Below, in pieces: positions 1-64,000 of a DNA stretch of 64,000 bases. The notes beneath the pieces were generated by a model that was given only the letters and a program-made list of their open reading frames with translations, was not told the origin of the DNA and searched no databases. Made by a program: the position numbers and the translations under genes. Position 1 is the first letter of the stretch. The number at the start of each line of letters is the position of its first letter. The stretch covers positions 1,736,001 to 1,800,000 of the forward strand of contig NZ_CP049257.1 in assembly GCF_011046535.1 (NCBI RefSeq), in the 5' to 3' direction. Source of the DNA: Nocardioides anomalus. Its GTDB lineage: Bacteria > Actinomycetota > Actinomycetes > Propionibacteriales > Nocardioidaceae.

Positions 1-250
1 CCGCCGAGACCAGGCCGCGCGCGATGGCCTGCCGCGGCTCCATGCCGAGCACCTGCACGGTGCCCGTGGTCGGCTGCGACAGGCCGAGCACCATGTCGAT
101 GGTCGTGGTCTTGCCGGCGCCGTTGGGCCCGAGGAAGGCCACGATCTCGCCCTGGTGCAGCTCGAGGTCGATGCCGCGGACCGCCTCGACCGCACCGAAC
201 TTCTTGGTCACGCCGTGCAGCGCGACCGCCGGCGTCTGGTTCTGGGTCAT
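1..250 (-). CDS. ABC transporter ATP-binding protein (N-terminal part, cut by window edge)
   Basis: The first 83 residues of an ABC ATPase are visible, reading leftwards out of the window. Walker A is GPNGAGKT at residues 41-48, preceded by a typical first strand (VTKKFGAVEAVRGID). The short N-terminus before the nucleotide-binding domain and the LGLSQPTTGTV stretch after the P-loop match multidrug or daunorubicin-type exporters, which usually pair with an ABC-2 permease; that partner would lie outside the window. The ATG at 250 has a GAGGAC ribosome site just upstream. Signature and Walker B motifs are outside the window, so substrate and direction of transport cannot be told. Confidence 0.9.
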   Translation of the reverse strand, partial: MTQNQTPAVALHGVTKKFGAVEAVRGIDLELHQGEIVAFLGPNGAGKTTTIDMVLGLSQPTTGTVQVLGMEPRQAIARGLVSA

Positions 251-358
251 GTCCTCAGCGTGTCCTCGGTCGGGCCCACGGCACTCGCCCGGCCGTCACG
301 ACCTGGGGGTGACACGTGTCATGGACAACCGGCCCGGCCCGGGCCGCGTCGCAGGAGC

Positions 359-1270
359 ATGCGCGCGTGGCTGGTCGTCGTGGTGGTGGCGCTCCTCGGG
401 CTGGCCGGGTGCCGCGACAGCCCGGCGGCCCGCCCGTCACCGCCGCCCCGGCCCCTGCCCGCGGCGGCGGCCGCGCCGGCGCCGCTGACCTACCGTGTCG
501 TCGCGCACCACCGGCTGCCGCTGCGCGTGCGGGGCCTGGCCGTGCACGCCGACCACGTGGCCTACGTCCGGGGCGCCGGTCGGCTCACGTGGACGAGCTG
601 GCGGACCGGTGCCGCGGTCACTGCGTACCGCTCGCACGGGCGGCTGACGATGCTCCCGGGCGGCGGTCGGTGGTGCCACCTCGTCGACGCGACCGCGCCG
701 GGCCGGCTGCTGACCCTCGACCTGTCGACCGGGCGCGTCTCGTGGGCCGCCCGGCGCGGCCGCGCGACGCTCGTCGGCGAGTTGAACGACGAGCGCATCG
801 AGGTGGTGCACCGGCTCGCCCACGGCCGACGCGGGACGCCGGCCGACCTCTACCTGGTCGACCAGCAGCCGCACCCCGACACACCCCGGCGCCGGCTGAC
901 CCGCGGCGGCCGCGTGGTCGCCGCGGCGTACGACGGCCGGCACCAGCTGGTGTGGACCGAGCGGCTGCCGCGCATCGCGGACCCGCACACGCTGTGGACC
1001 GCCGACCTCTTCCGGCCGCAGCAGCCGCCCACGCCGGTGCCGGTCCCGGAGGGTCGTCCGTTCACCCCCATCGCCGGCGCCGGCTACGTCGGCTGGACGG
1101 CGGACGCGCTGCACCTCTGGCTCGCACCCGTCTCGGGTGGCCCGGCCACCGCCGTCCCGGGCGACCTCGCCGCCGACACCTGGCCGAGCGCCTCGGGCCG
1201 GCTGACGGCGCGGGTGGTGCGCGACCACGGCCACGACCGGCTCGAGGTGCTGCGCGTCGACGCGCCCTGA
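359..1270 (+). CDS. Predicted lipoprotein with a beta-propeller-like domain
   Basis: A 303-residue protein starting with a hydrophobic signal and an LAGC lipobox (Cys18), so probably anchored to the outer face of the membrane. A proline/alanine-rich linker follows. The rest shows repeated 'xxxVAYVRGAGRLTW', 'GYVGWTADALHLW' type blades as in TolB/WD40-like propellers. I chose the ATG at 359 because AGGAG lies 2 bases upstream and the signal peptide begins there; longer in-frame starts would bury the signal. It is transcribed away from the ABC ATPase gene. No catalytic motif is visible, so the function is unknown. Confidence 0.75.
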   Translation: MRAWLVVVVVALLGLAGCRDSPAARPSPPPRPLPAAAAAPAPLTYRVVAHHRLPLRVRGLAVHADHVAYVRGAGRLTWTSWRTGAAVTAYRSHGRLTMLPGGGRWCHLVDATAPGRLLTLDLSTGRVSWAARRGRATLVGELNDERIEVVHRLAHGRRGTPADLYLVDQQPHPDTPRRRLTRGGRVVAAAYDGRHQLVWTERLPRIADPHTLWTADLFRPQQPPTPVPVPEGRPFTPIAGAGYVGWTADALHLWLAPVSGGPATAVPGDLAADTWPSASGRLTARVVRDHGHDRLEVLRVDAP

Positions 1271-1280
1271 GGAGCGGGGG

Positions 1281-2129
1281 CTAGAAGGTGTGCTCGGGCC
1301 CCGGGAAGGTGCCGCCCTTGACGTCCTCGGCGAAGGCCTGGGCGGCGTCGAGGAGGACGCCGTGCAGATCGGCGTACTGCTTGACGAAGCGGGCCATCTT
1401 GCCGGTCCGCAGCCCGAAGGCGTCCTGCCAGACCAGCACCTGGCCGTCGGTCTCGTTCCCGGCGCCGATGCCGATGGTGGGGATGCGCAGCTTGCGGGTG
1501 ACCTCCCCGGCCACGTCGCCCGGCACCATCTCCATGACCACCGCGAACGCGCCGGCGTCCTGTACCGCCTCGGCGTCGGCCAGCAGGCGCGCGGACGTCT
1601 CACCCCGGCCCTGGACCCGGTAGCCGCCCAGCGCGTGTTCGGACTGAGGCGTGAAGCCGATGTGCGCCATGACCGGTACGCCGCCGCGCGTCAGCCGCTC
1701 GATCTGCGGCGCCATCTCCACGCCGCCCTCGAGCTTGACGCAGTGGGCGCCGCCCTCCTTCATGAACCGGACCGCGGTCAGGTAGGCCTGCTCCGGCGAG
1801 GCCTGGTAGGAGCCGAACGGCAGGTCACCGACCACCAGCGCCCGGCGCGCGGACCGGCTCACCGCCCGCGTGAGCGGGATCAGCTCGTCGACGGTCACCG
1901 GCAGCGACGTCTCGTTGCCGTAGACGTTGTTGGACGCGCTGTCGCCGACCAGCAGGACGTCGATGCCCGCCTCGTCGAAGGTCTGCGCGGCGTACTGCTC
2001 GTAGGCGGTGAGCATCGTGAACTTCTCGCCGCGCTCCTTCATCTCCCGCAGGTGGTGCGTGCGCACCTTCCGCACGGGGGCCGGCGCACTGCTCGGCCCG
2101 GTGCCGTAGGGGGCGGTCTCTTCACTCAT
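1281..2129 (-). CDS. panB: 3-methyl-2-oxobutanoate hydroxymethyltransferase (ketopantoate hydroxymethyltransferase)
   Basis: A 282-residue cytoplasmic enzyme that transfers a hydroxymethyl group from 5,10-methylene-THF to 2-oxoisovalerate, the first committed step of pantothenate and CoA synthesis. Family motifs are plain: LLVGDS at 59-64 with the metal-binding Asp63, KLEGG in the middle, HIGFTPQ, and [15 protein letters not shown] near the C-terminus. The first 25 or so residues are a low-complexity extension common in actinobacterial PanB. The start ATG at 2129 has GGGAG upstream. panC and panD are not next to it, so it seems to be expressed alone. Confidence 0.97.
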
Positions 2130-2224
2130 CGTCGAGCTCCCGTCTGTCTCGCGGCTCCCTGGTGGAGTCCACGGACTGCGTTCAGGCTAACGACGTACGA
2201 CGCCCCCGCGGGCCGTGTCCTTGG

Positions 2225-2731
2225 TCACCCGGCGGACCGCGAGGACCCCACCTCGTCCGCCGCCGACTCGAGGTCCGCGACGACGATCCTGGTCATCTGC
2301 AGCATCGCCCCGGTCGCGGCCGCAGCCCGCGCCGGGTCGGGGTCCGCGGCCAGCTCGAAGAACCGCCGCGGCACGATCTGCCACGACAGCCCGAAGCGGT
2401 CCCGCAGCCACCCGCACACCCGCGTCTCGCCCCCGTCGGCCGACAGCGCCTCCCAGTAGTGGTCGACCTCGGCCTGGTCGGCGCAGGTCACCGAGAACGA
2501 CACTGACTCGTGGAACCCCGCGAGCTCCGGCCCGCCGTTGATGGCGCGGAAGGTCGTGCCTCGCAGCGTGAACTCCCCGGCCATCACCGTCCCTGGTGCG
2601 CCCGGTCCGCCCTCCGGGTAGCGGGTCAGGTGCCCGACGGAGGAGTCCGGGAAGACCGAGGTGTAGAAGGCCGCCGCCTCCTCGAGCTGGTCGTCGAACC
2701 AGAGGCAGGGGGTGATGGGGGTGGGCGTCAT
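2225..2731 (-). CDS. VOC-family protein (PhnB / 3-demethylubiquinone methyltransferase-like fold)
   Basis: A protein of about 168 residues starting at the ITPCLWFDDQLEEAAAF block typical of the PhnB-like VOC group, with SVSFSVTCADQAEVDHYW in the second half and a late FGLSWQIVPR segment. Members of this group bind small substrates and are often poorly characterised. I chose the ATG at 2731; another ATG at 2761 would add ten proline/threonine-rich residues, and neither has a clear ribosome site. It follows panB's promoter region on the same strand, but no functional link is evident. Confidence 0.8.
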   Translation of the reverse strand: MTPTPITPCLWFDDQLEEAAAFYTSVFPDSSVGHLTRYPEGGPGAPGTVMAGEFTLRGTTFRAINGGPELAGFHESVSFSVTCADQAEVDHYWEALSADGGETRVCGWLRDRFGLSWQIVPRRFFELAADPDPARAAAATGAMLQMTRIVVADLESAADEVGSSRSAG

Positions 2732-2770
2732 GGGGGTGTGGACTCGCGGGGGCGTCGGCATTCATCGGGG

Positions 2771-3046
2771 GGTCTGGGTGCTGTGTCTCGTGGTGCGGCT
2801 CTCGTGCTTTCCGGCCGCCTGTGGACTGACCCGGCCACCGCCGGATCCGGTGTTCACCGCCGAAGGCAACCGACGCCGTGTTGCACGCGACTGCTCCCAG
2901 CCCGCTTGCGTCTCGTGTGCGTGCCCCACGCCGCGGGTCTAGCGTTCGGCGAGGGGGTCGCGGTCCGCGGTGGCCGGGTCAGCCCACAGGCGGCCTGGTC
3001 TGGCGGCGGCACCGTCTCGTCTCCGCCTTCACGTGGGTGGGGTGGG
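2771..3046. repeat. Dispersed palindromic intergenic element, copy 1
   Basis: This copy and the one at 23561-23835 share most of their length, including 47 identical bases from 2911. The 24-base arms 2813-2836 and 2972-2995 are inverted repeats with one mismatch, and complementarity continues inward around GCGTTCGGCGAG, so the unit could fold into a long imperfect hairpin with a central loop. It holds no convincing ORF. Together with the inverted repeat at 3088-3161 it fills the 610-base gap between the VOC gene and the acetyltransferase gene. It may be a miniature element or a structured RNA; I see no target-site duplication. Confidence 0.75.
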
Positions 3047-3087
3047 GTGGGGGCGGTGCGGGTCGCCACGGCTGGCGCCGCCGGGAG

Positions 3088-3161
3088 CTTGTAACGCTCA
3101 GTTACGGGATGTCCCGACCCGTTGCAACGGGTCGACAGTGCCTACAACTGAGCGTTACAAG
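3088..3161. repeat. Nested inverted repeats upstream of the acetyltransferase gene
   Basis: The outer arms at 3088-3103 and 3146-3161 are a perfect 16-base inverted repeat (CTTGTAACGCTCAGTT and its complement). Between them sits a perfect 18-base palindrome, GACCCGTTGCAACGGGTC, at 3116-3133. The outer arm also contains GTAAC-GCTCA-GTTAC. This could be a cruciform or hairpin, a terminator remnant, or a binding site. It lies about 170 bases before the promoter of the next gene. The rest of 3162-3329 shows nothing further. Confidence 0.7.
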
Positions 3162-3329
3162 TTCTCGGCGCCGGACCGCGGGGTGGCCGCCTTGGCGCGC
3201 GCGGCCGCGCGGCGTTGATCACCCGCACAGCAGGAACCGTCGGGGTCAGCGGGAGCCGGCCCTCGACGAACGGGCCCCCGCGAGCCGACGGCACGTGGGA
3301 AGACCCGAGTGGCTGGCCGAGCCTGCGGA

Positions 3330-3335
3330 TACGGT
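3330..3335 (+). promoter_or_regulatory. Leaderless -10 box TACGGT
   Basis: TANNNT ends exactly six bases before GTG 3342, which puts the transcription start at the start codon. It supports GTG 3342 over the upstream in-frame ATG/GTG choices. Confidence 0.6.
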
Positions 3336-3341
3336 TCAGGG

Positions 3342-6041
3342 GTGACCAGTGAGCAGACGGCGGCGGTGGCGCCGGCGCACTGGGAGGCCGATGTCATCCT
3401 GCGGGACGGGAAGACGGCTCACATCCGGCCGATCCGGCCGGAGGACGCGGCGCTGCTGGTGGAGTTCTACGGGCGGGTGTCGGACCGGTCGAAGTACTAC
3501 CGGTTCTTCTCGCCCATGCCGCACCTGTCCGACCGGGACGTGCGGCGGTTCACGCAGGTGGACCACGACCAGCGGGTGGCGTTCGTGCTGACGCTGCAGG
3601 GGCAGATGATCGCGGTCGGGCGCTACGACGTGGTCAAGCCGGGGGAGGCGGAGGTCGCGTTCCTCGTCGAGGACCAGCACCAGGGGCGGGGGATCGCGCA
3701 GATCCTGCTGGAGCACCTGGCGCAGGCGGCGCGGGAGCGCGGGGTCGAGCGGTTCGTGGCGGAGGTGCTCCCCGACAACCAGCGGATGATCCAGACGTTC
3801 CGGGACGCGGGCTACCGGGTGGTGAGCGCCTACGAGGAAGGGGTGCTTCAGCTGGAGTTCCCGATCGAGCCGACCGACACCGCGATCGGGATCATGCAGG
3901 GCCGCGAGCACGTGGCCGAGGCGGCGTCGATCCACCGGTTCTTCAACCCGCGCTCGGTGGCGGTGATCGGCGCGAGCCGGCGCCAGGACACGATCGGGCA
4001 GGCGCTGGTGCGCAACCTGGTCACCGGGGACTTCACCGGGCGGGTGTACGCCGTGAACCCGAGCGCCCGCGCGGTGTCCGGGCTGCCGACGTACACCAGC
4101 GTCACCGACATCCAGGACGAGGTCGACGTCGCGATCGTCGCCGTGCCGGCGGAGTCGGTGGAGGACGTGGTCCTGGACTGCGCGGCCAAGGGCGTGCACG
4201 GGCTCGTGGTCATCTCCAGCGGCTTCGCGGAGACCGGCGAGGAGGGACGGCAGCGGCAGCGGCGGCTGGTCGGGCTGTCCCGCTCGTACGGCGTGCGGCT
4301 GATCGGCCCGAACGCCCTCGGCATCATCAACACCGACCCCGAGGTGAGCCTCAACGCCAGCCTGGCCGGCATCCTGCCGCCGAAGGGCCGGGCCGGGTTC
4401 TTCTGCCAGTCCGGTGCGCTGGGCTCGGCGATCCTGGAGAAGGTCAACAACCGCGGCCTGGGCCTCTCGACCTTCGTCAGCGCCGGCAACCGCGCGGACG
4501 TGTCCGGCAACGACCTCCTGCAGTACTGGGAGGAGGACGAGTCGACCGAGGTCGTGATGATGTACCTCGAGTCGATCGGCAACCCGCGCAAGTTCAGCCG
4601 GATCGCGCGCCGGGTGAGCCTGCGCAAGCCGATCATCGCGGTGCGCTCGGGCCGCACGACGCAGGGCGTGCCGATGGGCCACGCGGTGCGCAAGATCGCG
4701 GCGCCGCCGCAGGCCGTGGACGCCATGTTCCGCCAGGCCGGGGTGATCCAGGTGGACACCCTCGAGGACATGTTCGACGTGGCCCAGCTGGCCGCCCACC
4801 AGCCGCTGCCGCGCGGGCGGCGCGTGGCCATCGTCGGCAACTCCGACGCGCTGGGGCTGCTGGCCGCGGACGCCGCCGCGGCCGCCGGGCTCGTGGTCAA
4901 CAAGCAGGTCGCGCTGAGCACGGAGCCCACGGCCGAGGACTTCGAGGACGCCCTCGACGACGCCATCGACGACCCCGACATCGACTCCGTGGTCGTGGTC
5001 TACATCCCGCCGCTCAACGTGGCCGGCGAGCAGATCGCCAACGTGCTGGCCGCGGTCGGTGAGCAGTCCGACAAGCCGCTGGTCTCGACGTTCCTCGGCG
5101 CCGAGGGCATCCCCGAGCTGCTGCGCGTGCCCGACGTCGCCGGCGCGACCGCGGGCCGCGGCTCGGTGCCGTCCTACCCCGCCGTCGAGGCCGCCGTCCG
5201 CGCGCTCGCCCGCGTCGTGGAGTACGCCGTGTGGCTGCGCACCCCCGACGGCCGCGCGCCCGAGGTCGAGTCGATCGACCCGGCGGCCGCGCAGGCCGTC
5301 ATCGGCCCCGTGCTGGCCGCGCACCCCGACGGCACCGACCTCGACCGCGACGACCTGACCACCCTGCTCGCGGCGTACGGCATCGAGCTGTGGCCGGCCG
5401 TGCCGGTGACCACGCTCAAGCAGGCCCAGAAGGTCGGCCGCGAGCTCGGCTGGGACGTGGTGCTCAAGGCCACCGCCGAGCACCTGCGCGAGCGGCCCGA
5501 CCAGGCCCACGTGGTGCGCGGCATCGACAGCCCGAGCGGGATGCGTGACGCCTGGGAGGACCTCACCGCGGTCATCGACGACCCCGAGGCCGCGTCGTTC
5601 GTGGTCCAGCGCAACGCCCCGCCCGGCGTACCCATCGCCATCCGCAGCCTCGAGGACCCGCTCTTCGGGCCGGTCGTCTCCTTCGGCATCTCCGGGCCGA
5701 TCATCGAGCTGCTCGCGGACGTGGCCTACCGGATCCCGCCGATCTACCAGCACGACGCCGCCTCGATGGTCCGCGAGGTGCGCAGCTCGCCGATGCTGTT
5801 CGGCTACCGCGGGGGCGAGGTCGTCGACGTCGAGGAGGTGGAGCGGCTCATCCAGCGGGTCTCGCAGCTGCAGAACGACCTGCCCCAGATCCGCTCGCTC
5901 GAGCTCGGCCTGGTCCTGGCCGGCGCCCACGGCTCCAGCGTCCTCACCGCCTCCGCGCGTGTGGAGCCGGTGAGCGATCCGCGCTCGGACTGGTTCGTGC
6001 GCCGGATGCCGTCGGCCGGAGGGGACACCATCCCTGGATGA
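3342..6041 (+). CDS. GNAT lysine acetyltransferase fused to an NDP-forming acyl-CoA synthetase-like region (Pat type)
   Basis: An 899-residue two-part protein. Residues ~20-180 are a GNAT domain with the acetyl-CoA loop QGRGIA at 114-119. Then come a CoA-binding Rossmann domain (VAVIGAS at 206-212), a ligase-like domain with CQSGALG at 355, and a C-terminal ATP-grasp-like region from about 650 on. This GNAT-first order is the reverse of Salmonella Pat and matches Streptomyces lividans PatA, which acetylates and switches off acyl-CoA synthetases; a similar role is inferred here. The GTG start is fixed by the six-base-spaced -10 at 3330. The gene seems to be transcribed alone and is followed by a large hairpin at 6062-6155. 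Confidence 0.88.
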   Translation: MTSEQTAAVAPAHWEADVILRDGKTAHIRPIRPEDAALLVEFYGRVSDRSKYYRFFSPMPHLSDRDVRRFTQVDHDQRVAFVLTLQGQMIAVGRYDVVKPGEAEVAFLVEDQHQGRGIAQILLEHLAQAARERGVERFVAEVLPDNQRMIQTFRDAGYRVVSAYEEGVLQLEFPIEPTDTAIGIMQGREHVAEAASIHRFFNPRSVAVIGASRRQDTIGQALVRNLVTGDFTGRVYAVNPSARAVSGLPTYTSVTDIQDEVDVAIVAVPAESVEDVVLDCAAKGVHGLVVISSGFAETGEEGRQRQRRLVGLSRSYGVRLIGPNALGIINTDPEVSLNASLAGILPPKGRAGFFCQSGALGSAILEKVNNRGLGLSTFVSAGNRADVSGNDLLQYWEEDESTEVVMMYLESIGNPRKFSRIARRVSLRKPIIAVRSGRTTQGVPMGHAVRKIAAPPQAVDAMFRQAGVIQVDTLEDMFDVAQLAAHQPLPRGRRVAIVGNSDALGLLAADAAAAAGLVVNKQVALSTEPTAEDFEDALDDAIDDPDIDSVVVVYIPPLNVAGEQIANVLAAVGEQSDKPLVSTFLGAEGIPELLRVPDVAGATAGRGSVPSYPAVEAAVRALARVVEYAVWLRTPDGRAPEVESIDPAAAQAVIGPVLAAHPDGTDLDRDDLTTLLAAYGIELWPAVPVTTLKQAQKVGRELGWDVVLKATAEHLRERPDQAHVVRGIDSPSGMRDAWEDLTAVIDDPEAASFVVQRNAPPGVPIAIRSLEDPLFGPVVSFGISGPIIELLADVAYRIPPIYQHDAASMVREVRSSPMLFGYRGGEVVDVEEVERLIQRVSQLQNDLPQIRSLELGLVLAGAHGSSVLTASARVEPVSDPRSDWFVRRMPSAGGDTIPG

Positions 6042-6061
6042 CCCTCGCTCCGCTCGGGTGT

Positions 6062-6155
6062 GCTCGGCGCGCTCAGACGGACCGTCCCGAGCACCTCCCT
6101 CGCTCGCCCAGGGGCTCGCTCCGGTCGGCGCTCGGGACGGTCCGGCGCGCCGAGC
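6062..6155 (+). terminator. Large GC-rich hairpin after the acetyltransferase gene
   Basis: The arm at 6062-6092 (GCTCGGCGCG, then a six-base bulge, then CGGACCGTCCCGAGC) pairs almost completely with 6130-6155. The loop is about 37 bases and there is no T tract. It probably ends or insulates transcription between the two genes. Confidence 0.55.
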
Positions 6156-6209
6156 CTGCCACTGCAGTCCGGGGGTGGCCGCGAGCCTCGCCATGACAGA
6201 CTCGAGGCC

Positions 6210-6806
6210 ATGCCCCTGCGCACCACCGACGGCCGCACCGACGACACCGACCGGAGCCCCGAGCTGCGCGACGCGATCGACCGGACCGGCTACTACCCGG
6301 AGGTCGTGTCCGGCAGCGTGAGCGCGGCCGTGGCGGGGGAGCGGGTGGTCTCGTTCTACGTCCACCACGAGCCGACCTTCGACCGCGACGAGGTGCGTCG
6401 CCACCTGTCGGTCATGGTGCTGACGCCGAGCCGGCTGATCATCGTGCACACCGACGAGCACGCGGGGGACGACCTGCTGCCCGAGCCCTACACGTCGACC
6501 TCTAGCGAGGCGATCCGGCTCAGCTCGGTGACGTCCGTCGTCGTCACCCGGATGGTCACCAACCCGACCAGCGGCCCGACGCCGCCCGCCGAGGCCGTCA
6601 TCACCCTCGGGTGGGGCGGGGTGCAGCGTGTGGACCTCGAGCCGGCCGGCTGCGACGACCCCGAGTGCGAGGCCGACCACGGCTACACCGGCGTGCTGGC
6701 CTCCGACGACTTCTCCCTGCGCGTCTCCGCGGCGGCCGACGGCACCGACGCCGTCGACCGGCTGCTGTCCTTCGCCGAGCAGCTCTCGGCGCGGACCCAG
6801 GGTTGA
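6210..6806 (+). CDS. DUF5998 family protein
   Basis: A 198-residue soluble protein conserved in Actinobacteria. Visible features are an N-terminal ELRDAIDRTGYYPEVV segment, LTPSRLIIVHTDEH in the middle, and a Cys pair in GCDDPECEADHGYTG. The start at ATG 6210 gives the usual family N-terminus; the frame is open further upstream but runs through the hairpin. Its stop overlaps the TTG start of the phosphatase-like gene (TTGA), so the two are translationally coupled. The function is unknown. Confidence 0.8.
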   Translation: MPLRTTDGRTDDTDRSPELRDAIDRTGYYPEVVSGSVSAAVAGERVVSFYVHHEPTFDRDEVRRHLSVMVLTPSRLIIVHTDEHAGDDLLPEPYTSTSSEAIRLSSVTSVVVTRMVTNPTSGPTPPAEAVITLGWGGVQRVDLEPAGCDDPECEADHGYTGVLASDDFSLRVSAAADGTDAVDRLLSFAEQLSARTQG

Positions 6807-7921
6807 GCGGCTTCGTCGAGCCCGCCTACGGCCGCCGCGCACTCGGGGACGTCGTCCCGGCGGTCGGCTGCGCGCTCGGCACCGACGTGCTGCCCGCGCC
6901 GACCGGGCTCACCCTGCCCGAGGCGCCGGCGTACGTCGTGTTCCTGGTCGACGGGCTCGGCGCCAACCTCCTGCAGCGGTACGCCGAGCACGCGCCGTAC
7001 CTCGCCTCCCTGCTGACCGACCACGAGCCGGGCACGGCCGGCGTGCCGTCGACCACGGCCACGAGCCTCACCTCGCTGGGCACCGGGCTGACCCCGGGCA
7101 CCCACGGCCTGGTCGGCTTCACCAGCCGGGTGCCCGAGACCGGCAAGCTGCTCAACGCGCTGTTCTGGGACAAGTCGGTCGACCCGCTGCAGTGGCAGCC
7201 GCACCCGACGGCGTTCTCCCGGCTCACCGACGCCGGCGTCCGCGTCGACGTGGTCAACAAGCGCGAGTTCGACCGGAGCGGGCTGACCATCGCCGCGCAC
7301 CGCGGCGCCGGCTACATCGGCGCCGACCGGATCGGCGAGCGGATCGCCGCCGCGGTCGCGGGCTCCGCGCGGCACCCGTCGCTGACCTACCTCTACGACG
7401 GCGACCTCGACTGGACCGGCCACCGCTACGGCGTCGACTCCCCGCAGTGGCTCCAGCAGCTCGCCGCGATCGACGCGGAGACCGTCCAGCTGCGCGAGGC
7501 GCTGCCCGACGAGGTCCGCCTCGTGGTGGTCGCCGACCACGGCATGGTCGACTCCACCGCGGCCTCGCGCCTCGACGTCGACGACCACCCGGAGCTGCGC
7601 GACGGGCTGGTGCTGCTGGGCGGCGAGGCCCGCTTCCGCCACCTGTACGTCGCCGACGGCGCCGCGTCCTCGGTCGCCGCCTGCTGGGCCGAGACGCTCG
7701 GCGACCGCGCCGAGGTGCTCACCCGCGCGCAGGCGGTCGACCGCGGCTGGTTCGGCGCCGTCACCGAGCTCGTGGGGCCCCGCCTGGGCGACGTGGTGGT
7801 CGCGGCCCGCGGCGACCTGGCCCTGTTCTCCAGCAGGGACTTCGCCTACGAGATGAGCCTGGTCGGCCTGCACGGCTCGCTCACGCCGGACGAGATGCTC
7901 ATCCCGATCCTGGTCGGCTGA
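6803..7921 (+). CDS. Alkaline phosphatase-superfamily protein (nucleotide pyrophosphatase/phosphodiesterase type)
   Basis: A 372-residue protein with the metal and nucleophile landmarks of the superfamily: VFLVDGLGAN near residue 45, PSTTATSLTSLGTG with the likely Ser/Thr nucleophile, DGDLDWTGHRYG, VVADHGMVD and a final GLHGS. No signal peptide is seen, so it probably works in the cytoplasm on a phosphodiester or phosphonate substrate. It starts with TTG overlapping the DUF5998 stop. This DUF5998-phosphodiesterase pairing is common in Actinobacteria, and the phosphatase is often found near sepH. Confidence 0.85.
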   Translation: MSGFVEPAYGRRALGDVVPAVGCALGTDVLPAPTGLTLPEAPAYVVFLVDGLGANLLQRYAEHAPYLASLLTDHEPGTAGVPSTTATSLTSLGTGLTPGTHGLVGFTSRVPETGKLLNALFWDKSVDPLQWQPHPTAFSRLTDAGVRVDVVNKREFDRSGLTIAAHRGAGYIGADRIGERIAAAVAGSARHPSLTYLYDGDLDWTGHRYGVDSPQWLQQLAAIDAETVQLREALPDEVRLVVVADHGMVDSTAASRLDVDDHPELRDGLVLLGGEARFRHLYVADGAASSVAACWAETLGDRAEVLTRAQAVDRGWFGAVTELVGPRLGDVVVAARGDLALFSSRDFAYEMSLVGLHGSLTPDEMLIPILVG

Positions 7922-7975
7922 CCCCTCCCGGCCTGGCCCGCCGCAGCAGTCAGGTGGCGGGCAGGTTCGCGCTCC

Positions 7976-7981
7976 TACCGT
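7976..7981 (+). promoter_or_regulatory. Probable -10 box TACCGT
   Basis: TACCGT ends eight bases before ATG 7990, consistent with a start of transcription at or one to two bases before the ATG. Confidence 0.45.
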
Positions 7982-7989
7982 CCGGATCC

Positions 7990-8787
7990 ATGCGCAACCG
8001 AGCCTTCGCGGCCCCCAAGGTCCCCGCCGTCCTGCTGCTGTTCTGGGTGGTCAAGGTGCTCACCACCGGCATCGGGGAGACCGGCGCGGACTTCATGGGG
8101 ACGGTGAGCATCCCGCTCGCGGGCGTCGTCGGGGTCGGCGGCTTCTTCCTGGCGCTCTGGTTCCAGCTGCGCTCGGAGGAGTACCACCCGGTGCGCTACT
8201 GGTTGACGGTGCTCGGCGTGGCCCTGTTCGGGACGATGATCGCGGACGGGCCGCACGTGGCCCTCGGGACGCCGTACTGGTTCGACTCGATCGTCTACCT
8301 GGTCCTGCTCGTCGGGCTGCTGACCTGGTGGCAGCGCAGCGAGGGCACGATCTCGGTGCATTCGATCACCACGGCCCGCCGCGAGCGGTTCTACTGGGGC
8401 GTCGTGCTGCTCACCTTCGGCCTCGGCACGGCGCTCGGTGACGCCACCGCCATCGACTTCGGACTCGGCTTCGTGTGGTCGATCGTGCTGTTCGGCGCCC
8501 TCATCCTGGTGCCGCTGGTCCTGTGGCGGGTCGGGTTGAATGCGACCATCGCCTTCTGGGCGTCCTACGTCCTGACCCGGCCGCTGGGTGCCTCGATGGC
8601 TGACGGGATGGCCAAGAAGCCGGCCGAGGGCGGCATCGGGTGGGGCACTGGGCCGGTCACCGCGCTCGGGCTGGTGCTGTTCGCGGCTCTGGTCGCCTAC
8701 CTGGCGGCGACGCACGCCGACGACGACCACCCGGTGGAGCAGGGCGACGCGGCCGAGCCGGAGGAGCTGGCGCCCGCGACGCCGTAG
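7990..8787 (+). CDS. COG4705-type multi-pass membrane protein
   Basis: A 265-residue integral membrane protein with about seven to eight hydrophobic segments, including the family-type blocks KVLTTGIGETGADF and YWFDSIVYLV and the internally repeated LTTGIGET / FGLGTALGDAT pattern, which suggests a duplicated fold. The C-terminal 30 residues are charged (DDDHPVEQGDAAEPEE). A probable -10 lies eight bases before the ATG. It converges with the thymidine kinase gene with seven bases between the stops. Substrate or role is not known; COG4705 proteins have been loosely linked to metal or acid stress. Confidence 0.8.
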   Translation: MRNRAFAAPKVPAVLLLFWVVKVLTTGIGETGADFMGTVSIPLAGVVGVGGFFLALWFQLRSEEYHPVRYWLTVLGVALFGTMIADGPHVALGTPYWFDSIVYLVLLVGLLTWWQRSEGTISVHSITTARRERFYWGVVLLTFGLGTALGDATAIDFGLGFVWSIVLFGALILVPLVLWRVGLNATIAFWASYVLTRPLGASMADGMAKKPAEGGIGWGTGPVTALGLVLFAALVAYLAATHADDDHPVEQGDAAEPEELAPATP

Positions 8788-8794
8788 CGAGGTC

Positions 8795-9469
8795 CTAGCC
8801 GAACGGCAGCGGCTCGGCGCCGAGCGCCACCGCGTGGGCTCGGGCCGCCGTCATCCGGCGGCGGTGGTGCATCCGGCAGAGGACCTCGTAGGCCACCTCG
8901 GGCGGCTCGGTGGCATCGGTGGCGTCCGTGGTGTCGGCTGCGTCGACGTCGCCGACCACGATGACCTCGCCCTCGACCACCATGACGCCGTTCTCGGTGC
9001 GGGCGTTGTGGGTGGCGCGGCGCCCGCACCAGCACAGCGCCTCGACCTGCAGGACGTGCATCCGGTCGGCGATCTCGACCAGGCGGGCGCTGCCGGGGAA
9101 GAGCTCGCTGCGGAAGTCGGTGAGGATGCCGAAGGCGAAGACGTCGAGCTGGAGCTCGTCGACGACCTTGGCCAGCTGGTCGACCTGGTCGCGGGTGTAG
9201 AACTGCGCCTCGTCGCAGATGAGGTAGTCCACGCGCGCGCCGCGGGTCAGCTCGTCGACGACGTAGCGCCAGAAGTGGAAGTCGGGGTCGACCTCGATCG
9301 CCTCGTGCTGCAGGCCGAGCCGGCTCGAGAGCATCGCGGTGCCGGCGCGGTCGCGGCTGGTGAAGATCCGGCCGACCAGGCCGCGGGCCGCGCGGTTGTG
9401 GTTGGTCTGCAGCGCCAGCGTGCTCTTGCCCGAGTCCATGGTCCCGGTGAAGAACTGGAGCTCGGCCAC
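8795..9469 (-). CDS. tdk: Thymidine kinase (type II, TK1-like)
   Basis: A 224-residue salvage enzyme that phosphorylates thymidine with ATP. The P-loop GTMDSGKST lies in the first 15 residues, ICDEAQF carries the Walker B and catalytic Glu, and a zinc ribbon is formed by CWC and, later, CRMH. Between the zinc half-sites sits an acidic low-complexity insert rich in Asp, Thr and Ala (about 18 residues), longer than usual. I start at GTG 9469 (MAELQFFTG) because TAGGGT lies exactly six bases upstream; GTG 9475 is the alternative. Confidence 0.94.
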   Translation of the reverse strand: MAELQFFTGTMDSGKSTLALQTNHNRAARGLVGRIFTSRDRAGTAMLSSRLGLQHEAIEVDPDFHFWRYVVDELTRGARVDYLICDEAQFYTRDQVDQLAKVVDELQLDVFAFGILTDFRSELFPGSARLVEIADRMHVLQVEALCWCGRRATHNARTENGVMVVEGEVIVVGDVDAADTTDATDATEPPEVAYEVLCRMHHRRRMTAARAHAVALGAEPLPFG

Positions 9470-9475
9470 CCGCAC

Positions 9476-9481
9476 ACCCTA
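9476..9481 (-). promoter_or_regulatory. Leaderless -10 box TAGGGT for tdk
   Basis: Read on the minus strand, TAGGGT ends six bases before GTG 9469. It favours that codon over GTG 9475. Confidence 0.55.
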
Positions 9482-9482
9482 T

Positions 9483-9893
9483 TCAGGGGTGCAGGTGGGC
9501 TCCTTTGACCGTCTTGTCCACGCCGTTCTTGGGCCCGAAGACCGCCAGCCCGACCAGGTCCAGCTCGTCGCGGCGCACGGCGCGCACCGCGGCCCGGTTG
9601 GCCTCGTCGTGGCCGGTCGAGAACATCTCGCGGGTGTAGACGCTCATGGCCAGCTCCCGGCCGAGCGCGCGCTGGTGGGCCGCGCGGAGGGTCTGGGCGT
9701 CGGCCTCGAGCACGACGACGGGCTGGCCCAGCAGGGGCAGGTACGTCGTGCCGTCGGCGTCCTCGTAGGCCTCGCCCATCAGCTGCGGGTGGGCGCCGGC
9801 GATCCCGCTGACCAGGAACGCGGTCACGTTCAGCCGCTGCCAGGACTCGAGGTCGTCGCGGACGAGCACGGCGATCTTGGTGTCGAACCTCAC
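9483..9893 (-). CDS. DUF2000 domain protein
   Basis: A 136-residue protein matching DUF2000, a small family with a peptidyl-tRNA-hydrolase-like fold: RFDTKIAVLVRDDL at the N-terminus, LNVTAFLVSGIAG, and a C-terminal DLVGLAVFGPKNGVDKTVKG. I start at GTG 9893, which gives the standard family N-terminus and has GGGGCGG upstream. An in-frame ATG at 9944 would add 17 non-conserved residues and overlap the start codon of the divergent AraC gene. It is divergent from the regulator gene, which may control it. Biochemical function unknown. Confidence 0.8.
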   Translation of the reverse strand: MRFDTKIAVLVRDDLESWQRLNVTAFLVSGIAGAHPQLMGEAYEDADGTTYLPLLGQPVVVLEADAQTLRAAHQRALGRELAMSVYTREMFSTGHDEANRAAVRAVRRDELDLVGLAVFGPKNGVDKTVKGAHLHP

Positions 9894-9930
9894 CGCCCCA
9901 GCGTCGTCGGGTGGGGCGGGGCCGGTCTTG

Positions 9931-9936
9931 TACGTT
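9931..9936 (+). promoter_or_regulatory. Leaderless -10 box TACGTT for the AraC gene
   Basis: TACGTT is followed by six bases and then ATG 9943. This fixes the start of the regulator. Confidence 0.6.
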
Positions 9937-9942
9937 CCTGAC

Positions 9943-10728
9943 ATGCCCGGGACCAGCGCGACCAGCGAGCGGGTGCGCGCCTGGCGCCCGGCGGTGCCCG
10001 GGCTGGCCGAGGTGCTGCACGCCCACTTCGACGCCCACGCCTACCCGGCCCACGTGCACGAGTCGTGGACGGTGCTGCTGGTCGACGCCGGCGGCGTGGA
10101 CTACACGCTGGACGGCCGCGCTCAGCAGGCCGTGGCGCAGCGGGTGACCGTCCTGCCGCCGTACGTCTCCCACGACGGCCGGTCGGCTTCGCCGGGTGGC
10201 TTCGACAAGCGCGTGCTGTACGTCGACGAGCGGTGGCTCCCGGCGTCGCTCACCGGCGCCGCGCTGCGCCACCCCTCCTTCGACGACCCGGGGCTGGCCC
10301 GCGCGGTCTCCGCGGTCCACGCCTCGCTCGCCGACCCGCTCGAGGCCGAGTCCCGCCTCGCGCTGGTCACCGAGCGGATCGCGGGCCACCTGTCGGCCGC
10401 CGGTCCGAGCCCGGACCGCGATCCCGGCCTGGCCCGGTTGGTCCGGGCCCGCCTGGACACCGACCACCCACCCACGCTCGACGCCCTGGCTCGCGAGCTC
10501 GGCACCCACCCCTCGCACCTGGTCCGCGTGTTCCGCCGCGAGCACGGGCTGCCGCCGCACCGCTACGTCGTCGGGCGTCGCCTCGACCGGGCCCGGCGGC
10601 TGCTGCTCGACGGCGTCCCGGCCGCCGAGGTCGCGGTGGCCGTCGGCTTCCACGACCAGTCCCACCTGACCCGGCACTTCAGGGCGCTGCTCGGCACCAC
10701 GCCCGGACGGTTCAGGATGGCTGCGTGA
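9943..10728 (+). CDS. AraC-family transcriptional regulator
   Basis: A 261-residue regulator with an N-terminal cupin-like sensing domain (HVHESWTVLLVDAGG, then VTVLPPYVSHDGR) and a C-terminal double helix-turn-helix of about 100 residues (LARELGTHPSHLVRVFRREHG and later AAEVAVAVGFHDQSHLTRHFR, ending LGTTPGRFR). It overlaps the rhodanese gene downstream by 4 bases (GTGA), and the DUF2000 gene diverges from it, so these are its likeliest targets. AraC members with this cupin pattern commonly sense small organic molecules; the ligand here is not known. Confidence 0.92.
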   Translation: MPGTSATSERVRAWRPAVPGLAEVLHAHFDAHAYPAHVHESWTVLLVDAGGVDYTLDGRAQQAVAQRVTVLPPYVSHDGRSASPGGFDKRVLYVDERWLPASLTGAALRHPSFDDPGLARAVSAVHASLADPLEAESRLALVTERIAGHLSAAGPSPDRDPGLARLVRARLDTDHPPTLDALARELGTHPSHLVRVFRREHGLPPHRYVVGRRLDRARRLLLDGVPAAEVAVAVGFHDQSHLTRHFRALLGTTPGRFRMAA

Positions 10729-11546
10729 GCTCACCGCTGATCGACGCCGCCAAGCTGCTGGAGCTGCTCGACCGCGGCGAGGTGACCGTGCTGGACGTCC
10801 GCTACCGGCTGGGTGGCCCACCGGGCCGCCGGGAGTACGACGCCGGGCACGTCCCCGGCGCGGCGTACGTCGACCTGAACCGCGACCTCGCCGCGCCGCC
10901 CGGTGCGGGCGGCCGGCACCCGCTGCCCGACCCGGAGGCCTTCGGCGCCGCGATGCGGCGCGCCGGGGTGAGCGCGGACCGGCCCGTGGTGGTCTACGAC
11001 GACTGGGCCGGTCACGCCGCCGGTCGGGCCTGGTGGCTGCTGTGCCACCACGGCCACCCGGACGTGCGCGTGCTCGACGGCGGGTGGTCCGCCTGGCGAG
11101 AGGCCGGGGGAGCGGTGCAGGCCAGCACGCCGACCGTGGCCGAGGGCGACTTCCGGCCCGGCCCCGGGGCGATGCCGGTCGTCGAGGCCGACCGGCTCCT
11201 CGACGTACCGGTCGTCGTCGACGCCCGTGCCGCCGAGCGCTACCGCGGCGAGGTCGAGCCCGTGGACCCGGTGGCCGGCCACGTGCCCGGCGCGGTCAAC
11301 GTGCCGACCAGCACCAACCTCGACGCCCACGGCCGGTTCCGCGACCCGGCCCAGCTGCGCGCCCTCTACGAGGCGGCCGGCGTGCCCACCGACGGCAGCG
11401 TTGAGGTCGCGGTCTACTGCGGCTCCGGCGTCACCGCCACTCACGACCTGATCGCGCTGGAGCTGCTCGGGGTGCGCGCCGCGCTCTACCCCGGCAGCTG
11501 GTCCGGCTGGATCACCGACCCCGAGCGACCCGTGGAGACGAGTTGA
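10725..11546 (+). CDS. Thiosulfate/3-mercaptopyruvate sulfurtransferase (two rhodanese domains)
   Basis: A 273-residue tandem rhodanese. The first domain (about 1-135) ends in YDDWAGHAAGRAWW, where the Cys is lost, as in the inactive half of this family. The second (about 150-270) has the catalytic Cys232 in YCGSGVTA, the 3-mercaptopyruvate/thiosulfate-type loop. It transfers a sulfane sulfur to cyanide or a thiol acceptor in the cytoplasm. It starts at GTG overlapping the AraC stop and ends with a TTGA overlap into the next gene, so it is the middle of a three-gene unit. Confidence 0.92.
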   Translation: MSSPLIDAAKLLELLDRGEVTVLDVRYRLGGPPGRREYDAGHVPGAAYVDLNRDLAAPPGAGGRHPLPDPEAFGAAMRRAGVSADRPVVVYDDWAGHAAGRAWWLLCHHGHPDVRVLDGGWSAWREAGGAVQASTPTVAEGDFRPGPGAMPVVEADRLLDVPVVVDARAAERYRGEVEPVDPVAGHVPGAVNVPTSTNLDAHGRFRDPAQLRALYEAAGVPTDGSVEVAVYCGSGVTATHDLIALELLGVRAALYPGSWSGWITDPERPVETS

Positions 11547-12553
11547 CGCAGAGCACCCAGATCCGGCTCCGGCGACGCCCCGAGGGCGAGCCGACTCCGG
11601 ACGACTTCGAGACCGTCACCACCGAGCTGCCCGCGCTCGAGGACGGCCAGGTCCTGCTCCGGGTGCGCTACCTGTCGCTGGACCCCTACATGCGCGGGCG
11701 GATGAGCGACGCCGAGTCCTACGCCGACCCGCTCCAGCTCGGCGACGTCGTCGTCGGCGGCACGGTGGCCGAGGTCGTGGAGTCCCGCTCGGACCGCCGG
11801 CAGGTCGGCGACCTGGTGCTGTCCTATTCCGGCTGGCAGTCCCACGCCGTCGCCGACGCCCGGCACACCCGCGCGCTCGACGACGCCCACCCGCCCAGCA
11901 CGGCGCTCGGGGTGCTCGGGATGCCGGGCTTCACGGCGTACGCCGGGCTGCTGCTGCTCGGCCGGCCGGAGGAGGGCGAGACGGTCGTCGTCGCCGCCGC
12001 GACCGGGCCGGTGGGCTCCGCGGTCGGGCAGATCGCCCGGATCAGGGGCGCCCGGGCCGTGGGCATCGCCGGCGGACCGGAGAAGTGCCGCGCGCTCGTC
12101 GAGGAGTTCGGCTTCGACGCGGCCGTGGACCACCGCGCGCCGGACTTCCGCGAGCGGCTGGCCGAGGCCGTGCCCGACGGGATCGACGTCTACTTCGAGA
12201 ACGTCGGCGGCCAGGTCTGGCGGGCCGTCATGCGCCACCTCAACCTCTACGCGCGCGTCCCGGTGTGCGGGCTGGTCGCCGGCTACAACGACACGAGCGC
12301 ACCGGAGGGGCCGGACCGGCTCGACGCGTTCATGCGGCTCGTGCTCACCAAGAGCCTGACCGTGCGCGGGTTCATCCAGAACGAGTTCGAGCGCGAGCAC
12401 TTCGGGGCGTTCCTCGAGGAGATGTCGGCCTGGGTGGCCGACGGTCGGGTCCGCTACCGCGAGGACGTGACCCACGGGCTGGAGAACGCCGTGGACGCCT
12501 TCGTCGGCATGCTCGCGGGGCGCAACTTCGGCAAGACCGTCGTCGAGCTCTGA
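11543..12553 (+). CDS. NADP-dependent zinc-free medium-chain oxidoreductase (CurA/YncB-like)
   Basis: A 336-residue MDR enzyme: LSLDPYMRGRM is the characteristic N-terminal block of the leukotriene B4 dehydrogenase/CurA group, followed by GMPGFTAYAGL and a nucleotide loop AATGPVGSAVGQIARIRG. VDVYFENVGG-type substrate region is present (IDVYFENVGG). Such enzymes reduce the double bond of alpha,beta-unsaturated ketones or aldehydes with NADPH. Start TTG 11543 overlaps the rhodanese stop. It ends 17 bases before zwf, a possible source of its NADPH. Confidence 0.92.
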   Translation: MTQSTQIRLRRRPEGEPTPDDFETVTTELPALEDGQVLLRVRYLSLDPYMRGRMSDAESYADPLQLGDVVVGGTVAEVVESRSDRRQVGDLVLSYSGWQSHAVADARHTRALDDAHPPSTALGVLGMPGFTAYAGLLLLGRPEEGETVVVAAATGPVGSAVGQIARIRGARAVGIAGGPEKCRALVEEFGFDAAVDHRAPDFRERLAEAVPDGIDVYFENVGGQVWRAVMRHLNLYARVPVCGLVAGYNDTSAPEGPDRLDAFMRLVLTKSLTVRGFIQNEFEREHFGAFLEEMSAWVADGRVRYREDVTHGLENAVDAFVGMLAGRNFGKTVVEL

Positions 12554-12570
12554 GCGGACACCGGACACCC

Positions 12571-13935
12571 ATGACCCCCACGATCGGGACCCTGCTCGTC
12601 CTCGGCGCCGACGGCGACCTGGCCCGGCGGCTGATGCTCCCCGGCCTGGCGTCACTGCTGGCCAGCGACTGGGCGCCCGGCCGCTCGCTGCGGCTCATCG
12701 GCACCGGGCTCAGCGAGCTGGACGACGCAGCCTGGCGGCGCCGGGTCGAGGAGGCGATGGGGACGGCGCGCGGTCGGGTGGCCGAGACCGTCCGCCACAG
12801 CCACTACGAGACCCACGACGTCACCTCGGTCGAGGAGCTGCGCGGCCTGCTCGAGCAGTGCGAGGGGACCCCGGCGATCTTCTTCGCGCTGCCACCCGCG
12901 GTGACGGCCCGGGTCTGCCAGGCGCTGCGGCTCGTCGACCTGCCCGAGGGCACGGTGCTGGCCATGGAGAAGCCGTTCGGCACCGGCCTGGTCGAGGCCC
13001 GGTCCCTCAACGAGCTGGTGACCACGCTGGTGCCCGAGGAGCAGGTCTTCCGCATCGACCACTTCCTGGGCCGCAGCGACGTCATCAACATCCTGGGCGT
13101 CCGCTTCGCCAACCGGATGCTGGAGCCGATCTGGAACAACCAGCACGTGGAGTCCATCGAGGTCGTCTACGACGAGTCGCTGGCCCTGGAGGGCCGGGCC
13201 GGCTACTACGACCACGCCGGCGCGCTCATGGACATGGTCCAGAGCCACCTGCTCCAGGTGATGGCCCTGCTGATGATGGACCCGATCAGCCGCATCGACG
13301 AGCGCGAGCTGCGCGCCGCCAAGGCCCAGGTGCTGCGCAACACCCGGCTGCGGGGCGGCCCGCGCGGCGCCGGGCGCCGAGCGCGCTACACCGCCGGTGA
13401 GCTGGGCGGCCACCGGGTCCCGGCGTACACCCGCGAGGACGGCGTCGACCCGCGCCGCCGCACCGAGACCCTGGCCGAGCTCGACCTCGAGGTCGACACC
13501 TGGCGCTGGGCCGGCGTGCCCGTGAAGCTCCGCTCCGGCAAGGCGCTCGGTCAGCCGCGCAAGGAGGCGGTGGTGACGCTCAAGCGCACCCCGCACCTGC
13601 CCGACGGCCTGGTCGGCCACGACTCCCGCGACCGGGTGACCATCGGCTTCAAGCCGGCCCGCATCGCGTTGCACCTGGACGTCAGCGGCCCGGGCGACCC
13701 CTTCGCGCTGGACTCCGCCGACCCGGCGGCCGACCTGGCCGACGGCGACCTCCCGGCGTACGGCGAGGTGCTGGCCGGGGTGCTCGACGGTGACCCGCTG
13801 CTGGCCGTGCGCGGCGACAACGCCGAGGAGTGCTGGCGCATCGTCGAGCCCGTGCTGGAGTCGTGGCGGGCCGACGAGGTGCCGATGGAGACCTACGCCG
13901 CGGGCTCGGAGGGACCCCGGACCTGGTCGAGGTGA
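12571..13935 (+). CDS. zwf: Glucose-6-phosphate 1-dehydrogenase
   Basis: A 454-residue enzyme that oxidises glucose 6-phosphate to 6-phosphogluconolactone and makes NADPH. The nucleotide loop is LGADGDLARR (residues ~10-19), followed by EKPFGTG and the substrate-binding RIDHFLGRS, where the usual Tyr of RIDHYLGK is Phe and the Lys is Arg. It is not next to opcA, tal or tkt, so it is probably a second, stand-alone zwf copy; here it lies 17 bases behind an NADPH-type reductase gene. The RIDHFLG change could alter cofactor or substrate use and deserves attention. Confidence 0.92.
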   Translation: MTPTIGTLLVLGADGDLARRLMLPGLASLLASDWAPGRSLRLIGTGLSELDDAAWRRRVEEAMGTARGRVAETVRHSHYETHDVTSVEELRGLLEQCEGTPAIFFALPPAVTARVCQALRLVDLPEGTVLAMEKPFGTGLVEARSLNELVTTLVPEEQVFRIDHFLGRSDVINILGVRFANRMLEPIWNNQHVESIEVVYDESLALEGRAGYYDHAGALMDMVQSHLLQVMALLMMDPISRIDERELRAAKAQVLRNTRLRGGPRGAGRRARYTAGELGGHRVPAYTREDGVDPRRRTETLAELDLEVDTWRWAGVPVKLRSGKALGQPRKEAVVTLKRTPHLPDGLVGHDSRDRVTIGFKPARIALHLDVSGPGDPFALDSADPAADLADGDLPAYGEVLAGVLDGDPLLAVRGDNAEECWRIVEPVLESWRADEVPMETYAAGSEGPRTWSR

Positions 13936-13981
13936 ACCCGCTCCCTGTGCACAAGGCACCCGCGCGCCCGTCTCCGCGGTC

Positions 13982-13987
13982 TACCGT
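13982..13987 (+). promoter_or_regulatory. Leaderless -10 box TACCGT
   Basis: Followed by exactly six bases and GTG 13994; decides the start of the small membrane protein. Confidence 0.6.
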
Positions 13988-13993
13988 CTGACC

Positions 13994-14425
13994 GTGAAGA
14001 GTGTCGCTAGCCGCCGCGGCCAGTTCGCGGCCGTGGCCGCGCTCGGCGTCCTGCTCTTCGCAGCGGTCTACCTCCACACCGACGAGCCGGACATCTCGCA
14101 CGACTCCGCCTGGGATGCGGTCTTCGACAGTCGCGTACTGGTCGCCGGCAGTCGGTTGCTGGTCGGTGTGGTGATCATCTACGTGCTCATCTCCGTAGCG
14201 GTACGCGCCCGGCGTGGCCAGTGGGTCCGAGGCGCAGGGCCAGTGGAGACCGACGCGCCGGCCCAGCGTTTCATCGACAGCTCCGACGAGCTCCGTCGAC
14301 AGCTCCGCGAGGCGAGGGGCACGATCGAGCAACTGCAAGAACGGCTCGGGGACAGCGCCAGACAACGCGAGGAGCTGCTCGCTAGGCTGGGTGGAGAGGA
14401 GGACAGGACTCGCGATGGCGGATGA
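13994..14425 (+). CDS. Small membrane protein with a C-terminal coiled coil
   Basis: A 143-residue protein with two hydrophobic segments (roughly 10-27 and 55-72) and a cytoplasmic tail whose last 50 residues are heptad-rich and charged (ELRRQLREARGTIEQLQERL), predicted coiled coil. No enzyme motif. It is expressed from its own leaderless promoter and overlaps the next small gene by 11 bases. Function unknown; the architecture fits a membrane anchor or scaffold that may bind its coiled-coil neighbour. Confidence 0.75.
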   Translation: MKSVASRRGQFAAVAALGVLLFAAVYLHTDEPDISHDSAWDAVFDSRVLVAGSRLLVGVVIIYVLISVAVRARRGQWVRGAGPVETDAPAQRFIDSSDELRRQLREARGTIEQLQERLGDSARQREELLARLGGEEDRTRDGG

Positions 14426-14576
14426 GACGTACCTGCGACGGCAGATCGAGGAAGACAAGGCAGCAGTCGAGCGCGCTCAGCGCGAGGTGCAGCGGATCAA
14501 CAGGACGCTGCAGAAGTCGCGGAGGGCGCGCCGGGAGTTCATGACGTCTCTGAAGCGGGCCAACGCCGGGCGTTGA
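14415..14576 (+). CDS. 53-residue charged coiled-coil protein
   Basis: A very small protein starting at ATG 14415 inside the end of the previous gene. It is almost entirely helical and charged, with alternating Glu/Lys/Arg (YLRRQIEEDKAAVERAQREV, then TLQKSRRARREF). It may pair with the coiled-coil tail of the membrane protein encoded upstream. Evidence for coding is the overlap, the regular helix pattern and codon bias; there is no known family that I recognise. Confidence 0.6.
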   Translation: MADETYLRRQIEEDKAAVERAQREVQRINRTLQKSRRARREFMTSLKRANAGR

Positions 14577-14597
14577 GGCGAAGGGGGGAGTCCTCCA

Positions 14598-16601
14598 CTA
14601 CCAGTGGATCCCCTTGAAGACCCGGGCCAGCATGATCTGCTCGGACTCGCGCGCACCCGGGTTGACCTCGCCCTTGGCCGCGGCCGAGTCCGGGAACACG
14701 TGGTAGGCCATGTTGAGCACGCGGAAGGCCAACTTGGGCGCGACCGTGTGCGCGATGGCGCCGGCGTTGCCCAGCAGCGTGTTGATCTCGTGCGGCCGCT
14801 CGACCATGGCCTTGATGACCAGGTCGGCCGCCTGCGCCGGTGAGATCGTGGGGAACTTGTCGTAGATCTTGGTCGGGGCGATCATCGGCGTGCGCACCAG
14901 CGGCATGTGGATGCCGGTGAAGGTGATGCCGTCGCCGACCAGCTCGCTGGCCACGACGTTGGACCACGAGTCGAGCGCGGCCTTCGAGGCGACGTACGCC
15001 GAGAAGCGCGGCGGGTTGGTCTGCACGCCGATCGAGCTGACGTTCACCACGTGGCCGCGCCTCTGCTCCCGCATGGCCGGCAGCAGGCCGATGACCAGTC
15101 GGATCGCGCCGAAGTAGTTGAGCTGCATGGTGCGCTCGAAGTCGTGGAACCGGTCGTGGCTCAGCTTGAGCGAGCGCCGGATCGAGCGGCCGGCGTTGTT
15201 GACCACGAAGTCCACCGACGGCAGCGTCTCGGTGAGCTCCTTGGTGAGCGTGTCGATGGCGTCGAGGTCGGACAGGTCGCACGGGAACACGTACGCCGTG
15301 CCGCCGCGCGCCTCGATCGCGGCCTTCGTGGCCTCGAGCTTGTCCTGGCCCCGGGCGACGAGGACGGGGACGCCGCCGCACTGCGCGACCTTGAGCGCGG
15401 TGACCTGGCCGATGCCCGAGGAGGCGCCGGTGATGACGACGTACTTGCCCTGGAGGGCCTCGCGGTTGCGCGGGTCGCGACCGGAGGCCTCGTCGAGGTT
15501 CTCCTCCCAGAAGCTCCACAGCGTGCGGGCGTACCCGTCCAGGTGCGGCACCGAGACGCCCGAGCCGGCCAGCGCCTGCTCGGTGCGGCGCGAGTCGAAG
15601 GTTGCGGTGAAGGCGGTGTGGGAGAGCACCTCGGCGGGGATGCCGAGCCGACCGACGGTGAGGTCCAGGGCGGCCTGGGCCGGCGCGGTCCGCAGGACGG
15701 TGTTGACGATGGTCGAGGGCCGCAGCGCGCGGGGGAGCAGGCCGACCACGCCACGGGTGGCTTGCCGGTCGACCGGGGTGGCGAAGGTCGGGGCGCCGGC
15801 CGCCGCGCAGAACGCGTTGACCATGTCGACCACCGGCTGCGGCTCCGGGTTGACCAGGTGGAACGCCTCGCCGTCGCGGTCGGGCAGGTGCGCGAGGTGG
15901 TCCATGGCCTTGGCCACGTAGTCGACGGGGACGACGTTGGTGTCGCCGAGGTCGAGCCCGACCAGCGGGAGCCAGCCGGGCAGGGTGTCGCGCATCAGCT
16001 TCATGAGCGGGAAGAAGTAGTAGGGGCCGTCGACCTTGTCCATGGCCCCGGTCTCGGAGTGCCCGACCACGATGGCCGGCCGGTAGACCCGCCACGGCAC
16101 CGTCGCCTCGGTGCGCACGATCTTCTCCGACTCGTGCTTGGTGCGGTGGTACGGCGAGGGCAGGTGCTGGCCCTCGTCGAACATCGTCTCGTCGAAGACG
16201 CCGTGGAACTCACCCGCGGCCGCCACGCTCGAGACCTGGTGGAAGCAGCCCACCCGCAGCGCCTCGGCCAGCTCCAGCGCGTGGCGGGTGCCGCCCACGT
16301 TGAGCTGCTCGTTGGTCGCGTCGTCCGCGGTCATGTCGTAGATGGCCGCGAGGTGGAAGAAGTGGTCGACCTCGCCCTCGTGCTCGCCGACCCACGCCTC
16401 GTCCACCCCGAGCCGCTCGGCGCCCAGGTCGCCGACCACCGGGACCACCCGGTCGGTGTCCCAGGCCCGGATCAGCGCCTCCATCCGGGGCAGCGAGGAC
16501 TCCCGGCAGAGCACGAAGACGGGTCCGTCACGGTGGTCCAGCAGCTCCTGGACCAGGTGCCGGCCGATGAACCCCGTGGCCCCCGTGACGAAGTACGACA
16601 T
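14598..16601 (-). CDS. Two-domain fatty acyl-CoA reductase (extended SDR plus classical SDR)
   Basis: A 667-residue fusion. The N-terminal half is an extended (male-sterility-like) SDR with TGATGFIG at 6-13 and a YHRTK active site; the C-terminal half is a classical SDR with TGASSGIG at 391-398, NNAG and YVASK. This length and order match long bacterial fatty acyl-CoA reductases such as Marinobacter FarA and mycobacterial AcrA1 (Rv3391), which reduce acyl-CoA to aldehyde or alcohol for wax esters. The exact substrate is inferred. The ATG is fixed by TAACCT six bases upstream. It diverges from a secreted protein gene. Confidence 0.85.
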   Translation of the reverse strand: MSYFVTGATGFIGRHLVQELLDHRDGPVFVLCRESSLPRMEALIRAWDTDRVVPVVGDLGAERLGVDEAWVGEHEGEVDHFFHLAAIYDMTADDATNEQLNVGGTRHALELAEALRVGCFHQVSSVAAAGEFHGVFDETMFDEGQHLPSPYHRTKHESEKIVRTEATVPWRVYRPAIVVGHSETGAMDKVDGPYYFFPLMKLMRDTLPGWLPLVGLDLGDTNVVPVDYVAKAMDHLAHLPDRDGEAFHLVNPEPQPVVDMVNAFCAAAGAPTFATPVDRQATRGVVGLLPRALRPSTIVNTVLRTAPAQAALDLTVGRLGIPAEVLSHTAFTATFDSRRTEQALAGSGVSVPHLDGYARTLWSFWEENLDEASGRDPRNREALQGKYVVITGASSGIGQVTALKVAQCGGVPVLVARGQDKLEATKAAIEARGGTAYVFPCDLSDLDAIDTLTKELTETLPSVDFVVNNAGRSIRRSLKLSHDRFHDFERTMQLNYFGAIRLVIGLLPAMREQRRGHVVNVSSIGVQTNPPRFSAYVASKAALDSWSNVVASELVGDGITFTGIHMPLVRTPMIAPTKIYDKFPTISPAQAADLVIKAMVERPHEINTLLGNAGAIAHTVAPKLAFRVLNMAYHVFPDSAAAKGEVNPGARESEQIMLARVFKGIHW

Positions 16602-16607
16602 GGGCGG

Positions 16608-16613
16608 AGGTTA
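16608..16613 (-). promoter_or_regulatory. Leaderless -10 box TAACCT for the acyl-CoA reductase
   Basis: On the minus strand, six bases separate TAACCT from ATG 16601. Confidence 0.6.
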
Positions 16614-16685
16614 CCCACTGGTCACCGGCGCAGACAGGCCCGTCGCGCAGGTTTCACCGGGGTGCGACTCGGGCATCCGGTCGCC

Positions 16686-17519
16686 ATGCGTGCCAAGACC
16701 GTCGCGACGCTGCTCGCAGCAGCCGCTCTCCCGCTCAGCGCGGCGCTCGTCGCCCCGGCCTCCGCCGCGCCGGCCGAGCGCGCCGGCCACCATCCCCGCA
16801 AGCCCGAGGTGCTCACGGTGGCCACCAGCGCCTCGACGTACACGAGCAGCGACAGCCCGGTGCTGACCTACAGCTGGCGCCACAAGCACCAGCGGGTCGG
16901 TCTGGTGCTGCAGGTGCGCCGATCGGGCGCGGGCTGGCGCACGGTGGCGAAGGTCCCGCACAGCAGGCGGGCCAAGAAGGGCAGCGGCACCGTCGCGGTG
17001 CCGCCCCTGGCCCTGGGGCAGTACTCCTACCGCCTCGCCCACGGGCCCGGCACCTACTCCGGGGGCACGGGCTCACCGGAGGCGGACGTGACCGTCTTCG
17101 GACCCGTGCCGATCGCCAACCTGATCCGGGCCACGCCCGGCAGCAACGCCGAGGTCCGCTCGGGCACGGCGACCGTCGGCGGGCAGCCGTTCCCCTACAC
17201 CTTCGCGCGCTACCTGACCGGTCAGAGCATCTGGCGCGACGTCGTGGACCTGGCCAGGACGTCCTGCAACGGCATCGGGGTGCCGCTCGCCTCGCACCGG
17301 CGCGACAGCAGCACCGGCGGGCTGTTCGCGATGCGTGTGGTCACCGACGGCGACGCCCTCGTGGCGGCCAACTCGGCCGCCCCCGACGTCCCGGCCGGGC
17401 TGCTGACCCCGGTGCCGGTGGGTCAGCGACTGTCCATCCAGGTGGGCTCGGACCGCGACGTCGACTACTTCGGGTCCGGTCAGGCGATGTGCTGGACCCC
17501 GGACGGCCGGGCGCGGTAG
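16686..17519 (+). CDS. Secreted protein of unknown function
   Basis: A 277-residue protein with a Sec signal peptide (RAKTVATLLAAAALPLSA, cut after about ASAA). The mature part has a fold with repeated Ser/Thr/Gly strands (SASTYTSSDSPVLTYSW, GTVAVPPLALGQYSYRL) and, later, a LIRATPG-SNAEVRSGTATVGG segment, suggesting one or two immunoglobulin- or beta-sandwich-like domains. Two Cys (SCNGIG and MCWTPDG) could form a disulfide. No known family recognised. It converges with sepH. Confidence 0.7.
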   Translation: MRAKTVATLLAAAALPLSAALVAPASAAPAERAGHHPRKPEVLTVATSASTYTSSDSPVLTYSWRHKHQRVGLVLQVRRSGAGWRTVAKVPHSRRAKKGSGTVAVPPLALGQYSYRLAHGPGTYSGGTGSPEADVTVFGPVPIANLIRATPGSNAEVRSGTATVGGQPFPYTFARYLTGQSIWRDVVDLARTSCNGIGVPLASHRRDSSTGGLFAMRVVTDGDALVAANSAAPDVPAGLLTPVPVGQRLSIQVGSDRDVDYFGSGQAMCWTPDGRAR

Positions 17520-17522
17520 CGG

Positions 17523-18524
17523 CTAGCCCTCGGTCGGGCCGCCACCGAACATGATCTCGTCCCAGCTCGGGACCGAGGCGCGGCCGCGGCTCTTCTTGAC
17601 CGGGCGGCGTGCCGGCTCGGAATCGGGTCCGGGCTCCGGCTCGGGGTCCTCGTCGAGGGCGGCGGCGTCGGCGGCCTCCTCGATGAGCTCGGACTCGTCG
17701 AGCCCCGGGCGGTCGTCGAGGAAGGCCTCGATGGGCTCGTCGGTCAGCGTCAGCTGGGCGTCGTCCTCGGCCGGGCGCACCGCGGACAGCCGGCGTACGG
17801 CGGCCTCGGGCTCGGCGTCCGGGTCGGCCTGGGCCTCGGGCTCCGGGGCGGGCTCGGCGAGCTCGCCGACCAGCCAGCGGGCGTCGTCGTTGTCGAGCAC
17901 CACGAAGTTGCCCGGCTGGTCGAAGGTGAGCTCGGCCAGCCCCTCGCGGCCCTGGACGGAGTAGCGACCGGTCAGCGCCCAGCGGCCGTCCTCGCGGCGC
18001 CAGGCGTCCCAGGTCACGACCTCGGGGTCGATGTTGCGCTCGTGGAGGTGGGTGGTGATGGCCTCGCCCAGCAGGGTGCGGGCCTCGCCGGCCGGGCGGC
18101 GGATCGAGGACTTCTGGGCGCGCTCGGCGACGTGATCGCGCTCGGCCAGCACCGGGGCGGCGTACGGCATGACCTTCTCGACCGTGGTCTGCGCGGCGGC
18201 GGCCACCGACTCGGGGGTCTCGCCGGCGCGGATGCGCGCCTGGATGTCACGGGGTCGCAGCAAGCTGTCCATGCGGGTCTCCACTGGGGGCACCGAGGGC
18301 ACCGGGTCGTCGGGGCGGGGCGAGGGCGGCACGCCCAGGGCGGCGCGGAGCCGGGCGTCGATGTCGACGGTGTACTCCGCTCCGGAGGGGTCGTGCGGGT
18401 CGGCCAGCCGGAGCCGGCGGCCGTCGGGGGTGACGCCGACGAGGGTCAGGTAACCGCCACCGGTCGAGGGCTGCGGGCGCGCTGCGACCGGCGGGAGGCT
18501 GGGAGTGCGTTCGGGTGCCGACAT
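17523..18524 (-). CDS. sepH: Septation protein SepH
   Basis: A 333-residue actinobacterial cell-division protein (formerly DUF3071). The N-terminus is GYLTLVGVTPDGRRLRL; the conserved domain spans about 25-215, with a helix-turn-helix-like MDSLLRPRDIQARIRAGETP region. A long acidic, Pro/Glu-rich linker follows, and the C-terminus ends PSWDEIMFGG, the family hallmark. In Streptomyces SepH binds FtsZ and promotes its assembly at septa. The start codon ATG 18524 has GAGGA close upstream. Confidence 0.95.
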   Translation of the reverse strand: MSAPERTPSLPPVAARPQPSTGGGYLTLVGVTPDGRRLRLADPHDPSGAEYTVDIDARLRAALGVPPSPRPDDPVPSVPPVETRMDSLLRPRDIQARIRAGETPESVAAAAQTTVEKVMPYAAPVLAERDHVAERAQKSSIRRPAGEARTLLGEAITTHLHERNIDPEVVTWDAWRREDGRWALTGRYSVQGREGLAELTFDQPGNFVVLDNDDARWLVGELAEPAPEPEAQADPDAEPEAAVRRLSAVRPAEDDAQLTLTDEPIEAFLDDRPGLDESELIEEAADAAALDEDPEPEPGPDSEPARRPVKKSRGRASVPSWDEIMFGGGPTEG

Positions 18525-18580
18525 TCCTCGCTGTGGTCCTCTGTCCGGATGGCCGCGAGCCTATGCCAGCGGGGGCACCC

Positions 18581-19885
18581 TCAGTCGCCCAACACGCGGC
18601 GCAGGTAGGAGTTGGCGAAGACCCGCTGCGGGTCGAGCCGGTCGCGCAGCGCGCAGAACTCCGCGAAGCGCGGGTACGCCGGCGCCAGGTCGGCCGCGGT
18701 GCGGGTGTGCACCTTGCCCCAGTGCGGGCGGCCGTCGTGGGCGCGGAGCACCGGCTCGAGCAGGGCGAAGTAGTCGCGGTGCTCGGCGTCGCGGTGGGTG
18801 TGGAAGGCCAGGTAGAACGAGTCCCGGCCCGAGGCGGTCGACAGGGGGATGTCGTCGGCGGGCGCGGTGCGGACCTCGACCGGGAAGCTGATCCGCAGGT
18901 CGGAGGCGTCGATGAGCCGGCGGCACTCGCGCAGCACGTCGAGGCCGGCCGCGCGCGGCACGGCGTACTCCATCTCGCGGAAGACCACGTGCCGCTCGGC
19001 GGTGAAGACGCGGTGGGCCACGTCGGCGTACGTGCGGTGGCTGAGCAGGCGCGCGCCGAGCCGGTTGAAGCGGGGGATGGCGGCGGGGGTGCGGTTGAGG
19101 ACCGCCGTGGCCGCGCCGAAGACGGTGTTCTGCAGGAAGTGGTCGTCCAGGGCCAGCTGGGCCCGGGAGAGGGGGCGGCGCTGGGAGAGGTCCGGGCCGC
19201 GGCGGAAGTTGCGCTTGATCTGGACCCGGTCGGTGTGGGGGAACCAGTACAGGTCGACGTGGTCGGCGTCCGCGGCGAGCCCGTCGTACGCCGCGAGCGC
19301 CTCGTCCCACCCGAACGGCTCCTCGACCGCCTCGAGCACGAAGAGCGGCTCGACCCGGAAGGTGAGCGTGACCAGCACTCCGAGGGCGCCGAGGCCGACG
19401 CGGGCGACTTCGAGGACGTCGGGGTTCTCCTGCGCGGACGCGCGCAGCAGCTCGCCGGTGCCGGTGACCAGCTCGAGCCCGACCAGCTGGGCGGACAGCC
19501 CGGCCGCGGTCCCGCCGGTGCCGTGGGTGCCGGTGGAGACCGCGCCGGCCAGGGTCTGCTCGGCGATGTCGCCCATGTTGTGCAGCGACAGCCCGAGCCG
19601 CTCGAGCTGGAGGTTGAGCTCGGCCAACCGGGTGCCGGCCCGGGCGGTGACCGTCATGGCCTCGCGGTCCACGGCCACGATGCCGGTGAGCAGGTCCGGG
19701 CGGAGCAGCGTGCCCTCGGGGGCGGCGATGGCGGTGAAGCTGTGGCCGGTGCCGACCATCTTCACGGTGCCGCCGGACTCCGCCGCGCGGCGCACCTCCT
19801 CGGCGACGTCGTCGGCAGAGGCCGGGGTCACCTCACGCGTCGGGTGCGCCGTCTCCAGTCGCGACCAGTTGGTCCACGTGCTCAC
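18581..19885 (-). CDS. FAD-linked sugar-lactone/alditol oxidase (D-arabinono-1,4-lactone oxidase type)
   Basis: A 434-residue VAO-family flavoenzyme. The FAD domain occupies about 15-180, with GTGHSFTAI carrying the His that usually binds FAD covalently and STGTHGTGG near residue 117. The C-terminal ALO domain ends with HWGKVHTRT and DPQRVFANSYLRRVLGD, typical of aldonolactone and alditol oxidases. It oxidises a sugar lactone or polyol and gives H2O2. Start GTG 19885 has TAGAGT six bases upstream, within the end of the MFS gene; the two genes overlap by 53 bases. Confidence 0.9.
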   Translation of the reverse strand: MSTWTNWSRLETAHPTREVTPASADDVAEEVRRAAESGGTVKMVGTGHSFTAIAAPEGTLLRPDLLTGIVAVDREAMTVTARAGTRLAELNLQLERLGLSLHNMGDIAEQTLAGAVSTGTHGTGGTAAGLSAQLVGLELVTGTGELLRASAQENPDVLEVARVGLGALGVLVTLTFRVEPLFVLEAVEEPFGWDEALAAYDGLAADADHVDLYWFPHTDRVQIKRNFRRGPDLSQRRPLSRAQLALDDHFLQNTVFGAATAVLNRTPAAIPRFNRLGARLLSHRTYADVAHRVFTAERHVVFREMEYAVPRAAGLDVLRECRRLIDASDLRISFPVEVRTAPADDIPLSTASGRDSFYLAFHTHRDAEHRDYFALLEPVLRAHDGRPHWGKVHTRTAADLAPAYPRFAEFCALRDRLDPQRVFANSYLRRVLGD

Positions 19886-21083
19886 CAGGCGACTCTAGGG
19901 GGCGCGAGGGCGACCGTTGCGGGATCGCCAGTGCGGCCAGCGCGGCGACGACGCCGGCGGCCAGGCTGACGAGGTACGCCGCGGACGCACCCGAGGCGTC
20001 GACGACCACGCCGGACAGCGCGGCGCCGGGCGCGACGCCCGCGACCACCCCCGTCTGCATGATCGCCATGCCCTCGGTGAGCCGCGAGGGCGGCACCTCC
20101 TCCTGGGTCAGCGACATCGCGGCCACCATGGTCGGCGCGATCGCGAGCCCGCCGATGAGCAGGAACACGCCCATCACCGGGATCGAGCCGATGAAGGACA
20201 GCGGCACCATGGCCAGCGCCATGCCGAGCGCGCCGATCTTGACCCGGGTGGCCGTCGAGCGCCGGAAGGTCAGCGCGCCGGTGACGACGCCGGCGACCAG
20301 GCTGCCGAGCGCCCAGACCGCGAGCAGCCCGCCGCTCCAGCCCTTGTGGCCCTGCTCGTCGGCGAAGGCCACCGTGGTCACCTCGGCCGCGCCGAACAGC
20401 ACGCCGAGCGCCGCGCAGACCACGGCGAGCGGCAGCACGGTGCGGTAGGGCAGTCGCGGGCGCACGCCCTCGGAGCGGCGGTGCGGCCGGGCCGGCGGCT
20501 CGGTGCGGCGCTGGGCGGCGAAGGCCAGGCTGCCGAGGGTGCCGGCCGCGGCCGCGGTGGCCAGGCCGAGCACCGGGTCGATGGTCGTGGCCAGGACGGT
20601 GACCAGGATCGGGCCGAGCATGAAGACCATCTCGTCCACGACCGCCTCGAGGGCGAACGCCGTCTGCAGCTGCGGGCCGCCCCGGAGCACGTAGGTCCAC
20701 CGGGCGCGGACGCAGTTCCCGACGCCGGGCAGCGTGGCGCCGGCCAGCGCGGCGGCGACGTAGACCACCGGCTGCGGCCAGTCCGCCTGCACCGCGACGA
20801 CCAGCAGGGTGACCGCAGCGCCGAAGGCGACCGCCAGCGTGCCGAGCACCCGCCCCTGGCCCCACCCGTCGACGTAGCGGCCCTGGAGGATCGCGCAGAC
20901 CGCGTTGGCCACCATGTACGTCGCGGAGACCGCTCCGGCCACGGCGTACGAGCCGGTCCCGGCCTGCACCAGCAGGACGATGCCGAGCCCGGCCATGGAG
21001 ATCGGCAGCCGGCCGACCAGGCCGGTGGCGGAGAAGAGGAGCGCGCCGGGCGTCGCGAGGACGCGGCGGTAGGGGGAGAACAT
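19833..21083 (-). CDS. MFS transporter
   Basis: A 416-residue permease with about 12 hydrophobic segments in two halves joined by a basic loop (QRRTEPPARPHRRSEG). Signature-like stretches include RYVDGWGQGRVLG after helix 2-3 and APGAALSGVVVDASGASAAYL near helix 11. It resembles drug or metabolite exporters; the substrate is not deducible. Its last 53 bases overlap the oxidase gene, so the pair may export or import a sugar-derived compound, but this is inference. It starts at ATG 21083; TAGCCT around 21114-21119 (minus strand) is a likely -10. Confidence 0.88.
   Translation of the reverse strand: MFSPYRRVLATPGALLFSATGLVGRLPISMAGLGIVLLVQAGTGSYAVAGAVSATYMVANAVCAILQGRYVDGWGQGRVLGTLAVAFGAAVTLLVVAVQADWPQPVVYVAAALAGATLPGVGNCVRARWTYVLRGGPQLQTAFALEAVVDEMVFMLGPILVTVLATTIDPVLGLATAAAAGTLGSLAFAAQRRTEPPARPHRRSEGVRPRLPYRTVLPLAVVCAALGVLFGAAEVTTVAFADEQGHKGWSGGLLAVWALGSLVAGVVTGALTFRRSTATRVKIGALGMALAMVPLSFIGSIPVMGVFLLIGGLAIAPTMVAAMSLTQEEVPPSRLTEGMAIMQTGVVAGVAPGAALSGVVVDASGASAAYLVSLAAGVVAALAALAIPQRSPSRPLESPGEHVDQLVATGDGAPDA
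19892..19897 (-). promoter_or_regulatory. Leaderless -10 box TAGAGT inside the MFS gene
   Basis: On the minus strand it is six bases before GTG 19885. The oxidase can thus be transcribed independently from within the 3' end of the transporter gene. Confidence 0.55.
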
Positions 21084-21152
21084 GGGACTGCTGCTTTCTG
21101 GCTCTGGGACTGCAGGCTAGGGCCGCCCCGTCGGGGCTCGCCAATCGGTGAC

Positions 21153-21158
21153 TACGCT
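21153..21158 (+). promoter_or_regulatory. Probable leaderless -10 box TACGCT for ferrochelatase
   Basis: Seven bases separate TACGCT from GTG 21166, supporting that start over GTG 21148 (which would lie upstream of the box). Confidence 0.5.
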
Positions 21159-21165
21159 CGAACGC

Positions 21166-22224
21166 GTGCCCGACGTGATGCCGTACGACGCCCTGCTGCT
21201 GGTCTCGTTCGGCGGTCCGGAGAAGCAGGAGGACGTGGTGCCGTTCCTGGAGAACGTCACCGCCGGCCGGGGGATTCCTCGCGAGCGGCTGGAGGAGGTC
21301 GGTGAGCACTACCGCCTCTTCGGGGGCCGCTCGCCGATCAACGACCTCAACCGCGACCTGCTCGCCTCCATCCGGGCGGACCTGGCCGAGGCGGGCATCG
21401 ACCTGCCCGTCTACTGGGGCAACCGCAATTGGGACCCCTACCTCACCGAGGCCGTGCAGCAGATGGCCGACGACGGGATCACCCGCGCGGCCTGCTTCGT
21501 GACCAGCGCCTACTCGTCGTGGTCCAGCTGCCGGCAGTACCGCGAGAACCTCTTCGACGCCGTCGCCGAGGTCCCCGGCGCCCCCGCCCTCGACAAGCTG
21601 CGCCACTACTACAACCACCCCGGCTTCGTGGCGCCCGTGGTCGACGCCGTCCGCACCGCGCTGGCCGAGCTGCCCGCGGGCTCCCACCTGGCCTTCGTCA
21701 CCCACTCCATCCCGGACGCCATGGCCGCGACCGCCGGCCCGCAGGGCGGCGCGTACGTCGCGCAGCACCGCTCGGTCGCCGAGGAGGTCGCCTGCCAGGT
21801 CGGCGACCCGGCCTTCGAGCTCGTCTACTGCTCGCGCTCCGGCCCGCCCCAGGTGCCGTGGCTCGAGCCCGATGTCAACGACCACCTCGAGGCGCTCTCC
21901 GCCGCGGGCGTCCCGGGCGTCGCCGTCGTGCCGATCGGCTTCGTCTCCGACCACATGGAGGTCGTCTACGACCTCGACACCGAGGCCGCCGAGACCGCCG
22001 AGCGGCTCGGGCTGCCCTTCCGCCGCGTCGCCACCTCCGGCACCGACCCCCGTTTCGTGGCCATGGTCCGCGAGCTGCTGGTCGAGCGCGCCGCGGTCGA
22101 GCGCGGCCAGTCCGTCGACCGGCCGGTCGTCGGCGCCCTGCCGCCGTCGTGGGACCGCTGCGCCGCCCACTGCTGCCCCAACCCCAAGGGCGAGCGGCCC
22201 GCGCTGTGCCAGGAGCCCGCGTGA
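21166..22224 (+). CDS. hemH: Coproporphyrin/protoporphyrin ferrochelatase with a Cys-rich C-terminus
   Basis: A 352-residue enzyme that inserts Fe2+ into a porphyrin; in Actinobacteria the substrate is coproporphyrin III (CpfC). Motifs: LLVSFGGPE at the start, [30 protein letters not shown] with the catalytic His, and [14 protein letters not shown]. The C-terminus has [17 protein letters not shown], the Cys cluster that holds a [2Fe-2S] centre in actinobacterial enzymes. I chose GTG 21166 from the -10 position; GTG 21175 and ATG 21178 are close alternatives. It overlaps the inositol phosphatase-like gene (GTGA). Confidence 0.95.
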
Positions 22225-23054
22225 CCCAGGCCGACGCCCTGGCCGACCAGCTCCTCGCGCTCGCCGTCGCCACCGCCCGCGACGCCGGCCGCCTGGTCCA
22301 AGCGGGCGCCGCCCGCGGCGTCGAGGTCGCCGACACCAAGAGCAGCGACACCGACGTCGTCACCGAGTCCGACCGCAGCGCCGAGCGGCTCATCCGCGGC
22401 GCCCTGCTCGCGGCCCGCCCCGACGACGCCGTGCTGGGCGAGGAGGGCGACGACGAGCCCGGGACCTCCGGCGTCCGGTGGATCGTCGACCCCATCGACG
22501 GCACCGTGAACTTCCTCTACGGCCTCCCGCAGTACGCCGTCTCCATCGCCGCCGAGCTCGACGGCGAGGTCGTCGCCGGCGTCGTCCTCAACGTCGCCAC
22601 CGGAGCGGAGTACACCGCCACCCTGGACGGCCCCGCCCTGCTCGACGGCCGGCAGCCGCTGCGCGTGCGGCCCGTCGTACCCCTCGCCGAGCGCCTGGTC
22701 GCCACCGGCTTCTCCTACGAGGCCCGCCAGCGCCAGATCCAGGCGGCCGCCCTGCTGCGCCTGCTCCCGCGCATCCGCGACATCCGCCGCCTCGGCAGCT
22801 GCGCCCTCGACCTCTGTGCCCTGGCCCACGGCCAGCTCGACGCCTACATGGAGGAGGGCGTCAACCTCTGGGACCACGCCGCCGGCGGCCTGGTCGCCCG
22901 ACGCGCCGGCGCCCGCGTCGAGACCATGCCGGGCATCGGCGGCCGCGACATCCTCATGGCCGGTCCCGAGGCCGGGTTCGACGAGTTCGTGAGTGCGCTG
23001 GACGACGCTGGGTACCTCGCGGGTCCACCTCCTGGGCCCGCCGCAACGAGCTGA
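22221..23054 (+). CDS. Inositol monophosphatase-family phosphatase
   Basis: A 277-residue Mg2+-dependent phosphatase. The metal-site motifs are all present: [20 protein letters not shown] and, near the C-terminus, [16 protein letters not shown]. Family members act on inositol 1-phosphate, histidinol phosphate or related sugars, so the substrate is open. It overlaps the ferrochelatase stop by 4 bases and so is translated with it. The next gene is about 165 bases on. Confidence 0.93.
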
Positions 23055-23218
23055 GCGCCGGGGAATAGCGGGTCGTCACCCACTGTTCACCCCGCGCATC
23101 GACCTCCGGTGTGTCCGTTCCCGGGTCGATGGTGCACAATCCTCCCCTGCCGACGGCGCGATCAGGTCGGTCTCGGGGGATGTCCAGACGTGAGAACGGC
23201 CGAAGGGAGTGACCAGAC

Positions 23219-23509
23219 ATGGCGACTGACTACGACGCGCCACGCAAGAGTGACGAAGACCAGTCGGAAGAGAGCATCGAAGAGCTCAAGGCTCGTCGCC
23301 ACGACAAGAACTCCGGCAAGGTCGACGAGGACGAGGCGGAAGCCGCCGAGTCCTTCGAGCTCCCCGGTGCGGACCTCTCGCACGAGGAGCTCGCGGTCGA
23401 GGTGAAGCCCAAGCAGGAGGACGAGTTCACCTGCATGAGCTGCTTCCTCGTCCACCACCGGAGCCAGCTTGCCGATGCGAAGAAGATGATCTGCTTCGAC
23501 TGCGCATAG
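23219..23509 (+). CDS. DUF4193 zinc-ribbon protein
   Basis: A 96-residue actinobacterial protein. The N-terminal two thirds are acidic and charged (DEDQSEESIEELKARR, GKVDEDEAEAAESFELPGAD), and the C-terminus holds CMSC and CFDC, 25 or so residues apart, forming a zinc ribbon. The ATG has an AAGGGAGTGACC ribosome site. The family is nearly universal in Actinobacteria and lies by sepH, dut and DUF3093 genes, as here; its role is unknown, and an interaction with RNA polymerase or ribosomes has been suggested only by analogy. Confidence 0.93.
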   Translation: MATDYDAPRKSDEDQSEESIEELKARRHDKNSGKVDEDEAEAAESFELPGADLSHEELAVEVKPKQEDEFTCMSCFLVHHRSQLADAKKMICFDCA

Positions 23510-23520
23510 GCGTGGTGCTG

Positions 23521-23553
23521 CGCCCCGGCCGCCCTTGGCGGTCCGGGGCGTTT
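23521..23553 (+). terminator. Intrinsic terminator after DUF4193
   Basis: A 13-base-pair GC stem with one bulge (CGCCCCGGCCGCC, CTT loop, GGCGG and CCGGGGCG) is followed by TTT. It starts 12 bases after the stop. Confidence 0.8.
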
Positions 23554-23560
23554 GTCATGT

Positions 23561-23835
23561 GGTCTGGGTGCTGCTTCTCGTGGTGCGGGCTCTCGGGTCC
23601 GGCCGCCTGTGGACTGACCCGGCCCCCGCCTGACCGCCGCCCCCTCACCGAACGCAACCGACGCCGTGTTGCACGCGACTGCTCCCAGCCCTCTTACGTC
23701 TCGTGTGCGTGCCCCACGCCGCGGGTCTAGCGTTCGGCGAGGGGGCTGCGGTCCGGCGGGGGCCGGGTCAGCCCACAGGCGGCCTGGTTCGGCGGCGGCA
23801 CCGTCTCGTCTCCGCCTTCACGTGGGTGGGTGGGG
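23561..23835. repeat. Dispersed palindromic intergenic element, copy 2
   Basis: Second copy of the element at 2771-3046. The inverted arms lie at 23601-23624 and 23761-23784 (one mismatch), and here the inner stem is longer: bases after the left arm through CTCACCGAACGC pair with GCGTTCGGCGAG onward to the right arm. The central loop contains the same GCACGCGACTGCTCCCAG sequence as copy 1. It occupies the first part of a 614-base region (23510-24123) with no gene. Confidence 0.75.
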
Positions 23836-23898
23836 AAGCGGTTCGGGTTTTTCGCAGACGGGAACGCAAGCGTGGCCGCCTTGGCGGCCGCGCATTGC

Positions 23899-23918
23899 GG
23901 GCGGGGCTTGCCCCGCCC
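23899..23918. terminator. Perfect GC hairpin
   Basis: GGGCGGGG, a CTTG loop and CCCCGCCC form a perfect 8-base-pair stem. There is no T tract, but it could act as a terminator in a high-GC genome. Confidence 0.5.
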
Positions 23919-23947
23919 TTGAGCGCGTCTTAACGCCCCGACCGGGT

Positions 23948-24028
23948 CCCGCTGTCAAGGACGAACCACTCGGGCCGAAGGCCCCGCCGTTCGCCGCTTG
24001 CGGCGCCGAAGGCGTCCTTGACAGCGGG
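23948..24028. repeat. 16-base perfect inverted repeat with inner hairpins
   Basis: CCCGCTGTCAAGGACG at 23948-23963 is repeated in inverse at 24013-24028. The 49 bases between contain GGGCCGAAGGCCC and CCGCTTGCGG-type hairpins. It sits just downstream of DUF4235's stop (24124) on the opposite strand and could terminate transcription from both sides. The remaining bases to 24123 show no gene. Confidence 0.6.
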
Positions 24029-24123
24029 AGTCGGGGTGGTGAGCGCGCGGCCGCTACGCAATGATCACGCCAACGAGCAAGAAACGGCGACGGGCCAGCA
24101 AGAAGCAGGACGGTACGAGCGAA

Positions 24124-24417
24124 CTACCGAGTGTCGCCGGCTCGCAGGCCCGGCGGGAGGTGGCCGGTGGACCTTGCGTAGTAGTGCGCCGCCCGGCGCT
24201 GGGCGACCATGCGGGCGATGGCGATCGCGGCGCCGGTGACGCTGGCCCAGACGACGGCCTCGGGGAAGGAGACGTCGGGGTCGGCGGGGTTCTCGGGTGG
24301 GTTCTTGCCGGCGGCGACCCTCCAGCTGCGGTCGAGGACCTTGCGGGTCACCGCGGCTGCGCCGAGGCCCGCCACGAGGGACATGACGGTCCACACCTTG
24401 GAGCTGTCCGAAGCCAT
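24124..24417 (-). CDS. DUF4235 membrane protein
   Basis: A 97-residue protein of a small actinobacterial family: KVWTVMSLVAGLGAA as the first hydrophobic segment, the polar SWRVAAGKNPPENPADPD loop, and VVWASVTGAAIAIARMVAQ as the second. The ATG 24417 has TACTGT exactly six bases upstream. The C-terminal HYYARSTGHLPPGL is also a family feature. No function is known; the two helices and a Pro-rich loop suggest a small membrane scaffold. Confidence 0.85.
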   Translation of the reverse strand: MASDSSKVWTVMSLVAGLGAAAVTRKVLDRSWRVAAGKNPPENPADPDVSFPEAVVWASVTGAAIAIARMVAQRRAAHYYARSTGHLPPGLRAGDTR

Positions 24418-24423
24418 GGCCGG

Positions 24424-24429
24424 ACAGTA
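24424..24429 (-). promoter_or_regulatory. Leaderless -10 box TACTGT for DUF4235
   Basis: On the minus strand it ends six bases before ATG 24417. Confidence 0.6.
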
Positions 24430-24433
24430 CCCA

Positions 24434-24898
24434 TCAGGGCCGGTGGGAGTCCGCGAGGCCCTGGACGGCCTTGGCCAGCTCGTCGGGGTGGCGGCTGCTG
24501 ACCAGCCAGTACGGCGTGGGGTCGGCCGGGTCGGTGATCTCCACGCGGACGGCGCGCTTGAGGTAGGGCCGCAGCAGCAGGAAGGCGCGGGCGTCGGCCT
24601 CGGGGCCGGCGACGCGGCGGGTCTCCTCGGGGTCCAGGGCGGTGGCGGTGCCGAGGTGGACGGCCTCGATGCGGGCGCGGCCGGCGCGGAACCAGCCGTC
24701 GGCCACGCTCACGCGGGCGCCGCCGTAGGTGACGAGCAGCAGCGCGAGCAGGGCCAGGGCGATGGCGGTGCAGACCCAGGCGGCGGGGCCGGGGACGGCG
24801 ACGACCAGGGCGAGCCAGAGGGTGGCGACCAGCATCACGCCCTGCACCCACCAGCGCAGGGGGACGCCCAGGCGCTCGTCGTACGGGCCCGCGTCCAC
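24434..24898 (-). CDS. DUF3093 membrane protein
   Basis: A 154-residue protein starting with [12 protein letters not shown] and two adjacent hydrophobic segments (about 17-33 and 38-58), followed by a soluble domain ([19 protein letters not shown], later [17 protein letters not shown]). I start at GTG 24898 because GGGAGGATCC lies just upstream and the family N-terminus begins here; the frame is open further but reads across dut. It diverges from dut, as in most Actinobacteria. Function unknown. Confidence 0.87.
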
Positions 24899-24928
24899 GG
24901 TCCGGATCCTCCCATCCGCGCCAGGGGC

Positions 24929-24934
24929 TAGCCT
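24929..24934 (+). promoter_or_regulatory. Probable leaderless -10 box TAGCCT for dut
   Basis: Seven bases separate it from GTG 24942, which it supports as the start. Confidence 0.5.
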
Positions 24935-24941
24935 CCGGCGG

Positions 24942-25412
24942 GTGGAGCTGCCCGTGCCCGTCGTGCGCCTGGACCCCGACCTGCCGCTGCCGTCGTACGC
25001 CCACCCCGGCGACGCCGGCGCCGACCTGGTGACGGCGGTCGACGTCACGCTGGCGCCGGGGGAGCGGGCGCTGGTGCCGACCGGGATCGCGCTGGCCGTC
25101 CCGGACGGGTACGTCGCGCTGGTGCACCCGCGCTCGGGGCTGGCGGCCCGGCACGGGCTGTCCATCGTCAACACCCCGGGGACCGTCGACAGCGGCTACC
25201 GCGGTGAGGTCAAGGTGCTGCTGGTCAACCTGGACCCGGCCGACCCGATCGAGCTGCGGCGCGGCGACCGGGTGGCCCAGCTGGTCATCCAGCGCGTCGA
25301 GCGGGCGGAGTTCGCCGAGGTGGACCGGCTCCCCGAGAGCGTGCGAGGAGACGGCGGCTACGGTTCTACCGGAGGTTTCGGGTCCACCGACGCAGGGAGT
25401 GCGAGCACGTGA
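24942..25412 (+). CDS. dut: dUTP diphosphatase
   Basis: A 156-residue trimeric enzyme that hydrolyses dUTP to dUMP and PPi. All five motifs are seen: HPGDAGADL (1), [11 protein letters not shown] (2), [14 protein letters not shown] with the catalytic Asp (3), [11 protein letters not shown] (4) and [12 protein letters not shown] (5). It overlaps the DUF3710 start by 4 bases, the first link in the dut-DUF3710-OB-fold-DUF3159 operon. Confidence 0.97.
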
Positions 25413-26038
25413 AGTTCCGCCGCAAGGCGCAGTCCGACCCCGCCGACGACGTCGTCGGCGCGGACGAGGCCCAGCCCGAGACCGGTCCCGACCGGTACGA
25501 CGGCCCCTACGACTCCGAGGACCTGCCCCCGGCCGGCGACGTCCAGCGCATCGACCTCGGCTCCTTGCTCATCACCGCCGAGCCGCAGCGCGAGCTGCGC
25601 ATGCAGGTCGACCAAGCCAGCGGCTTCGTCCAGGCCGTGCAGCTGGTCGGCCCCGACGGGGCGCTGGAGCTGCGGGCGTTCGCCGCGCCGCGCCACGGCG
25701 ACCTGTGGGACGAGGTGCGCCCCCAGATCGCGGCCGAGGTCGCGCAGTCCGGCGGCACGGCGACCGAGCGGGAGGGCCCCTGGGGCACCGAGCTGGTCTG
25801 CCAGGTCGGCCAGCGCGGCGGCGCCCAGCAGCTGACCCGCATCATCGGCATCAACGGCCCGCGCTGGATGCTGCGCGCCTCCCTGCTCGGCGCCCCGGCG
25901 GCCCGCCCCGAGGAGGCGACCGACTGGGAGGACAGCATCCGCCGGGTCGGCGTGCACCGCGGCGCCCACGCCCTGCCCGTCGGTGAGGCGCTCCCCGTCG
26001 TGATGCCGCCGCAGGCGCGCCGCGTCGACCAGGCCTGA
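25409..26038 (+). CDS. DUF3710 family protein
   Basis: A 209-residue soluble protein of a family found beside dut in Actinobacteria. It has an acidic N-terminal tail, then [43 protein letters not shown] and, near the end, [15 protein letters not shown]. No catalytic motif is evident. GTG 25409 overlaps the dut stop. The conserved link to dut and an OB-fold gene suggests a role in nucleotide or nucleic-acid upkeep, but this is only context. Confidence 0.88.
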
Positions 26039-26052
26039 GCGGGACCGGACGC

Positions 26053-26431
26053 GTGAGCAAGGGCAAAGCTGCGCCGCACCCTCAGCCACTGGGCCAACCC
26101 GGGGGAGGAGGACGACCGGCGCCTGCGCGAGGAGTACGCCCCTTCCGGCAGGTCCGGCAAGAGCGGCACCATCCCGATCGCCGAGGCGCCGGACCGCCAG
26201 CAGGTCGTGCTGCGCGGGTCGCTGCGCACGGTGACGCTGCGCCCGCGCGCCGGCGTACCCGCCCTCGAAGCGGAGCTCAACGACGGCTCCGGCGTCATCA
26301 CCGTCGTCTGGCTCGGCCGGCGGCGGATCGCCGGCATCGAGCCGGGCCGGGCCATCGAGATCGAGGGGCGCATCGGCGCCCACGACGGGATGCGCGTCAT
26401 GTACAACCCGCGCTACTCGCTCATCCCATGA
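26053..26431 (+). pseudogene. OB-fold nucleic-acid-binding protein, frameshifted near its start
   Basis: The reading frame from GTG 26053 (VSKGK) must shift by +1 at the AAA at 26065-26067 to continue into the conserved part, LRRTLSHWANPGEEDDRR, then VVLRGSLRTVTLRP, VVWLGRRRIAGIEPG and GRIGAHDGMRVMYNPRYSL. With one A fewer the gene would be a continuous protein of about 125 residues of the OB-fold family normally found here. The first GTG in the conserved frame is at 26207. The stop overlaps the DUF3159 ATG. One extra base in the sequence is more likely than a real pseudogene, since the remainder is intact. Confidence 0.75.
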
Positions 26432-27201
26432 CCGACACCTCGGGCGAGACCACGGGCGCGACGACCGGGGGGACGACCGGCGACAAGCCGCCGCCGACCG
26501 TCGAGACCGTCGAGGCGATGGTGCGCGCCCAGATGGCCGCCTCCCTGGGCGGGCGCCGCGGCATCGTCGAGGCCGCCATCCCGGGCGTGCTCTTCACCGT
26601 CATCTGGCTGGCCACCAAGGACATCCGGCTCGCGCTCGTCGTCGGCGGCGCCGGCGTGGCCATCGCCCTGGTGGCCCGGCTGATCCAGCGCTCGACCCCG
26701 CAGTACGTCTTCAACGCGGCCTTCTCGATCGCCATCGGCTACCTCTTCACGCGGATCGCGGCCAACGCCGGCGGGGACGCCTCGGACCAGGCGCTGGCCT
26801 ACTTCCTGCCCGGCATCCTGTTCAGCCTCGGCTACACCGTGGTGTTCGGGACCTCGACGCTGTTCGGCTGGCCGCTGGTCGGGTTCATGCTCGGCAGCGT
26901 CACCGGCGACCCGCTGGCCTGGCACGAGGACAAGCAGGTCGTGAAGCTCTGCAGCCGGCTCACCTGGGTGCTGCTCGCGCCCGGCGCGATCGGCGTGCTG
27001 CTCCAGGGGCCGGTCTGGCTGCTCGGCTGGAGCGGCACCCTCGACAAGGACACGGCCGTGGTCATCGTCGGCGTGCTCCGCCTCGGCCTAGGCTGGGCGC
27101 TGCGCATCGCGTCGTGGTCGCTCATCATCTGGCTGCTGGCCCGCGACGCCACCCCGCTGGAGACCCGGCCCGAGCCGGAGCCCGAGGCGGACCCTGCCTG
27201 A
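26428..27201 (+). CDS. DUF3159 membrane protein
   Basis: A 257-residue actinobacterial membrane protein with about six hydrophobic segments. After a Thr/Gly-rich tail the family core begins VRAQMAASLGGRRGIVEAAIPG; later GTSTLFGWPLVGFMLG and WHEDKQVVKLCSRLTW are seen. Its ATG overlaps the OB-fold stop (ATGA). The family always sits in this dut-to-TrkA neighbourhood, but the function is unknown. The C-terminus is rich in Pro and Glu. It ends in a four-unit tandem repeat shared with the convergent TrkA gene. Confidence 0.88.
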   Translation: MTDTSGETTGATTGGTTGDKPPPTVETVEAMVRAQMAASLGGRRGIVEAAIPGVLFTVIWLATKDIRLALVVGGAGVAIALVARLIQRSTPQYVFNAAFSIAIGYLFTRIAANAGGDASDQALAYFLPGILFSLGYTVVFGTSTLFGWPLVGFMLGSVTGDPLAWHEDKQVVKLCSRLTWVLLAPGAIGVLLQGPVWLLGWSGTLDKDTAVVIVGVLRLGLGWALRIASWSLIIWLLARDATPLETRPEPEPEADPA

Positions 27202-27240
27202 CCTGGGCCTGACCTGGGCCTGACCTGGGCCTGACCTGGG
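27197..27240. repeat. Four tandem copies of an 11-base unit
   Basis: CCTGACCTGGG is repeated four times without change, from the last codons of DUF3159 to one base before the TrkA stop at 27242. It fills the convergent gap and is likely to vary in copy number. Confidence 0.9.
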
Positions 27241-27241
27241 G

Positions 27242-27910
27242 CTAGCGGTGCTCCTCCGGGGCGAGCAGCATCTCCAGCTCGTCCTCGCGGTCCTCGGGGC
27301 ACACGAACAGCAGCTCGTCGCCGGACTCGACCGGCTGCTCCACGTCGGGCACGTAGACCTGGCCGTCGCGCAGGATCGAGACCAGCGCGCAGTTGTCCGG
27401 GAACGGGATGAGCCCGGTCGGCTGGCCGACGTACGGCGAGTCGGCGGGCAGCGTCAGCTCGACCAGGTTGGCGTTGCCGCGGCGGAAGGTGAAGAGCCGG
27501 ACCAGGTCGCCGACCGTCACCGCCTCCTCGACCAGCGCCGACATGATCCGCGGTGTCGAGACGTTGACGTCCACGCCCCACGCCTCGCTGAACAGCCACT
27601 CGTTGTTGGGGTGGTTGACCCGGGCGACCGTGCGCGGCACGCCGAACTCGGTCTTGGCCAGCAGCGAGGTGACCAGGTTGACCTTGTCGTCGCCGGTGGC
27701 GGCGATGACCACGTCGCAGCGGTCCAGCCGCGCCTCCTCCAGCGAGGAGAGCTCGCAGGAGTCGGCCAGCAGCCACTCGGCGTCGGGGACGCGCTCGGGC
27801 TTGATGGAGTCCGGCTCCTTGTCGATGAGCAGGACCTCGTGCCCGTTCTGGATCAGCTCGCGGGCGATGGAGCGGCCCACGGCGCCGGCCCCGGCGATGG
27901 CGACCCGCAT
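27242..27910 (-). CDS. TrkA-family K+ channel/transport regulator (RCK; CeoC-like)
   Basis: A 222-residue RCK protein. The NAD-binding domain starts VAIAGAGAVGRSIARELI (GxGxxG at 7-12), with VVIAATGDDKVN as the second half, and a TrkA-C domain occupies about 140-222 (LVELTLPADSPYVGQP, DELLFVCPEDRE). It is the second gene of a pair and its ATG lies in the TGATG overlap with the first. Such pairs gate or regulate K+ uptake, sensing NAD(H) or nucleotides. It lies next to a KimA-like transporter gene, a likely partner. Confidence 0.92.
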   Translation of the reverse strand: MRVAIAGAGAVGRSIARELIQNGHEVLLIDKEPDSIKPERVPDAEWLLADSCELSSLEEARLDRCDVVIAATGDDKVNLVTSLLAKTEFGVPRTVARVNHPNNEWLFSEAWGVDVNVSTPRIMSALVEEAVTVGDLVRLFTFRRGNANLVELTLPADSPYVGQPTGLIPFPDNCALVSILRDGQVYVPDVEQPVESGDELLFVCPEDREDELEMLLAPEEHR

Positions 27911-28572
27911 CAGTGCTCCTCCGGCCCTGCGTCGATGACCTTGAACACGTGTGCGGCGTTCTCCTCGCGCATCACCAGGTGCAGCAGGTCGCCCTCCTGG
28001 ATGACCGACTCGCGGTGCGGCAGGATGCCCTCGCCGAGACGGTCGATCCAGGCGATCCGGCTCTGGGTCTGCTCCTGGAAGTGCACCGTGCGCTGCCCCA
28101 CCCACTGCTCGGGCACCGGGACCTGGTCGACCCGGATGGTGCCCGAGGGGTCGCGGAAGTCCGGCTCGGCGCCGGCCGGCAGGATCCGGCGCAGCACCTG
28201 GTCGGCGGTCCACTTGACCGTCGCGACGGTCGTGATCCCGAGTCGCTGGTAGACCTCGGCGCGGCCGGGGTCGTAGATGCGGGCCACGACCTGCTGGATG
28301 CCGAAGGTCTCGCGGGCGACGCGCGCGGCGATGATGTTGGAGTTGTCACCGCTGGAGACCGCGGCGAAGGCGTCGGCGCGGCGGATCCCGGCCTTCTCCA
28401 GCACGGCCTGGTCGAAGCCGTAGCCCGTGACCTTGTCCCCGTTGAAGCCCGGCCCCAGCCGCCGGAAGGCGTCGGGCTCGCTGTCGATGACCGACACCGT
28501 GTGGTTGCGGTCCTCGAGGCTCCGGGCGAGGGTCGAGCCGACCCGACCGCAGCCCATGATCACGACGTGCAC
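27910..28572 (-). CDS. TrkA-family K+ uptake regulator (RCK; CeoB-like)
   Basis: A 220-residue RCK protein with HVVIMGCGRVGSTLARSL (GxGxxG) at the start, an acidic ribose-binding IDSEPDAF, and AAVSSGDNSNIIAARVAR. The TrkA-C half is marked by RIAWIDRLGEGILP and EGDLLHLVMRE. GTG 28572 has TACCGT six bases upstream. It is the first gene of the pair and diverges from the KimA-like transporter gene with only 70 bases between starts, so the two may be co-regulated. Confidence 0.92.
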   Translation of the reverse strand: MHVVIMGCGRVGSTLARSLEDRNHTVSVIDSEPDAFRRLGPGFNGDKVTGYGFDQAVLEKAGIRRADAFAAVSSGDNSNIIAARVARETFGIQQVVARIYDPGRAEVYQRLGITTVATVKWTADQVLRRILPAGAEPDFRDPSGTIRVDQVPVPEQWVGQRTVHFQEQTQSRIAWIDRLGEGILPHRESVIQEGDLLHLVMREENAAHVFKVIDAGPEEH

Positions 28573-28578
28573 CGGGTC

Positions 28579-28584
28579 ACGGTA
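28579..28584 (-). promoter_or_regulatory. Leaderless -10 box TACCGT for the first TrkA gene
   Basis: On the minus strand it is exactly six bases before GTG 28572. Confidence 0.6.
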
Positions 28585-28628
28585 TCCGCATCGACGCCGC
28601 GATGACGTGGGAGCGCCCCTCCCGTGCG

Positions 28629-28634
28629 TACTCT
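28629..28634 (+). promoter_or_regulatory. Probable -10 box TACTCT for the KimA-like gene
   Basis: Eight bases separate it from GTG 28643. This and the divergent box at 28579 are only 45 bases apart. Confidence 0.45.
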
Positions 28635-28642
28635 TGTCCGCC

Positions 28643-30679
28643 GTGGGTGTCGGCGACGTCTCCAAGCGGATCCTGCTGGGACGCAAGCTCCGCAGCTCGC
28701 AGCTCGGCGAGACGCTGCTGCCCAAGAAGGTCGCGCTGCCGGTCTTCGCCAGCGACGCGCTCTCGTCGGTCGCCTACGCCCCCGACGAGGTCTTCATCAT
28801 GCTGTCGATGGCGGGCGTCACGGCCTACGCCTTCAGCTGGAAGATCGGGATCGCCGTCGCCCTGGTGATGCTGACCGTCGTCGCGTCGTACCGGCAGAAC
28901 GTGCACGCCTACCCCAGCGGCGGCGGCGACTACGAGGTGGCCACGGTCAACCTCGGCTCCACGGCGGGCGTGACCGTCGGCAGTGCCCTGCTCGTCGACT
29001 ACGTCCTCACCGTCGCGGTGTCGATCTCCTCGGGCGTGCAGAACGCCGCCTCGGCCATCGGCTTCCTGTCCGGGCACGAGGCGGTGGTCGCCGCGGTCCT
29101 GGTGCTCGTGCTGATGGCGCTCAACCTGCGCGGCGTGCGCGAGTCGGGGACGCTGTTCGCCATCCCGACCTACGGGTTCATGGCCGGCATCATCGGGATG
29201 GCGCTCTACGGCCTGCTGCTCGGGCTGACCGGCGACCTGCCCGACGTGGAGAGCGCGAAGCTGACGATCGTGCCGCAGCCCGGCTACGAGGACGAGCTGA
29301 CCACGATCGGGCTGATCGTGCTGCTGGCCCGCGCGTTCTCCTCCGGCTGCGCGGCGCTCACCGGCGTCGAGGCGATCTCCAACGGCGTGCCGGCGTTCCG
29401 CAAGCCCAAGAGCCGCAACGCCGCGACCACCCTGCTGCTGCTCGGCACGATCGCGATCACCATGCTGCTGAGCATCATCGTGCTGGCCCGCAACATGGGC
29501 CTGAAGTACGTCGACCCGCACGACATCGACCGGCTGCGCAACGCCGACGGCAGCCACGTCGCGAAGGGCTACGACCAGCACACGGTCATCGCCCAGCTGG
29601 CCAAGGCGATCTTCAGCGACTTCCCGCCGGGCTTCTACTTCGTCATCGCGATGACCGGCATCATCCTGGTGCTCGCCGCCAACACCGCGTTCAACGGCTT
29701 CCCGGTGCTGGCCTCGATCCTGGCCCGCGACGGCTTCGCCCCGCGGGCGCTCGGCTCGCGCGGCGACCGGCTGGCCTACAGCAACGGCATCGTCTTCCTG
29801 GCCGTGATGGCGATCATCCTGATCTTCGCCTTCAACGCCGAGACCACCCGGCTGATCCAGCTCTACATCGTCGGCGTCTTCGTCTCGTTCAACCTCAGCC
29901 AGCTCGGGATGATCCGGCACTGGACGCGGAACCTGAAGAGCGAGAAGAACCCCGCGGTGCGCCGGCGGATGTACCGCTCCCGGGCCATCAACGCCTTCGG
30001 GCTCGGCATGACCGCCGTGGTCTTCGTGATCGTGCTGGTCACCAAGTTCCTGGCCGGCGCCTGGATCGCGATCGTGGCGATGGTCGTGTTCTTCCTCATC
30101 ATGCGCGGCATCCGCCGGCACTACGACAACGTCGCCGACGAGCTGGCCGCGGACGAGGAGGACCGCATCATGCCGACGCGGGTGCACTCGATCGTGCTCA
30201 TCTCCAAGCTCAACAAGCCGGCCCTGCGCGCGCTGGCCTTCGCCAAGGCCACCCGCCCCAACGTCCTGGAGGCGGTCTACGTCTCCATCGACCCCGCCGA
30301 CACCAACCGGCTGCTGGAGGACTGGGACGAGCGCCGCCTCGAGGTGCCGCTCAAGGTCCTGCACTCGCCGTACCGCGAGCTGGTCCGGCCGATCGTCGAG
30401 TACGCCACCGAGATCCGCAAGGCCAACCCGCGCGGCGTGGTCGCGGTCTACATCCCGGAGTACGTCGTCGGCCGCTGGTGGGAGCAGGTGCTGCACAACC
30501 AGACCGCGCTGCGGCTCAAGGGCCGACTGCTGTTCACCCCCGGCGTCATGGTCACCTCCGTGCCCTACCAGCTGCGCTCCTCGCAGATCGCGCGCGAGCG
30601 CGACCTGCGCGACGAGTTCCGCGTCCGCCCCGGCGACCTGCGCCGCGGCGACGTCGACCGGCGCGACGCGCGCCGGTGA
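28643..30679 (+). CDS. APC-family permease, KimA-like potassium importer
   Basis: A 678-residue protein with about 12 transmembrane segments in residues 40-500 and a cytoplasmic domain of about 150 residues at the C-terminus. The N-terminus (KRILLGRKLRSSQLGETLL then FASDALSSVAY) closely resembles Bacillus KimA (YdaO), a K+/H+ symporter inhibited by c-di-AMP. The cytoplasmic half begins around MPTRVHSIVLISKLNKPALRAL and looks like a UspA-type fold. The divergent TrkA pair strengthens the K+ assignment. Start GTG 28643 lies eight bases after a -10. It overlaps the RNA methyltransferase by 4 bases. Confidence 0.85.
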   Translation: MGVGDVSKRILLGRKLRSSQLGETLLPKKVALPVFASDALSSVAYAPDEVFIMLSMAGVTAYAFSWKIGIAVALVMLTVVASYRQNVHAYPSGGGDYEVATVNLGSTAGVTVGSALLVDYVLTVAVSISSGVQNAASAIGFLSGHEAVVAAVLVLVLMALNLRGVRESGTLFAIPTYGFMAGIIGMALYGLLLGLTGDLPDVESAKLTIVPQPGYEDELTTIGLIVLLARAFSSGCAALTGVEAISNGVPAFRKPKSRNAATTLLLLGTIAITMLLSIIVLARNMGLKYVDPHDIDRLRNADGSHVAKGYDQHTVIAQLAKAIFSDFPPGFYFVIAMTGIILVLAANTAFNGFPVLASILARDGFAPRALGSRGDRLAYSNGIVFLAVMAIILIFAFNAETTRLIQLYIVGVFVSFNLSQLGMIRHWTRNLKSEKNPAVRRRMYRSRAINAFGLGMTAVVFVIVLVTKFLAGAWIAIVAMVVFFLIMRGIRRHYDNVADELAADEEDRIMPTRVHSIVLISKLNKPALRALAFAKATRPNVLEAVYVSIDPADTNRLLEDWDERRLEVPLKVLHSPYRELVRPIVEYATEIRKANPRGVVAVYIPEYVVGRWWEQVLHNQTALRLKGRLLFTPGVMVTSVPYQLRSSQIARERDLRDEFRVRPGDLRRGDVDRRDARR

Positions 30680-31791
30680 CCCGCCGCCCCACCCGAGCCC
30701 GCAAGCCCCGGGGCGCCTCTCGCGTGGGCGCACGCTTCGAGGCCGTGGTCGGTCCGGTGGCCCACGGTGGCCACTGCGTCGCGCGGGTGGGCGAGGAGAG
30801 CCGCGTGGTCTTCGTGCGGCACGCACTGCCGGGCGAGCGGGTGGTCCTCGAGGTCACCGAGGGCACCGAGGGCGACCGGTTCTGGCGCGCCGACGCGGTC
30901 GAGGTGCTCGAGGCGTCGCCGGACCGGGTCGAGCCACCCTGCCCGTACGCCGGCCCCGGGCTCTGCGGCGGCTGCGACTTCCAGCACGTGGTCCTGCCGC
31001 GCCAGCGCGCGCTCAAGGCCGAGGTGGTGCGCGAGCAGCTGTCCCGGCTGGCGGGGCTCGACGTCGCGGTCGAGGTGGAGCCGGTCCCCGGCGAGCCGCC
31101 CCACGAGACCGACGGGCTGCGCTGGCGCACCCGGCAGCGCTACGTCGACCTGCCCGGCGGGCGCAGGGGGATGCGCAAGCACCGCTCGCACGAGGTCGTC
31201 GAGGTGGCCGACTGCCTCATCGCCGGGCCGCCCGCGACGCACGTCGTCGACGACCTGGAGTTCGGTGTGGACGACGCCGGCTTCTGGCAGGTCCACCCGG
31301 GGGCGCCGTCGGTGCTGGTCTCGACGGTGGTCGGGATGCTCGCCGCCCGGCCCGGGGAGCGCGTCCTCGACCTCTACGCCGGCGTCGGCCTCTTCGCCCG
31401 CTTCCTGGCCGCCGAGGTGGGCGACCCCGGCCTGGTCACGCTCGTCGAGGGCGACCGCCGCGCCTGCGCGCACGCCGAGGCGAACGTCCCCGGCGCCACC
31501 GTGCGGCACGGCGACGTCGGCGCCGTGCTGAGCGCGCTGCCGCTCGAGCCGGTGGACCTGGTCGTCCTCGACCCGCCCCGCGAGGGCGCCAAGCGCGCCG
31601 TGGTCGAGGCCGTCGTGGCCCGGGCGCCCCGCGCCGCGGCGTACGTCGCCTGCGACCCGGCCGCCCTGGCCCGCGACGTGGCGATCTTCGCCGAGCACGG
31701 CTACCGGCTCACCGCGCTGCGCGCCTTCGACCTGTTCCCGATGACGCACCACGTGGAGTGCGTCGCACTCCTGCAGCCTGCAGGAACCTGA
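30676..31791 (+). CDS. TrmA/RlmD-family 23S rRNA or tRNA uracil-5 methyltransferase
   Basis: A 371-residue SAM-dependent enzyme that methylates uridine C5 in RNA. It has an N-terminal TRAM-like domain (VGPVAHGGHCVAR), a CPYAGPGLCGGCDFQH iron-sulfur cluster loop, a SAM-binding VLDLYAGVGLF, and the DPPREG and YVACDPAALARD catalytic region. In TrmA-type enzymes a Cys in the latter motif attacks uracil, and that residue is seen here as C in VACDP. GTG start overlaps the permease stop. Confidence 0.9.
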   Translation: MTRRPTRARKPRGASRVGARFEAVVGPVAHGGHCVARVGEESRVVFVRHALPGERVVLEVTEGTEGDRFWRADAVEVLEASPDRVEPPCPYAGPGLCGGCDFQHVVLPRQRALKAEVVREQLSRLAGLDVAVEVEPVPGEPPHETDGLRWRTRQRYVDLPGGRRGMRKHRSHEVVEVADCLIAGPPATHVVDDLEFGVDDAGFWQVHPGAPSVLVSTVVGMLAARPGERVLDLYAGVGLFARFLAAEVGDPGLVTLVEGDRRACAHAEANVPGATVRHGDVGAVLSALPLEPVDLVVLDPPREGAKRAVVEAVVARAPRAAAYVACDPAALARDVAIFAEHGYRLTALRAFDLFPMTHHVECVALLQPAGT

Positions 31792-31827
31792 GGCACCGGC
31801 GGTGCGGGCCGCGGGCCGGCGGCCACC

Positions 31828-31833
31828 TAGTCT
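31828..31833 (+). promoter_or_regulatory. Leaderless -10 box TAGTCT for peptidase E
   Basis: Six bases precede GTG 31840, which marks the real start despite the frameshift just downstream. Confidence 0.6.
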
Positions 31834-31839
31834 CGGCGG

Positions 31840-32560
31840 GTGCGCATCCTGGCCACCTCGGGTGGCTTCCTCCCCCTCCGACACCGGTGCCTACCACTGG
31901 CGGCGCGGCCCGATCATCGAGCACGCGATCCACCTGGCCGGCGACCCGGCGCAGCCCCGGTTCTGCTACGTCGGCACCGCGGCGGGCGACTCGCTGAACG
32001 GCACGGCCGGCTTCTACCGCGCCTTCGCCGGCTCCGAGGTCCGCGCGTCGCACCTCGAGCTGTTCTCGATGCCCAACGTCCCCGACGTGCGCGCGCACCT
32101 GCTGGCCCAGGACGTGATCTGGGTCGGGGGCGGCTCGGTGGCCAACCTGCTCGCGGTCTGGCGGGTGCACGGCCTCGACGAGGTGCTGCGCGAGTGCTGG
32201 GAGGCCGGCGTCGTGCTCGGCGGCGTGTCGGCCGGCTCGATCTGCTGGTACGCCGGCGGCCCGACCGACAGCTACGGCCGCGACCTGCGGGTCTCGCCGC
32301 CGGCGCTCGGCTTCCTGCCCTACGGCAACGGCGTGCACTACGACTCCGAGGCGCAGCGCCGGCCGCTGCTCCACGCCCTCGTGGGCGCGGGCGAGCTGCC
32401 GACGTCGCACGCCACGGACGACGGCGTCGGGCTGGTCTACGAGGGCACCGAGCTCGTGGAGGCCGTGGCCGACCGGCCCGGCGTCGCGGCGTACGTCGTG
32501 GAGCGGCAGGCCGACGGCAGCGTCACCGAGACCCGCGTCGAGCCCCGGGTGCTCACGTGA
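31840..32560 (+). pseudogene. Peptidase E (S51)-like protein, frameshifted in a C run
   Basis: The leaderless GTG 31840 begins RILATSGGFLP and the frame then breaks at CCCCC (31872-31876). With four C bases it would read on as SDTGAYHWRRGPIIEHAIH and give a normal protein of about 239 residues. The core shows WVGGGSVANLLAVW, the nucleophile Ser in GVSAGSICW and HYDSEAQRRPLL, as in dipeptidase E/cyanophycinase-type class I glutamine-amidotransferase folds, which cleave Asp-containing dipeptides. It overlaps the arginase-like gene. One extra C is the only defect, so sequence error is likely. Confidence 0.8.
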
Positions 32561-33423
32561 GCTTCGCGGTCCTGGGTGTCCCCACCAGTGCGGGCGCCCA
32601 CCACGCCGGACAGGACCTGGCGCCGGCCGCGTTCCGCGCGGCCGGGCTGGTCGAGCGGCTCGGGGCGGAGGACCTCGGCGACGTCGAGGGCTCGGTGTGG
32701 GTGCCCGACGCGTCGGACGCCACCGCCCGCAACCTGAGCGCCGTGGCCGCGGTGGCCGGCCGGGTCGCGGACGCGGTCGAGCGCGCGGCCCGTGACGACC
32801 GGGTCCTGGTCGTGCTCGGCGGCGACTGCACGCTGACGCTCGGCGTGGTGGCCGGGCTGCGCCGGTCGGGCTCGGTGGCGCTGGCCTACGTCGACGGCGA
32901 CGCCGACCTCAACACGCCCGAGACGACCTCGAGCGGTGTGCTCGACGCCAGCGGCGTCGCGCACCTGCTGGGCATCGCCGACAACGCGCTGGCGCGGGTC
33001 GGCCCGGTCTTCCCGCTCCTCGACGAGCACGCGGTCGCGCTGCTCGGCTACGACCCCGACGACGTGGGCAGCGTCAACGAGCAGGCCCTGGCGGCGCGAC
33101 CCGGGCTGCGGCACGCGACGTACGCCGAGCTGGCCGCGGACCCCGCCGGCCTGGCCGCCGACGCCCGGGACGGGCTCGCGGGGGAGCGGCTCGTCGTGCA
33201 CCTCGACGTCGACGTGGTCGACGGCCGCGAGCTGGCCCTGGCCAACTTCCCGCACTACGGCACCGGGGTGTCGCTCGAGGTGCTGCGCACCGTGCTCACC
33301 ACCCTGCGGGCCTCGGACCGGCTCGCCGTCGTGGTCCTCACCGAGGTCAACCCGACCCACGACCCGAGCGGCCGGCTGGTCGGGCGGTACGTCGAGCTCC
33401 TGGCCGAGGCGCTCACCGGCTGA
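32557..33423 (+). CDS. Arginase/agmatinase/formiminoglutamase-fold ureohydrolase
   Basis: A 288-residue manganese hydrolase. Metal-binding motifs are GGDCTLTLG (normally GGDHS; the His is Cys here), YVDGDADLNTPE, and HLDVDVVDG, and the C-terminus has VLTEVNPTHDPSG. The N-terminus (FAVLGVPTSAGAHHAGQDLAP) is as in actinobacterial arginases. It probably cleaves a guanidino group to give urea, but the Cys in the first metal motif makes the activity uncertain. GTG start overlaps the peptidase E stop. Confidence 0.85.
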   Translation: MSFAVLGVPTSAGAHHAGQDLAPAAFRAAGLVERLGAEDLGDVEGSVWVPDASDATARNLSAVAAVAGRVADAVERAARDDRVLVVLGGDCTLTLGVVAGLRRSGSVALAYVDGDADLNTPETTSSGVLDASGVAHLLGIADNALARVGPVFPLLDEHAVALLGYDPDDVGSVNEQALAARPGLRHATYAELAADPAGLAADARDGLAGERLVVHLDVDVVDGRELALANFPHYGTGVSLEVLRTVLTTLRASDRLAVVVLTEVNPTHDPSGRLVGRYVELLAEALTG

Positions 33424-33456
33424 GCCGGGGTCGCCAGCCTCTCTCGACCTCGTGTA

Positions 33457-33470
33457 TCTTGACATCAAGA
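33457..33470 (+). promoter_or_regulatory. Palindrome TCTTGA-CA-TCAAGA in the aconitase promoter
   Basis: A perfect inverted repeat with the -35-like TTGACA inside it, about 90 bases before the aconitase start. It is a plausible operator; the regulator is unknown. Confidence 0.6.
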
Positions 33471-33558
33471 GACTTTGCCAGCGGTGGGACCCGGGTACCG
33501 CGCTCCGCGGACCGGCGGCAGGATGGGCGAGAGAAGCCCGCACACGAGGAGATGGTGA

Positions 33559-36396
<2,838 letters not shown>

Positions 36397-36410
36397 TCCG
36401 TCCACCTCGT

Positions 36411-37088
36411 GTGAACACTCTCGGGAAGCTCGCGGTCGCGGCCGCCACCATCACCATGGTGGCGGCCGCCGCCGGTTGCGGCGACGACGACGCACCGGAC
36501 GCGGGTGCGGCGCCGACCGCCACGGTCACGGTGACGGCGCCCGCCACGGAGACCTCGACCGCCGGGACGACCTCGCCCTCGGACGGGGCCTCGCCCTCGG
36601 ACGGGGCCTCGCCCTCCGACGGGGCCACGGCGTCGCCGACGCTGGACGTCCTTGACCTCTCCGCGCCGCCGACGACGTTCCGGGAGGGGCTCGCCCACGT
36701 CCAGGCCGCCGACGACGTGACCCGCAAGGGGGCCGAGGAGCTGGCCGACTTCACCACACCGTCGGGCAACATCTACTGCGCGCTCAACGTGGCCTCGATG
36801 CCGGCGGCCTGCGAGCTGCGCGAGGGCGCGGTGCCGTCGCCGGACGTCTGCGCGGGCGCGCCGACGACCACGGTCGGGCGCCTCGAGCTGCAGGGCGGGC
36901 GGGCCGTCCCGGTCTGCAACACCGACACGATCGTTCGTTCGGGCGCCCCGGTGCTGGCGTACGGCCAGGCGGCGTACACCCGCGACACCGCGTGCGTCAG
37001 CGAGGAGATCGGCGTGACCTGCGTGAGCCGCTCGGGCTCGGGCGGGTTCTTCCTGCACCGGGGCGAGTACGTCCTCCTCGACCGCTGA
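36411..37088 (+). CDS. Lipoprotein with a secreted six-Cys domain, first of a tandem pair
   Basis: A 225-residue protein with an export signal and AAGC lipobox (Cys23), then a Thr/Ser/Pro linker containing three SPSDGA repeats. The C-terminal domain (about 100-225) has PSGNIYCALNV, AACELREG, VCAGAP, VCNTDTI, ACVSEEIGVTCVSR and GGFFLHRGEYVLL, with paired cysteines likely in disulfides. The same domain follows as a separate secreted protein downstream. No function is known. GTG start lies 14 bases after acnA. Confidence 0.75.
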   Translation: MNTLGKLAVAAATITMVAAAAGCGDDDAPDAGAAPTATVTVTAPATETSTAGTTSPSDGASPSDGASPSDGATASPTLDVLDLSAPPTTFREGLAHVQAADDVTRKGAEELADFTTPSGNIYCALNVASMPAACELREGAVPSPDVCAGAPTTTVGRLELQGGRAVPVCNTDTIVRSGAPVLAYGQAAYTRDTACVSEEIGVTCVSRSGSGGFFLHRGEYVLLDR

Positions 37089-37107
37089 CCACGACCGGCC
37101 CGGCCGT

Positions 37108-37113
37108 TAGAGT
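37108..37113 (+). promoter_or_regulatory. Probable -10 box TAGAGT
   Basis: Eight bases separate it from ATG 37122. It gives the second tandem gene its own promoter. Confidence 0.45.
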
Positions 37114-37121
37114 CCGGGGCC

Positions 37122-37634
37122 ATGACCCCGCGCCGTGCCCTCGTCGTGCTCCTCACCCTCCTGACCGCTGCCCTCGCGCTCACCGCGCCGGCCCAGGCCC
37201 AGCGGCCCGAGCCGTCGTACAAGGGGATCCCGCGCACCTACGACGCCGCGCTGGCCCACTTCGAGCTGGCCAACGGCACCGAGGCGCTGAAGAAGTTCGT
37301 GACGCCGAGCGGCAACATCTACTGCAACATCGGCAAGGCCGGCCCCAAGGGCTGCGAGATCAACCAGGGCTCCGTCAAGGACCCCGACGCGTGCCCGGGC
37401 AACCCCGTCTCCGACCGGGTCGGGCGCCTGGAGTTCCGCGGCAACCGGGTGCTGCCGATCTGCAACACCGACACCATCCGCACCCGCGCCCAGGTGCTGG
37501 AGTACGGCGAGGCCACGACCTCGGGCAAGTACGCCTGCATCAGCGAGCGCCAGGGCGTGACCTGCATCCACCGCACCAAGACCCTCGGCTTCTTCCTGCA
37601 CAAGGGCGAGTACGTCATCTTCAACGCCGGCTGA
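37122..37634 (+). CDS. Secreted six-Cys domain protein, second of the tandem pair
   Basis: A 170-residue protein with a Sec signal peptide (RRALVVLLTLLTAALALT, cut after APAQA). The mature part repeats the domain of the gene just before it: SGNIYCNIGK, GCEINQG, ACPGNP, ICNTDTI, ACISERQGVTCIHR and LGFFLHKGEYVIF, with six cysteines in the same order. It differs in lacking the lipobox, so one paralogue is membrane-anchored and one free. The domain resembles small actinobacterial secreted proteins of unknown role. Confidence 0.75.
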   Translation: MTPRRALVVLLTLLTAALALTAPAQAQRPEPSYKGIPRTYDAALAHFELANGTEALKKFVTPSGNIYCNIGKAGPKGCEINQGSVKDPDACPGNPVSDRVGRLEFRGNRVLPICNTDTIRTRAQVLEYGEATTSGKYACISERQGVTCIHRTKTLGFFLHKGEYVIFNAG

Positions 37635-37671
37635 CCCCTCCCTCCGGGCCGCTCGCGGCGTGTAGAGGGTC

Positions 37672-38988
37672 ATGAGCACCCTGCGCGACCGCCTCGCCGA
37701 CCTGGCCGAGGACGCCCGACCCGGCGCCCCGGACCCCGACCTGTGGGGCCGGGGCCGCCGGTACGCCCGCCGGCGCCGCGCTGCCACTGTCGGCGGGGTG
37801 CTGGCCGTGGCGCTGCTCGCCGCGCTGTCCGCCGCCGGCGTCGCCGGTCGGCCGCTGCACCCGGTCCAGCCCGCGGCACCGGAGGGGCGCACGGTGCTGC
37901 CGGACCGGATCTTCACGCCCAGCCCACGGCTCCCGACCGCGGACGGACCCACCGGCCCGCTGGTCGCGGTCCTCCCGGCCGAGCACTTCGACTGGCTGGG
38001 CCACGGTGCCCCGGGGCTGGTCGGGGTGTCGGCCGTCGACCAGTCCTACGCGTTCCTCGACCTGCCCGGCTTCCTGGGCGACGCCGGCGGTCAGGACACG
38101 ACCTGGTCGTTGTCCACCGACGGCCGGTGGCTGTCGTACTGGTACGGACCGACTCCGGACGAGGCCGGCACGGTGATCGCCGACGGCATCGCCGTCCTCG
38201 ACACCAGCACCGGGGCGGTGCGCCGGCACCGCTTCGAGACCGAGCACGGCCTCGCGCCCCAACCGGTCGGGTGGGCCGGGGACACCGTCTACTTCGCCCA
38301 GTACGACTACACCGAGCTCCGCGACGACGGCGCCAGCGCGACCCTCGTCGCGTCCTTCGCCTGGCCGGCGGGCGCGGACGCCCCGGAGCGGGTCGAGGAC
38401 CCGCAGCGGCTCCTCGCGAGCCCGTCGGGACCGGCCGGCCCGGACGGCTTCGTCGCGTCGGGCGCCGGCCGGAGCTGGTACGCCGTCCGGCAGCCCAGTG
38501 ACCTGCTGCGCACCCCGCTCGCCCGACTGCGGCTCGGGCAGACCCAGCCCGCTCGCGTCGCGCTGGGCCCGGACGGGCAGACCCTGGCGTGGGTCCAGCC
38601 GGACCAGGGCGGGAGCACGGGGCAGCTCACCACCGCCCCGGTCGGGGACGGCCAGCCGGTGAGCCCGGTCGAGGCCGGGGTCGGGCGGTTCCCCTCCCTG
38701 GTCGGCTGGCTCGACGACGACCGGGTCGTGCTGGAGACGGCACGCGACGGCCGGCTGGTGCTCGAGGCGGTCGACGTGACCTCGGGCGAGGTGGAGGTGC
38801 TCTCCACCTTCGACCGCAGCTACCGCTCGGGCGAGCAACTCGCCGTCGGGCTGCTCGACTCGCCGGTGGTCGACGCGGTGCCGCCGCCCCAGCCGCACGA
38901 CCCGCGGCTCGTCGCGGCGGGCGTCGGTGCCGGTGTCCTGCTGCTGCTCCTGCTGGGGCTCGTGCTGTGGAGGCGTCGTGCGCGCTGA
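37672..38988 (+). CDS. Membrane-anchored extracytoplasmic protein next to an ECF sigma factor
   Basis: A 438-residue protein with an N-terminal cytoplasmic segment of ~35 residues (STLRDRLADLAEDARPG), one transmembrane helix (about 38-58), a large extracytoplasmic beta-rich region (WSLSTDGRWLSYW, WAGDTVYFAQYDY, GWLDDDRVVLETARDG) like a propeller, and a second helix at the C-terminus followed by RRRAR. The overlap by 11 bases with the sigma-factor gene and the cytoplasmic tail suggest an anti-sigma-like or sensor role, but no zinc anti-sigma motif is present, so this is inference. Confidence 0.7.
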   Translation: MSTLRDRLADLAEDARPGAPDPDLWGRGRRYARRRRAATVGGVLAVALLAALSAAGVAGRPLHPVQPAAPEGRTVLPDRIFTPSPRLPTADGPTGPLVAVLPAEHFDWLGHGAPGLVGVSAVDQSYAFLDLPGFLGDAGGQDTTWSLSTDGRWLSYWYGPTPDEAGTVIADGIAVLDTSTGAVRRHRFETEHGLAPQPVGWAGDTVYFAQYDYTELRDDGASATLVASFAWPAGADAPERVEDPQRLLASPSGPAGPDGFVASGAGRSWYAVRQPSDLLRTPLARLRLGQTQPARVALGPDGQTLAWVQPDQGGSTGQLTTAPVGDGQPVSPVEAGVGRFPSLVGWLDDDRVVLETARDGRLVLEAVDVTSGEVEVLSTFDRSYRSGEQLAVGLLDSPVVDAVPPPQPHDPRLVAAGVGAGVLLLLLLGLVLWRRRAR

Positions 38989-39514
38989 CCTGCAGGCGTC
39001 CTTCGAGGAGTACGTCGCGGCGCGGCGGCCGGCGCTGCTGCGCACGGCGTACCTGCTCACCGGGGACCACGCCGACGCCGAGGACCTGGTGCAGACGGCG
39101 CTGGTCAAGGTGGTGCCCCACTGGAGGCGGGTCGCGGACCGGCCGGATCCGTATGTCCGGCAGGTGCTGACCCGCGAGTCGGTCTCGCGGTGGCGGCGCC
39201 GACGCTGGCGCGAGGTGAGCACGCAGGCACCGCCCGAGCGCGGGGCGACCGGTCCCGACCTCGACCAGCGCGAGGCGCTGCGGGCCGCGCTCGGCTCGCT
39301 CGCGCCGCGGCAGCGGGCGGTGCTGGTGCTGCGCTACTTCGAGGACCTGACCGAGAAGGAGACGGCGGCCGTGCTGGGCGTCGCCGTCGGCACCGTGAAG
39401 TCCCAGGCCCGCGACGCGCTGGCCCGGCTCCGCGCGTCGCTCCCGGACGTCGACCCGGAGGGCGACCTGGACGGCGACGTCAGCGCCGCCGCTGCAGGGC
39501 CACCGCCTCGCTGA
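38978..39514 (+). CDS. SigE-family ECF RNA polymerase sigma factor
   Basis: A 178-residue ECF sigma factor of the SigE group. Region 2 covers FEEYVAARRPALLRTAYLLTG to DHADAEDLVQTALVKV, and region 4 is LAPRQRAVLVLRYFEDLTEKETAAVLGVAVGTVKSQ with an HTH. It begins at GTG 38978 with GGAGG five bases upstream, inside the membrane-protein gene, so the pair is translationally coupled in the order membrane protein then sigma. The C-terminal 25 residues are Ala/Asp-rich. The convergent MmcQ gene overlaps its 3' end by 35 bases. Confidence 0.92.
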   Translation: MRADLQASFEEYVAARRPALLRTAYLLTGDHADAEDLVQTALVKVVPHWRRVADRPDPYVRQVLTRESVSRWRRRRWREVSTQAPPERGATGPDLDQREALRAALGSLAPRQRAVLVLRYFEDLTEKETAAVLGVAVGTVKSQARDALARLRASLPDVDPEGDLDGDVSAAAAGPPPR

Positions 39515-39785
39515 CCGCCCGCTCGACGGCGCGGGGATCGGCCCGGTCCAGCTCGACGACCACCATCATGTGGCGCTCGAAGCGCGGCGGGACGCCGAAG
39601 GTCTCCGGGTGGTCGGCCAGCAGCCGCTCTCGGGCCGCGAACCCGGCCCGGACGACCACGGAGGTGGCGTCCAGCTGCCGCGCGACGAGCCGGTCGTCGA
39701 CGTACCACGCCGGGCGCGCCGCGGTGCCCTTGCGCTTGACGCCGTCGTGCGACCGGGCGATCCGGTCGACGTCGTCGAGGTCCAC
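39480..39785 (-). CDS. MmcQ/YjbR-family protein
   Basis: A 101-residue protein of the YjbR fold: VDRIARSHDGVKRKG, ARPAWYVDDRLVAR, VVVRAGFAARERLLADHP and FGVPPRFERHMMVVV. The family has a DNA-binding-like or cyclotide fold but no settled biochemical function. It is convergent with the sigma-factor gene and overlaps its end by 35 bases. The start GTG 39785 is divergent from the next gene by 37 bases. Confidence 0.85.
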   Translation of the reverse strand: MDLDDVDRIARSHDGVKRKGTAARPAWYVDDRLVARQLDATSVVVRAGFAARERLLADHPETFGVPPRFERHMMVVVELDRADPRAVERAVSEAVALQRRR

Positions 39786-39810
39786 CCCCGGAGCCTGACA
39801 CCGGGCGGCC

Positions 39811-39816
39811 TAGGTT
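39811..39816 (+). promoter_or_regulatory. Leaderless -10 box TAGGTT
   Basis: Six bases before GTG 39823. Confidence 0.6.
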
Positions 39817-39822
39817 GGGAAC

Positions 39823-40137
39823 GTGCTCGTCGCCTTCAGCATCTCGCCCACCGCCACGGCCGAGGACGGCTCGGTCTCCGAGGCGGTGGCCGCCGCCGTC
39901 CGCGTGGTCGAGGAGTCCGGGCTCCCCTGGGAGCTCACCTCGATGTTCACCACGGTCGAGGGGGAGTGGGACGAGGTGATGGCCGTCGTCAAGCGCGCCG
40001 TCGACGTCGTCGCCGAGGTCTCGCCCCGGGTCGGCCTCGTGCTCAAGGCCGACATCCGGCCCGGGTACGACGGGCAGCTCACCGCCAAGGTCGAGCGGGT
40101 CCGGGCGCTGCTGGACGAGAGCGGACGCGAGGGCTGA
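39823..40137 (+). CDS. MTH1187/YkoF-like thiamine-binding protein
   Basis: A 104-residue member of the MTH1187 (DUF77) family: VAFSISPTATAEDGSVSEAV, SGLPWELTSMFTTVEGEWDEV and VGLVLKADIRPGYDG. Family members bind thiamine or hydroxymethylpyrimidine and adopt a ferredoxin-like fold. TAGGTT lies six bases before GTG 39823, so it is likely translated from a leaderless message. A YjbQ-like gene is two genes further on, which hints at thiamine-related metabolism. Confidence 0.85.
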   Translation: MLVAFSISPTATAEDGSVSEAVAAAVRVVEESGLPWELTSMFTTVEGEWDEVMAVVKRAVDVVAEVSPRVGLVLKADIRPGYDGQLTAKVERVRALLDESGREG

Positions 40138-40224
40138 GGGGCGGGCAGTCCGGGTACGGCTCCGGTGCGGCGGTCCCCGCGGAGGGCGGACCGGCTGTGC
40201 AGGGAGGACCCGGAGGAGGCTGAG

Positions 40225-40911
40225 GTGCGCGCTCGACTGCTGCTCCTGCTCGCGGCGTACGTCGTCGTCGGGCTCGTCGTGGTGGGGGTCGGCTGGCTGA
40301 TCACCCACCCGCTCGAAGGCCCCGTGGACGGCTTCGACGACCCGGTCTCGCGCTGGTTCGCGGGTGAGCGGACGGGGACGCTGGACCCGGTGGCGCAGTT
40401 CGGCACGCTGCTCGGCGAGACCCCCGTCGGGCTCGGCTTCGCGGCCGTGGTCGGCATCGTCTTCGGGCTGCTGGTGCGCTCGTTCCTGCCGCTGGTGGTC
40501 ATGGCCGTCACCGACGTCGGGCACGGCGGCATCTACTGGGTCGGCACCCACCTCGACCCGCGCGACCGGCCGCCGGTCAAGATCCTGGACAGCGGGCTGG
40601 TGCCCGACCACAGCTTCCCGTCGGGGCACGTCGGCACCGCGGTCGCGGTGTACGGCGGCGCCGCGGTCCTGCTCGCCCTGTGGCTGCGCCGGCGCGAGAC
40701 CGGCGGGGCGCTGTGGGCGCTGGTCGGGCTGCTCGCGCTCGTCCCGGTCTTCGTGGCGCTGAGCCGGCTCTACGAGGGTGCCCACCACCTCACCGACGTG
40801 GCCACCAGCGCGGTGTACGCCGGCGTGTGGCTGACCGTCGTCGTGCGCCTCCTGCGGCCCGTGCCACGATCGGCGGGTGCACTCCGAGACGCGCCCGTAC
40901 CGCACCGGTGA
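40225..40911 (+). CDS. PAP2-family phosphatase
   Basis: A 228-residue membrane protein with about five hydrophobic segments and the three phosphatase motifs: HLDPRDRPPVK (C1-like), PDHSFPSGH (C2) and SRLYEGAHHLTDV (C3). It should dephosphorylate a lipid phosphate such as phosphatidate or undecaprenyl diphosphate on the outer membrane face. GTG 40225 has GGAGGAGG upstream. It overlaps the YjbQ gene by 35 bases. Confidence 0.9.
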   Translation: MRARLLLLLAAYVVVGLVVVGVGWLITHPLEGPVDGFDDPVSRWFAGERTGTLDPVAQFGTLLGETPVGLGFAAVVGIVFGLLVRSFLPLVVMAVTDVGHGGIYWVGTHLDPRDRPPVKILDSGLVPDHSFPSGHVGTAVAVYGGAAVLLALWLRRRETGGALWALVGLLALVPVFVALSRLYEGAHHLTDVATSAVYAGVWLTVVVRLLRPVPRSAGALRDAPVPHR

Positions 40912-41281
40912 CCGCGAGGTCGTCCTCGACCTGACCCGCGACTGCGCGGCGTACGTCGAGGGCCGCGGCGACGGCCTGCTGCACCTGTTCGTGCCGCACG
41001 CGACCGCGGGCATCGCGATCATCGAGACCGGCGCGGGCAGCGACGACGACCTGCTCAGCGCGCTCGGGGACCTGCTGCCCGCCGACGACCGCTGGGAGCA
41101 CGCGCACGGCTCGCGCGGCCACGGCCGCTCGCACGTCATGCCGGCCCTCGTACCGCCGTACGCCACGGTCCCGGTGCTCGCCGGCCGGCTCGCCCTCGGC
41201 ACCTGGCAGAGCATCTGCCTGGTCGACCTCAACGTCGACAACGCCGAGCGGACCGTGCGGTTCAGCTTCCTGGCCGGGTGA
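40877..41281 (+). CDS. YjbQ family protein (UPF0047; possible thiamine phosphate synthase activity)
   Basis: A 134-residue protein: LVFVPHATAGIAIIETGAG-type block (LFVPHATAGIAIIE) and RWEHAHGSRGHGRSHVMPAL with a His/Arg/Gly-rich active centre, then GTWQSICLVDLN. The E. coli homologue has weak secondary thiamine phosphate synthase activity. It overlaps both neighbours (35 bases with the phosphatase, 4 bases with the transporter), so all three form one unit. Confidence 0.9.
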   Translation: MHSETRPYRTGDREVVLDLTRDCAAYVEGRGDGLLHLFVPHATAGIAIIETGAGSDDDLLSALGDLLPADDRWEHAHGSRGHGRSHVMPALVPPYATVPVLAGRLALGTWQSICLVDLNVDNAERTVRFSFLAG

Positions 41282-42204
41282 GCGCCGCCACCGCGGCCCC
41301 CTGGCGGGGGCTGGCGCTGGTCTGCGCCGCCGGGGTCGTGTGGGGCACCATCGGCCCCGGCGTCGACGTGGTCGACGACCGCTCCGGGATGTCGGTGTGG
41401 GTGGTCGGCGCCTACCGGGCGACCGCGGCCGTGCTGGCGCTGCTGGTCGCGGTCGCGGTGACCGGCCGGGCCGCGCGGTGCCGCGCTCTGCTCGCCGCGC
41501 ACGGTCCGCGCGCGGTCGCGGTCGGGGTGCTGACCGCGACGTTCATGGTGCTGTTCTTCGTCGCCGTCGTGTCGGTGGGCGTCAGCGTGGCCACCGTGCT
41601 CGCGCTCGGCTGGGCGCCGGTGCTGCTCCAGGTGATCCGGGTGGTCCGCGAACGCCGCCCGCCGCCGACCCTCGAGGTCCTCACCGTGCTCGCCGCCCTC
41701 GCCGGCCTCCTGCTCATCGGGCTGGCCGGTGCGGGCGACGGCTCGGCGTCGCGGCCGGTGCTCGGGGTGGTCACCGCGCTGGCCTCGGGGACGGCGTACG
41801 CCCTGTCCGCCGAGGCCGTCGGCTCCCTGCACGAGCACGACGGCCTCACCCTGGCCGCGGTGACCATGAGCGTCGCCGCGGTCGTGCTCGTCGTCTGCGG
41901 CGGGGTGGTCGCGGCCGCGCGCGGCGAGGCCGTGACCAGCGACGACCCGGTGTCGTGGCTGCTCGTGGTCTACCTCGGCGTCGGCACGATGGCGCTGGCC
42001 TACGTCCTGCTCTACGCCGGGCTGCGGACCACCCCGAGCCGCACCGCCGTCGTCGCCACCCTGCTCGAGCCGGTCACCGCGGTGCTCATCGCGGTGCTGC
42101 TGCTGGGGGAGCGGCTCACGCTCGCCGGCGCGCTCGGCGCCGCGCTCATCGTGGCCGCGGTCGGCTCGCTGGGGCTGCGCCCGGCGGAGCCGGCGCCGCA
42201 GTGA
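41278..42204 (+). CDS. EamA-family (drug/metabolite) transporter
   Basis: A 308-residue membrane protein with ten hydrophobic segments in two EamA halves (each about 140 residues). The repeated motif GLALVCAAGVVWGTIGP and, in the second half, LGVVTALASGTAYAL, plus a final LLEPVTAVLIAVLLLGERLT, are diagnostic. It exports or imports small metabolites; the substrate is unknown. GTG start overlaps the YjbQ stop by four bases. Confidence 0.92.
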   Translation: MSAATAAPWRGLALVCAAGVVWGTIGPGVDVVDDRSGMSVWVVGAYRATAAVLALLVAVAVTGRAARCRALLAAHGPRAVAVGVLTATFMVLFFVAVVSVGVSVATVLALGWAPVLLQVIRVVRERRPPPTLEVLTVLAALAGLLLIGLAGAGDGSASRPVLGVVTALASGTAYALSAEAVGSLHEHDGLTLAAVTMSVAAVVLVVCGGVVAAARGEAVTSDDPVSWLLVVYLGVGTMALAYVLLYAGLRTTPSRTAVVATLLEPVTAVLIAVLLLGERLTLAGALGAALIVAAVGSLGLRPAEPAPQ

Positions 42205-42223
42205 CGTCTGGTTGGCTGCTGGC

Positions 42224-42787
42224 GTGATCCGCGCCTACTGCCCCGACGACGCCGCCGCCGTCCGCACCGTCGTCTCCGACGCGTTCGGCGCGGAGGGCGC
42301 CCGGGTCGCCGACCTCGCCGAGGCGCTGCGGGCCACGCACGGCCGGGCCGAGCTGGTGGCCGAGGAGGACGGCGACGTCGTCGGCCACGTGCTGCTCAGC
42401 CGCTCCTGGATCGACGCCCGGCCGGCGCTGGTCGAGGTCCTGGTGCTCAGCCCCCTCTCGGTCGCGCCCGCCCACCAGCGCCGGGGGACCGGCACCGCCC
42501 TGGTGGCCGCCGCGATCGACGCCGCGCGGGCGCTCGGCGTACCCGCGGTGTTCCTGGAGGGCGACCCGGCCTACTACTCCGCGCGCGGCTTCGCGCCGGC
42601 CACCCCGCGCGGTTTCACGCGGCCCTCGGTGCGGATCCCCGAGGCGGCCTTCCAGGTCGTGCTCCTCCCGGCCCACGAGCCCTGGATGAGCGGGGCACTG
42701 GTCTACGGCGAGCCGTTCTGGTCCTACGACGGCGTGGGGCTGCGTGACCCACACCTCGCCAGTATCGAACAAGCGTTCGAATCCTGA
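42224..42787 (+). CDS. GNAT-family N-acetyltransferase
   Basis: A 187-residue acetyltransferase. The acetyl-CoA loop is VAPAHQRRGTGTALV, with a preceding strand VLVLSPLSV and a following VFLEGDPAYYSARGFAPA, typical of the group that acetylates small amines (as in YjdJ/YhbS-like proteins). I start at GTG 42224 (VIRAYCPDD); a TTG at 42212 would add four residues. The acceptor is unknown. Confidence 0.87.
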   Translation: MIRAYCPDDAAAVRTVVSDAFGAEGARVADLAEALRATHGRAELVAEEDGDVVGHVLLSRSWIDARPALVEVLVLSPLSVAPAHQRRGTGTALVAAAIDAARALGVPAVFLEGDPAYYSARGFAPATPRGFTRPSVRIPEAAFQVVLLPAHEPWMSGALVYGEPFWSYDGVGLRDPHLASIEQAFES

Positions 42788-42789
42788 CC

Positions 42790-42795
42790 TATCCT
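42790..42795 (+). promoter_or_regulatory. Leaderless -10 box TATCCT
   Basis: Six bases before GTG 42802; marks the start of the frameshifted gene below. Confidence 0.6.
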
Positions 42796-42801
42796 GGTCG
42801 G

Positions 42802-43168
42802 GTGCTCGTCTCCCCCGCCCGGCTGGCCCCGCGAGGTCCGTCCCCCCGACGCCCCCGACTGGGAGCGCACGGCCGTCAACTGGCTGCTGGACATCTGCCC
42901 GCCGGAGTACCGCGGCTACCCAGCCCTGCGCCGCCACGTCGTGGTGCTCGCACGCTTCGCCGTGCTCCACGTCGAGGGCAGCCAGGCCGCGGTCAAGCGC
43001 GGGCTGAGCGAGGCCCGCGCCGAGCTGCGCGACGTGGCCACGCTGGACGTCGTGGACGCGGCGGTCGAGACCTGGCTGGCCGAGGACGCACGGCTCTCGG
43101 GCGTGCGCCGCGCGGTCGGGCTGGTCGAGGAGGCGCTGCGCGGCCGGCGGTACGTCGCGCGGCTGTGA
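42802..43168 (+). pseudogene. Small conserved actinobacterial protein, frameshifted in a C run
   Basis: GTG 42802 has TATCCT six bases upstream. Five C at 42812-42816 break the frame after VLVS; with four C it continues PPGWPREVRPPDAPDWE, AVNWLLDICPPEYRGYPALR, HVVVLARFAVLHVEGSQAAV to YVARL, about 121 residues. This matches a small family I have seen in Nocardioides-like genomes, with no known function. The rest of the gene is intact, so an extra C in the assembly is likely. It lies just before the sulfur cluster promoter. Confidence 0.7.
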
Positions 43169-43217
43169 TCTGAGACACCTCTCGTCCAATCGGTGGGCCG
43201 GTGCGCCACATAAATAA

Positions 43218-43235
43218 GTAACTCAGTAGAGTTAC
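43218..43235 (+). promoter_or_regulatory. Inverted-repeat operator over the -10 of the sulfur operon
   Basis: GTAACTC-AGTA-GAGTTAC is a perfect 7-base inverted repeat in an AT-rich stretch. TAGAGT at 43227-43232 is a -10 candidate within it, putting transcription start near 43239 and leaving a leader of about 36 bases. A repressor bound here would block RNA polymerase. Confidence 0.7.
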
Positions 43236-43274
43236 GTCGTTCAGTCATGAATGACGATCAACTCTGAGGTGCTG

Positions 43275-44804
43275 ATGCCCACCACGACGTCCGGCGCGGA
43301 GCTGCGTGCCCTGCTCGACGACCCGGACCGCGAGCTCGCGGTCCTCGACCTCCGCTCACCCCTCGAGCGGACCACCGGCCACCTGGCGCTGAGCGCCGGG
43401 CTGCCCTACCACGACCTCGAGCAGCGGGTCCACGAGCTGGTCCCGCACCACGCGACCACGATCGTGCTCGCCTCCGGTCGTCCGCTGGACGACCGGGGCG
43501 CAGCGCTGCTGGAGGCGCTCGGCTACCGGGACGTCCGGCTGCTCGAGGACGGCCTCGACTCGTGGACCGCTGCGGGAGAGCGGCTCTACACGGGCACGAA
43601 CGTGCGCAGCAAGACGCTGGGCGAGTGGATCGAGGCCGAGTTCTCGACCCGGACGATCGACTCCGAGACCGTCCAGGCCTGGCGCGACGCCGGCGAGGAC
43701 GTCGTCGTCCTCGACAGCCGACCGCACACGGAGTACGTCCACCACCACGTGGCGGGCGGTCTCGACACCGGCGGAGGTGCGGAGCTCGCCTACCGCGGTC
43801 TGCAGGCGGTCAGCGGCCCGGACACCAAGATCGTCGTCAACTGCGCGGGGCGCACCCGCGGCATCGTGGGCGCGCAGTCGCTGGTCAACACCGGCATCGT
43901 CAACCCGGTCTACTCCCTCCACAACGGGACGCCGGCCTGGGGCTGGGCCGGGCTCACCATCGAGGGGGGCGACGGCCAACCGCTCGCGGCGCCCGCCGAG
44001 ATCGGTGACGACCTGCGCAAGTGGGCCCAGCAGACCCTCGAGAGCGCCGACGCCGAGGTGATCGGCGCGGCCCGGCTCGCGGAGCTGCAGGCCGATGCGG
44101 GCCGGACCACCTACGTCATCGACGTGCGCCGGCCCGAGGAGCACGCCGCCGGCCACGTCCGGGGCAGCCGGTCCGTCCAGGGCGGGCAGCTGGTCCAGGG
44201 CACCGACGAGCAGCTCGCCGTCCGCCGCTCGACGGTGGTGCTGGTCGACACCGAGGACCTCCTGCGCAGCGCGAGTACCGTGCAGTGGCTGCGCTACCTC
44301 CACGACGGCCCGCTGCGGGTGCTCGTCGTCGATGAGTCCGCCGGCACCGAGCCGACGCCGACCCCGCTGCCCGAGGTCCCGGTGGTCTCCGCCGACGCGC
44401 TCCGGCCCGGCGACCGCGTCCTGGACCTGCGCAGCTCCGAGGCCTACGCCGCCGGGCACCTCCCGGGCTCGGTGCACGCGCGCCGCGAGCACCTCGCCGA
44501 GCTGCTGCGCGACGCTCCCGCGGTCCTGGTGGGCGACGCGTCGTACCAGCCGCACTTCGCGGCCGCCGAGGCCAACGCCGCGGGCGCGAGCGTGCAGGTC
44601 CTCGACGGTGGCGTCGAGGCGGTCGCCGACCGCCTCACCGACGCCGACCCGCAGTACGCCGGCGACGTGGTCGACCAGACCGGTCCGCCGCCGTTCGGTC
44701 CCGACCGTGACCAGTGGTACCGCGACTACTTCGACTGGGAGTACTCCCTCGTCCCGGCCTCGACCGGCGACCGGGACTTCGCGTTCGAGGAGAAGCGCCC
44801 GTGA
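43275..44804 (+). CDS. Four-module rhodanese-like sulfurtransferase, first gene of the sulfur operon
   Basis: A 509-residue protein of four rhodanese-type domains in a row, each opening with a strand such as LAVLDLRSPLERTTGHL, VVVLDSRPHTEYVHHHV, TYVIDVRRPEEHAAGHV and DRVLDLRSSEAYAAGHLPG. Only the second has a catalytic Cys (Cys190 in VNCAGRTRG); the loops of modules 1, 3 and 4 read ASGRPL, DTEDLL and GDASYQ. It could move sulfane sulfur from desulfurised products to acceptors. I start at ATG 43275 with GAGG five bases upstream; ATG 43251 is an in-frame alternative without a ribosome site. The stop overlaps the permease GTG. Confidence 0.85.
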   Translation: MPTTTSGAELRALLDDPDRELAVLDLRSPLERTTGHLALSAGLPYHDLEQRVHELVPHHATTIVLASGRPLDDRGAALLEALGYRDVRLLEDGLDSWTAAGERLYTGTNVRSKTLGEWIEAEFSTRTIDSETVQAWRDAGEDVVVLDSRPHTEYVHHHVAGGLDTGGGAELAYRGLQAVSGPDTKIVVNCAGRTRGIVGAQSLVNTGIVNPVYSLHNGTPAWGWAGLTIEGGDGQPLAAPAEIGDDLRKWAQQTLESADAEVIGAARLAELQADAGRTTYVIDVRRPEEHAAGHVRGSRSVQGGQLVQGTDEQLAVRRSTVVLVDTEDLLRSASTVQWLRYLHDGPLRVLVVDESAGTEPTPTPLPEVPVVSADALRPGDRVLDLRSSEAYAAGHLPGSVHARREHLAELLRDAPAVLVGDASYQPHFAAAEANAAGASVQVLDGGVEAVADRLTDADPQYAGDVVDQTGPPPFGPDRDQWYRDYFDWEYSLVPASTGDRDFAFEEKRP

Positions 44805-45670
44805 CCGCGGTCCAGGAGGCGGCGGCCGCGACGTCCTCGCCGGTGCGCACGGTCACGCGCACCTACGACCGCGCGCGCAGCGGTCGCCTGACGGGCCGCG
44901 GCTGGGGTCGCACCCCGCAGCTCGTGCTGCGGGTCGTCGCCCCGGTCGTGCTGATCGTGCTCTGGCAGCTCAGCAGCAGTCGCGGCTGGGTCAGCGAGCA
45001 GACCCTCCCCGGGCCGACCACGATCCTCGACGCCTACCGCGAGCTGTGGCAGACCGGCGACCTCCAGGCCGCGCTGCCCATCTCACTGCGCCGCGCCGGG
45101 GTGGGGCTGCTCATCGGTGGCGGCGCCGGACTGTTCCTGGGCATCGTCGCCGGGCTCTCGGTGACCGCGGAGCGCGCCTATGACGCGCCGCTGCAGATGA
45201 TCCGGACGATCCCGTTCATCGCACTGGTGCCGTTGTTCGTCGTGTGGTTCGGCATCGGGGAGACCTCGAAGATCAGCCTGATCATCGGGGCCTCGATCTT
45301 CCCGGTCTACCTGAACACCTACCACGCCATCCGCGGCATCGACCGCAAGCTGCTCGAGGTCGGACGCACCTTCGAGATGTCGCGGTGGGCGACCATCCGC
45401 CTCGTCGTGGTCCCGCTCTCCATGCCGGGGATCCTCGTCGGCTGGAGGTATGCCGCGGGCACCGCGCTCCTCGCCCTCGTGGCGGCCGAGCAGATCAACA
45501 GCCAGGCCGGCATCGGCTACATCCTCAACACCGCCAACCAGTTCCAGCGCACCGACATCATCCTGGCCGGGATCCTCGTCTACGCCGTCCTCGGACTGCT
45601 CGTCGACGGAGTCATGCGCGGCCTCGAGCGTGTCCTGCTCCCGTGGAGGGCGACCCATGACGGCAACTGA
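44801..45670 (+). CDS. ABC transporter permease (SsuC/TauC type)
   Basis: A 289-residue inner-membrane permease with about six segments. The cytoplasmic EAA-type loop is EVGRTFEMSRWATIRLVVVP, which contacts the ATPase, and the N-terminal region has WQLSSSRGWVSEQTLPGP as in sulfonate/nitrate permeases. GTG start overlaps the rhodanese stop. It is the membrane part of the importer whose ATPase and binding protein genes follow. Confidence 0.93.
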   Translation: MTAVQEAAAATSSPVRTVTRTYDRARSGRLTGRGWGRTPQLVLRVVAPVVLIVLWQLSSSRGWVSEQTLPGPTTILDAYRELWQTGDLQAALPISLRRAGVGLLIGGGAGLFLGIVAGLSVTAERAYDAPLQMIRTIPFIALVPLFVVWFGIGETSKISLIIGASIFPVYLNTYHAIRGIDRKLLEVGRTFEMSRWATIRLVVVPLSMPGILVGWRYAAGTALLALVAAEQINSQAGIGYILNTANQFQRTDIILAGILVYAVLGLLVDGVMRGLERVLLPWRATHDGN

Positions 45671-46464
45671 CCTCTCGCCCCACGCGGGCGGCGAGCACCT
45701 GGGGGAGCCGGTCGTCCGCCTGTCCGGGCTCTCCAAGAGCTACGGCGACCAGGTGATCCTCGACGGGATCGACCTCACCATCGCCCAGGGCGAGTTCGTC
45801 GCCCTGCTCGGCCCCCTCCGGCACGGGGAAGACGACGCTGCTGCGCATCCTCGGCCACCTCGAGGACGCCACCTCGGGCACCGCGACCATCGCGCGGCGC
45901 ACGTCGGTCGTCTTCCAGGAGCCGCGCCTGATCCAGGCGCAGCGGGTGTGGCGCAACGTGGTGCTGGCCGACGGCCGCGGGGCGGCGAGCCGTCAGCGGG
46001 CCTTCGACGCCCTGGACGAGGTGGGCCTGCTGCCCAAGGCCAAGGCGTGGCCCAAGGTCCTGTCGGGCGGCGAGGCGCAGCGCGTGGGCCTGGCCCGGGC
46101 GCTGTACCGGTCCCCGGACCTCCTGCTGCTCGACGAGCCGTTCGGCGCGCTCGACGCGTTCACCCGGCGCAAGGCCCAGGACCTGGTCCTCACCCTGTGG
46201 CAGGACCACCGGCCAGGTGTCCTGCTGGTCACCCACGACGTGGAGGAGTCCCTGCTCCTCGCGGACCGGGTGATCGTCCTCGGGGGCGGTCACATCCAGG
46301 CAGACATCCAGGTCGAGACCCCTCGACCCCGGGACACGACCTCGGTCGCCTTCAACGCGATCAAGCGTGAGGTGCTGGCTCAGCTCAGCCACGTGTCCCC
46401 GCACGTGAGCCGGGACAACCCGGCCCACCGCGACCACGGCAACGACTACGGAAAGACGTCATGA
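45657..46464 (+). pseudogene. ABC transporter ATPase (SsuB/TauB type), frameshifted in Walker A
   Basis: ATG 45657 (GGAGG upstream) reads to VALLGP, then CCCCC at 45812-45816 shifts the frame. With four C the Walker A would be GPSGTGKTT, followed by RILGHLEDATSG, VVFQEPRLI, LSGGEAQRVGLARALYRSPDLLLLDEPFGALDAF with signature and Walker B, and the H-loop LLVTHDVEES. Restored length is about 268 residues. As the permease and binding protein are intact, the extra C is probably a sequence error. It overlaps the permease gene by 14 bases and the next gene by 4. Confidence 0.85.
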
Positions 46465-47498
46465 AGAAGCTGCTCATCTCCCTGCTCACCGCGGTGCTCG
46501 TCACCGCCGGACTCACCGGTTGCTCGGCGTTCGGCAGCGAAGGCGACTCCGGTGGGAAGACCAAGCTCACGATCTCCTACCAGGACACCGCGTTCCCGGC
46601 CCTCATCAAGGCCTCCGGCGTGCTCGACGGCGCGGACTTCGACGTGGAGTGGGTCAACCTGACCGGCCCGGCCGCCAACCTGCAGGCGCTCTACTCCGGG
46701 GCCATCGACCTGGGGCACATGGGTGACACCTCGTTGACCATCGAGCAGGCCAACGCCAAGACCGAGTGGACCGCGGACAACGCGCCGCTGGAGATCGTGG
46801 CCGGCTGGCGCAACCCCTACAGCGAGGAGTACTCACCGCTCGTCACCGCGGTCCGCACCTCGGCCGGGATCGACGACCTCAGCCAGGCCAAGGGCCACAC
46901 CTGGGGCTACAACTTCGGTGGCTACAACCACGCCCAGTACCTCGTCTCCCTGGTCAAGGCCGGGCTGAGCGAGCAGGACATCAAGCCGACCCAGTTCGCG
47001 GACGGCGCGACCTCGGCGGCGGCCTTCAACAACGGCGAGGTCGACGTCTACTCCGGCGCCCACGGGGCGATCCTGTCCTCGCTCACCTCCGGGGACGCCA
47101 AGATCCTCCTCGACGACAGCGACACCGACATCCCGGCGCTGAACGTGTGGACGGCCCGCAAGGACGTGCTCGCCGACGACGACAAGAACGCGGCGCTCAA
47201 GGACTTCTTCTCGCGGATGTCGGGCTACTGGGCGTGGCACGACGACCACCCGGACGAGGTCAAGGACATCCTCAAGAAGCAGCTCAAGGTCGACGACGCC
47301 CGGGCCGACTTCGAGTTCCAGGTGCGTCGTGGGCAGTTCCAGGCCTTCGACGACGACCTCATCACCCGCGAGCAGGCCGTGGCGCAGAGCCTGTTCGACG
47401 GCGGGGCGATCGCGAAGCTGCCGGACGTCGGCATCGGCTTCGACCCTCGCTACAACGAGGTGCAGAAGGCCGTACCCGACGCGGGCGCCCCCGAGTGA
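46461..47498 (+). CDS. ABC transporter substrate-binding lipoprotein (SsuA/TauA type)
   Basis: A 345-residue solute-binding protein with LTGC lipobox (Cys21) after a hydrophobic signal. The fold is the NMT1/SsuA class: KLTISYQDTAFPALIKASGVL, FDVEWVNLTGPAANLQALYSGAIDLGHMGDTS and, later, FNNGEVDVYSGAHGAI. Members bind alkanesulfonates, taurine, nitrate or aromatic sulfonates. The neighbouring desulfurisation genes suggest an organosulfur ligand. ATG overlaps the ATPase stop, and the GTGA at the end overlaps the next gene. Confidence 0.9.
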   Translation: MKKLLISLLTAVLVTAGLTGCSAFGSEGDSGGKTKLTISYQDTAFPALIKASGVLDGADFDVEWVNLTGPAANLQALYSGAIDLGHMGDTSLTIEQANAKTEWTADNAPLEIVAGWRNPYSEEYSPLVTAVRTSAGIDDLSQAKGHTWGYNFGGYNHAQYLVSLVKAGLSEQDIKPTQFADGATSAAAFNNGEVDVYSGAHGAILSSLTSGDAKILLDDSDTDIPALNVWTARKDVLADDDKNAALKDFFSRMSGYWAWHDDHPDEVKDILKKQLKVDDARADFEFQVRRGQFQAFDDDLITREQAVAQSLFDGGAIAKLPDVGIGFDPRYNEVQKAVPDAGAPE

Positions 47499-48748
47499 CG
47501 GCGTCCACCCTGACCACGGCGCGGACCTTCCTCGACGACCTCACGCAGGTCGTCGAGGGGGTCCGGGCCGGCGCGGTCCGCCGGGACCGGGAGCGGCAGT
47601 ACGCCGTCGCCGAGATCGACCAGCTGCGCGAGCTCGGCTTCTGGTCTCTGACCGTCCCGGTCGAGCACGGCGGCCTCGGCCTGGACCAGGAGACGCTGGT
47701 CCAGGCGGTGCTGCTGGTCGCGGCGGCGGACGGCAGCCTCGGCCAGATCCCGCAGAACCACTTCATGACCGTCGAGCGGATCCGGCTCACCGCGGCTCCC
47801 GGTCAGCGTGAGCACTGGCTCCGTGTGCTCGGCGCCGGTGCGGTCCTCGGCAACGCCTCGGCCGAGCCCGGCGAGCGTCCGCCCGGCGAGTCGGCGTCGG
47901 CCCTGCACGGCGGCCCGGGCTCCTGGCGACTGACCGGCCGCAAGGTCTACAGCACCGGGGCCCTGCTGGCCGACCACATCGCGGTGCAGGTCCGCGACCC
48001 CTCCGGCGCGCAGCGCACCGTGCTGGTCCCGCGCGACGCCGACGGCGTGGTCGTCCACGACGACTGGCAGAGCATGGGGCAGCGGACCACCGCGTCCGGG
48101 GTCTCGGAGTACCACGAGGTGGCGATCGACGACATCGCCGTGCTCGACCACCCGGGCGACCCGGTGGCGACGTACCGCGTCTCTGCGCTCGGCCAGCTGG
48201 TGCACGCGGCGATCGACGCTGGTCTCGCCGAAGGAGCCGTGGGCGAGGCGCTGGCGCTCGCCCGCACGGTGCACGGCGGCCGGGGGAGCGGGGCCAGGGA
48301 GTTCGGCGACGACGTGCTCGGCGTGGCGCTGCTCGGGGAGCTGCGGGTCACGGCGCTCTCCGCCCGCCGCCTCGTGGAGTCGGCCGCCCGGCGGCTGGCC
48401 GCCCTGGAGCAGGACTCGTCGCTCGAGGAGGTCGCCGACGTCTTCTACGAGGTCGCGGCGGCCAAGCTGGCCAGCACCCGTGCCGCGCTCACCGCGACCG
48501 CGGGCCTGTTCGAGGTCGGCGGCTCCAGCTCGACGCGTCCCGAGCTCGGCCTGGACCGCTACTGGCGCGACGCGCGCACCCACACCCTGCACGACGCCGC
48601 CCGGTGGAAGCCGTTCGCCATCGGCCGGTGGCTCATCGCCGGCGACGTCGCCGACCCCTGGAGCATCGCCCACCCCTTCCGCCCGCTCGGCGAGCTGGAG
48701 CAGCAGGTCGACCACGCGGGACCGGCCAGCGACAGGAGCGCCTCGTGA
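47495..48748 (+). CDS. Acyl-CoA dehydrogenase-fold flavin monooxygenase (DszC/SfnB-like)
   Basis: A 417-residue protein with the acyl-CoA dehydrogenase fold. Helical N-domain ([37 protein letters not shown]), a central strand domain (TGRKVYSTGALLADHIAVQV, WQSMGQRTTASG) and a helical C-domain (TAGLFEVGGSSSTRPELGLDRYWRDARTHTLHD). In DszC and SfnB relatives this fold uses FMNH2 and O2 to oxidise sulfur or carbon. The catalytic Glu of true acyl-CoA dehydrogenases is absent, as expected. It overlaps the binding-protein gene. Confidence 0.88.
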   Translation: MTASTLTTARTFLDDLTQVVEGVRAGAVRRDRERQYAVAEIDQLRELGFWSLTVPVEHGGLGLDQETLVQAVLLVAAADGSLGQIPQNHFMTVERIRLTAAPGQREHWLRVLGAGAVLGNASAEPGERPPGESASALHGGPGSWRLTGRKVYSTGALLADHIAVQVRDPSGAQRTVLVPRDADGVVVHDDWQSMGQRTTASGVSEYHEVAIDDIAVLDHPGDPVATYRVSALGQLVHAAIDAGLAEGAVGEALALARTVHGGRGSGAREFGDDVLGVALLGELRVTALSARRLVESAARRLAALEQDSSLEEVADVFYEVAAAKLASTRAALTATAGLFEVGGSSSTRPELGLDRYWRDARTHTLHDAARWKPFAIGRWLIAGDVADPWSIAHPFRPLGELEQQVDHAGPASDRSAS

Positions 48749-50058
48749 CCGGACCCCGGCGGCTGCACCTCAACGTCAACGTCAACAGCTCGGGGCGCCA
48801 CCCCGCCTCGTGGCAGGTGCAGCCCGACCCCCTGGGCTTCCTCGACCTCGGCTACTTCGAGGAGATCGGCCGGCTGGCCGAGCGCGGCCGGCTGGACGCG
48901 GTCTTCTTCTCCGACGGCTTCGACCACGGTCAGCCGAAGGTCTCCCGGCCGTGGCAGGCGCTCGACCCGTTCGTCCCGCTCACCGCGGTGGCGCGGGTCA
49001 CCGAGCACGTCGGGCTGGTCGCGACCCAGTCCTCGAGCTTCCAGCACCCCTACAACATCGCCCGGTCGACGGCCTCGCTCGACCTCGTGTCCGGTGGTCG
49101 CGCGGCCTGGAACGTGGTCGCCACGCGCAACCCCGTCGCCGCGCTCCTGTTCGGCCTCGACGACCTGCCGAGCCACGACGACCGGTACGCGCGAGCCGAG
49201 GAGGCGGTGCGGATCGCGCTGGAGCTCTGGGAGTCGTGGGAGCCGGAGGCGCTGGTCGCGGACCAGAAGTCGGGCACCTTCGCCGACACCGCGCGCATCC
49301 ACCCGATCGCCTTCCGCGGCCAGCACTTCCGGGTCGAGGGCTCGCTCCAGGTCCCGCGCTCGCCGCAGGGCCGACCGGTGCTGCTCCAGGCCGGTGGCTC
49401 GCCCCAGGGCACCGCCCTCGCCGCGACGTACGCCGATGCGGTGTTCTCGGTGAGCCACACCCTCGAGGGGGGCCAGCAGTTCTACGCCGACGTCAAGGCC
49501 CAGGCCGCCACGCACGGGCGCGACCCCGACCACGTCGTGATCCTGCCCGGCCTGTTCCCGGTGCTCGGCAGCACCGAGGCCGAGGCGCGCGAGCGCAAGC
49601 GGTGGCTCGACGAGGTGGCCGGCTTCGACGAGGAGCTCGACGCGCTGACCGCGACCCTGGGCCTCGAGCCCGGCGACCTGCAGCTGGACCAGCCGCCGCC
49701 GTGGGAGACGATCGAGCAGCGCTCCGGGGGGCTCAGCCAGGGCTTCGCGAGTGCCATCCTGGACCTCGCCCGGCGCGACGGCCTCACCGTCCGCGAGCTG
49801 CTCGACAAGAACCCCAACGGCCACCGCAGCCTGGTCGGCACCCCGGAGCAGGTCGCCGACGACATCGAGCGCTGGTTCACCGGACGCGCCGCCGACGGCT
49901 TCAACCTCAACATCGACTTCTTCCCCGACGGTCTGGTCAACGTGGTCGAGCAGCTGGTGCCGGAGCTGCAGCGGCGCGGGCTGTTCCGCACCGACTACGA
50001 GGCCACCACGCTGCGCGGCAACCTCGGGCTGCCCGACCCGGCGCCGGCGGTGCGCTGA
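48745..50058 (+). CDS. NtaA/SnaA/DszA-family flavin-dependent monooxygenase (1 of 3)
   Basis: A 437-residue luciferase-like enzyme. The barrel has [17 protein letters not shown] near residue 50, the GRAAWNVVA loop typical of the NtaA class, and PQGRPVLLQAGGSPQGTALAA. These enzymes take reduced FMN from a partner reductase and split C-S or C-N bonds using O2. It resembles members that act on sulfones or sulfonates, but the substrate is inferred from the cluster. GTG start (GGAG upstream) overlaps the previous gene. Confidence 0.9.
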   Translation: MTGPRRLHLNVNVNSSGRHPASWQVQPDPLGFLDLGYFEEIGRLAERGRLDAVFFSDGFDHGQPKVSRPWQALDPFVPLTAVARVTEHVGLVATQSSSFQHPYNIARSTASLDLVSGGRAAWNVVATRNPVAALLFGLDDLPSHDDRYARAEEAVRIALELWESWEPEALVADQKSGTFADTARIHPIAFRGQHFRVEGSLQVPRSPQGRPVLLQAGGSPQGTALAATYADAVFSVSHTLEGGQQFYADVKAQAATHGRDPDHVVILPGLFPVLGSTEAEARERKRWLDEVAGFDEELDALTATLGLEPGDLQLDQPPPWETIEQRSGGLSQGFASAILDLARRDGLTVRELLDKNPNGHRSLVGTPEQVADDIERWFTGRAADGFNLNIDFFPDGLVNVVEQLVPELQRRGLFRTDYEATTLRGNLGLPDPAPAVR

Positions 50059-50855
50059 TGGACCTGCTGCTGACCGGCAAGCGGGCCGTCGTCACCGGGG
50101 CCGCCGGGGGGATCGGCCGCGAGGTCGCCCACGCGCTGGCCGCCGAGGGCGTCGACCTGGTCCTCACCGGCCGGACCGCCGCCACCCTGGAGAAGACCGC
50201 GGCCGCGGTGACCGAGCGCAGCGGTCGCTCGGCCCACGTCGTGGTCGTGGACGTCCGCGACGACGCGGCGGTCCGGGCCATGGTCGACCGGGCCGTCGAG
50301 GTGCTGGGCGGTGTCGACATCCTGGTCAACTCGGCCTCCAACCAGGCGGTCGGCCGACACATGCCCCGGCTGGCCGAGACGGGCGACGACGTCTTCTGGG
50401 ACGACGTCGACACCAAGCTGGTCGGCTACCTGCGCACCTCGAGGGCGGTGGCACCCCACCTCGTCGCCCAGGGCTGGGGCCGCATCATCAACATCGCCGG
50501 CCTGGGCGCGCGGGAGACCCGCTCGATCGTCCGCACCGTCCGCAACGTCGGCGTGGCCGCCCTGACCAAGAACCTCGCCGACGAGCTCGGACCGCACGGT
50601 GTCAACGTGACCGCGGTCCACCCCGGGCTCACCCGCACACCGGAGCTGGCCGAGGAGCTGACCGCCCGGGCTGCCGCCGAGGGCCGCACCCTGGCCGAGC
50701 TCGAGGACGAGCTCGGTGCCAACGCGCTCAACCGGCTCGTCGACGCCACCGAGGTGGCCGACGTGGTGGCCTTCCTGGCCTCACCGCGCAGCGTCGCGGT
50801 CAACGGGGACGCGGTCGGCGTCGGCGGAGGGACGCGCGGTGTCGTCCACTACTGA
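50058..50855 (+). CDS. SDR-family protein lacking the usual YxxxK motif
   Basis: A 265-residue Rossmann protein with VVTGAAGGIGRE at 11-22, NSASNQ where NAGG is usual, GRIINIAGLGARET, and VHPGLTRTPELAEE. The Tyr-x-x-x-Lys position is replaced by a RTVRNVGVAALTKNLADEL segment, where Arg and Asn stand for Tyr and Lys. A group with this RN pattern exists among bacterial SDRs, so it may use a different catalysis. It is coupled by TGATG to the monooxygenase, and the next gene starts 17 bases before its stop. Confidence 0.85.
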   Translation: MDLLLTGKRAVVTGAAGGIGREVAHALAAEGVDLVLTGRTAATLEKTAAAVTERSGRSAHVVVVDVRDDAAVRAMVDRAVEVLGGVDILVNSASNQAVGRHMPRLAETGDDVFWDDVDTKLVGYLRTSRAVAPHLVAQGWGRIINIAGLGARETRSIVRTVRNVGVAALTKNLADELGPHGVNVTAVHPGLTRTPELAEELTARAAAEGRTLAELEDELGANALNRLVDATEVADVVAFLASPRSVAVNGDAVGVGGGTRGVVHY

Positions 50856-52024
50856 GGACTTCCCCGTGCTGGTCCGCCTCGGGTTCGCCGACCAGGTCGT
50901 CGCGCTGGCCGAGGGCGAGGTCGAGCGGGAGCGGACCGGGCGGGCGCCGTACGACGAGGTGCGGCTGCTCGCGAAGTCGGGGTACGGCGCGGTGCGGCTC
51001 CCAGCGCGGCTCGGCGGGCCGGGCGCCACCCTGATCGAGCTGGTCGAGGCCACCGTGGAGCTGGCCTCGGCCGACTCCAACGTGGCGCACCTGCTGCGCA
51101 ACCACTTCCTGTTCGTCGAGGGCGCGCTGGCCGACGAGGCCCACCACGGACGCTGGCTCACCGACATCGGCGACGGCCTCCTCTTCGGCCTGGGGTTCGG
51201 GGAGACCGACATGCCACGGGCCGGGGCGGAGGAGTTCGGGACCACCCTCACCCGGCACGCCGAGGGCTACGTGCTGGAGGGCACCAAGCACTACTCCACG
51301 GGCAACGCCTACAGCGACAAGATCGTGGTCAAGGCGGCCGAGCCCGGTGGGGGGCGTCGCGGTGGCCGTGGTGCCGACGCACCGCGAGGGCGTCACGTGC
51401 CTCGACGACTGGGACGGCTTCGGGCAGCGCTTCACCGCGTCCGGGACGACCGTGTTCCGGGCTGTGCGCCTCAGCCCCGACGAGGTCGTCACCGCCGCCG
51501 AGGTGGAGGCCCGGCCGGCCCGGCGGAGCAGCCCGTTCGCCCAGGTGTACCTGACCGCGGTCGTCGCCGGGATCGCGGCGGCCTGCGCCCGGGACGCGGT
51601 GGCGCTGGTCCGGGGCCGGCGCCGGAACTTCTTCCACGGGACCGCGCCCGAGCCGCGCCACGACGCGGTGCTGCAGACGACGGTCGGCCGCCTCTCGGCC
51701 GACGCCTACGCCGCGCGCGCCACCGTCCTCGAAGCGGCCCGGTCGCTGGCCGCGGCGCAGGCCGACGGCAGCGTCGCGGCCATGGAGCGCGCTGCGTTGG
51801 ACGCGGCCCGCGCGAAGGTCGTCGTCGACGAGCTCACGACGCGTGCGGCCACCGGCCTGCTCGAGGCCGGGAGCGCCTCGGCGGTCCGCGCCGGCGCCGC
51901 GCTCGACCGGCACTGGCGCAACGCCCGGACCGTCATCGCGCACAACCCGGCGTCGTACAAGCTGCGCGTCCTCGGTGACCACGCGCTCAACGGGACGCCG
52001 CCGCCCGTGGGCTCCTTCTTCTGA
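50839..52024 (+). pseudogene. Second DszC/SfnB-like acyl-CoA dehydrogenase-fold monooxygenase, frameshifted in a G run
   Basis: Starts at GTG 50839 (VSSTTEDFPVLVRLG) with AEGEVERERTGRAPYDEV, SGYGAVRLPARLGGPGATL and GTKHYSTGNAYSDKIVVKAAEPGG. Six G at 51349-51354 then break the frame. With five G it would go on GVAVAVVPTHREGVTCLDDWDGFGQRFTASG to [14 protein letters not shown] and [18 protein letters not shown], about 394 residues in all. The full reconstructed protein is typical of this class. It is probably a sequence error in an otherwise working gene. It shares fold with the gene at 47495. Confidence 0.8.
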
Positions 52025-52074
52025 CCCGCCCCGGACCCCCCGCCCCACAGACGCACGACCCCTGGAGGACGTTC

Positions 52075-53400
52075 GTGACCACCACGAGCCTGCTGCCGCT
52101 CATCGTCAACATGCAGCCGTCCGGCGTGCACGCCGGCGCCTGGCTGGCGCCGGGCGCCGACCCCCGCGCGTTCATCAGCCTCGACTACCACCGCGAGCTC
52201 GCGACCCTGGCCGAGCGGGGTCGCCTCGACGGCGTGTTCCTGGCCGACTTCGCCGCGCTGCAGCCCGAGTCCGGGCGCCAGCCGCGCTGGACCTTCGACC
52301 CGGTGGTGACGCTCTCGGCCCTGGCCGCGGTCACGGAGCACGTCGGGCTGGTGGCGAGCATCAGCACCACGCTCACCGAGCCGTACCACGTGGCCCGCGT
52401 CGTCGCGTCCCTCGACCACGTCAGCCGAGGCCGGGCCGGCTGGAACGTCGTGACGTCCTTCGACCCCAACTCGGCCCGCAACTTCGGCCTGGCCCAGCTG
52501 CCGGACAAGGACGCGCGCTACCGGCGTGCGGGGGAGTTCGTCGAGGTCGTCGATGCCCTCTGGTCCTCCTGGGAGCAGGGCGCGCTCGCCCTGGACCGCG
52601 GGACCAGGACGTTCATCGACACCGACAAGGTGCACCCGGTCGACCACGTCGGCGAGTTCTTCTCCGTGGCCGGCCCGCTGCAGGTGCCACCGCCGCCCCA
52701 GGGCCGCCCGGTCGTGTTCCAGGCGGGCGGATCGGACGCGGGTCGCGACCTCGCGGCCCGCACCGCCGACGGCGTCTTCGCGGCCCAGCTCACCGTGGCC
52801 TCCTCGCGCGAGTACCGCGACGACCTGCGCGTCCGTGCCGAGAAGGCGGGCCGTCGAGCCGACGACGTCCGGCTCTTCCCCGGCGTCGTGGTCACGGTGG
52901 GCGAGACGCGCGCCGAGGCGCTGGCCAAGCGGGAGGCCCTCAACGAGCTGGTGGGCTCGCCCGACGCCCGCCTGGCCGGTCTCGCCCACTTCATCGGCGT
53001 CGACCCGGCGTCGCTGGCCCTGGACGAGCCGCTGCCCCCGGCGGTCCGGGAGAGCGCCGGCAGCGGTGGCGGTGCCGAGGGGTTCCGCCAGTCCGTGCTG
53101 AGCTTCTTCGACGAGCCGGGTCGCACCGTGGGCGATTTCCTGCGCGAGGGGTCGCTCGGGCACCGCACGCTCGTCGGGGACCCCGCGACCATCGTCGACA
53201 GCCTCGAGGAGTGGCGCGACGGGGGTGCGGCCGACGGCTTCGTGCTCATGTTCGAGTCGCTCCCCACCGGGCTGCGCGACTTCGTGGAGCTGGTCGTCCC
53301 CGAGCTGCAGCGTCGCGGTCTGACCCGCACCGAGTACGACGATCACGAGACCTTCGCGGCCCGCCTGGGCCTCGACCGACGAACGGAGACCCACGCGTGA
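52075..53400 (+). CDS. NtaA/SnaA/DszA-family flavin-dependent monooxygenase (2 of 3)
   Basis: A 441-residue luciferase-like enzyme with [55 protein letters not shown] and [17 protein letters not shown], the standard signature of the NtaA class. It differs from the other two at many positions, so the three probably have different substrates. GTG start has GGAGG upstream and follows the second DszC-like gene by 50 bases. Its stop overlaps the aldo/keto reductase GTG. Confidence 0.92.
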
Positions 53401-54389
53401 GCACGCACCGCAGGCTCGGCGCCCTCGACGTCTCGCCGACCGGACTCGGCTGCATGAGCTTCGTGCAGTCCACCGAGCCCGCCGACGAGCAGGTCGCCCG
53501 CGAGGTCATCGAGGCCGCGCTGGACGAGGGCGTGAGCTTCTTCGACACCGCCGACATCTACGGCAAGGGCATCAGCGAGACGCTGGTCGGCCGGGTGCTG
53601 GCTCCGCGTCGCGACGAGGTCACGATCGCGACCAAGTTCGGCAACCGCCTCGACGGCGACCAGCCGGGCGGCCGCGACCTCGACGCCCGACCGGAGTACG
53701 TCCGGTCCGCGCTGGAGGCCTCGCTGCGGCGCCTCGGCACCGACCACGTCGACCTGTACTACCTGCACCGGGTGGACGCGCAGGTGCCCATCGAGGAGAC
53801 CTTCGGGGCCCTGGCCGAGCTGGTCGAGGCCGGCAAGGTCCTGCACCTCGGGCTCTCCGAGGCCGGGCCGCAGACGATCCGGAGGGCCCACGCCGTGCAC
53901 CCGGTCACCGCCGTGCAGTCGGAGTGGTCGGTCTTCAGCCGCGACATCGAGGACGAGGTCGTGCCGGTCGCGCGCGAGCTCGGCATCGGGCTGGTGCCGT
54001 ACTCCCCCCTCGGTCGCGGGCTGCTCACCGACCTGATCCGGTCCGCCGACGACGTTCCCGAGCGGCTCCGGGGCCGCGAGCGCTACAGCGGCGAGGAGCT
54101 GCGTCACAACGTGGCTCTGGCCGACGAGGTCCGCGAGGTGGCGGCCGAGCTGGGCGTCCAGGCCGGGCAGGTCGCGCTCGCCTGGGTGCTGGCCCAGGGG
54201 GACGACGTGGTGCCGATCCCGGGGACCAAGCAGGTCGACCGCGCGCGGAGCAACGCCCGCTCGGTCGACGTACGCCTCGACGACGCGCAGCGAGCCCGGC
54301 TGGACCGGCTCGCCGACCGGGTCCGCGGCCACCGCTCGCCCCGGCCGGAGCTGGTGGGGCTCGAGGCGCCGCTGCCGGCGTCGGTCTGA
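53397..54389 (+). CDS. Aldo/keto reductase
   Basis: A 330-residue NADPH-dependent reductase. The catalytic tetrad is seen as Asp and Tyr in [14 protein letters not shown], Lys in TKFGNRL, and His in YYLHRVD. The nucleotide end is [20 protein letters not shown], typical of the AKR11/YcsN-like branch. It could reduce the aldehyde released when a monooxygenase cleaves a C-S bond. It is in the sulfur operon with a 4-base overlap to the gene before and lies 10 bases before the next. Confidence 0.92.
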
Positions 54390-54399
54390 GGGGCCGGCC

Positions 54400-55761
54400 G
54401 TGGCCCGCAGGATCCGCTTCAACGCCTTCGCCATGAACACCGTCGGCCACCAGTCGCCGGGGCTGTGGCGCCACCCCGAGGACCGGTCGGAGCACTACAC
54501 CGACCTCGAGCACTGGACCGAGCTGGCCCGGGTGCTCGAACGCGGCGTCTTCGACGGGGTGTTCCTGGCCGACGTGCTCGGCACCTACGACCTGTACGGC
54601 GGCGACAGCGCGGCCTCGCTGCGGGCGGCGGCCCAGGTCCCGATCAACGACCCGATGATGCTCGTCCCGGCGATGGCGCTGGTCACCGAGCACCTCGGCT
54701 TCGGCGTCACCGCCAACACCTCGGCCGAGCACCCCTACCCCTTCGCAAGGCGGATGTCGACGCTGGACCACCTGACCCGGGGGCGCGTCGGGTGGAACGT
54801 CGTCACCGGCTACCTCGACTCGGCCGCCCGCAACATGGGCGCCACGCAGCTCGAGCACGACGAGCGCTACGACCAGGCCGAGGAGTACCTCGAGGTCACC
54901 CGCAAGCTGTGGGAACTGTCCTGGGAGGACGACGCGGTGGTCCGCGACCGCGTGTCGGGCGTGTTCGCCGAGCCCGCGAAGGTGCACCCGATCGGGCACC
55001 ACGGGCACTGGTTCGACGTCCCGGGCTTCCACCTCAGCGAGCCGTCCCCCCAGCGCACGCCGGTGGTCTACCAGGCCGGGGCGTCACCGCGCGGCCTGGC
55101 CTTCGCCGCCCGGCACGCTGAGGCCATCTTCGTGGGCGGCTCCAGCCCGGAGTCGCTGAGGGCCGTCGTCGGCCGCGCCCGGCAGGCGCTGCACGACGCG
55201 GGTCGCGACCCCGACGGCGTGCGGATCTACACCAAGCTCACGATCATCACCGCCGCGACCTCGCAGGAGGCGCACGCCAAGCACGCGGAGTACCTGCGCT
55301 ACGCCGACGTGGAGGGCGCCCTCGCCCTGGTGTCGGGCTGGATGGGCGAGGACCTGTCCCGGCACGACCTCGACCAGCCGCTCGGCACGGTCAGCAGCAA
55401 CGCCATCCACACCTACGCCGCGGCGTTCTCCGGGACGCGGGACGACGGCAGGCCGTGGACGGTGCGCGACCTCGGCGAGCGTGCCGCCATCGGCGGGCTG
55501 GGGTCGCTGGTCGTCGGCTCCGGGCAGGAGGTGGCCGACCAGGTCGAGGACCTCGTGGAGCAGACCGGCGTGGACGGCTTCAACCTGGCCTACGTCGTGA
55601 CACCGGGCTCGTTCGTCGACGTGGTCGAGCACGTCGTGCCGGTGCTCCAGGAGCGGGGCCGCTACCCGACGGCGTACGAGCCGGGCACCCTGCGCCACAA
55701 GCTGCTCGGTGCGGGCGACCGGCACTCCGAGCCGGTGTCGAGGGTCGGGCAGCCGGCCTAG
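54400..55761 (+). CDS. NtaA/SnaA/DmoA-family flavin-dependent monooxygenase (3 of 3), last gene of the operon
   Basis: A 453-residue luciferase-like enzyme that begins RIRFNAFAMNTVGHQSPGLW, the N-terminus of the DmoA/NtaA branch. LTRGRVGWNVVTGY and PQRTPVVYQAGASPRGLAFA follow. DmoA cleaves dimethyl sulfide, so this may act on a small organic sulfide; substrate unproven. GTG start has GAGGGG upstream. Its TAG stop shares CTAG with the TAG of the convergent GH18 gene. Confidence 0.92.
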   Translation: MARRIRFNAFAMNTVGHQSPGLWRHPEDRSEHYTDLEHWTELARVLERGVFDGVFLADVLGTYDLYGGDSAASLRAAAQVPINDPMMLVPAMALVTEHLGFGVTANTSAEHPYPFARRMSTLDHLTRGRVGWNVVTGYLDSAARNMGATQLEHDERYDQAEEYLEVTRKLWELSWEDDAVVRDRVSGVFAEPAKVHPIGHHGHWFDVPGFHLSEPSPQRTPVVYQAGASPRGLAFAARHAEAIFVGGSSPESLRAVVGRARQALHDAGRDPDGVRIYTKLTIITAATSQEAHAKHAEYLRYADVEGALALVSGWMGEDLSRHDLDQPLGTVSSNAIHTYAAAFSGTRDDGRPWTVRDLGERAAIGGLGSLVVGSGQEVADQVEDLVEQTGVDGFNLAYVVTPGSFVDVVEHVVPVLQERGRYPTAYEPGTLRHKLLGAGDRHSEPVSRVGQPA

Positions 55762-56726
55762 CGCAGCGGGTCGGCCGAGCCGAGCCGCCACAGGGCGATG
55801 CCGTGCAGCCCGAGGTCGCCGGCCAGCTCTTGGCGAAGGGCTACGGACCGGGCGTCGGACCACCACAGGCGGGTGCCGTCGGAGAGCCGGGCCGTCCACT
55901 CGCCGGCGCCGTCCCGCCAGCGGGCGGTGGCGCCGTCACGGGCCACGAGCTGGCGGGCCTGCTTCGGCGAGACGGTGCGCCCGCCTGGCCAGGTGTAGCC
56001 GTAGCCGGCCACACCCAGGTCGACCTTGGCCGCCGGCACGACGGTGGTCACCACGGCGACGGCGCGGCGCTGCCAGGGCAGGGCGCCGACCGGGCCGGGA
56101 CCGGACCACGGACCGTGCTGGTCGTAGGTCATGAGGGCCAGCGAGTCGACGGCGGCACCGAGCTCGGCCAGCCGGTAGCCGCGCGCGACGTACTCCTCGG
56201 CGCGATCGGAGGCCATCACCGCGATCGAGACGGTCTTCTCCGCCGGGAGCAGCTGCTGGAGCCGGGTGACGAGGGCGAGCAGCCCGTCGGCGTCGCCGCG
56301 GCGCAGGGACTCGAGGTCGACCTGGATGCCGTCCCAGCCCTGCGCGGCGGCCGCCGTGGCGAGCTGGCCGGCCACGGCCTCCACGTGCGCCGGGTCGCGC
56401 AGCAGCCGGGCGCCGGCGCGGGGGTCGAAGTCGCCGAGCCGGTCGCTGTAGTTGCTCACCAGCAGCTCCGCGCGCAGCCCGTGCGTATGGGCGAGGGCGG
56501 CCATCCGGCCGTCGGTGGTAGACACGCGGGTGCCGCGGGGCGAGAGCGTCACCCCGTCCACGCCGAGGGTGCTGAACGCGTGCCCGTCGCGGGCGATGAG
56601 CGACTCGGGCGCGTCGCCGTAGACGTAGCCGGTCGAGTGCAGCGGCTCGACCGCGCCCGCCGGCGGCGCCACGAGCGCGAGGAGGGCCAGCAGGACGGTG
56701 AGGAGCACGGCGCGCACGACGGACAC
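55758..56726 (-). CDS. Secreted GH18-type glycosyl hydrolase (YaaH-like)
   Basis: A 322-residue secreted protein with a Sec signal peptide (VVRAVLLTVLLALLALVAPP, cut after about AGA). The catalytic motif is DGIQVDLE at 132-139, as DxxDxDxE, where Glu139 would be the acid. MASDRAEEYVARGY and YDQHGPWSGPG follow. The domain resembles YaaH/SafL-type enzymes that cut amino sugars in peptidoglycan or chitin; there are no LysM repeats. It converges with the sulfur operon, with four bases of overlap. Confidence 0.88.
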   Translation of the reverse strand: MSVVRAVLLTVLLALLALVAPPAGAVEPLHSTGYVYGDAPESLIARDGHAFSTLGVDGVTLSPRGTRVSTTDGRMAALAHTHGLRAELLVSNYSDRLGDFDPRAGARLLRDPAHVEAVAGQLATAAAAQGWDGIQVDLESLRRGDADGLLALVTRLQQLLPAEKTVSIAVMASDRAEEYVARGYRLAELGAAVDSLALMTYDQHGPWSGPGPVGALPWQRRAVAVVTTVVPAAKVDLGVAGYGYTWPGGRTVSPKQARQLVARDGATARWRDGAGEWTARLSDGTRLWWSDARSVALRQELAGDLGLHGIALWRLGSADPLR

Positions 56727-56770
56727 CCTGCCACGGTCCGGTTTCCCGGCGAGAGCGCGTGAGCGTCTCC

Positions 56771-56776
56771 TAGATT
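56771..56776 (+). promoter_or_regulatory. Leaderless -10 box TAGATT for the cupin gene
   Basis: Six bases (GCTCCC) lie between it and ATG 56783. Confidence 0.65.
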
Positions 56777-56782
56777 GCTCCC

Positions 56783-57220
56783 ATGAGCGAGGTCATCACC
56801 AGCGGTGTGCTGAGCGTCTCGCGCGGCGAGGTCGAGCTCGCCGACCACCCGATCAACCCCGACTGGGTCCTCGAGGGCCGGCCCCTGGCCCGCATCTCGG
56901 AGTGGGCCGAGAGCGCCGACGGCAGCGCCTCGCACTGGACCTGGGACTGCACCGCCGGCCGGTTCCGCTGGTACTACGACGTCGACGAGACCATCGTGAT
57001 CATCGAGGGCGGCTGCTCCATCCAGGTCGACGAGGAGCCGCCCGTGCTGCTCGGCGTCGGCGACGCGGCGTACTTCCCGGCCGGCCACTGGGTCACCTGG
57101 ACCGTCGAGCACTACGTCCGCAAGCACGCCGTCGTGCGCGTCCCGGTGCCCCGCACGATGCGGTACGTCGTCAACGGCTTCGGCCGGCGCACCCACCGGC
57201 TGCGCGACGCGATGCCCTAG
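56783..57220 (+). CDS. Cupin-fold protein (ethanolamine/DUF861-like)
   Basis: A 145-residue single cupin. The core is [27 protein letters not shown], then [27 protein letters not shown]. The two metal-site segments are not of the HxHx(n)E form, so a plain cupin-like fold with weak metal binding is more likely. TAGATT six bases upstream fixes its start. It precedes EfeO by 29 bases, which might be coincidence. Confidence 0.8.
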
Positions 57221-57234
57221 TCCTCTGCCTGGCT

Positions 57235-57240
57235 TACGCT
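57235..57240 (+). promoter_or_regulatory. Possible -10 box TACGCT for efeO
   Basis: Nine bases before ATG 57250. This would allow expression of efeO-efeB separately from the cupin gene. Confidence 0.4.
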
Positions 57241-57249
57241 GTCGGCGCC

Positions 57250-58443
57250 ATGGCCCCCACCCGCCGGCGCCGCCTCGTCGTGACGTCCCTCGTGCTCGCC
57301 GTCGCGGCCACGTCCGCGACGGTCGTCGCGGCGGTGACCACGGGCGAGCACCGGCCAGCCGCGGCCGAGTCGGGCGCCGAGCCCGGCGCGGCCCCGGCCG
57401 CGGTGGACGTCTCGCTCACCGACTGCGGCTCGACGTGGATGCCCGGCCCGGCCGGCGAGCAGGAGCTCACCCTGCGCAACGCCGACCTGCGCTCGGGAGA
57501 GGTGCGCGTCCTCGGCGTGGACGCGGCGCACCGCGAGCAGGTCTTCGCCGAGGTCGAGCCGCTGGGCCCGGGCACGACGGTGACCGTGCACGTGCGGCTG
57601 GCCGCCGGGCAGTACGCCCTGCAGTGCCTGTTCGAGGAGCAGTCGCCGGTCACCGGGCCGGCGCGGGAGCTGACCGGGCCGGGCGCGGGCGTGCGCGGCG
57701 TCGTGCCCGTCCCGCAGGACCAGCTGATCCGGGCCACGCTGCGCTACACCCGCACGGTCCGCAGCCGGCTGCCCGCGATCGAGCAGCAGACCCGGGCGCT
57801 GGCCGCCGCCGTCGCGCGGGGGCACGTCGCCGCCGCCCGGCGGTCCTGGCTCGAGGCGCACGCCGGCTACGCGCGGCTCGGCGCGGCGTACGGCGCGTTC
57901 GGCGACCTCGACGGCGTCCTCGACGGCGTGCCCGACGGGCTGTTCCACCGGGTCGAGCGGGTCCTCTGGGACCCCGCGGGCAGCCCCCGGGGCGCTGCCA
58001 CCGAGGCGCTGGCCGACGCGCTGGCCGACGCGGTGCACCGGCTCCGTGCGGAGCTGGCCGGCGCCCAGCTGGACCCCGTGGAGTTCACCGTGCGCGCCCA
58101 CGAGATCGCGGAGAACCTGCTCCGGCCGGTGCTCACCGGCGACGCCGACTTCGGCAGCCACAGCGACCTGCGCACGGTCGCGGCCGGACTGGACGGCACG
58201 CGCACCGTGCTGAGCCTGGTCCGCGAGCCGCTGGCCTCCCGCTACCCGCACCTGTCCCGGCTGTTCCGCGAGCTGCGGCAGGCCCGCCGGCTGGTCGCGC
58301 GCCTCGCGAGCGGCCCGATGGGGAGCACGGCGATCGCCGACTGGCCGACCGCGCAGCGGCAGCGCGTCGACGCGGTCGTGGCCGAGCTGGCCGAGCACCT
58401 GGCCTCGGTCGCGACGGTCCTCGAGCCCCGGAGGGTGACGTGA
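57250..58443 (+). CDS. efeO: Iron uptake protein EfeO (cupredoxin plus M75 domain)
   Basis: A 397-residue exported protein. After an N-terminal hydrophobic segment ([19 protein letters not shown]) it has a cupredoxin-like region (about 50-130; [22 protein letters not shown]) and a helical M75/imelysin region from ~160 ([39 protein letters not shown]). EfeO binds Fe or Cu and hands it to the membrane permease EfeU. The overlap by 4 bases with efeB fits the usual efeUOB pair. No efeU is seen here. Confidence 0.9.
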
Positions 58444-59663
58444 CGGGCATCGCGCGGCGCGGGCTGCTGCGCGCCGGCGCGGTCGGCGCTCTCGGCGGCG
58501 CGGTCGGCGGCGCGTCTCTCGGGCCGGACCTCCGAGCCGGCGCCCAGGACGGCACCGCGCCGGCGGAGCCGATCGCGTTCCACGGCGTGCACCAGCCGGG
58601 CGTCACCCGCGACGTGACCGCGTCGGCGGCGTACGTCGCGCTGGACGTGGTCGGGCACCGGCGCGGCGAGCTCGCCGACGCGCTGCGCACGTTGACCGAG
58701 CGGGCGCGGTTCCTCAGCACCGGCGGGCGGCCGCCGGACGTCGGCCTCACCGCGCCGCCGGCGGACTCCGGCGTGCTCGGCCCGGAGGTGCCCGCCGACG
58801 GCCTGACCGTGACGGTCTCGGTGGGGGCGAGCCTGTTCGACGACCGCTTCGGGCTGCGCCGGCTGCGGCCACGACGGCTGACCACGATGACGCCGTTCCC
58901 CGACGACGACCTCGACCCCGCCCTGTGCCACGGCGACCTCCTGCTCGTGCTGGCCGCGCCGCACCCGGACACCGTCGTGCACGCGCTGCGCGACCTGCTC
59001 CGGCACACCCGGGGCGCGCTGCAGCCGCGCTGGCGGGTGGACGCCTTCGCCTCGCCCCCGCGGCCCAGCGGCACGCCTCGCAACCTGATGGGCTTCATGG
59101 ACGGCTCGGCCAACCCCACCGAGGACGAGTACGACCGGCTCGTCTGGGCCGACCCGGCCCGGGAGCCGGCCTGGGCCGCCGGAGGCAGCTACCAGGCCGT
59201 GCGGGTGATCCGGATGCTCGTGGAGTTCTGGGACCGCGTGGGCCTCAACGAGCAGGAGCGGATGATCGGCCGGCGCCGCGACACCGGTGCGCCGCTGTCC
59301 GGCTCGGTCGAGACCGACCGGCCCGACTACACCGCCGACCCCGTCGGTGCGACCACGCCGCTGGACGCCCACATCCGGCTCGCCAACCCGCGCACGCCGG
59401 CGACCGACGGCAGCCGGATGCTGCGCCGCGCGCACAACTACGACCGCGGCCTGGACCTCGACGGCGACCTCGACATGGGGCTGGTCTTCACGGCGTACCA
59501 GAGCGACCTGCACCGGGCGTTCGTCACCGTGCAGAAGCGGCTGGCGGGCGAGCCGCTGACCGACTACGTCTCGCCCATCGGCGGCGGCTACTTCTACGCG
59601 CTGCCCGGCGTCCGCGACACGGCCGACTTCTATGGGCAAGGGCTCGTCTCCGGCGTAACGTGA
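58440..59663 (+). CDS. efeB: Deferrochelatase/dye-decolorising peroxidase EfeB
   Basis: A 407-residue Tat-exported DyP peroxidase. RRGLLRAG at 6-13 is the Tat motif. The DyP motif GFMDGS is at 218-223 with Asp221, and the proximal heme His is His332 in RRAHNYDRG. It oxidises Fe2+ or removes iron from heme in the cell envelope. Its GTG overlaps the efeO stop. The next gene follows after 6 bases, so it is probably co-transcribed. Confidence 0.93.
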
Positions 59664-59669
59664 CGGCCT

Positions 59670-61332
59670 GTGCCTCGTCGCCTGGGAACCGTGCTCACCC
59701 TCTGCTCCGCCGGGACCGCGGCCCTCGCCGTCGCGCTCGTCCCGGCCTCCGACGCCGCCGCCCCGGTGGCCGCGTCCCCGCGTGCGGTCGCGGCGGCGCC
59801 CGACGCCGTCCCGGCGGTCCCGGCGGTCCTCGCGGCCAAGGCCAAGACGAAGACTCCGATCAAGCACGTGGTGGTGATCTTCGACGAGAACGTGTCCTTC
59901 GACCACTACTTCGGCACCTACCCCAAGGCGACCAACCAGGGCGGCACGAGGTTCAAGGGCGCCCAGGGCACCCCCAAGGTCGACACCCTCAAGACCGCCA
60001 AGCTGCTCAAGAGCAACCCCAACCTCTACAAGCCGTTCCGGCTCTCCCCGGACCAGGCGCTGACCTGCGACCAGAACCACGCCTACACCCCCCGAGCAGA
60101 ACGCCTACGACGGCGGCAAGATGGACCAGTTCGTCCAGCAGGTCAGCCGCGACACCTGCACCGGGATGTTCGGCGCCCCCGGGCTGACCATGGGCTACTT
60201 CGACGGCAACACCGTGACCGGGCTGTGGAACTACGCCCAGCGCTTCGCGATGTCCGACTCCTTCTTCAGCACCGTCTTCGGCCCCTCCACGCCGGGTGCG
60301 CTCAACCTGGTCTCGGGCAACACCCACGGCTTCGTCGAGCTCGACAGCGTCACCGGCGCGCAGTCCAACCCGCCGAGCACCGCGACGCTGTCCGGCGCGG
60401 ACGCCACCGGCGTCGGCACCGTCAACAACGACCCGCAGCCGTACTACGACGACTGCTCGGCCGGCAACCACACCGTCCCGGCCAAGCTGGTCACCAGCAA
60501 GGGCCGCAACATCGGCGACCTGCTCAACGCCAAGGGCGTCACGTGGGGCTGGTTCCAGGGCGGCTTCGCGCCGACCGTCCCGTCCGTGGCCGGCAGCTAC
60601 GCGCAGTGCGGCGCCACCCACCAGAACATCGGCGGCGGCAGCAGCCTGGACTACATCCCGCACCACAACCCGTTCTCCTACTACCAGTCGACGGCCAACC
60701 CCCACCACCTGCCGCCGATGTCGATCGCGGCCGTGGGCAAGACCGACCAGGCCAACCACAACTACGACCTGTCGGTCTTCGGTCAGGCCCTCGAGGCCGG
60801 GAGCCTGCCGTCGGTGAGCTTCCTCAAGGCGAGCGCCTACCAGGACGGCCACGCGGGCTACTCCGACCCGATCGACGAGCAGCACTTCCTGGTCAGCCAG
60901 ATCAACGCGATCCAGAAGTCGAAGTACTGGAAGGACACCGCGATCGTCGTGGCCTACGACGACTCCGACGGCTGGTACGACCACCGCGCCGCCGGGCTCA
61001 AGGCCGGCTCGGCCCTGCCCGGCCTCGACTCGCCGATGTGCGCCGCCGTCGCGGCCCCCGCCGGTCAGCCCGGCCGCTGCGGCCCCGGCCCCCGGCTCCC
61101 GCTGCTCGTCATCTCGCCGTACGCCCGCGCCAACCACGTCGACCACCACGCGACCGAGCAGGCGTCGGTCCTGAGGTTCATCGAGGACAACTGGGGTGTC
61201 GGCCGGATCGGCGACGCCTCGGCCGACGAGCGGGCCGGCTCGCTTAAGCACCTCTTCGACTTCAAGCACCGGCGCACCATCAAGCTCCTGCTCAAGGACA
61301 CCGGCGCGGTCAAGCGGCTCACCGGGAAGTGA
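59670..61332 (+). pseudogene. Secreted phospholipase C/acid phosphatase-like protein, frameshifted in a C run
   Basis: Begins at GTG 59670 with a signal peptide, then KHVVVIFDENVSFDHYFGTYP, the metal-binding opening of the PLC/AcpA phosphoesterases. After HAYTP the frame breaks in six C at 60088-60093. With five C it would read EQNAYDGGKMDQFVQ and then SDSFFSTVFGPSTPGALNL, DDSDGWYDH, LLVISPYARANHVDHH, giving about 553 residues. The intact remainder argues for an extra C. It overlaps the SMP-30 gene by 4 bases. The enzyme would act on phospholipid or phosphate esters outside the cell. Confidence 0.82.
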
Positions 61333-62234
61333 GCCCCACGGTCCTGCCCGTCCCCGGTCCGGGCGCCGAGGACGTGGTGGTCGGCGCCGACGGCGCGGCG
61401 TACACCGGGACCGAGGACGGCGCGCTGTGGCGGGTGACGGCGACCCGCGTCGAGCGCGTCGCCGACACCGGCGGCCGGCCGCTCGGGATCGAGCTCGACG
61501 GCGCGGGCCGGCTGGTGGTCTGCGACGCCCGCCGCGGGGTGCTGCGCGTGGACCCCGCGACCGGCGCGGTCGAGGTGCTCGTGGACGCGGTCCGCGACGT
61601 GCCGATGGCCTTCTGCAACAACGCGGCGCTGGCCGCCGACGGCACGATCTGGTTCACCGACTCCTCCCGGCACTACGGCATCGAGGACTACCAGGGCGAC
61701 ATCGCCATGGCCACGCGCTCGGGCCGGCTGCTGCGGCGGGACCCGGACGGGACGGTCGGCACCGCGCTGGACGGCCTGGACTTCGCCAACGGGGTGGCGC
61801 TGGCCGCCGACGAGTCGTACGTCGCGGTGGCCGAGTCCGGCGCCTGCACGCTCGTCCGGCTGTGGCTGACCGGAGCGAGGGCGGGGGAGCGGGAGCTGCT
61901 GGTGCCCGAGCTGCCCGGCTACCCGGACAACGCGGCCCTGGGCTCCGACGGCCTGGTGTGGGTGGCGATCGCCGGCCCGCGTGTGGCGTTGGCCACGCGC
62001 ATCCGCCGCGGCCCGCGGTGGCTGCGCCGGGTCGCCGCCGCGACGCCGAGGCGGCTGCAGCCGGCGCCGGCGCCCAGCTGCCGGGTCCAGGCCTACGACG
62101 ACGCGGGCCGGCTGGTCCACGACCTCGACCTGCCGAGCGCGCACTTCGGCTTCGTGACCGGTGTGCGGGAGCACCGGGGGCGGGTCTGGCTGAGCAGCCT
62201 GCAGGAGCCGGCGATCGCGTACGTGGACCTGTGA
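61329..62234 (+). CDS. SMP-30/gluconolactonase/strictosidine synthase-like beta-propeller protein
   Basis: A 301-residue six-bladed propeller. Blades are seen in EDVVVGADGAAYTGTEDGALW, LVVCDARRGVLRVDPATG, AALAADGTIWFTDSSRHYGIED, and DFANGVALAADESYVAVAESG, the YIIAE-like region of the strictosidine synthase group. It may hydrolyse a lactone or act as a lipid-type lactonase (paraoxonase-like); the exact substrate is unknown. There is no signal peptide. GTG overlaps the phosphoesterase gene. Confidence 0.85.
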   Translation: MSPTVLPVPGPGAEDVVVGADGAAYTGTEDGALWRVTATRVERVADTGGRPLGIELDGAGRLVVCDARRGVLRVDPATGAVEVLVDAVRDVPMAFCNNAALAADGTIWFTDSSRHYGIEDYQGDIAMATRSGRLLRRDPDGTVGTALDGLDFANGVALAADESYVAVAESGACTLVRLWLTGARAGERELLVPELPGYPDNAALGSDGLVWVAIAGPRVALATRIRRGPRWLRRVAAATPRRLQPAPAPSCRVQAYDDAGRLVHDLDLPSAHFGFVTGVREHRGRVWLSSLQEPAIAYVDL

Positions 62235-62239
62235 CTCCG

Positions 62240-62245
62240 TAGACT
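62240..62245 (+). promoter_or_regulatory. Leaderless -10 box TAGACT for dxs
   Basis: Six bases precede ATG 62252. Confidence 0.65.
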
Positions 62246-62251
62246 CGCGTC

Positions 62252-64000
62252 ATGGGTGTGCTCGACACGATCTCGGGGCCGCAGGACCTGCGGCGGCTGT
62301 CCGACGACGAGCTGACCACCCTCGCGGCGGAGATCCGGGACCGGCTGATCACGTCCTGCGCGCCCGTGGGCGGCCACCTCGGCCCCAACCTCGGCGTGGT
62401 CGAGCTGACGCTGGCCATCCACCGCACCTTCGACTCCCCGCGCGACCGCGTCGTCTGGGACACCGGGCACCAGGCCTACGTCCACAAGATGGTGACCGGG
62501 CGGGCCGCGGAGTTCGACCGGCTCCGCGTCGAGGGCGGGCTGAGCGGCTACCCGAGCCGGTCGGAGTCCGACCACGACCTGGTCGAGAACAGCCACGCCT
62601 CCACCTCGCTGAGCTACGCCGACGGGCTGGCCAAGGCCTACGCGATCCGCGGTGAGGACCGCCACGTGGTCGCGGTCATCGGCGACGGCGCGCTCACCGG
62701 CGGCATGGCCTGGGAGGCGCTGAACAACATCGCGGTGGCCGAGGACTCCCGACTGGTCATCGTGGTCAACGACAACGGCCGCTCCTACACCCCGACCATC
62801 GGCGGGCTGACGACCGCGCTGACCCGGCTGCGCACCAGCCCGCGCTACGAGCAGGTCCTCGACCTGGTCAAGCGCCGGCTGAACGCCGTCCCGGGCGTCG
62901 GCCCCGCGGCGTACGACGCGCTGCACGCCATGAAGAAGGGCGTCAAGGACGCGGTCGCACCCCAGGGGCTGTTCGAGGACCTCGGGCTCAAGTACGTCGG
63001 GCCGGTCGACGGCCACGACCGCGCAGCCGTGGAGCACGCGCTGAGCCAGGCCAAGAAGTTCGGCGGCCCGGTCATCGTGCACGCCATCACCCGCAAGGGC
63101 TTCGGCTACGACGCCGCCGAGCGCCACGAGGCCGACCAGTTCCACCAGGTGGGCCCGTTCGACCCGGACTCCGGCGAGCAGGACCCCAAGGGCACCATCT
63201 GGACCAACGCCTTCACCGAGGAGATCGTCCGGATCGGCCAGCGCCGTCAGGACGTCGTGGCCATCACCGCGGCGATGATGCACCCGACCGGGCTGCACCA
63301 GTTCCAGGCGCGCTTCCCCGAGCGGACCTTCGACGTCGGCATCGCCGAGCAGCACGCCGCGACCTCGGCGGCCGGGCTGGCCATGGGCGGCCTGCACCCG
63401 GTCGTGGCGATCTACGCGACCTTCCTCAACCGGGCCTTCGACCAGGTCCTCATGGACTGCGCGCTGCACCGCTGTGGCGTGACCTTCGTGCTCGACCGGG
63501 CCGGCGTGACCGGTGACGACGGCGCCAGCCACAACGGCATGTGGGACATGTCGATCCTGCAGGTGGTGCCCGGGCTGCGCCTGGCCGCGCCGCGCGACGC
63601 CACCCGGCTGCGCGAGCTGCTCAACGAGGCCGTCGACGTCGACGACGCCCCGACCGTGCTGCGCTTCCCCAAAGGCCCGCCGCCCGACGACGTACCGGCT
63701 GTCGACACCGTCGGTGGCGTCGACGTGCTGGTGCGCACCGGCACCCGCGACGTGCTCGTCGTGGCCGTCGGCGCCATGGCCACCACCGCGGTCGACGTGG
63801 CCGAGCGGCTGGTCGCCCAGGGCATCGGCGTCACCGTCGTCGACCCCCGCTGGGTCAAGCCCGTCGACCCGGCGCTGGTCGACCTGGCCCGCCAGCACCG
63901 GCTCGTGGTGAGCATCGAGGACAACGGCGAGACCGGTGGCTGTGGCGCCGTGCTCCTGCAGACCCTCAACGCGGCCGGCGTGACCACGCCGTTCCGCCTG
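62252..64000 (+). CDS. dxs: 1-deoxy-D-xylulose-5-phosphate synthase (cut at window end)
   Basis: 583 residues of a thiamine-diphosphate enzyme that joins pyruvate and glyceraldehyde 3-phosphate, the first step of the MEP isoprenoid pathway. [10 protein letters not shown] near residue 40 and [16 protein letters not shown] (the GDG...NN ThDP motif) are in the first domain; later [16 protein letters not shown] holds the catalytic Glu and [18 protein letters not shown]. Homologues are about 640 residues, so about 55 are missing beyond the edge. ATG 62252 has TAGACT exactly six bases upstream. acnA and dxs are often near each other in Actinobacteria; here 26 kb lies between. Confidence 0.97.

Follow-up and report, generated by a model that had tools for sequence, protein, structure and literature searches.

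What does a tightly packed set of eleven genes led by a four-module rhodanese do for Nocardioides anomalus, and is its combination of importer, flavin monooxygenases and reductases peculiar to this strain? The locus lies in a 64-kb stretch of DNA, which was analysed as a whole and is called the window here. Judging from sequence comparison, we consider it probable (roughly 0.75) that the operon scavenges sulfur from organic compounds under sulfur starvation. The first-pass annotation had already proposed organosulfur scavenging, and the proposal is now backed by the sulfur-poor composition of the proteins and by an upstream site common to sulfur genes.

Layout and reading frames of the operon

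The operon occupies the plus strand from 43275 (or 43251) to 55761. The intergenic spacings are, in operon order, -4, -14, -4, -4, -4, -1, -17, +50, -4 and +10 bases; eight of the ten are negative, in agreement with the earlier description of eleven, mostly overlapping genes on one strand. Genes were called with our own codon-score heuristic, and profile searches upheld the gene classes that had been assigned (a four-module rhodanese, an SsuC/SsuB/SsuA-like importer, two SfnB/DszC-like and three NtaA/DmoA-family monooxygenases, an SDR and an aldo/keto reductase). The earlier gene list did not mention the frameshifts that two of the genes carry in the assembly. The features are as follows.

43219..43233, no strand: operator-like palindrome (TAACTC-AGTA-GAGTTA in context; the minus strand reads AACTCTACTGAGTTA)
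43275..44804, plus: four-module rhodanese (four PF00581 stretches in frame; alternative upstream ATG at 43251)
44801..45670, plus: SsuC-like ABC permease (PRK11365, 216 bits, below the cut-off of 347)
45657..46464, plus: SsuB-like ABC ATPase, frameshifted (PRK11247, 175 bits against 395, for the part after the frameshift only)
45812..45816, plus: C5 run at the ATPase frameshift, net +1
46461..47498, plus: divergent SsuA-family substrate-binding protein (TIGR01728, 88 bits, below the cut-off of 163.5)
47495..48748, plus: SfnB/DszC-like group D flavin monooxygenase 1 (TIGR04022, 339 bits, below the cut-off of 430.9)
48745..50058, plus: NtaA/DmoA-family FMN-dependent monooxygenase 1 (TIGR03860, 470.7 bits)
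50058..50855, plus: SDR-fold protein without the catalytic Tyr-x-x-x-Lys (Pfam adh_short)
50839..52024, plus: SfnB/DszC-like monooxygenase 2, frameshifted (two fragments matching TIGR04022)
51349..51354, plus: G6 run at the SfnB/DszC-like 2 frameshift, net +1
52075..53400, plus: NtaA/DmoA-family monooxygenase 2 (TIGR03860, 470.9 bits)
53397..54389, plus: aldo/keto reductase (PF00248, 255 bits)
54400..55761, plus: NtaA/DmoA-family monooxygenase 3 (TIGR03860, 540.0 bits)

The frame of the ATPase gene changes inside the Walker A motif, at the C5 run, and that of the second SfnB/DszC-like gene breaks at the G6 run; one extra base near each run leaves these genes without an intact frame here. The ATPase is a single open frame in four relatives (G061, G106, G192 and G545), and so is the second SfnB/DszC-like gene in two of them (G061 and G192). 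Both frameshifts are most likely assembly errors rather than decay, because similar G/C-run frameshifts are present in the sampled part of the genome. In a scan of 464 kb (about 8% of the genome), G/C runs of at least five lay near 8 of 14 frameshift candidates, compared with 9.8% of 2000 random places, and seven of the eight candidates were +1; the candidate count depends on the scan penalties, which were lowered to recover the two known cases, since at the first setting the penalties let the path go through a non-coding state and both were missed. The alternative is that the operon is decaying, with true pseudogenes for the ATPase and the second SfnB/DszC-like protein, so that the strain has lost import while some of the enzymes still work. 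A net +1 frameshift in each of two genes fits this, as does their density (two G/C-run frameshifts within the 12.5-kb operon against about 0.2 expected from the sampled rate). We nevertheless regard decay as unlikely, given that the sequence past each frameshift was scored as one open coding frame, that the remaining nine genes are all open, and that G/C-run frameshifts occur elsewhere in the assembly, in the sampled stretches and, by eye, in a molybdopterin gene at G000:C1:1244.6 kb. Any gene of assembly GCF_011046535.1 that contains a G/C run may be misread.

Enzymes, importer and flavin supply

The three NtaA/DmoA-family proteins all exceed the TIGR03860 cut-off of 279.7 bits, and they are the only ones above it genome-wide. 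The first contains no Cys and no Met, has YtnJ/MoxC as its nearest structures and shares 45% identity with the second. By sequence, the third appears nearest to dimethyl-sulfide monooxygenase (6ak1, 521 bits over residues 1-445), with LadA a close second at 465 bits. The frameshifted ATPase and second SfnB/DszC-like protein entered the searches as fragments, and every transporter and SfnB-like protein or fragment tested fell short of its curated cut-off. The first SfnB/DszC-like protein scored 169 bits against the 850 of the DszC equivalog NF043015 and about 156 bits against DszC structures, and keeps the C-terminal RTHxLHD segment; the two fragments of the second cover positions 20-165 and 172-386 of TIGR04022 (77.9 and 168.9 bits). 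The SsuA-family protein matched 2x26 with 37 bits.

As had been claimed, the operon has no flavin reductase gene: the five PF01613 and seven PF03358 matches of the genome all lie elsewhere, the nearest PF01613 match about 53 kb upstream. This absence is not remarkable in itself, since single and trans-encoded reductases are known; according to the excerpts available, one reductase drives all monooxygenases of the dimethyl sulfide pathway in Acinetobacter ADP1 (PMC13352529), and plasmid-borne dsz enzymes use a chromosomal reductase (PMC8557817).

The observation that the SDR lacks the usual active site also stood. Classical SDR oxidoreductases have a catalytic Ser and Tyr-x-x-x-Lys, a combination that is missing from the SDR-fold protein of the operon: Tyr-x-x-x-Lys is absent from all six operon-type SDRs compared (its own and those of five relatives) and present in all three SDR paralogues of the genome, and the aligned Ser position is Gly in all six, with a Ser one place earlier in four. 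An assignment of Arg and Asn to the Tyr and Lys positions was not upheld by alignment with the canonical paralogues, and what we claim is limited to the missing motif. Because the motif is missing from all six proteins, an ordinary carbonyl-reductase role is improbable for the SDR. The tetrad of aldo/keto reductases is Asp-Tyr-Lys-His, and the aldo/keto reductase of the operon retains it, with DTAD, IYG, TKFG and LHR in this order. A cupin encoded downstream was rejected as a thiol dioxygenase (it matches Cupin_3 and, more weakly, Cupin_2, but not CDO_I).

Sulfur-poor proteins and the upstream site

The operon proteins contain 27 Cys and Met among 4132 residues (0.65%), compared with a background mean of 2.1% in 310 proteins of at least 200 amino acids, shorter ones being dropped. 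So low a content was reached in none of 20,000 random draws of eleven genes and in none of 101 overlapping windows of eleven consecutive called genes. In all 11 loci compared in relatives (10 genomes), the cluster genes were lower in Cys and Met than the rest of the genes called there, the smallest gap being 1.00 versus 1.26% (L108). By this measure the permease and NtaA/DmoA-family monooxygenase 3 are unremarkable (ranks 78 and 102 of 310), and clade could partly account for the low content. Low Cys and Met in the enzymes of the 4S pathway has been remarked on before (PMC8557817, in the part available).

The rhodanese is of the 1yt8 type, with four PF00581 stretches and a Cys loop (NCAGRTRG) in module 2. 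This loop holds its single Cys, so that only one of the four modules has one, and internal Met is absent. Its nearest solved structure is 1yt8 (264 bits, aligned over residues 25-504), which we take to be PA2603. The Cys loop is invariant across the 15 proteins of the family alignment. In a list of 120 matches, 56 of the 63 nearest near-full-length entries have exactly one Cys and no internal Met; the 55 entries at the distant end have 2-10 Cys and 4-15 Met, and many of them are longer fusions.

The palindrome occurs once within the window, 17 nt 5' of the ATG at 43251 and 41 nt 5' of that at 43275. For the minus strand, the sequence at this place was also scored as a weak terminator-like hairpin. 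Exact AACTNTACTGANTNA sites number nine in 196 Nocardioides genomes, versus one for a reversed-pattern control; the exact operator is present in eight of the 196 and absent from one genome that carries the cluster (G192). Seven of the nine sites precede sulfur genes, and among the six outside pattern-building (the pattern was built from the other three) four do so. Of these six, two sites precede metallo-beta-lactamase/rhodanese genes, two TauE exporter genes followed by genes reading as cysD and cysN, and two genes for a FAD-NAD(P)-binding protein. Two of the nine targets have no known sulfur role, and at three sites (L163, L164 and L166) the target is ambiguous because of a divergent gene on the other side. 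The second site of the N. anomalus genome precedes a molybdopterin (sulfite-oxidase-like) gene. The operator-associated TauE, CysD-like and CysN-like proteins are not sulfur-poor.

The claim of a single promoter fared less well: tight packing and the single operator-like site speak for it, and a search for a sigma-70-type promoter found none. No Rfam family matched positions 42900-43400 up to E=1. Among seven longer loci that were read, none has a regulator gene directly at its operator site; by eye, L172 and L173 have AsnC/Lrp-like genes 2-4 kb from their sites, and L176 has an ArsR-like gene about 2 kb from its own. The genome has two strong Rrf2 proteins elsewhere. No Nocardioides sulfur regulon appeared in the titles and abstract openings searched. 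It is possible, and we suggest it only tentatively, that a sulfur-responsive regulon with AACTCTACTGAnTYA-like sites exists in Nocardioides and comprises the operon and the sulfite-oxidase-like, metallo-beta-lactamase/rhodanese and TauE-cysDN genes, with a clade of four-module rhodaneses that has lost almost all sulfur amino acids except the catalytic Cys, and an SDR-fold protein, devoid of Tyr-x-x-x-Lys, repurposed for C-S chemistry.

Proposed function and known systems

The scavenging pathway that we propose keeps the tentative order of steps in the first-pass annotation (import, oxidation, C-S cleavage, sulfur transfer by rhodanese, carbonyl clean-up). A trans-encoded sulfur-responsive regulator would act at the palindrome and allow expression of the operon under a shortage of sulfate or cysteine. 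The SsuABC-like importer would take up an organosulfur compound, the two SfnB/DszC-type enzymes would oxidise its sulfur (from sulfide through sulfoxide to sulfone, or from sulfinate to sulfonate), and the three NtaA/DmoA-type enzymes, with FMNH2 from a reductase encoded elsewhere, would break C-S bonds to give an aldehyde and small sulfur species, finally sulfite. The aldehyde may be reduced by the aldo/keto reductase, the single Cys of the rhodanese may act on the sulfur product (sulfite/thiosulfate or a persulfide), and the SDR-fold protein may have a binding or some other catalytic role.

The operon might instead handle thiols and sulfane sulfur (detoxification of sulfide, persulfide or thiosulfate) rather than serve nutrition, with the rhodanese as its core and the oxygenases as accessories. 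Relatives of the rhodanese adjoin or are fused to cysteine-dioxygenase-type genes, and the operator also precedes the metallo-beta-lactamase/rhodanese and TauE genes. However, the median Cys and Met content is 0.19% in cluster-linked rhodaneses (n = 13) and 2.14% in dioxygenase-linked ones (n = 37), a comparison with self-chosen neighbourhood thresholds from which loci L108 and L110 were left out and in which loci having both cluster genes and a dioxygenase (2 of the 13) were classed as cluster. That the former are nearly free of Cys and Met and the latter are not points to starvation rather than sulfur excess, and an importer with five flavin monooxygenases is scavenging hardware; we therefore think a detoxifying role improbable. 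Still less probable, to the point of being barely credible, is a role in degrading a xenobiotic or natural product, with sulfur playing an incidental part. Aminopolycarboxylates, alkanes and chlorinated aromatics are further substrates of the NtaA family, and the structural relatives here include nitrilotriacetate and EDTA monooxygenases, LadA and a hexachlorobenzene dehalogenase, but such a role leaves the Cys/Met poverty, the sulfur-gene operator and the rhodanese unexplained.

We regard the operon as a new variation on the organosulfur-scavenging clusters already described, and its gene combination, of which the first-pass annotation knew no other example, is not unique: Nocardioides sp. 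SYSU D00038 (G061) carries all eleven genes in the same order, at 70-85% identity (by BLAST against the proteins or fragments of the window), with the operator present. There both genes that are frameshifted in N. anomalus have open frames, and the operator lies about 220 bases 5' of the rhodanese. The six core genes also recur beyond the genus, and two more actinobacteria and one Pseudomonas have them. The loci from the scan of genome contigs, the best 80 of 582 confirmed matches, are not a census. The ssu/sfn/msu clusters for sulfate starvation in Pseudomonas and Acinetobacter share SsuABC-like import and group C and D two-component monooxygenases (PMC13352529, as far as available). The operon differs from them in its leading rhodanese and the lack of a local reductase, and its oxygenases, one of them scored as two fragments, fall below the SsuD, SfnG and SfnB equivalog cut-offs, with NtaA-type enzymes instead. 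The dszABC genes (4S pathway, Rhodococcus IGTS8) likewise combine DszC-like and DszA-like enzymes, Cys/Met-poor and with the reductase elsewhere (PMC8557817, in part), whereas the profiles used named DszB for none of the eleven operon genes and the first SfnB/DszC-like protein scores far lower than the DszC equivalog requires. Outside support comes from Gordonia alkanivorans 135, where dibenzothiophene, compared with sulfate, raises the levels of three proteins: one of the SfnB family, one resembling acyl-CoA dehydrogenases, and the NtaA/DmoA protein whose accession number follows (excerpts of PMC11852219).

A four-module rhodanese of the same family is also found in the Pseudomonas 3mdo-tst unit (PA2602-PA2603), but its partner is a thiol dioxygenase, no SsuABC/SfnB/NtaA set is reported in the available part of the P. 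protegens paper (PMC12947264), and dioxygenase-linked rhodaneses of this type are far richer in Cys and Met than that of the operon. Advenella and Variovorax have a mercaptosuccinate dioxygenase cluster with a rhodanese-related gene among its organosulfur genes; the ABC transporter adjacent to it in Advenella is of the amino-acid type, and flavin monooxygenases are not named in the sections available (PMC5373536).

The literature found, seen in part, assigns no role to the four-module rhodanese family, which the operon ties to actinobacterial sulfur starvation; the Cys/Met content of cluster-linked versus dioxygenase-linked members is a ready test. The conserved absence of Tyr-x-x-x-Lys from the SDR points to unexplained chemistry, and the operator offers a starting point for studying a possible sulfur regulon of Nocardioides.

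Layout of the operon and its two broken frames

In the host genome, a single contig of 5.12 Mb, the eleven genes lie on the + strand from 43275 to 55761 in the order rhodanese, permease, ATPase, binding protein, SfnB/DszC-like 1, NtaA-type 1, SDR, SfnB/DszC-like 2, NtaA-type 2, AKR and NtaA-type 3, with gaps of at most 50 bases between them, and are followed 3' by a GH18-like gene on the opposite strand. Directly 5' of the operon (42743-43168), a non-coding-like stretch precedes a short open frame, perhaps a gene remnant or a further frameshift. The first-pass annotation described eleven working genes; all eleven are present, but the frames of the ATPase and SfnB-like 2 are broken as sequenced, at the runs listed here with other candidates from sampled stretches of the same genome.

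Frameshifts at G/C runs
45812-45816, + strand: C5 run, ATPase frameshift, net extra base within the Walker A motif
51349-51354, + strand: G6 run, SfnB-like 2 frameshift, net extra base
L122:3026, L129:16073, L131:9638, L132:12394, L135:2694, L139:17817: other candidates at G/C runs of 5-7

These candidates came from scanning the window and twenty 20-kb stretches (463,980 bases) for reading frame by codon usage, with settings that were changed after the first ones had missed the two operon frameshifts. The scan gave 14 candidates, these two among them. A G/C run of at least 5 was found within 61 bases of 8 candidates, compared with 9.8% of 2000 random places, and the shift was +1 in seven of the eight. 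The cases elsewhere in the genome suggest homopolymer errors in the assembly, and visual inspection showed another G6 case in stretch L141, which apparently shifts the 5' part of the molybdopterin gene there. We read the two operon frameshifts likewise as probable assembly artefacts; the ATPase is one open frame in four relatives (G061, G106, G192 and G545), as is SfnB-like 2 in G061 and G192. However, two such frameshifts in 12.5 kb exceed the sampled rate (6 cases in about 451 kb elsewhere), which counts against this reading.

Recurrence of the gene set

The first-pass annotation knew of no other cluster with this combination, but the combination is not unique: all eleven genes occur in the same order in Nocardioides sp. 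SYSU D00038 (G061; read as two adjoining pieces, L107 and L108, which meet in frame within NtaA 2), and the core six (rhodanese to NtaA 1) occur in G106 and G545. In the Nocardioides genome G192, all core genes but NtaA 1 are present, together with SfnB-like 2, NtaA 2 and NtaA 3; in four genomes (G429, G389, G521 and G292), the set is rearranged, the SDR adjoining the rhodanese or lying near it. In Pseudomonas sp. MWU16-30317 (L045), the genes from permease to NtaA 1 are followed by an MmgE/PrpD gene and then the rhodanese, and the set in Paraburkholderia atlantica (L090) is mixed. One cluster (L115, G429) contains two four-module rhodanese genes, the products of both having one Cys and lacking internal Met, and a related cluster includes a TauD-family dioxygenase (L119 7709-8617).

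The distribution of the rhodanese is patchy, since 6 of 198 family genomes (E<=1e-20) and 8 of 394 class genomes (E<=1e-60) contain it, with the own genome counted in both. It has no cluster nearby in G137, G195, G266 and Nocardia miyunensis, where it is split over two frames (L019 9833-11598) and thus broken or mis-sequenced, and in Aldersonia (L018) an SfnB-like gene is its only cluster-type neighbour. No description of this gene combination was found in the open-licence literature.

Sulfur-poor proteins and a shared operator-like site

The operon proteins contain 27 Cys+Met in 4132 residues (0.65%, start Met excluded), compared with a background mean of 2.1% in a set of 310 called proteins (200 aa or longer) encoded in the sampled stretches and elsewhere in the window. 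None of 101 overlapping windows of 11 consecutive called genes was as low (minimum 1.42%), nor was any of 20,000 random draws (minimum 0.86%). NtaA 1 and the ATPase contain neither residue, and the 509-residue rhodanese contains a single Cys and no Met after its start. Two of the proteins are not unusual in this respect, the permease ranking 78 and NtaA 3 ranking 102 of 310. In all 11 relative loci compared (10 genomes), Cys+Met of the cluster genes is below that of the other genes of the locus. According to the available part of one report, the 4S enzymes are low in Cys/Met, in sulfate-starved culture (PMC8557817).

Among the 120 of 3276 rhodanese matches listed, exactly one Cys, without any internal Met, occurs in 56 of the 63 closest near-full-length ones; the counts are 2-10 Cys and 4-15 Met in the 55 that are most distant, many of which are longer fusions. 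In P0066 and other proteobacterial proteins of about 710 aa, a cysteine-dioxygenase-type cupin is fused to the four-module rhodanese. When 91 frames in 91 loci were classified by neighbourhood with thresholds that we set, median Cys+Met was 0.19% in clusters (n = 13), 2.14% where a cysteine-dioxygenase-type gene adjoined or was fused (n = 37) and 2.65% in the rest (n = 41). The difference between the first two classes (P = 1.4e-6) is confounded with clade, because 9 of the 13 cluster rhodaneses come from actinobacteria. The remaining four, which are proteobacterial (L045, L059 and two in L090), have 0.57-1.39%, under both other medians.

The operon leader carries a predicted operator.

43218-43235: operator-like palindrome, operon leader

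A second near-copy in the same genome lies 18 nt 5' of the apparent start of a sulfite-oxidase-like molybdopterin gene (Oxidored_molyb + Mo-co_dimer; L141 1534-2762, G000:C1:1244.6 kb), and G061 has a copy before its rhodanese. The open part of the molybdopterin gene is itself sulfur-poor (1 Cys and 1 internal Met in 351 aa). The pattern built from these three sites, AACTNTACTGANTNA, matched exactly at 9 sites in 8 of 196 Nocardioides genomes, compared with 1 for the reversed-pattern control. Of the six sites outside pattern-building, two are 5' of metallo-beta-lactamase/rhodanese proteins, two are 5' of TauE exporters followed by genes reading by eye as cysD and cysN, and two are 5' of an FAD-NAD(P)-binding protein. 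The last, of the same kind (PF13454) in two Nocardioides genomes (L166 in G583, L167 in G576), is possibly an unrecognised sulfur gene. The target is ambiguous at 3 of the 9 sites (L163, L164 and L166), because a divergent gene starts on the other side; orientation relative to the gene differs between sites, in keeping with the predicted role. A one-mismatch search of the host genome gave no additional site, the cluster-bearing G192 had no exact site, no Rfam element was found in the operon leader, and none of the first 10 of 28 matching open-licence papers described a sulfur regulon in Nocardioides.

Enzymes and predicted role of the operon

The only Cys of the rhodanese, in module 2 (NCAGRTRG), is invariant across a 15-protein alignment, and the nearest solved structure is 1yt8 (264 bits). 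The nearest structures are dimethyl-sulfide monooxygenase 6ak1 and LadA for NtaA 3, and YtnJ/MoxC for NtaA 1; NtaA 2 scores near-equally against several family members. SfnB-like 1 aligns with DszC and retains the RTHxLHD segment. The tested transporter and SfnB-like proteins or fragments did not reach curated cut-offs and so do not point to a particular substrate.

The SDR had been described as lacking the usual active site, and indeed none of the six proteins compared (that of the operon and five relatives) has Tyr-x-x-x-Lys, a loss that is therefore common to two or more actinobacterial families. All six carry Gly where Ser is usual, and Tyr-x-x-x-Lys is present in all three SDR paralogues of the sampled genome. 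An ordinary carbonyl reductase is thus unlikely for this SDR-fold protein. AKR motifs are present. The proposed supply of FMNH2 from outside the operon also agrees with our results, a candidate source being G000:C1:263968-265921, where matches to LLM monooxygenase, FMN_red and flavin reductase lie next to one another.

From the chemistry of these families, an organosulfur compound would be imported, oxidised at sulfur and cleaved at the C-S bond, an aldehyde would be reduced, and the released sulfur would be handled by the rhodanese. The available part of a study of Gordonia alkanivorans 135 (PMC11852219) reports that an SfnB-family protein, the acyl-CoA-dehydrogenase-like QGP87979.1 and the NtaA/DmoA protein QGP87980.1 (the next accession) are up on dibenzothiophene versus sulfate. 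The best-supported point, judged from sequence, is that the operon would belong to sulfur-limited growth.
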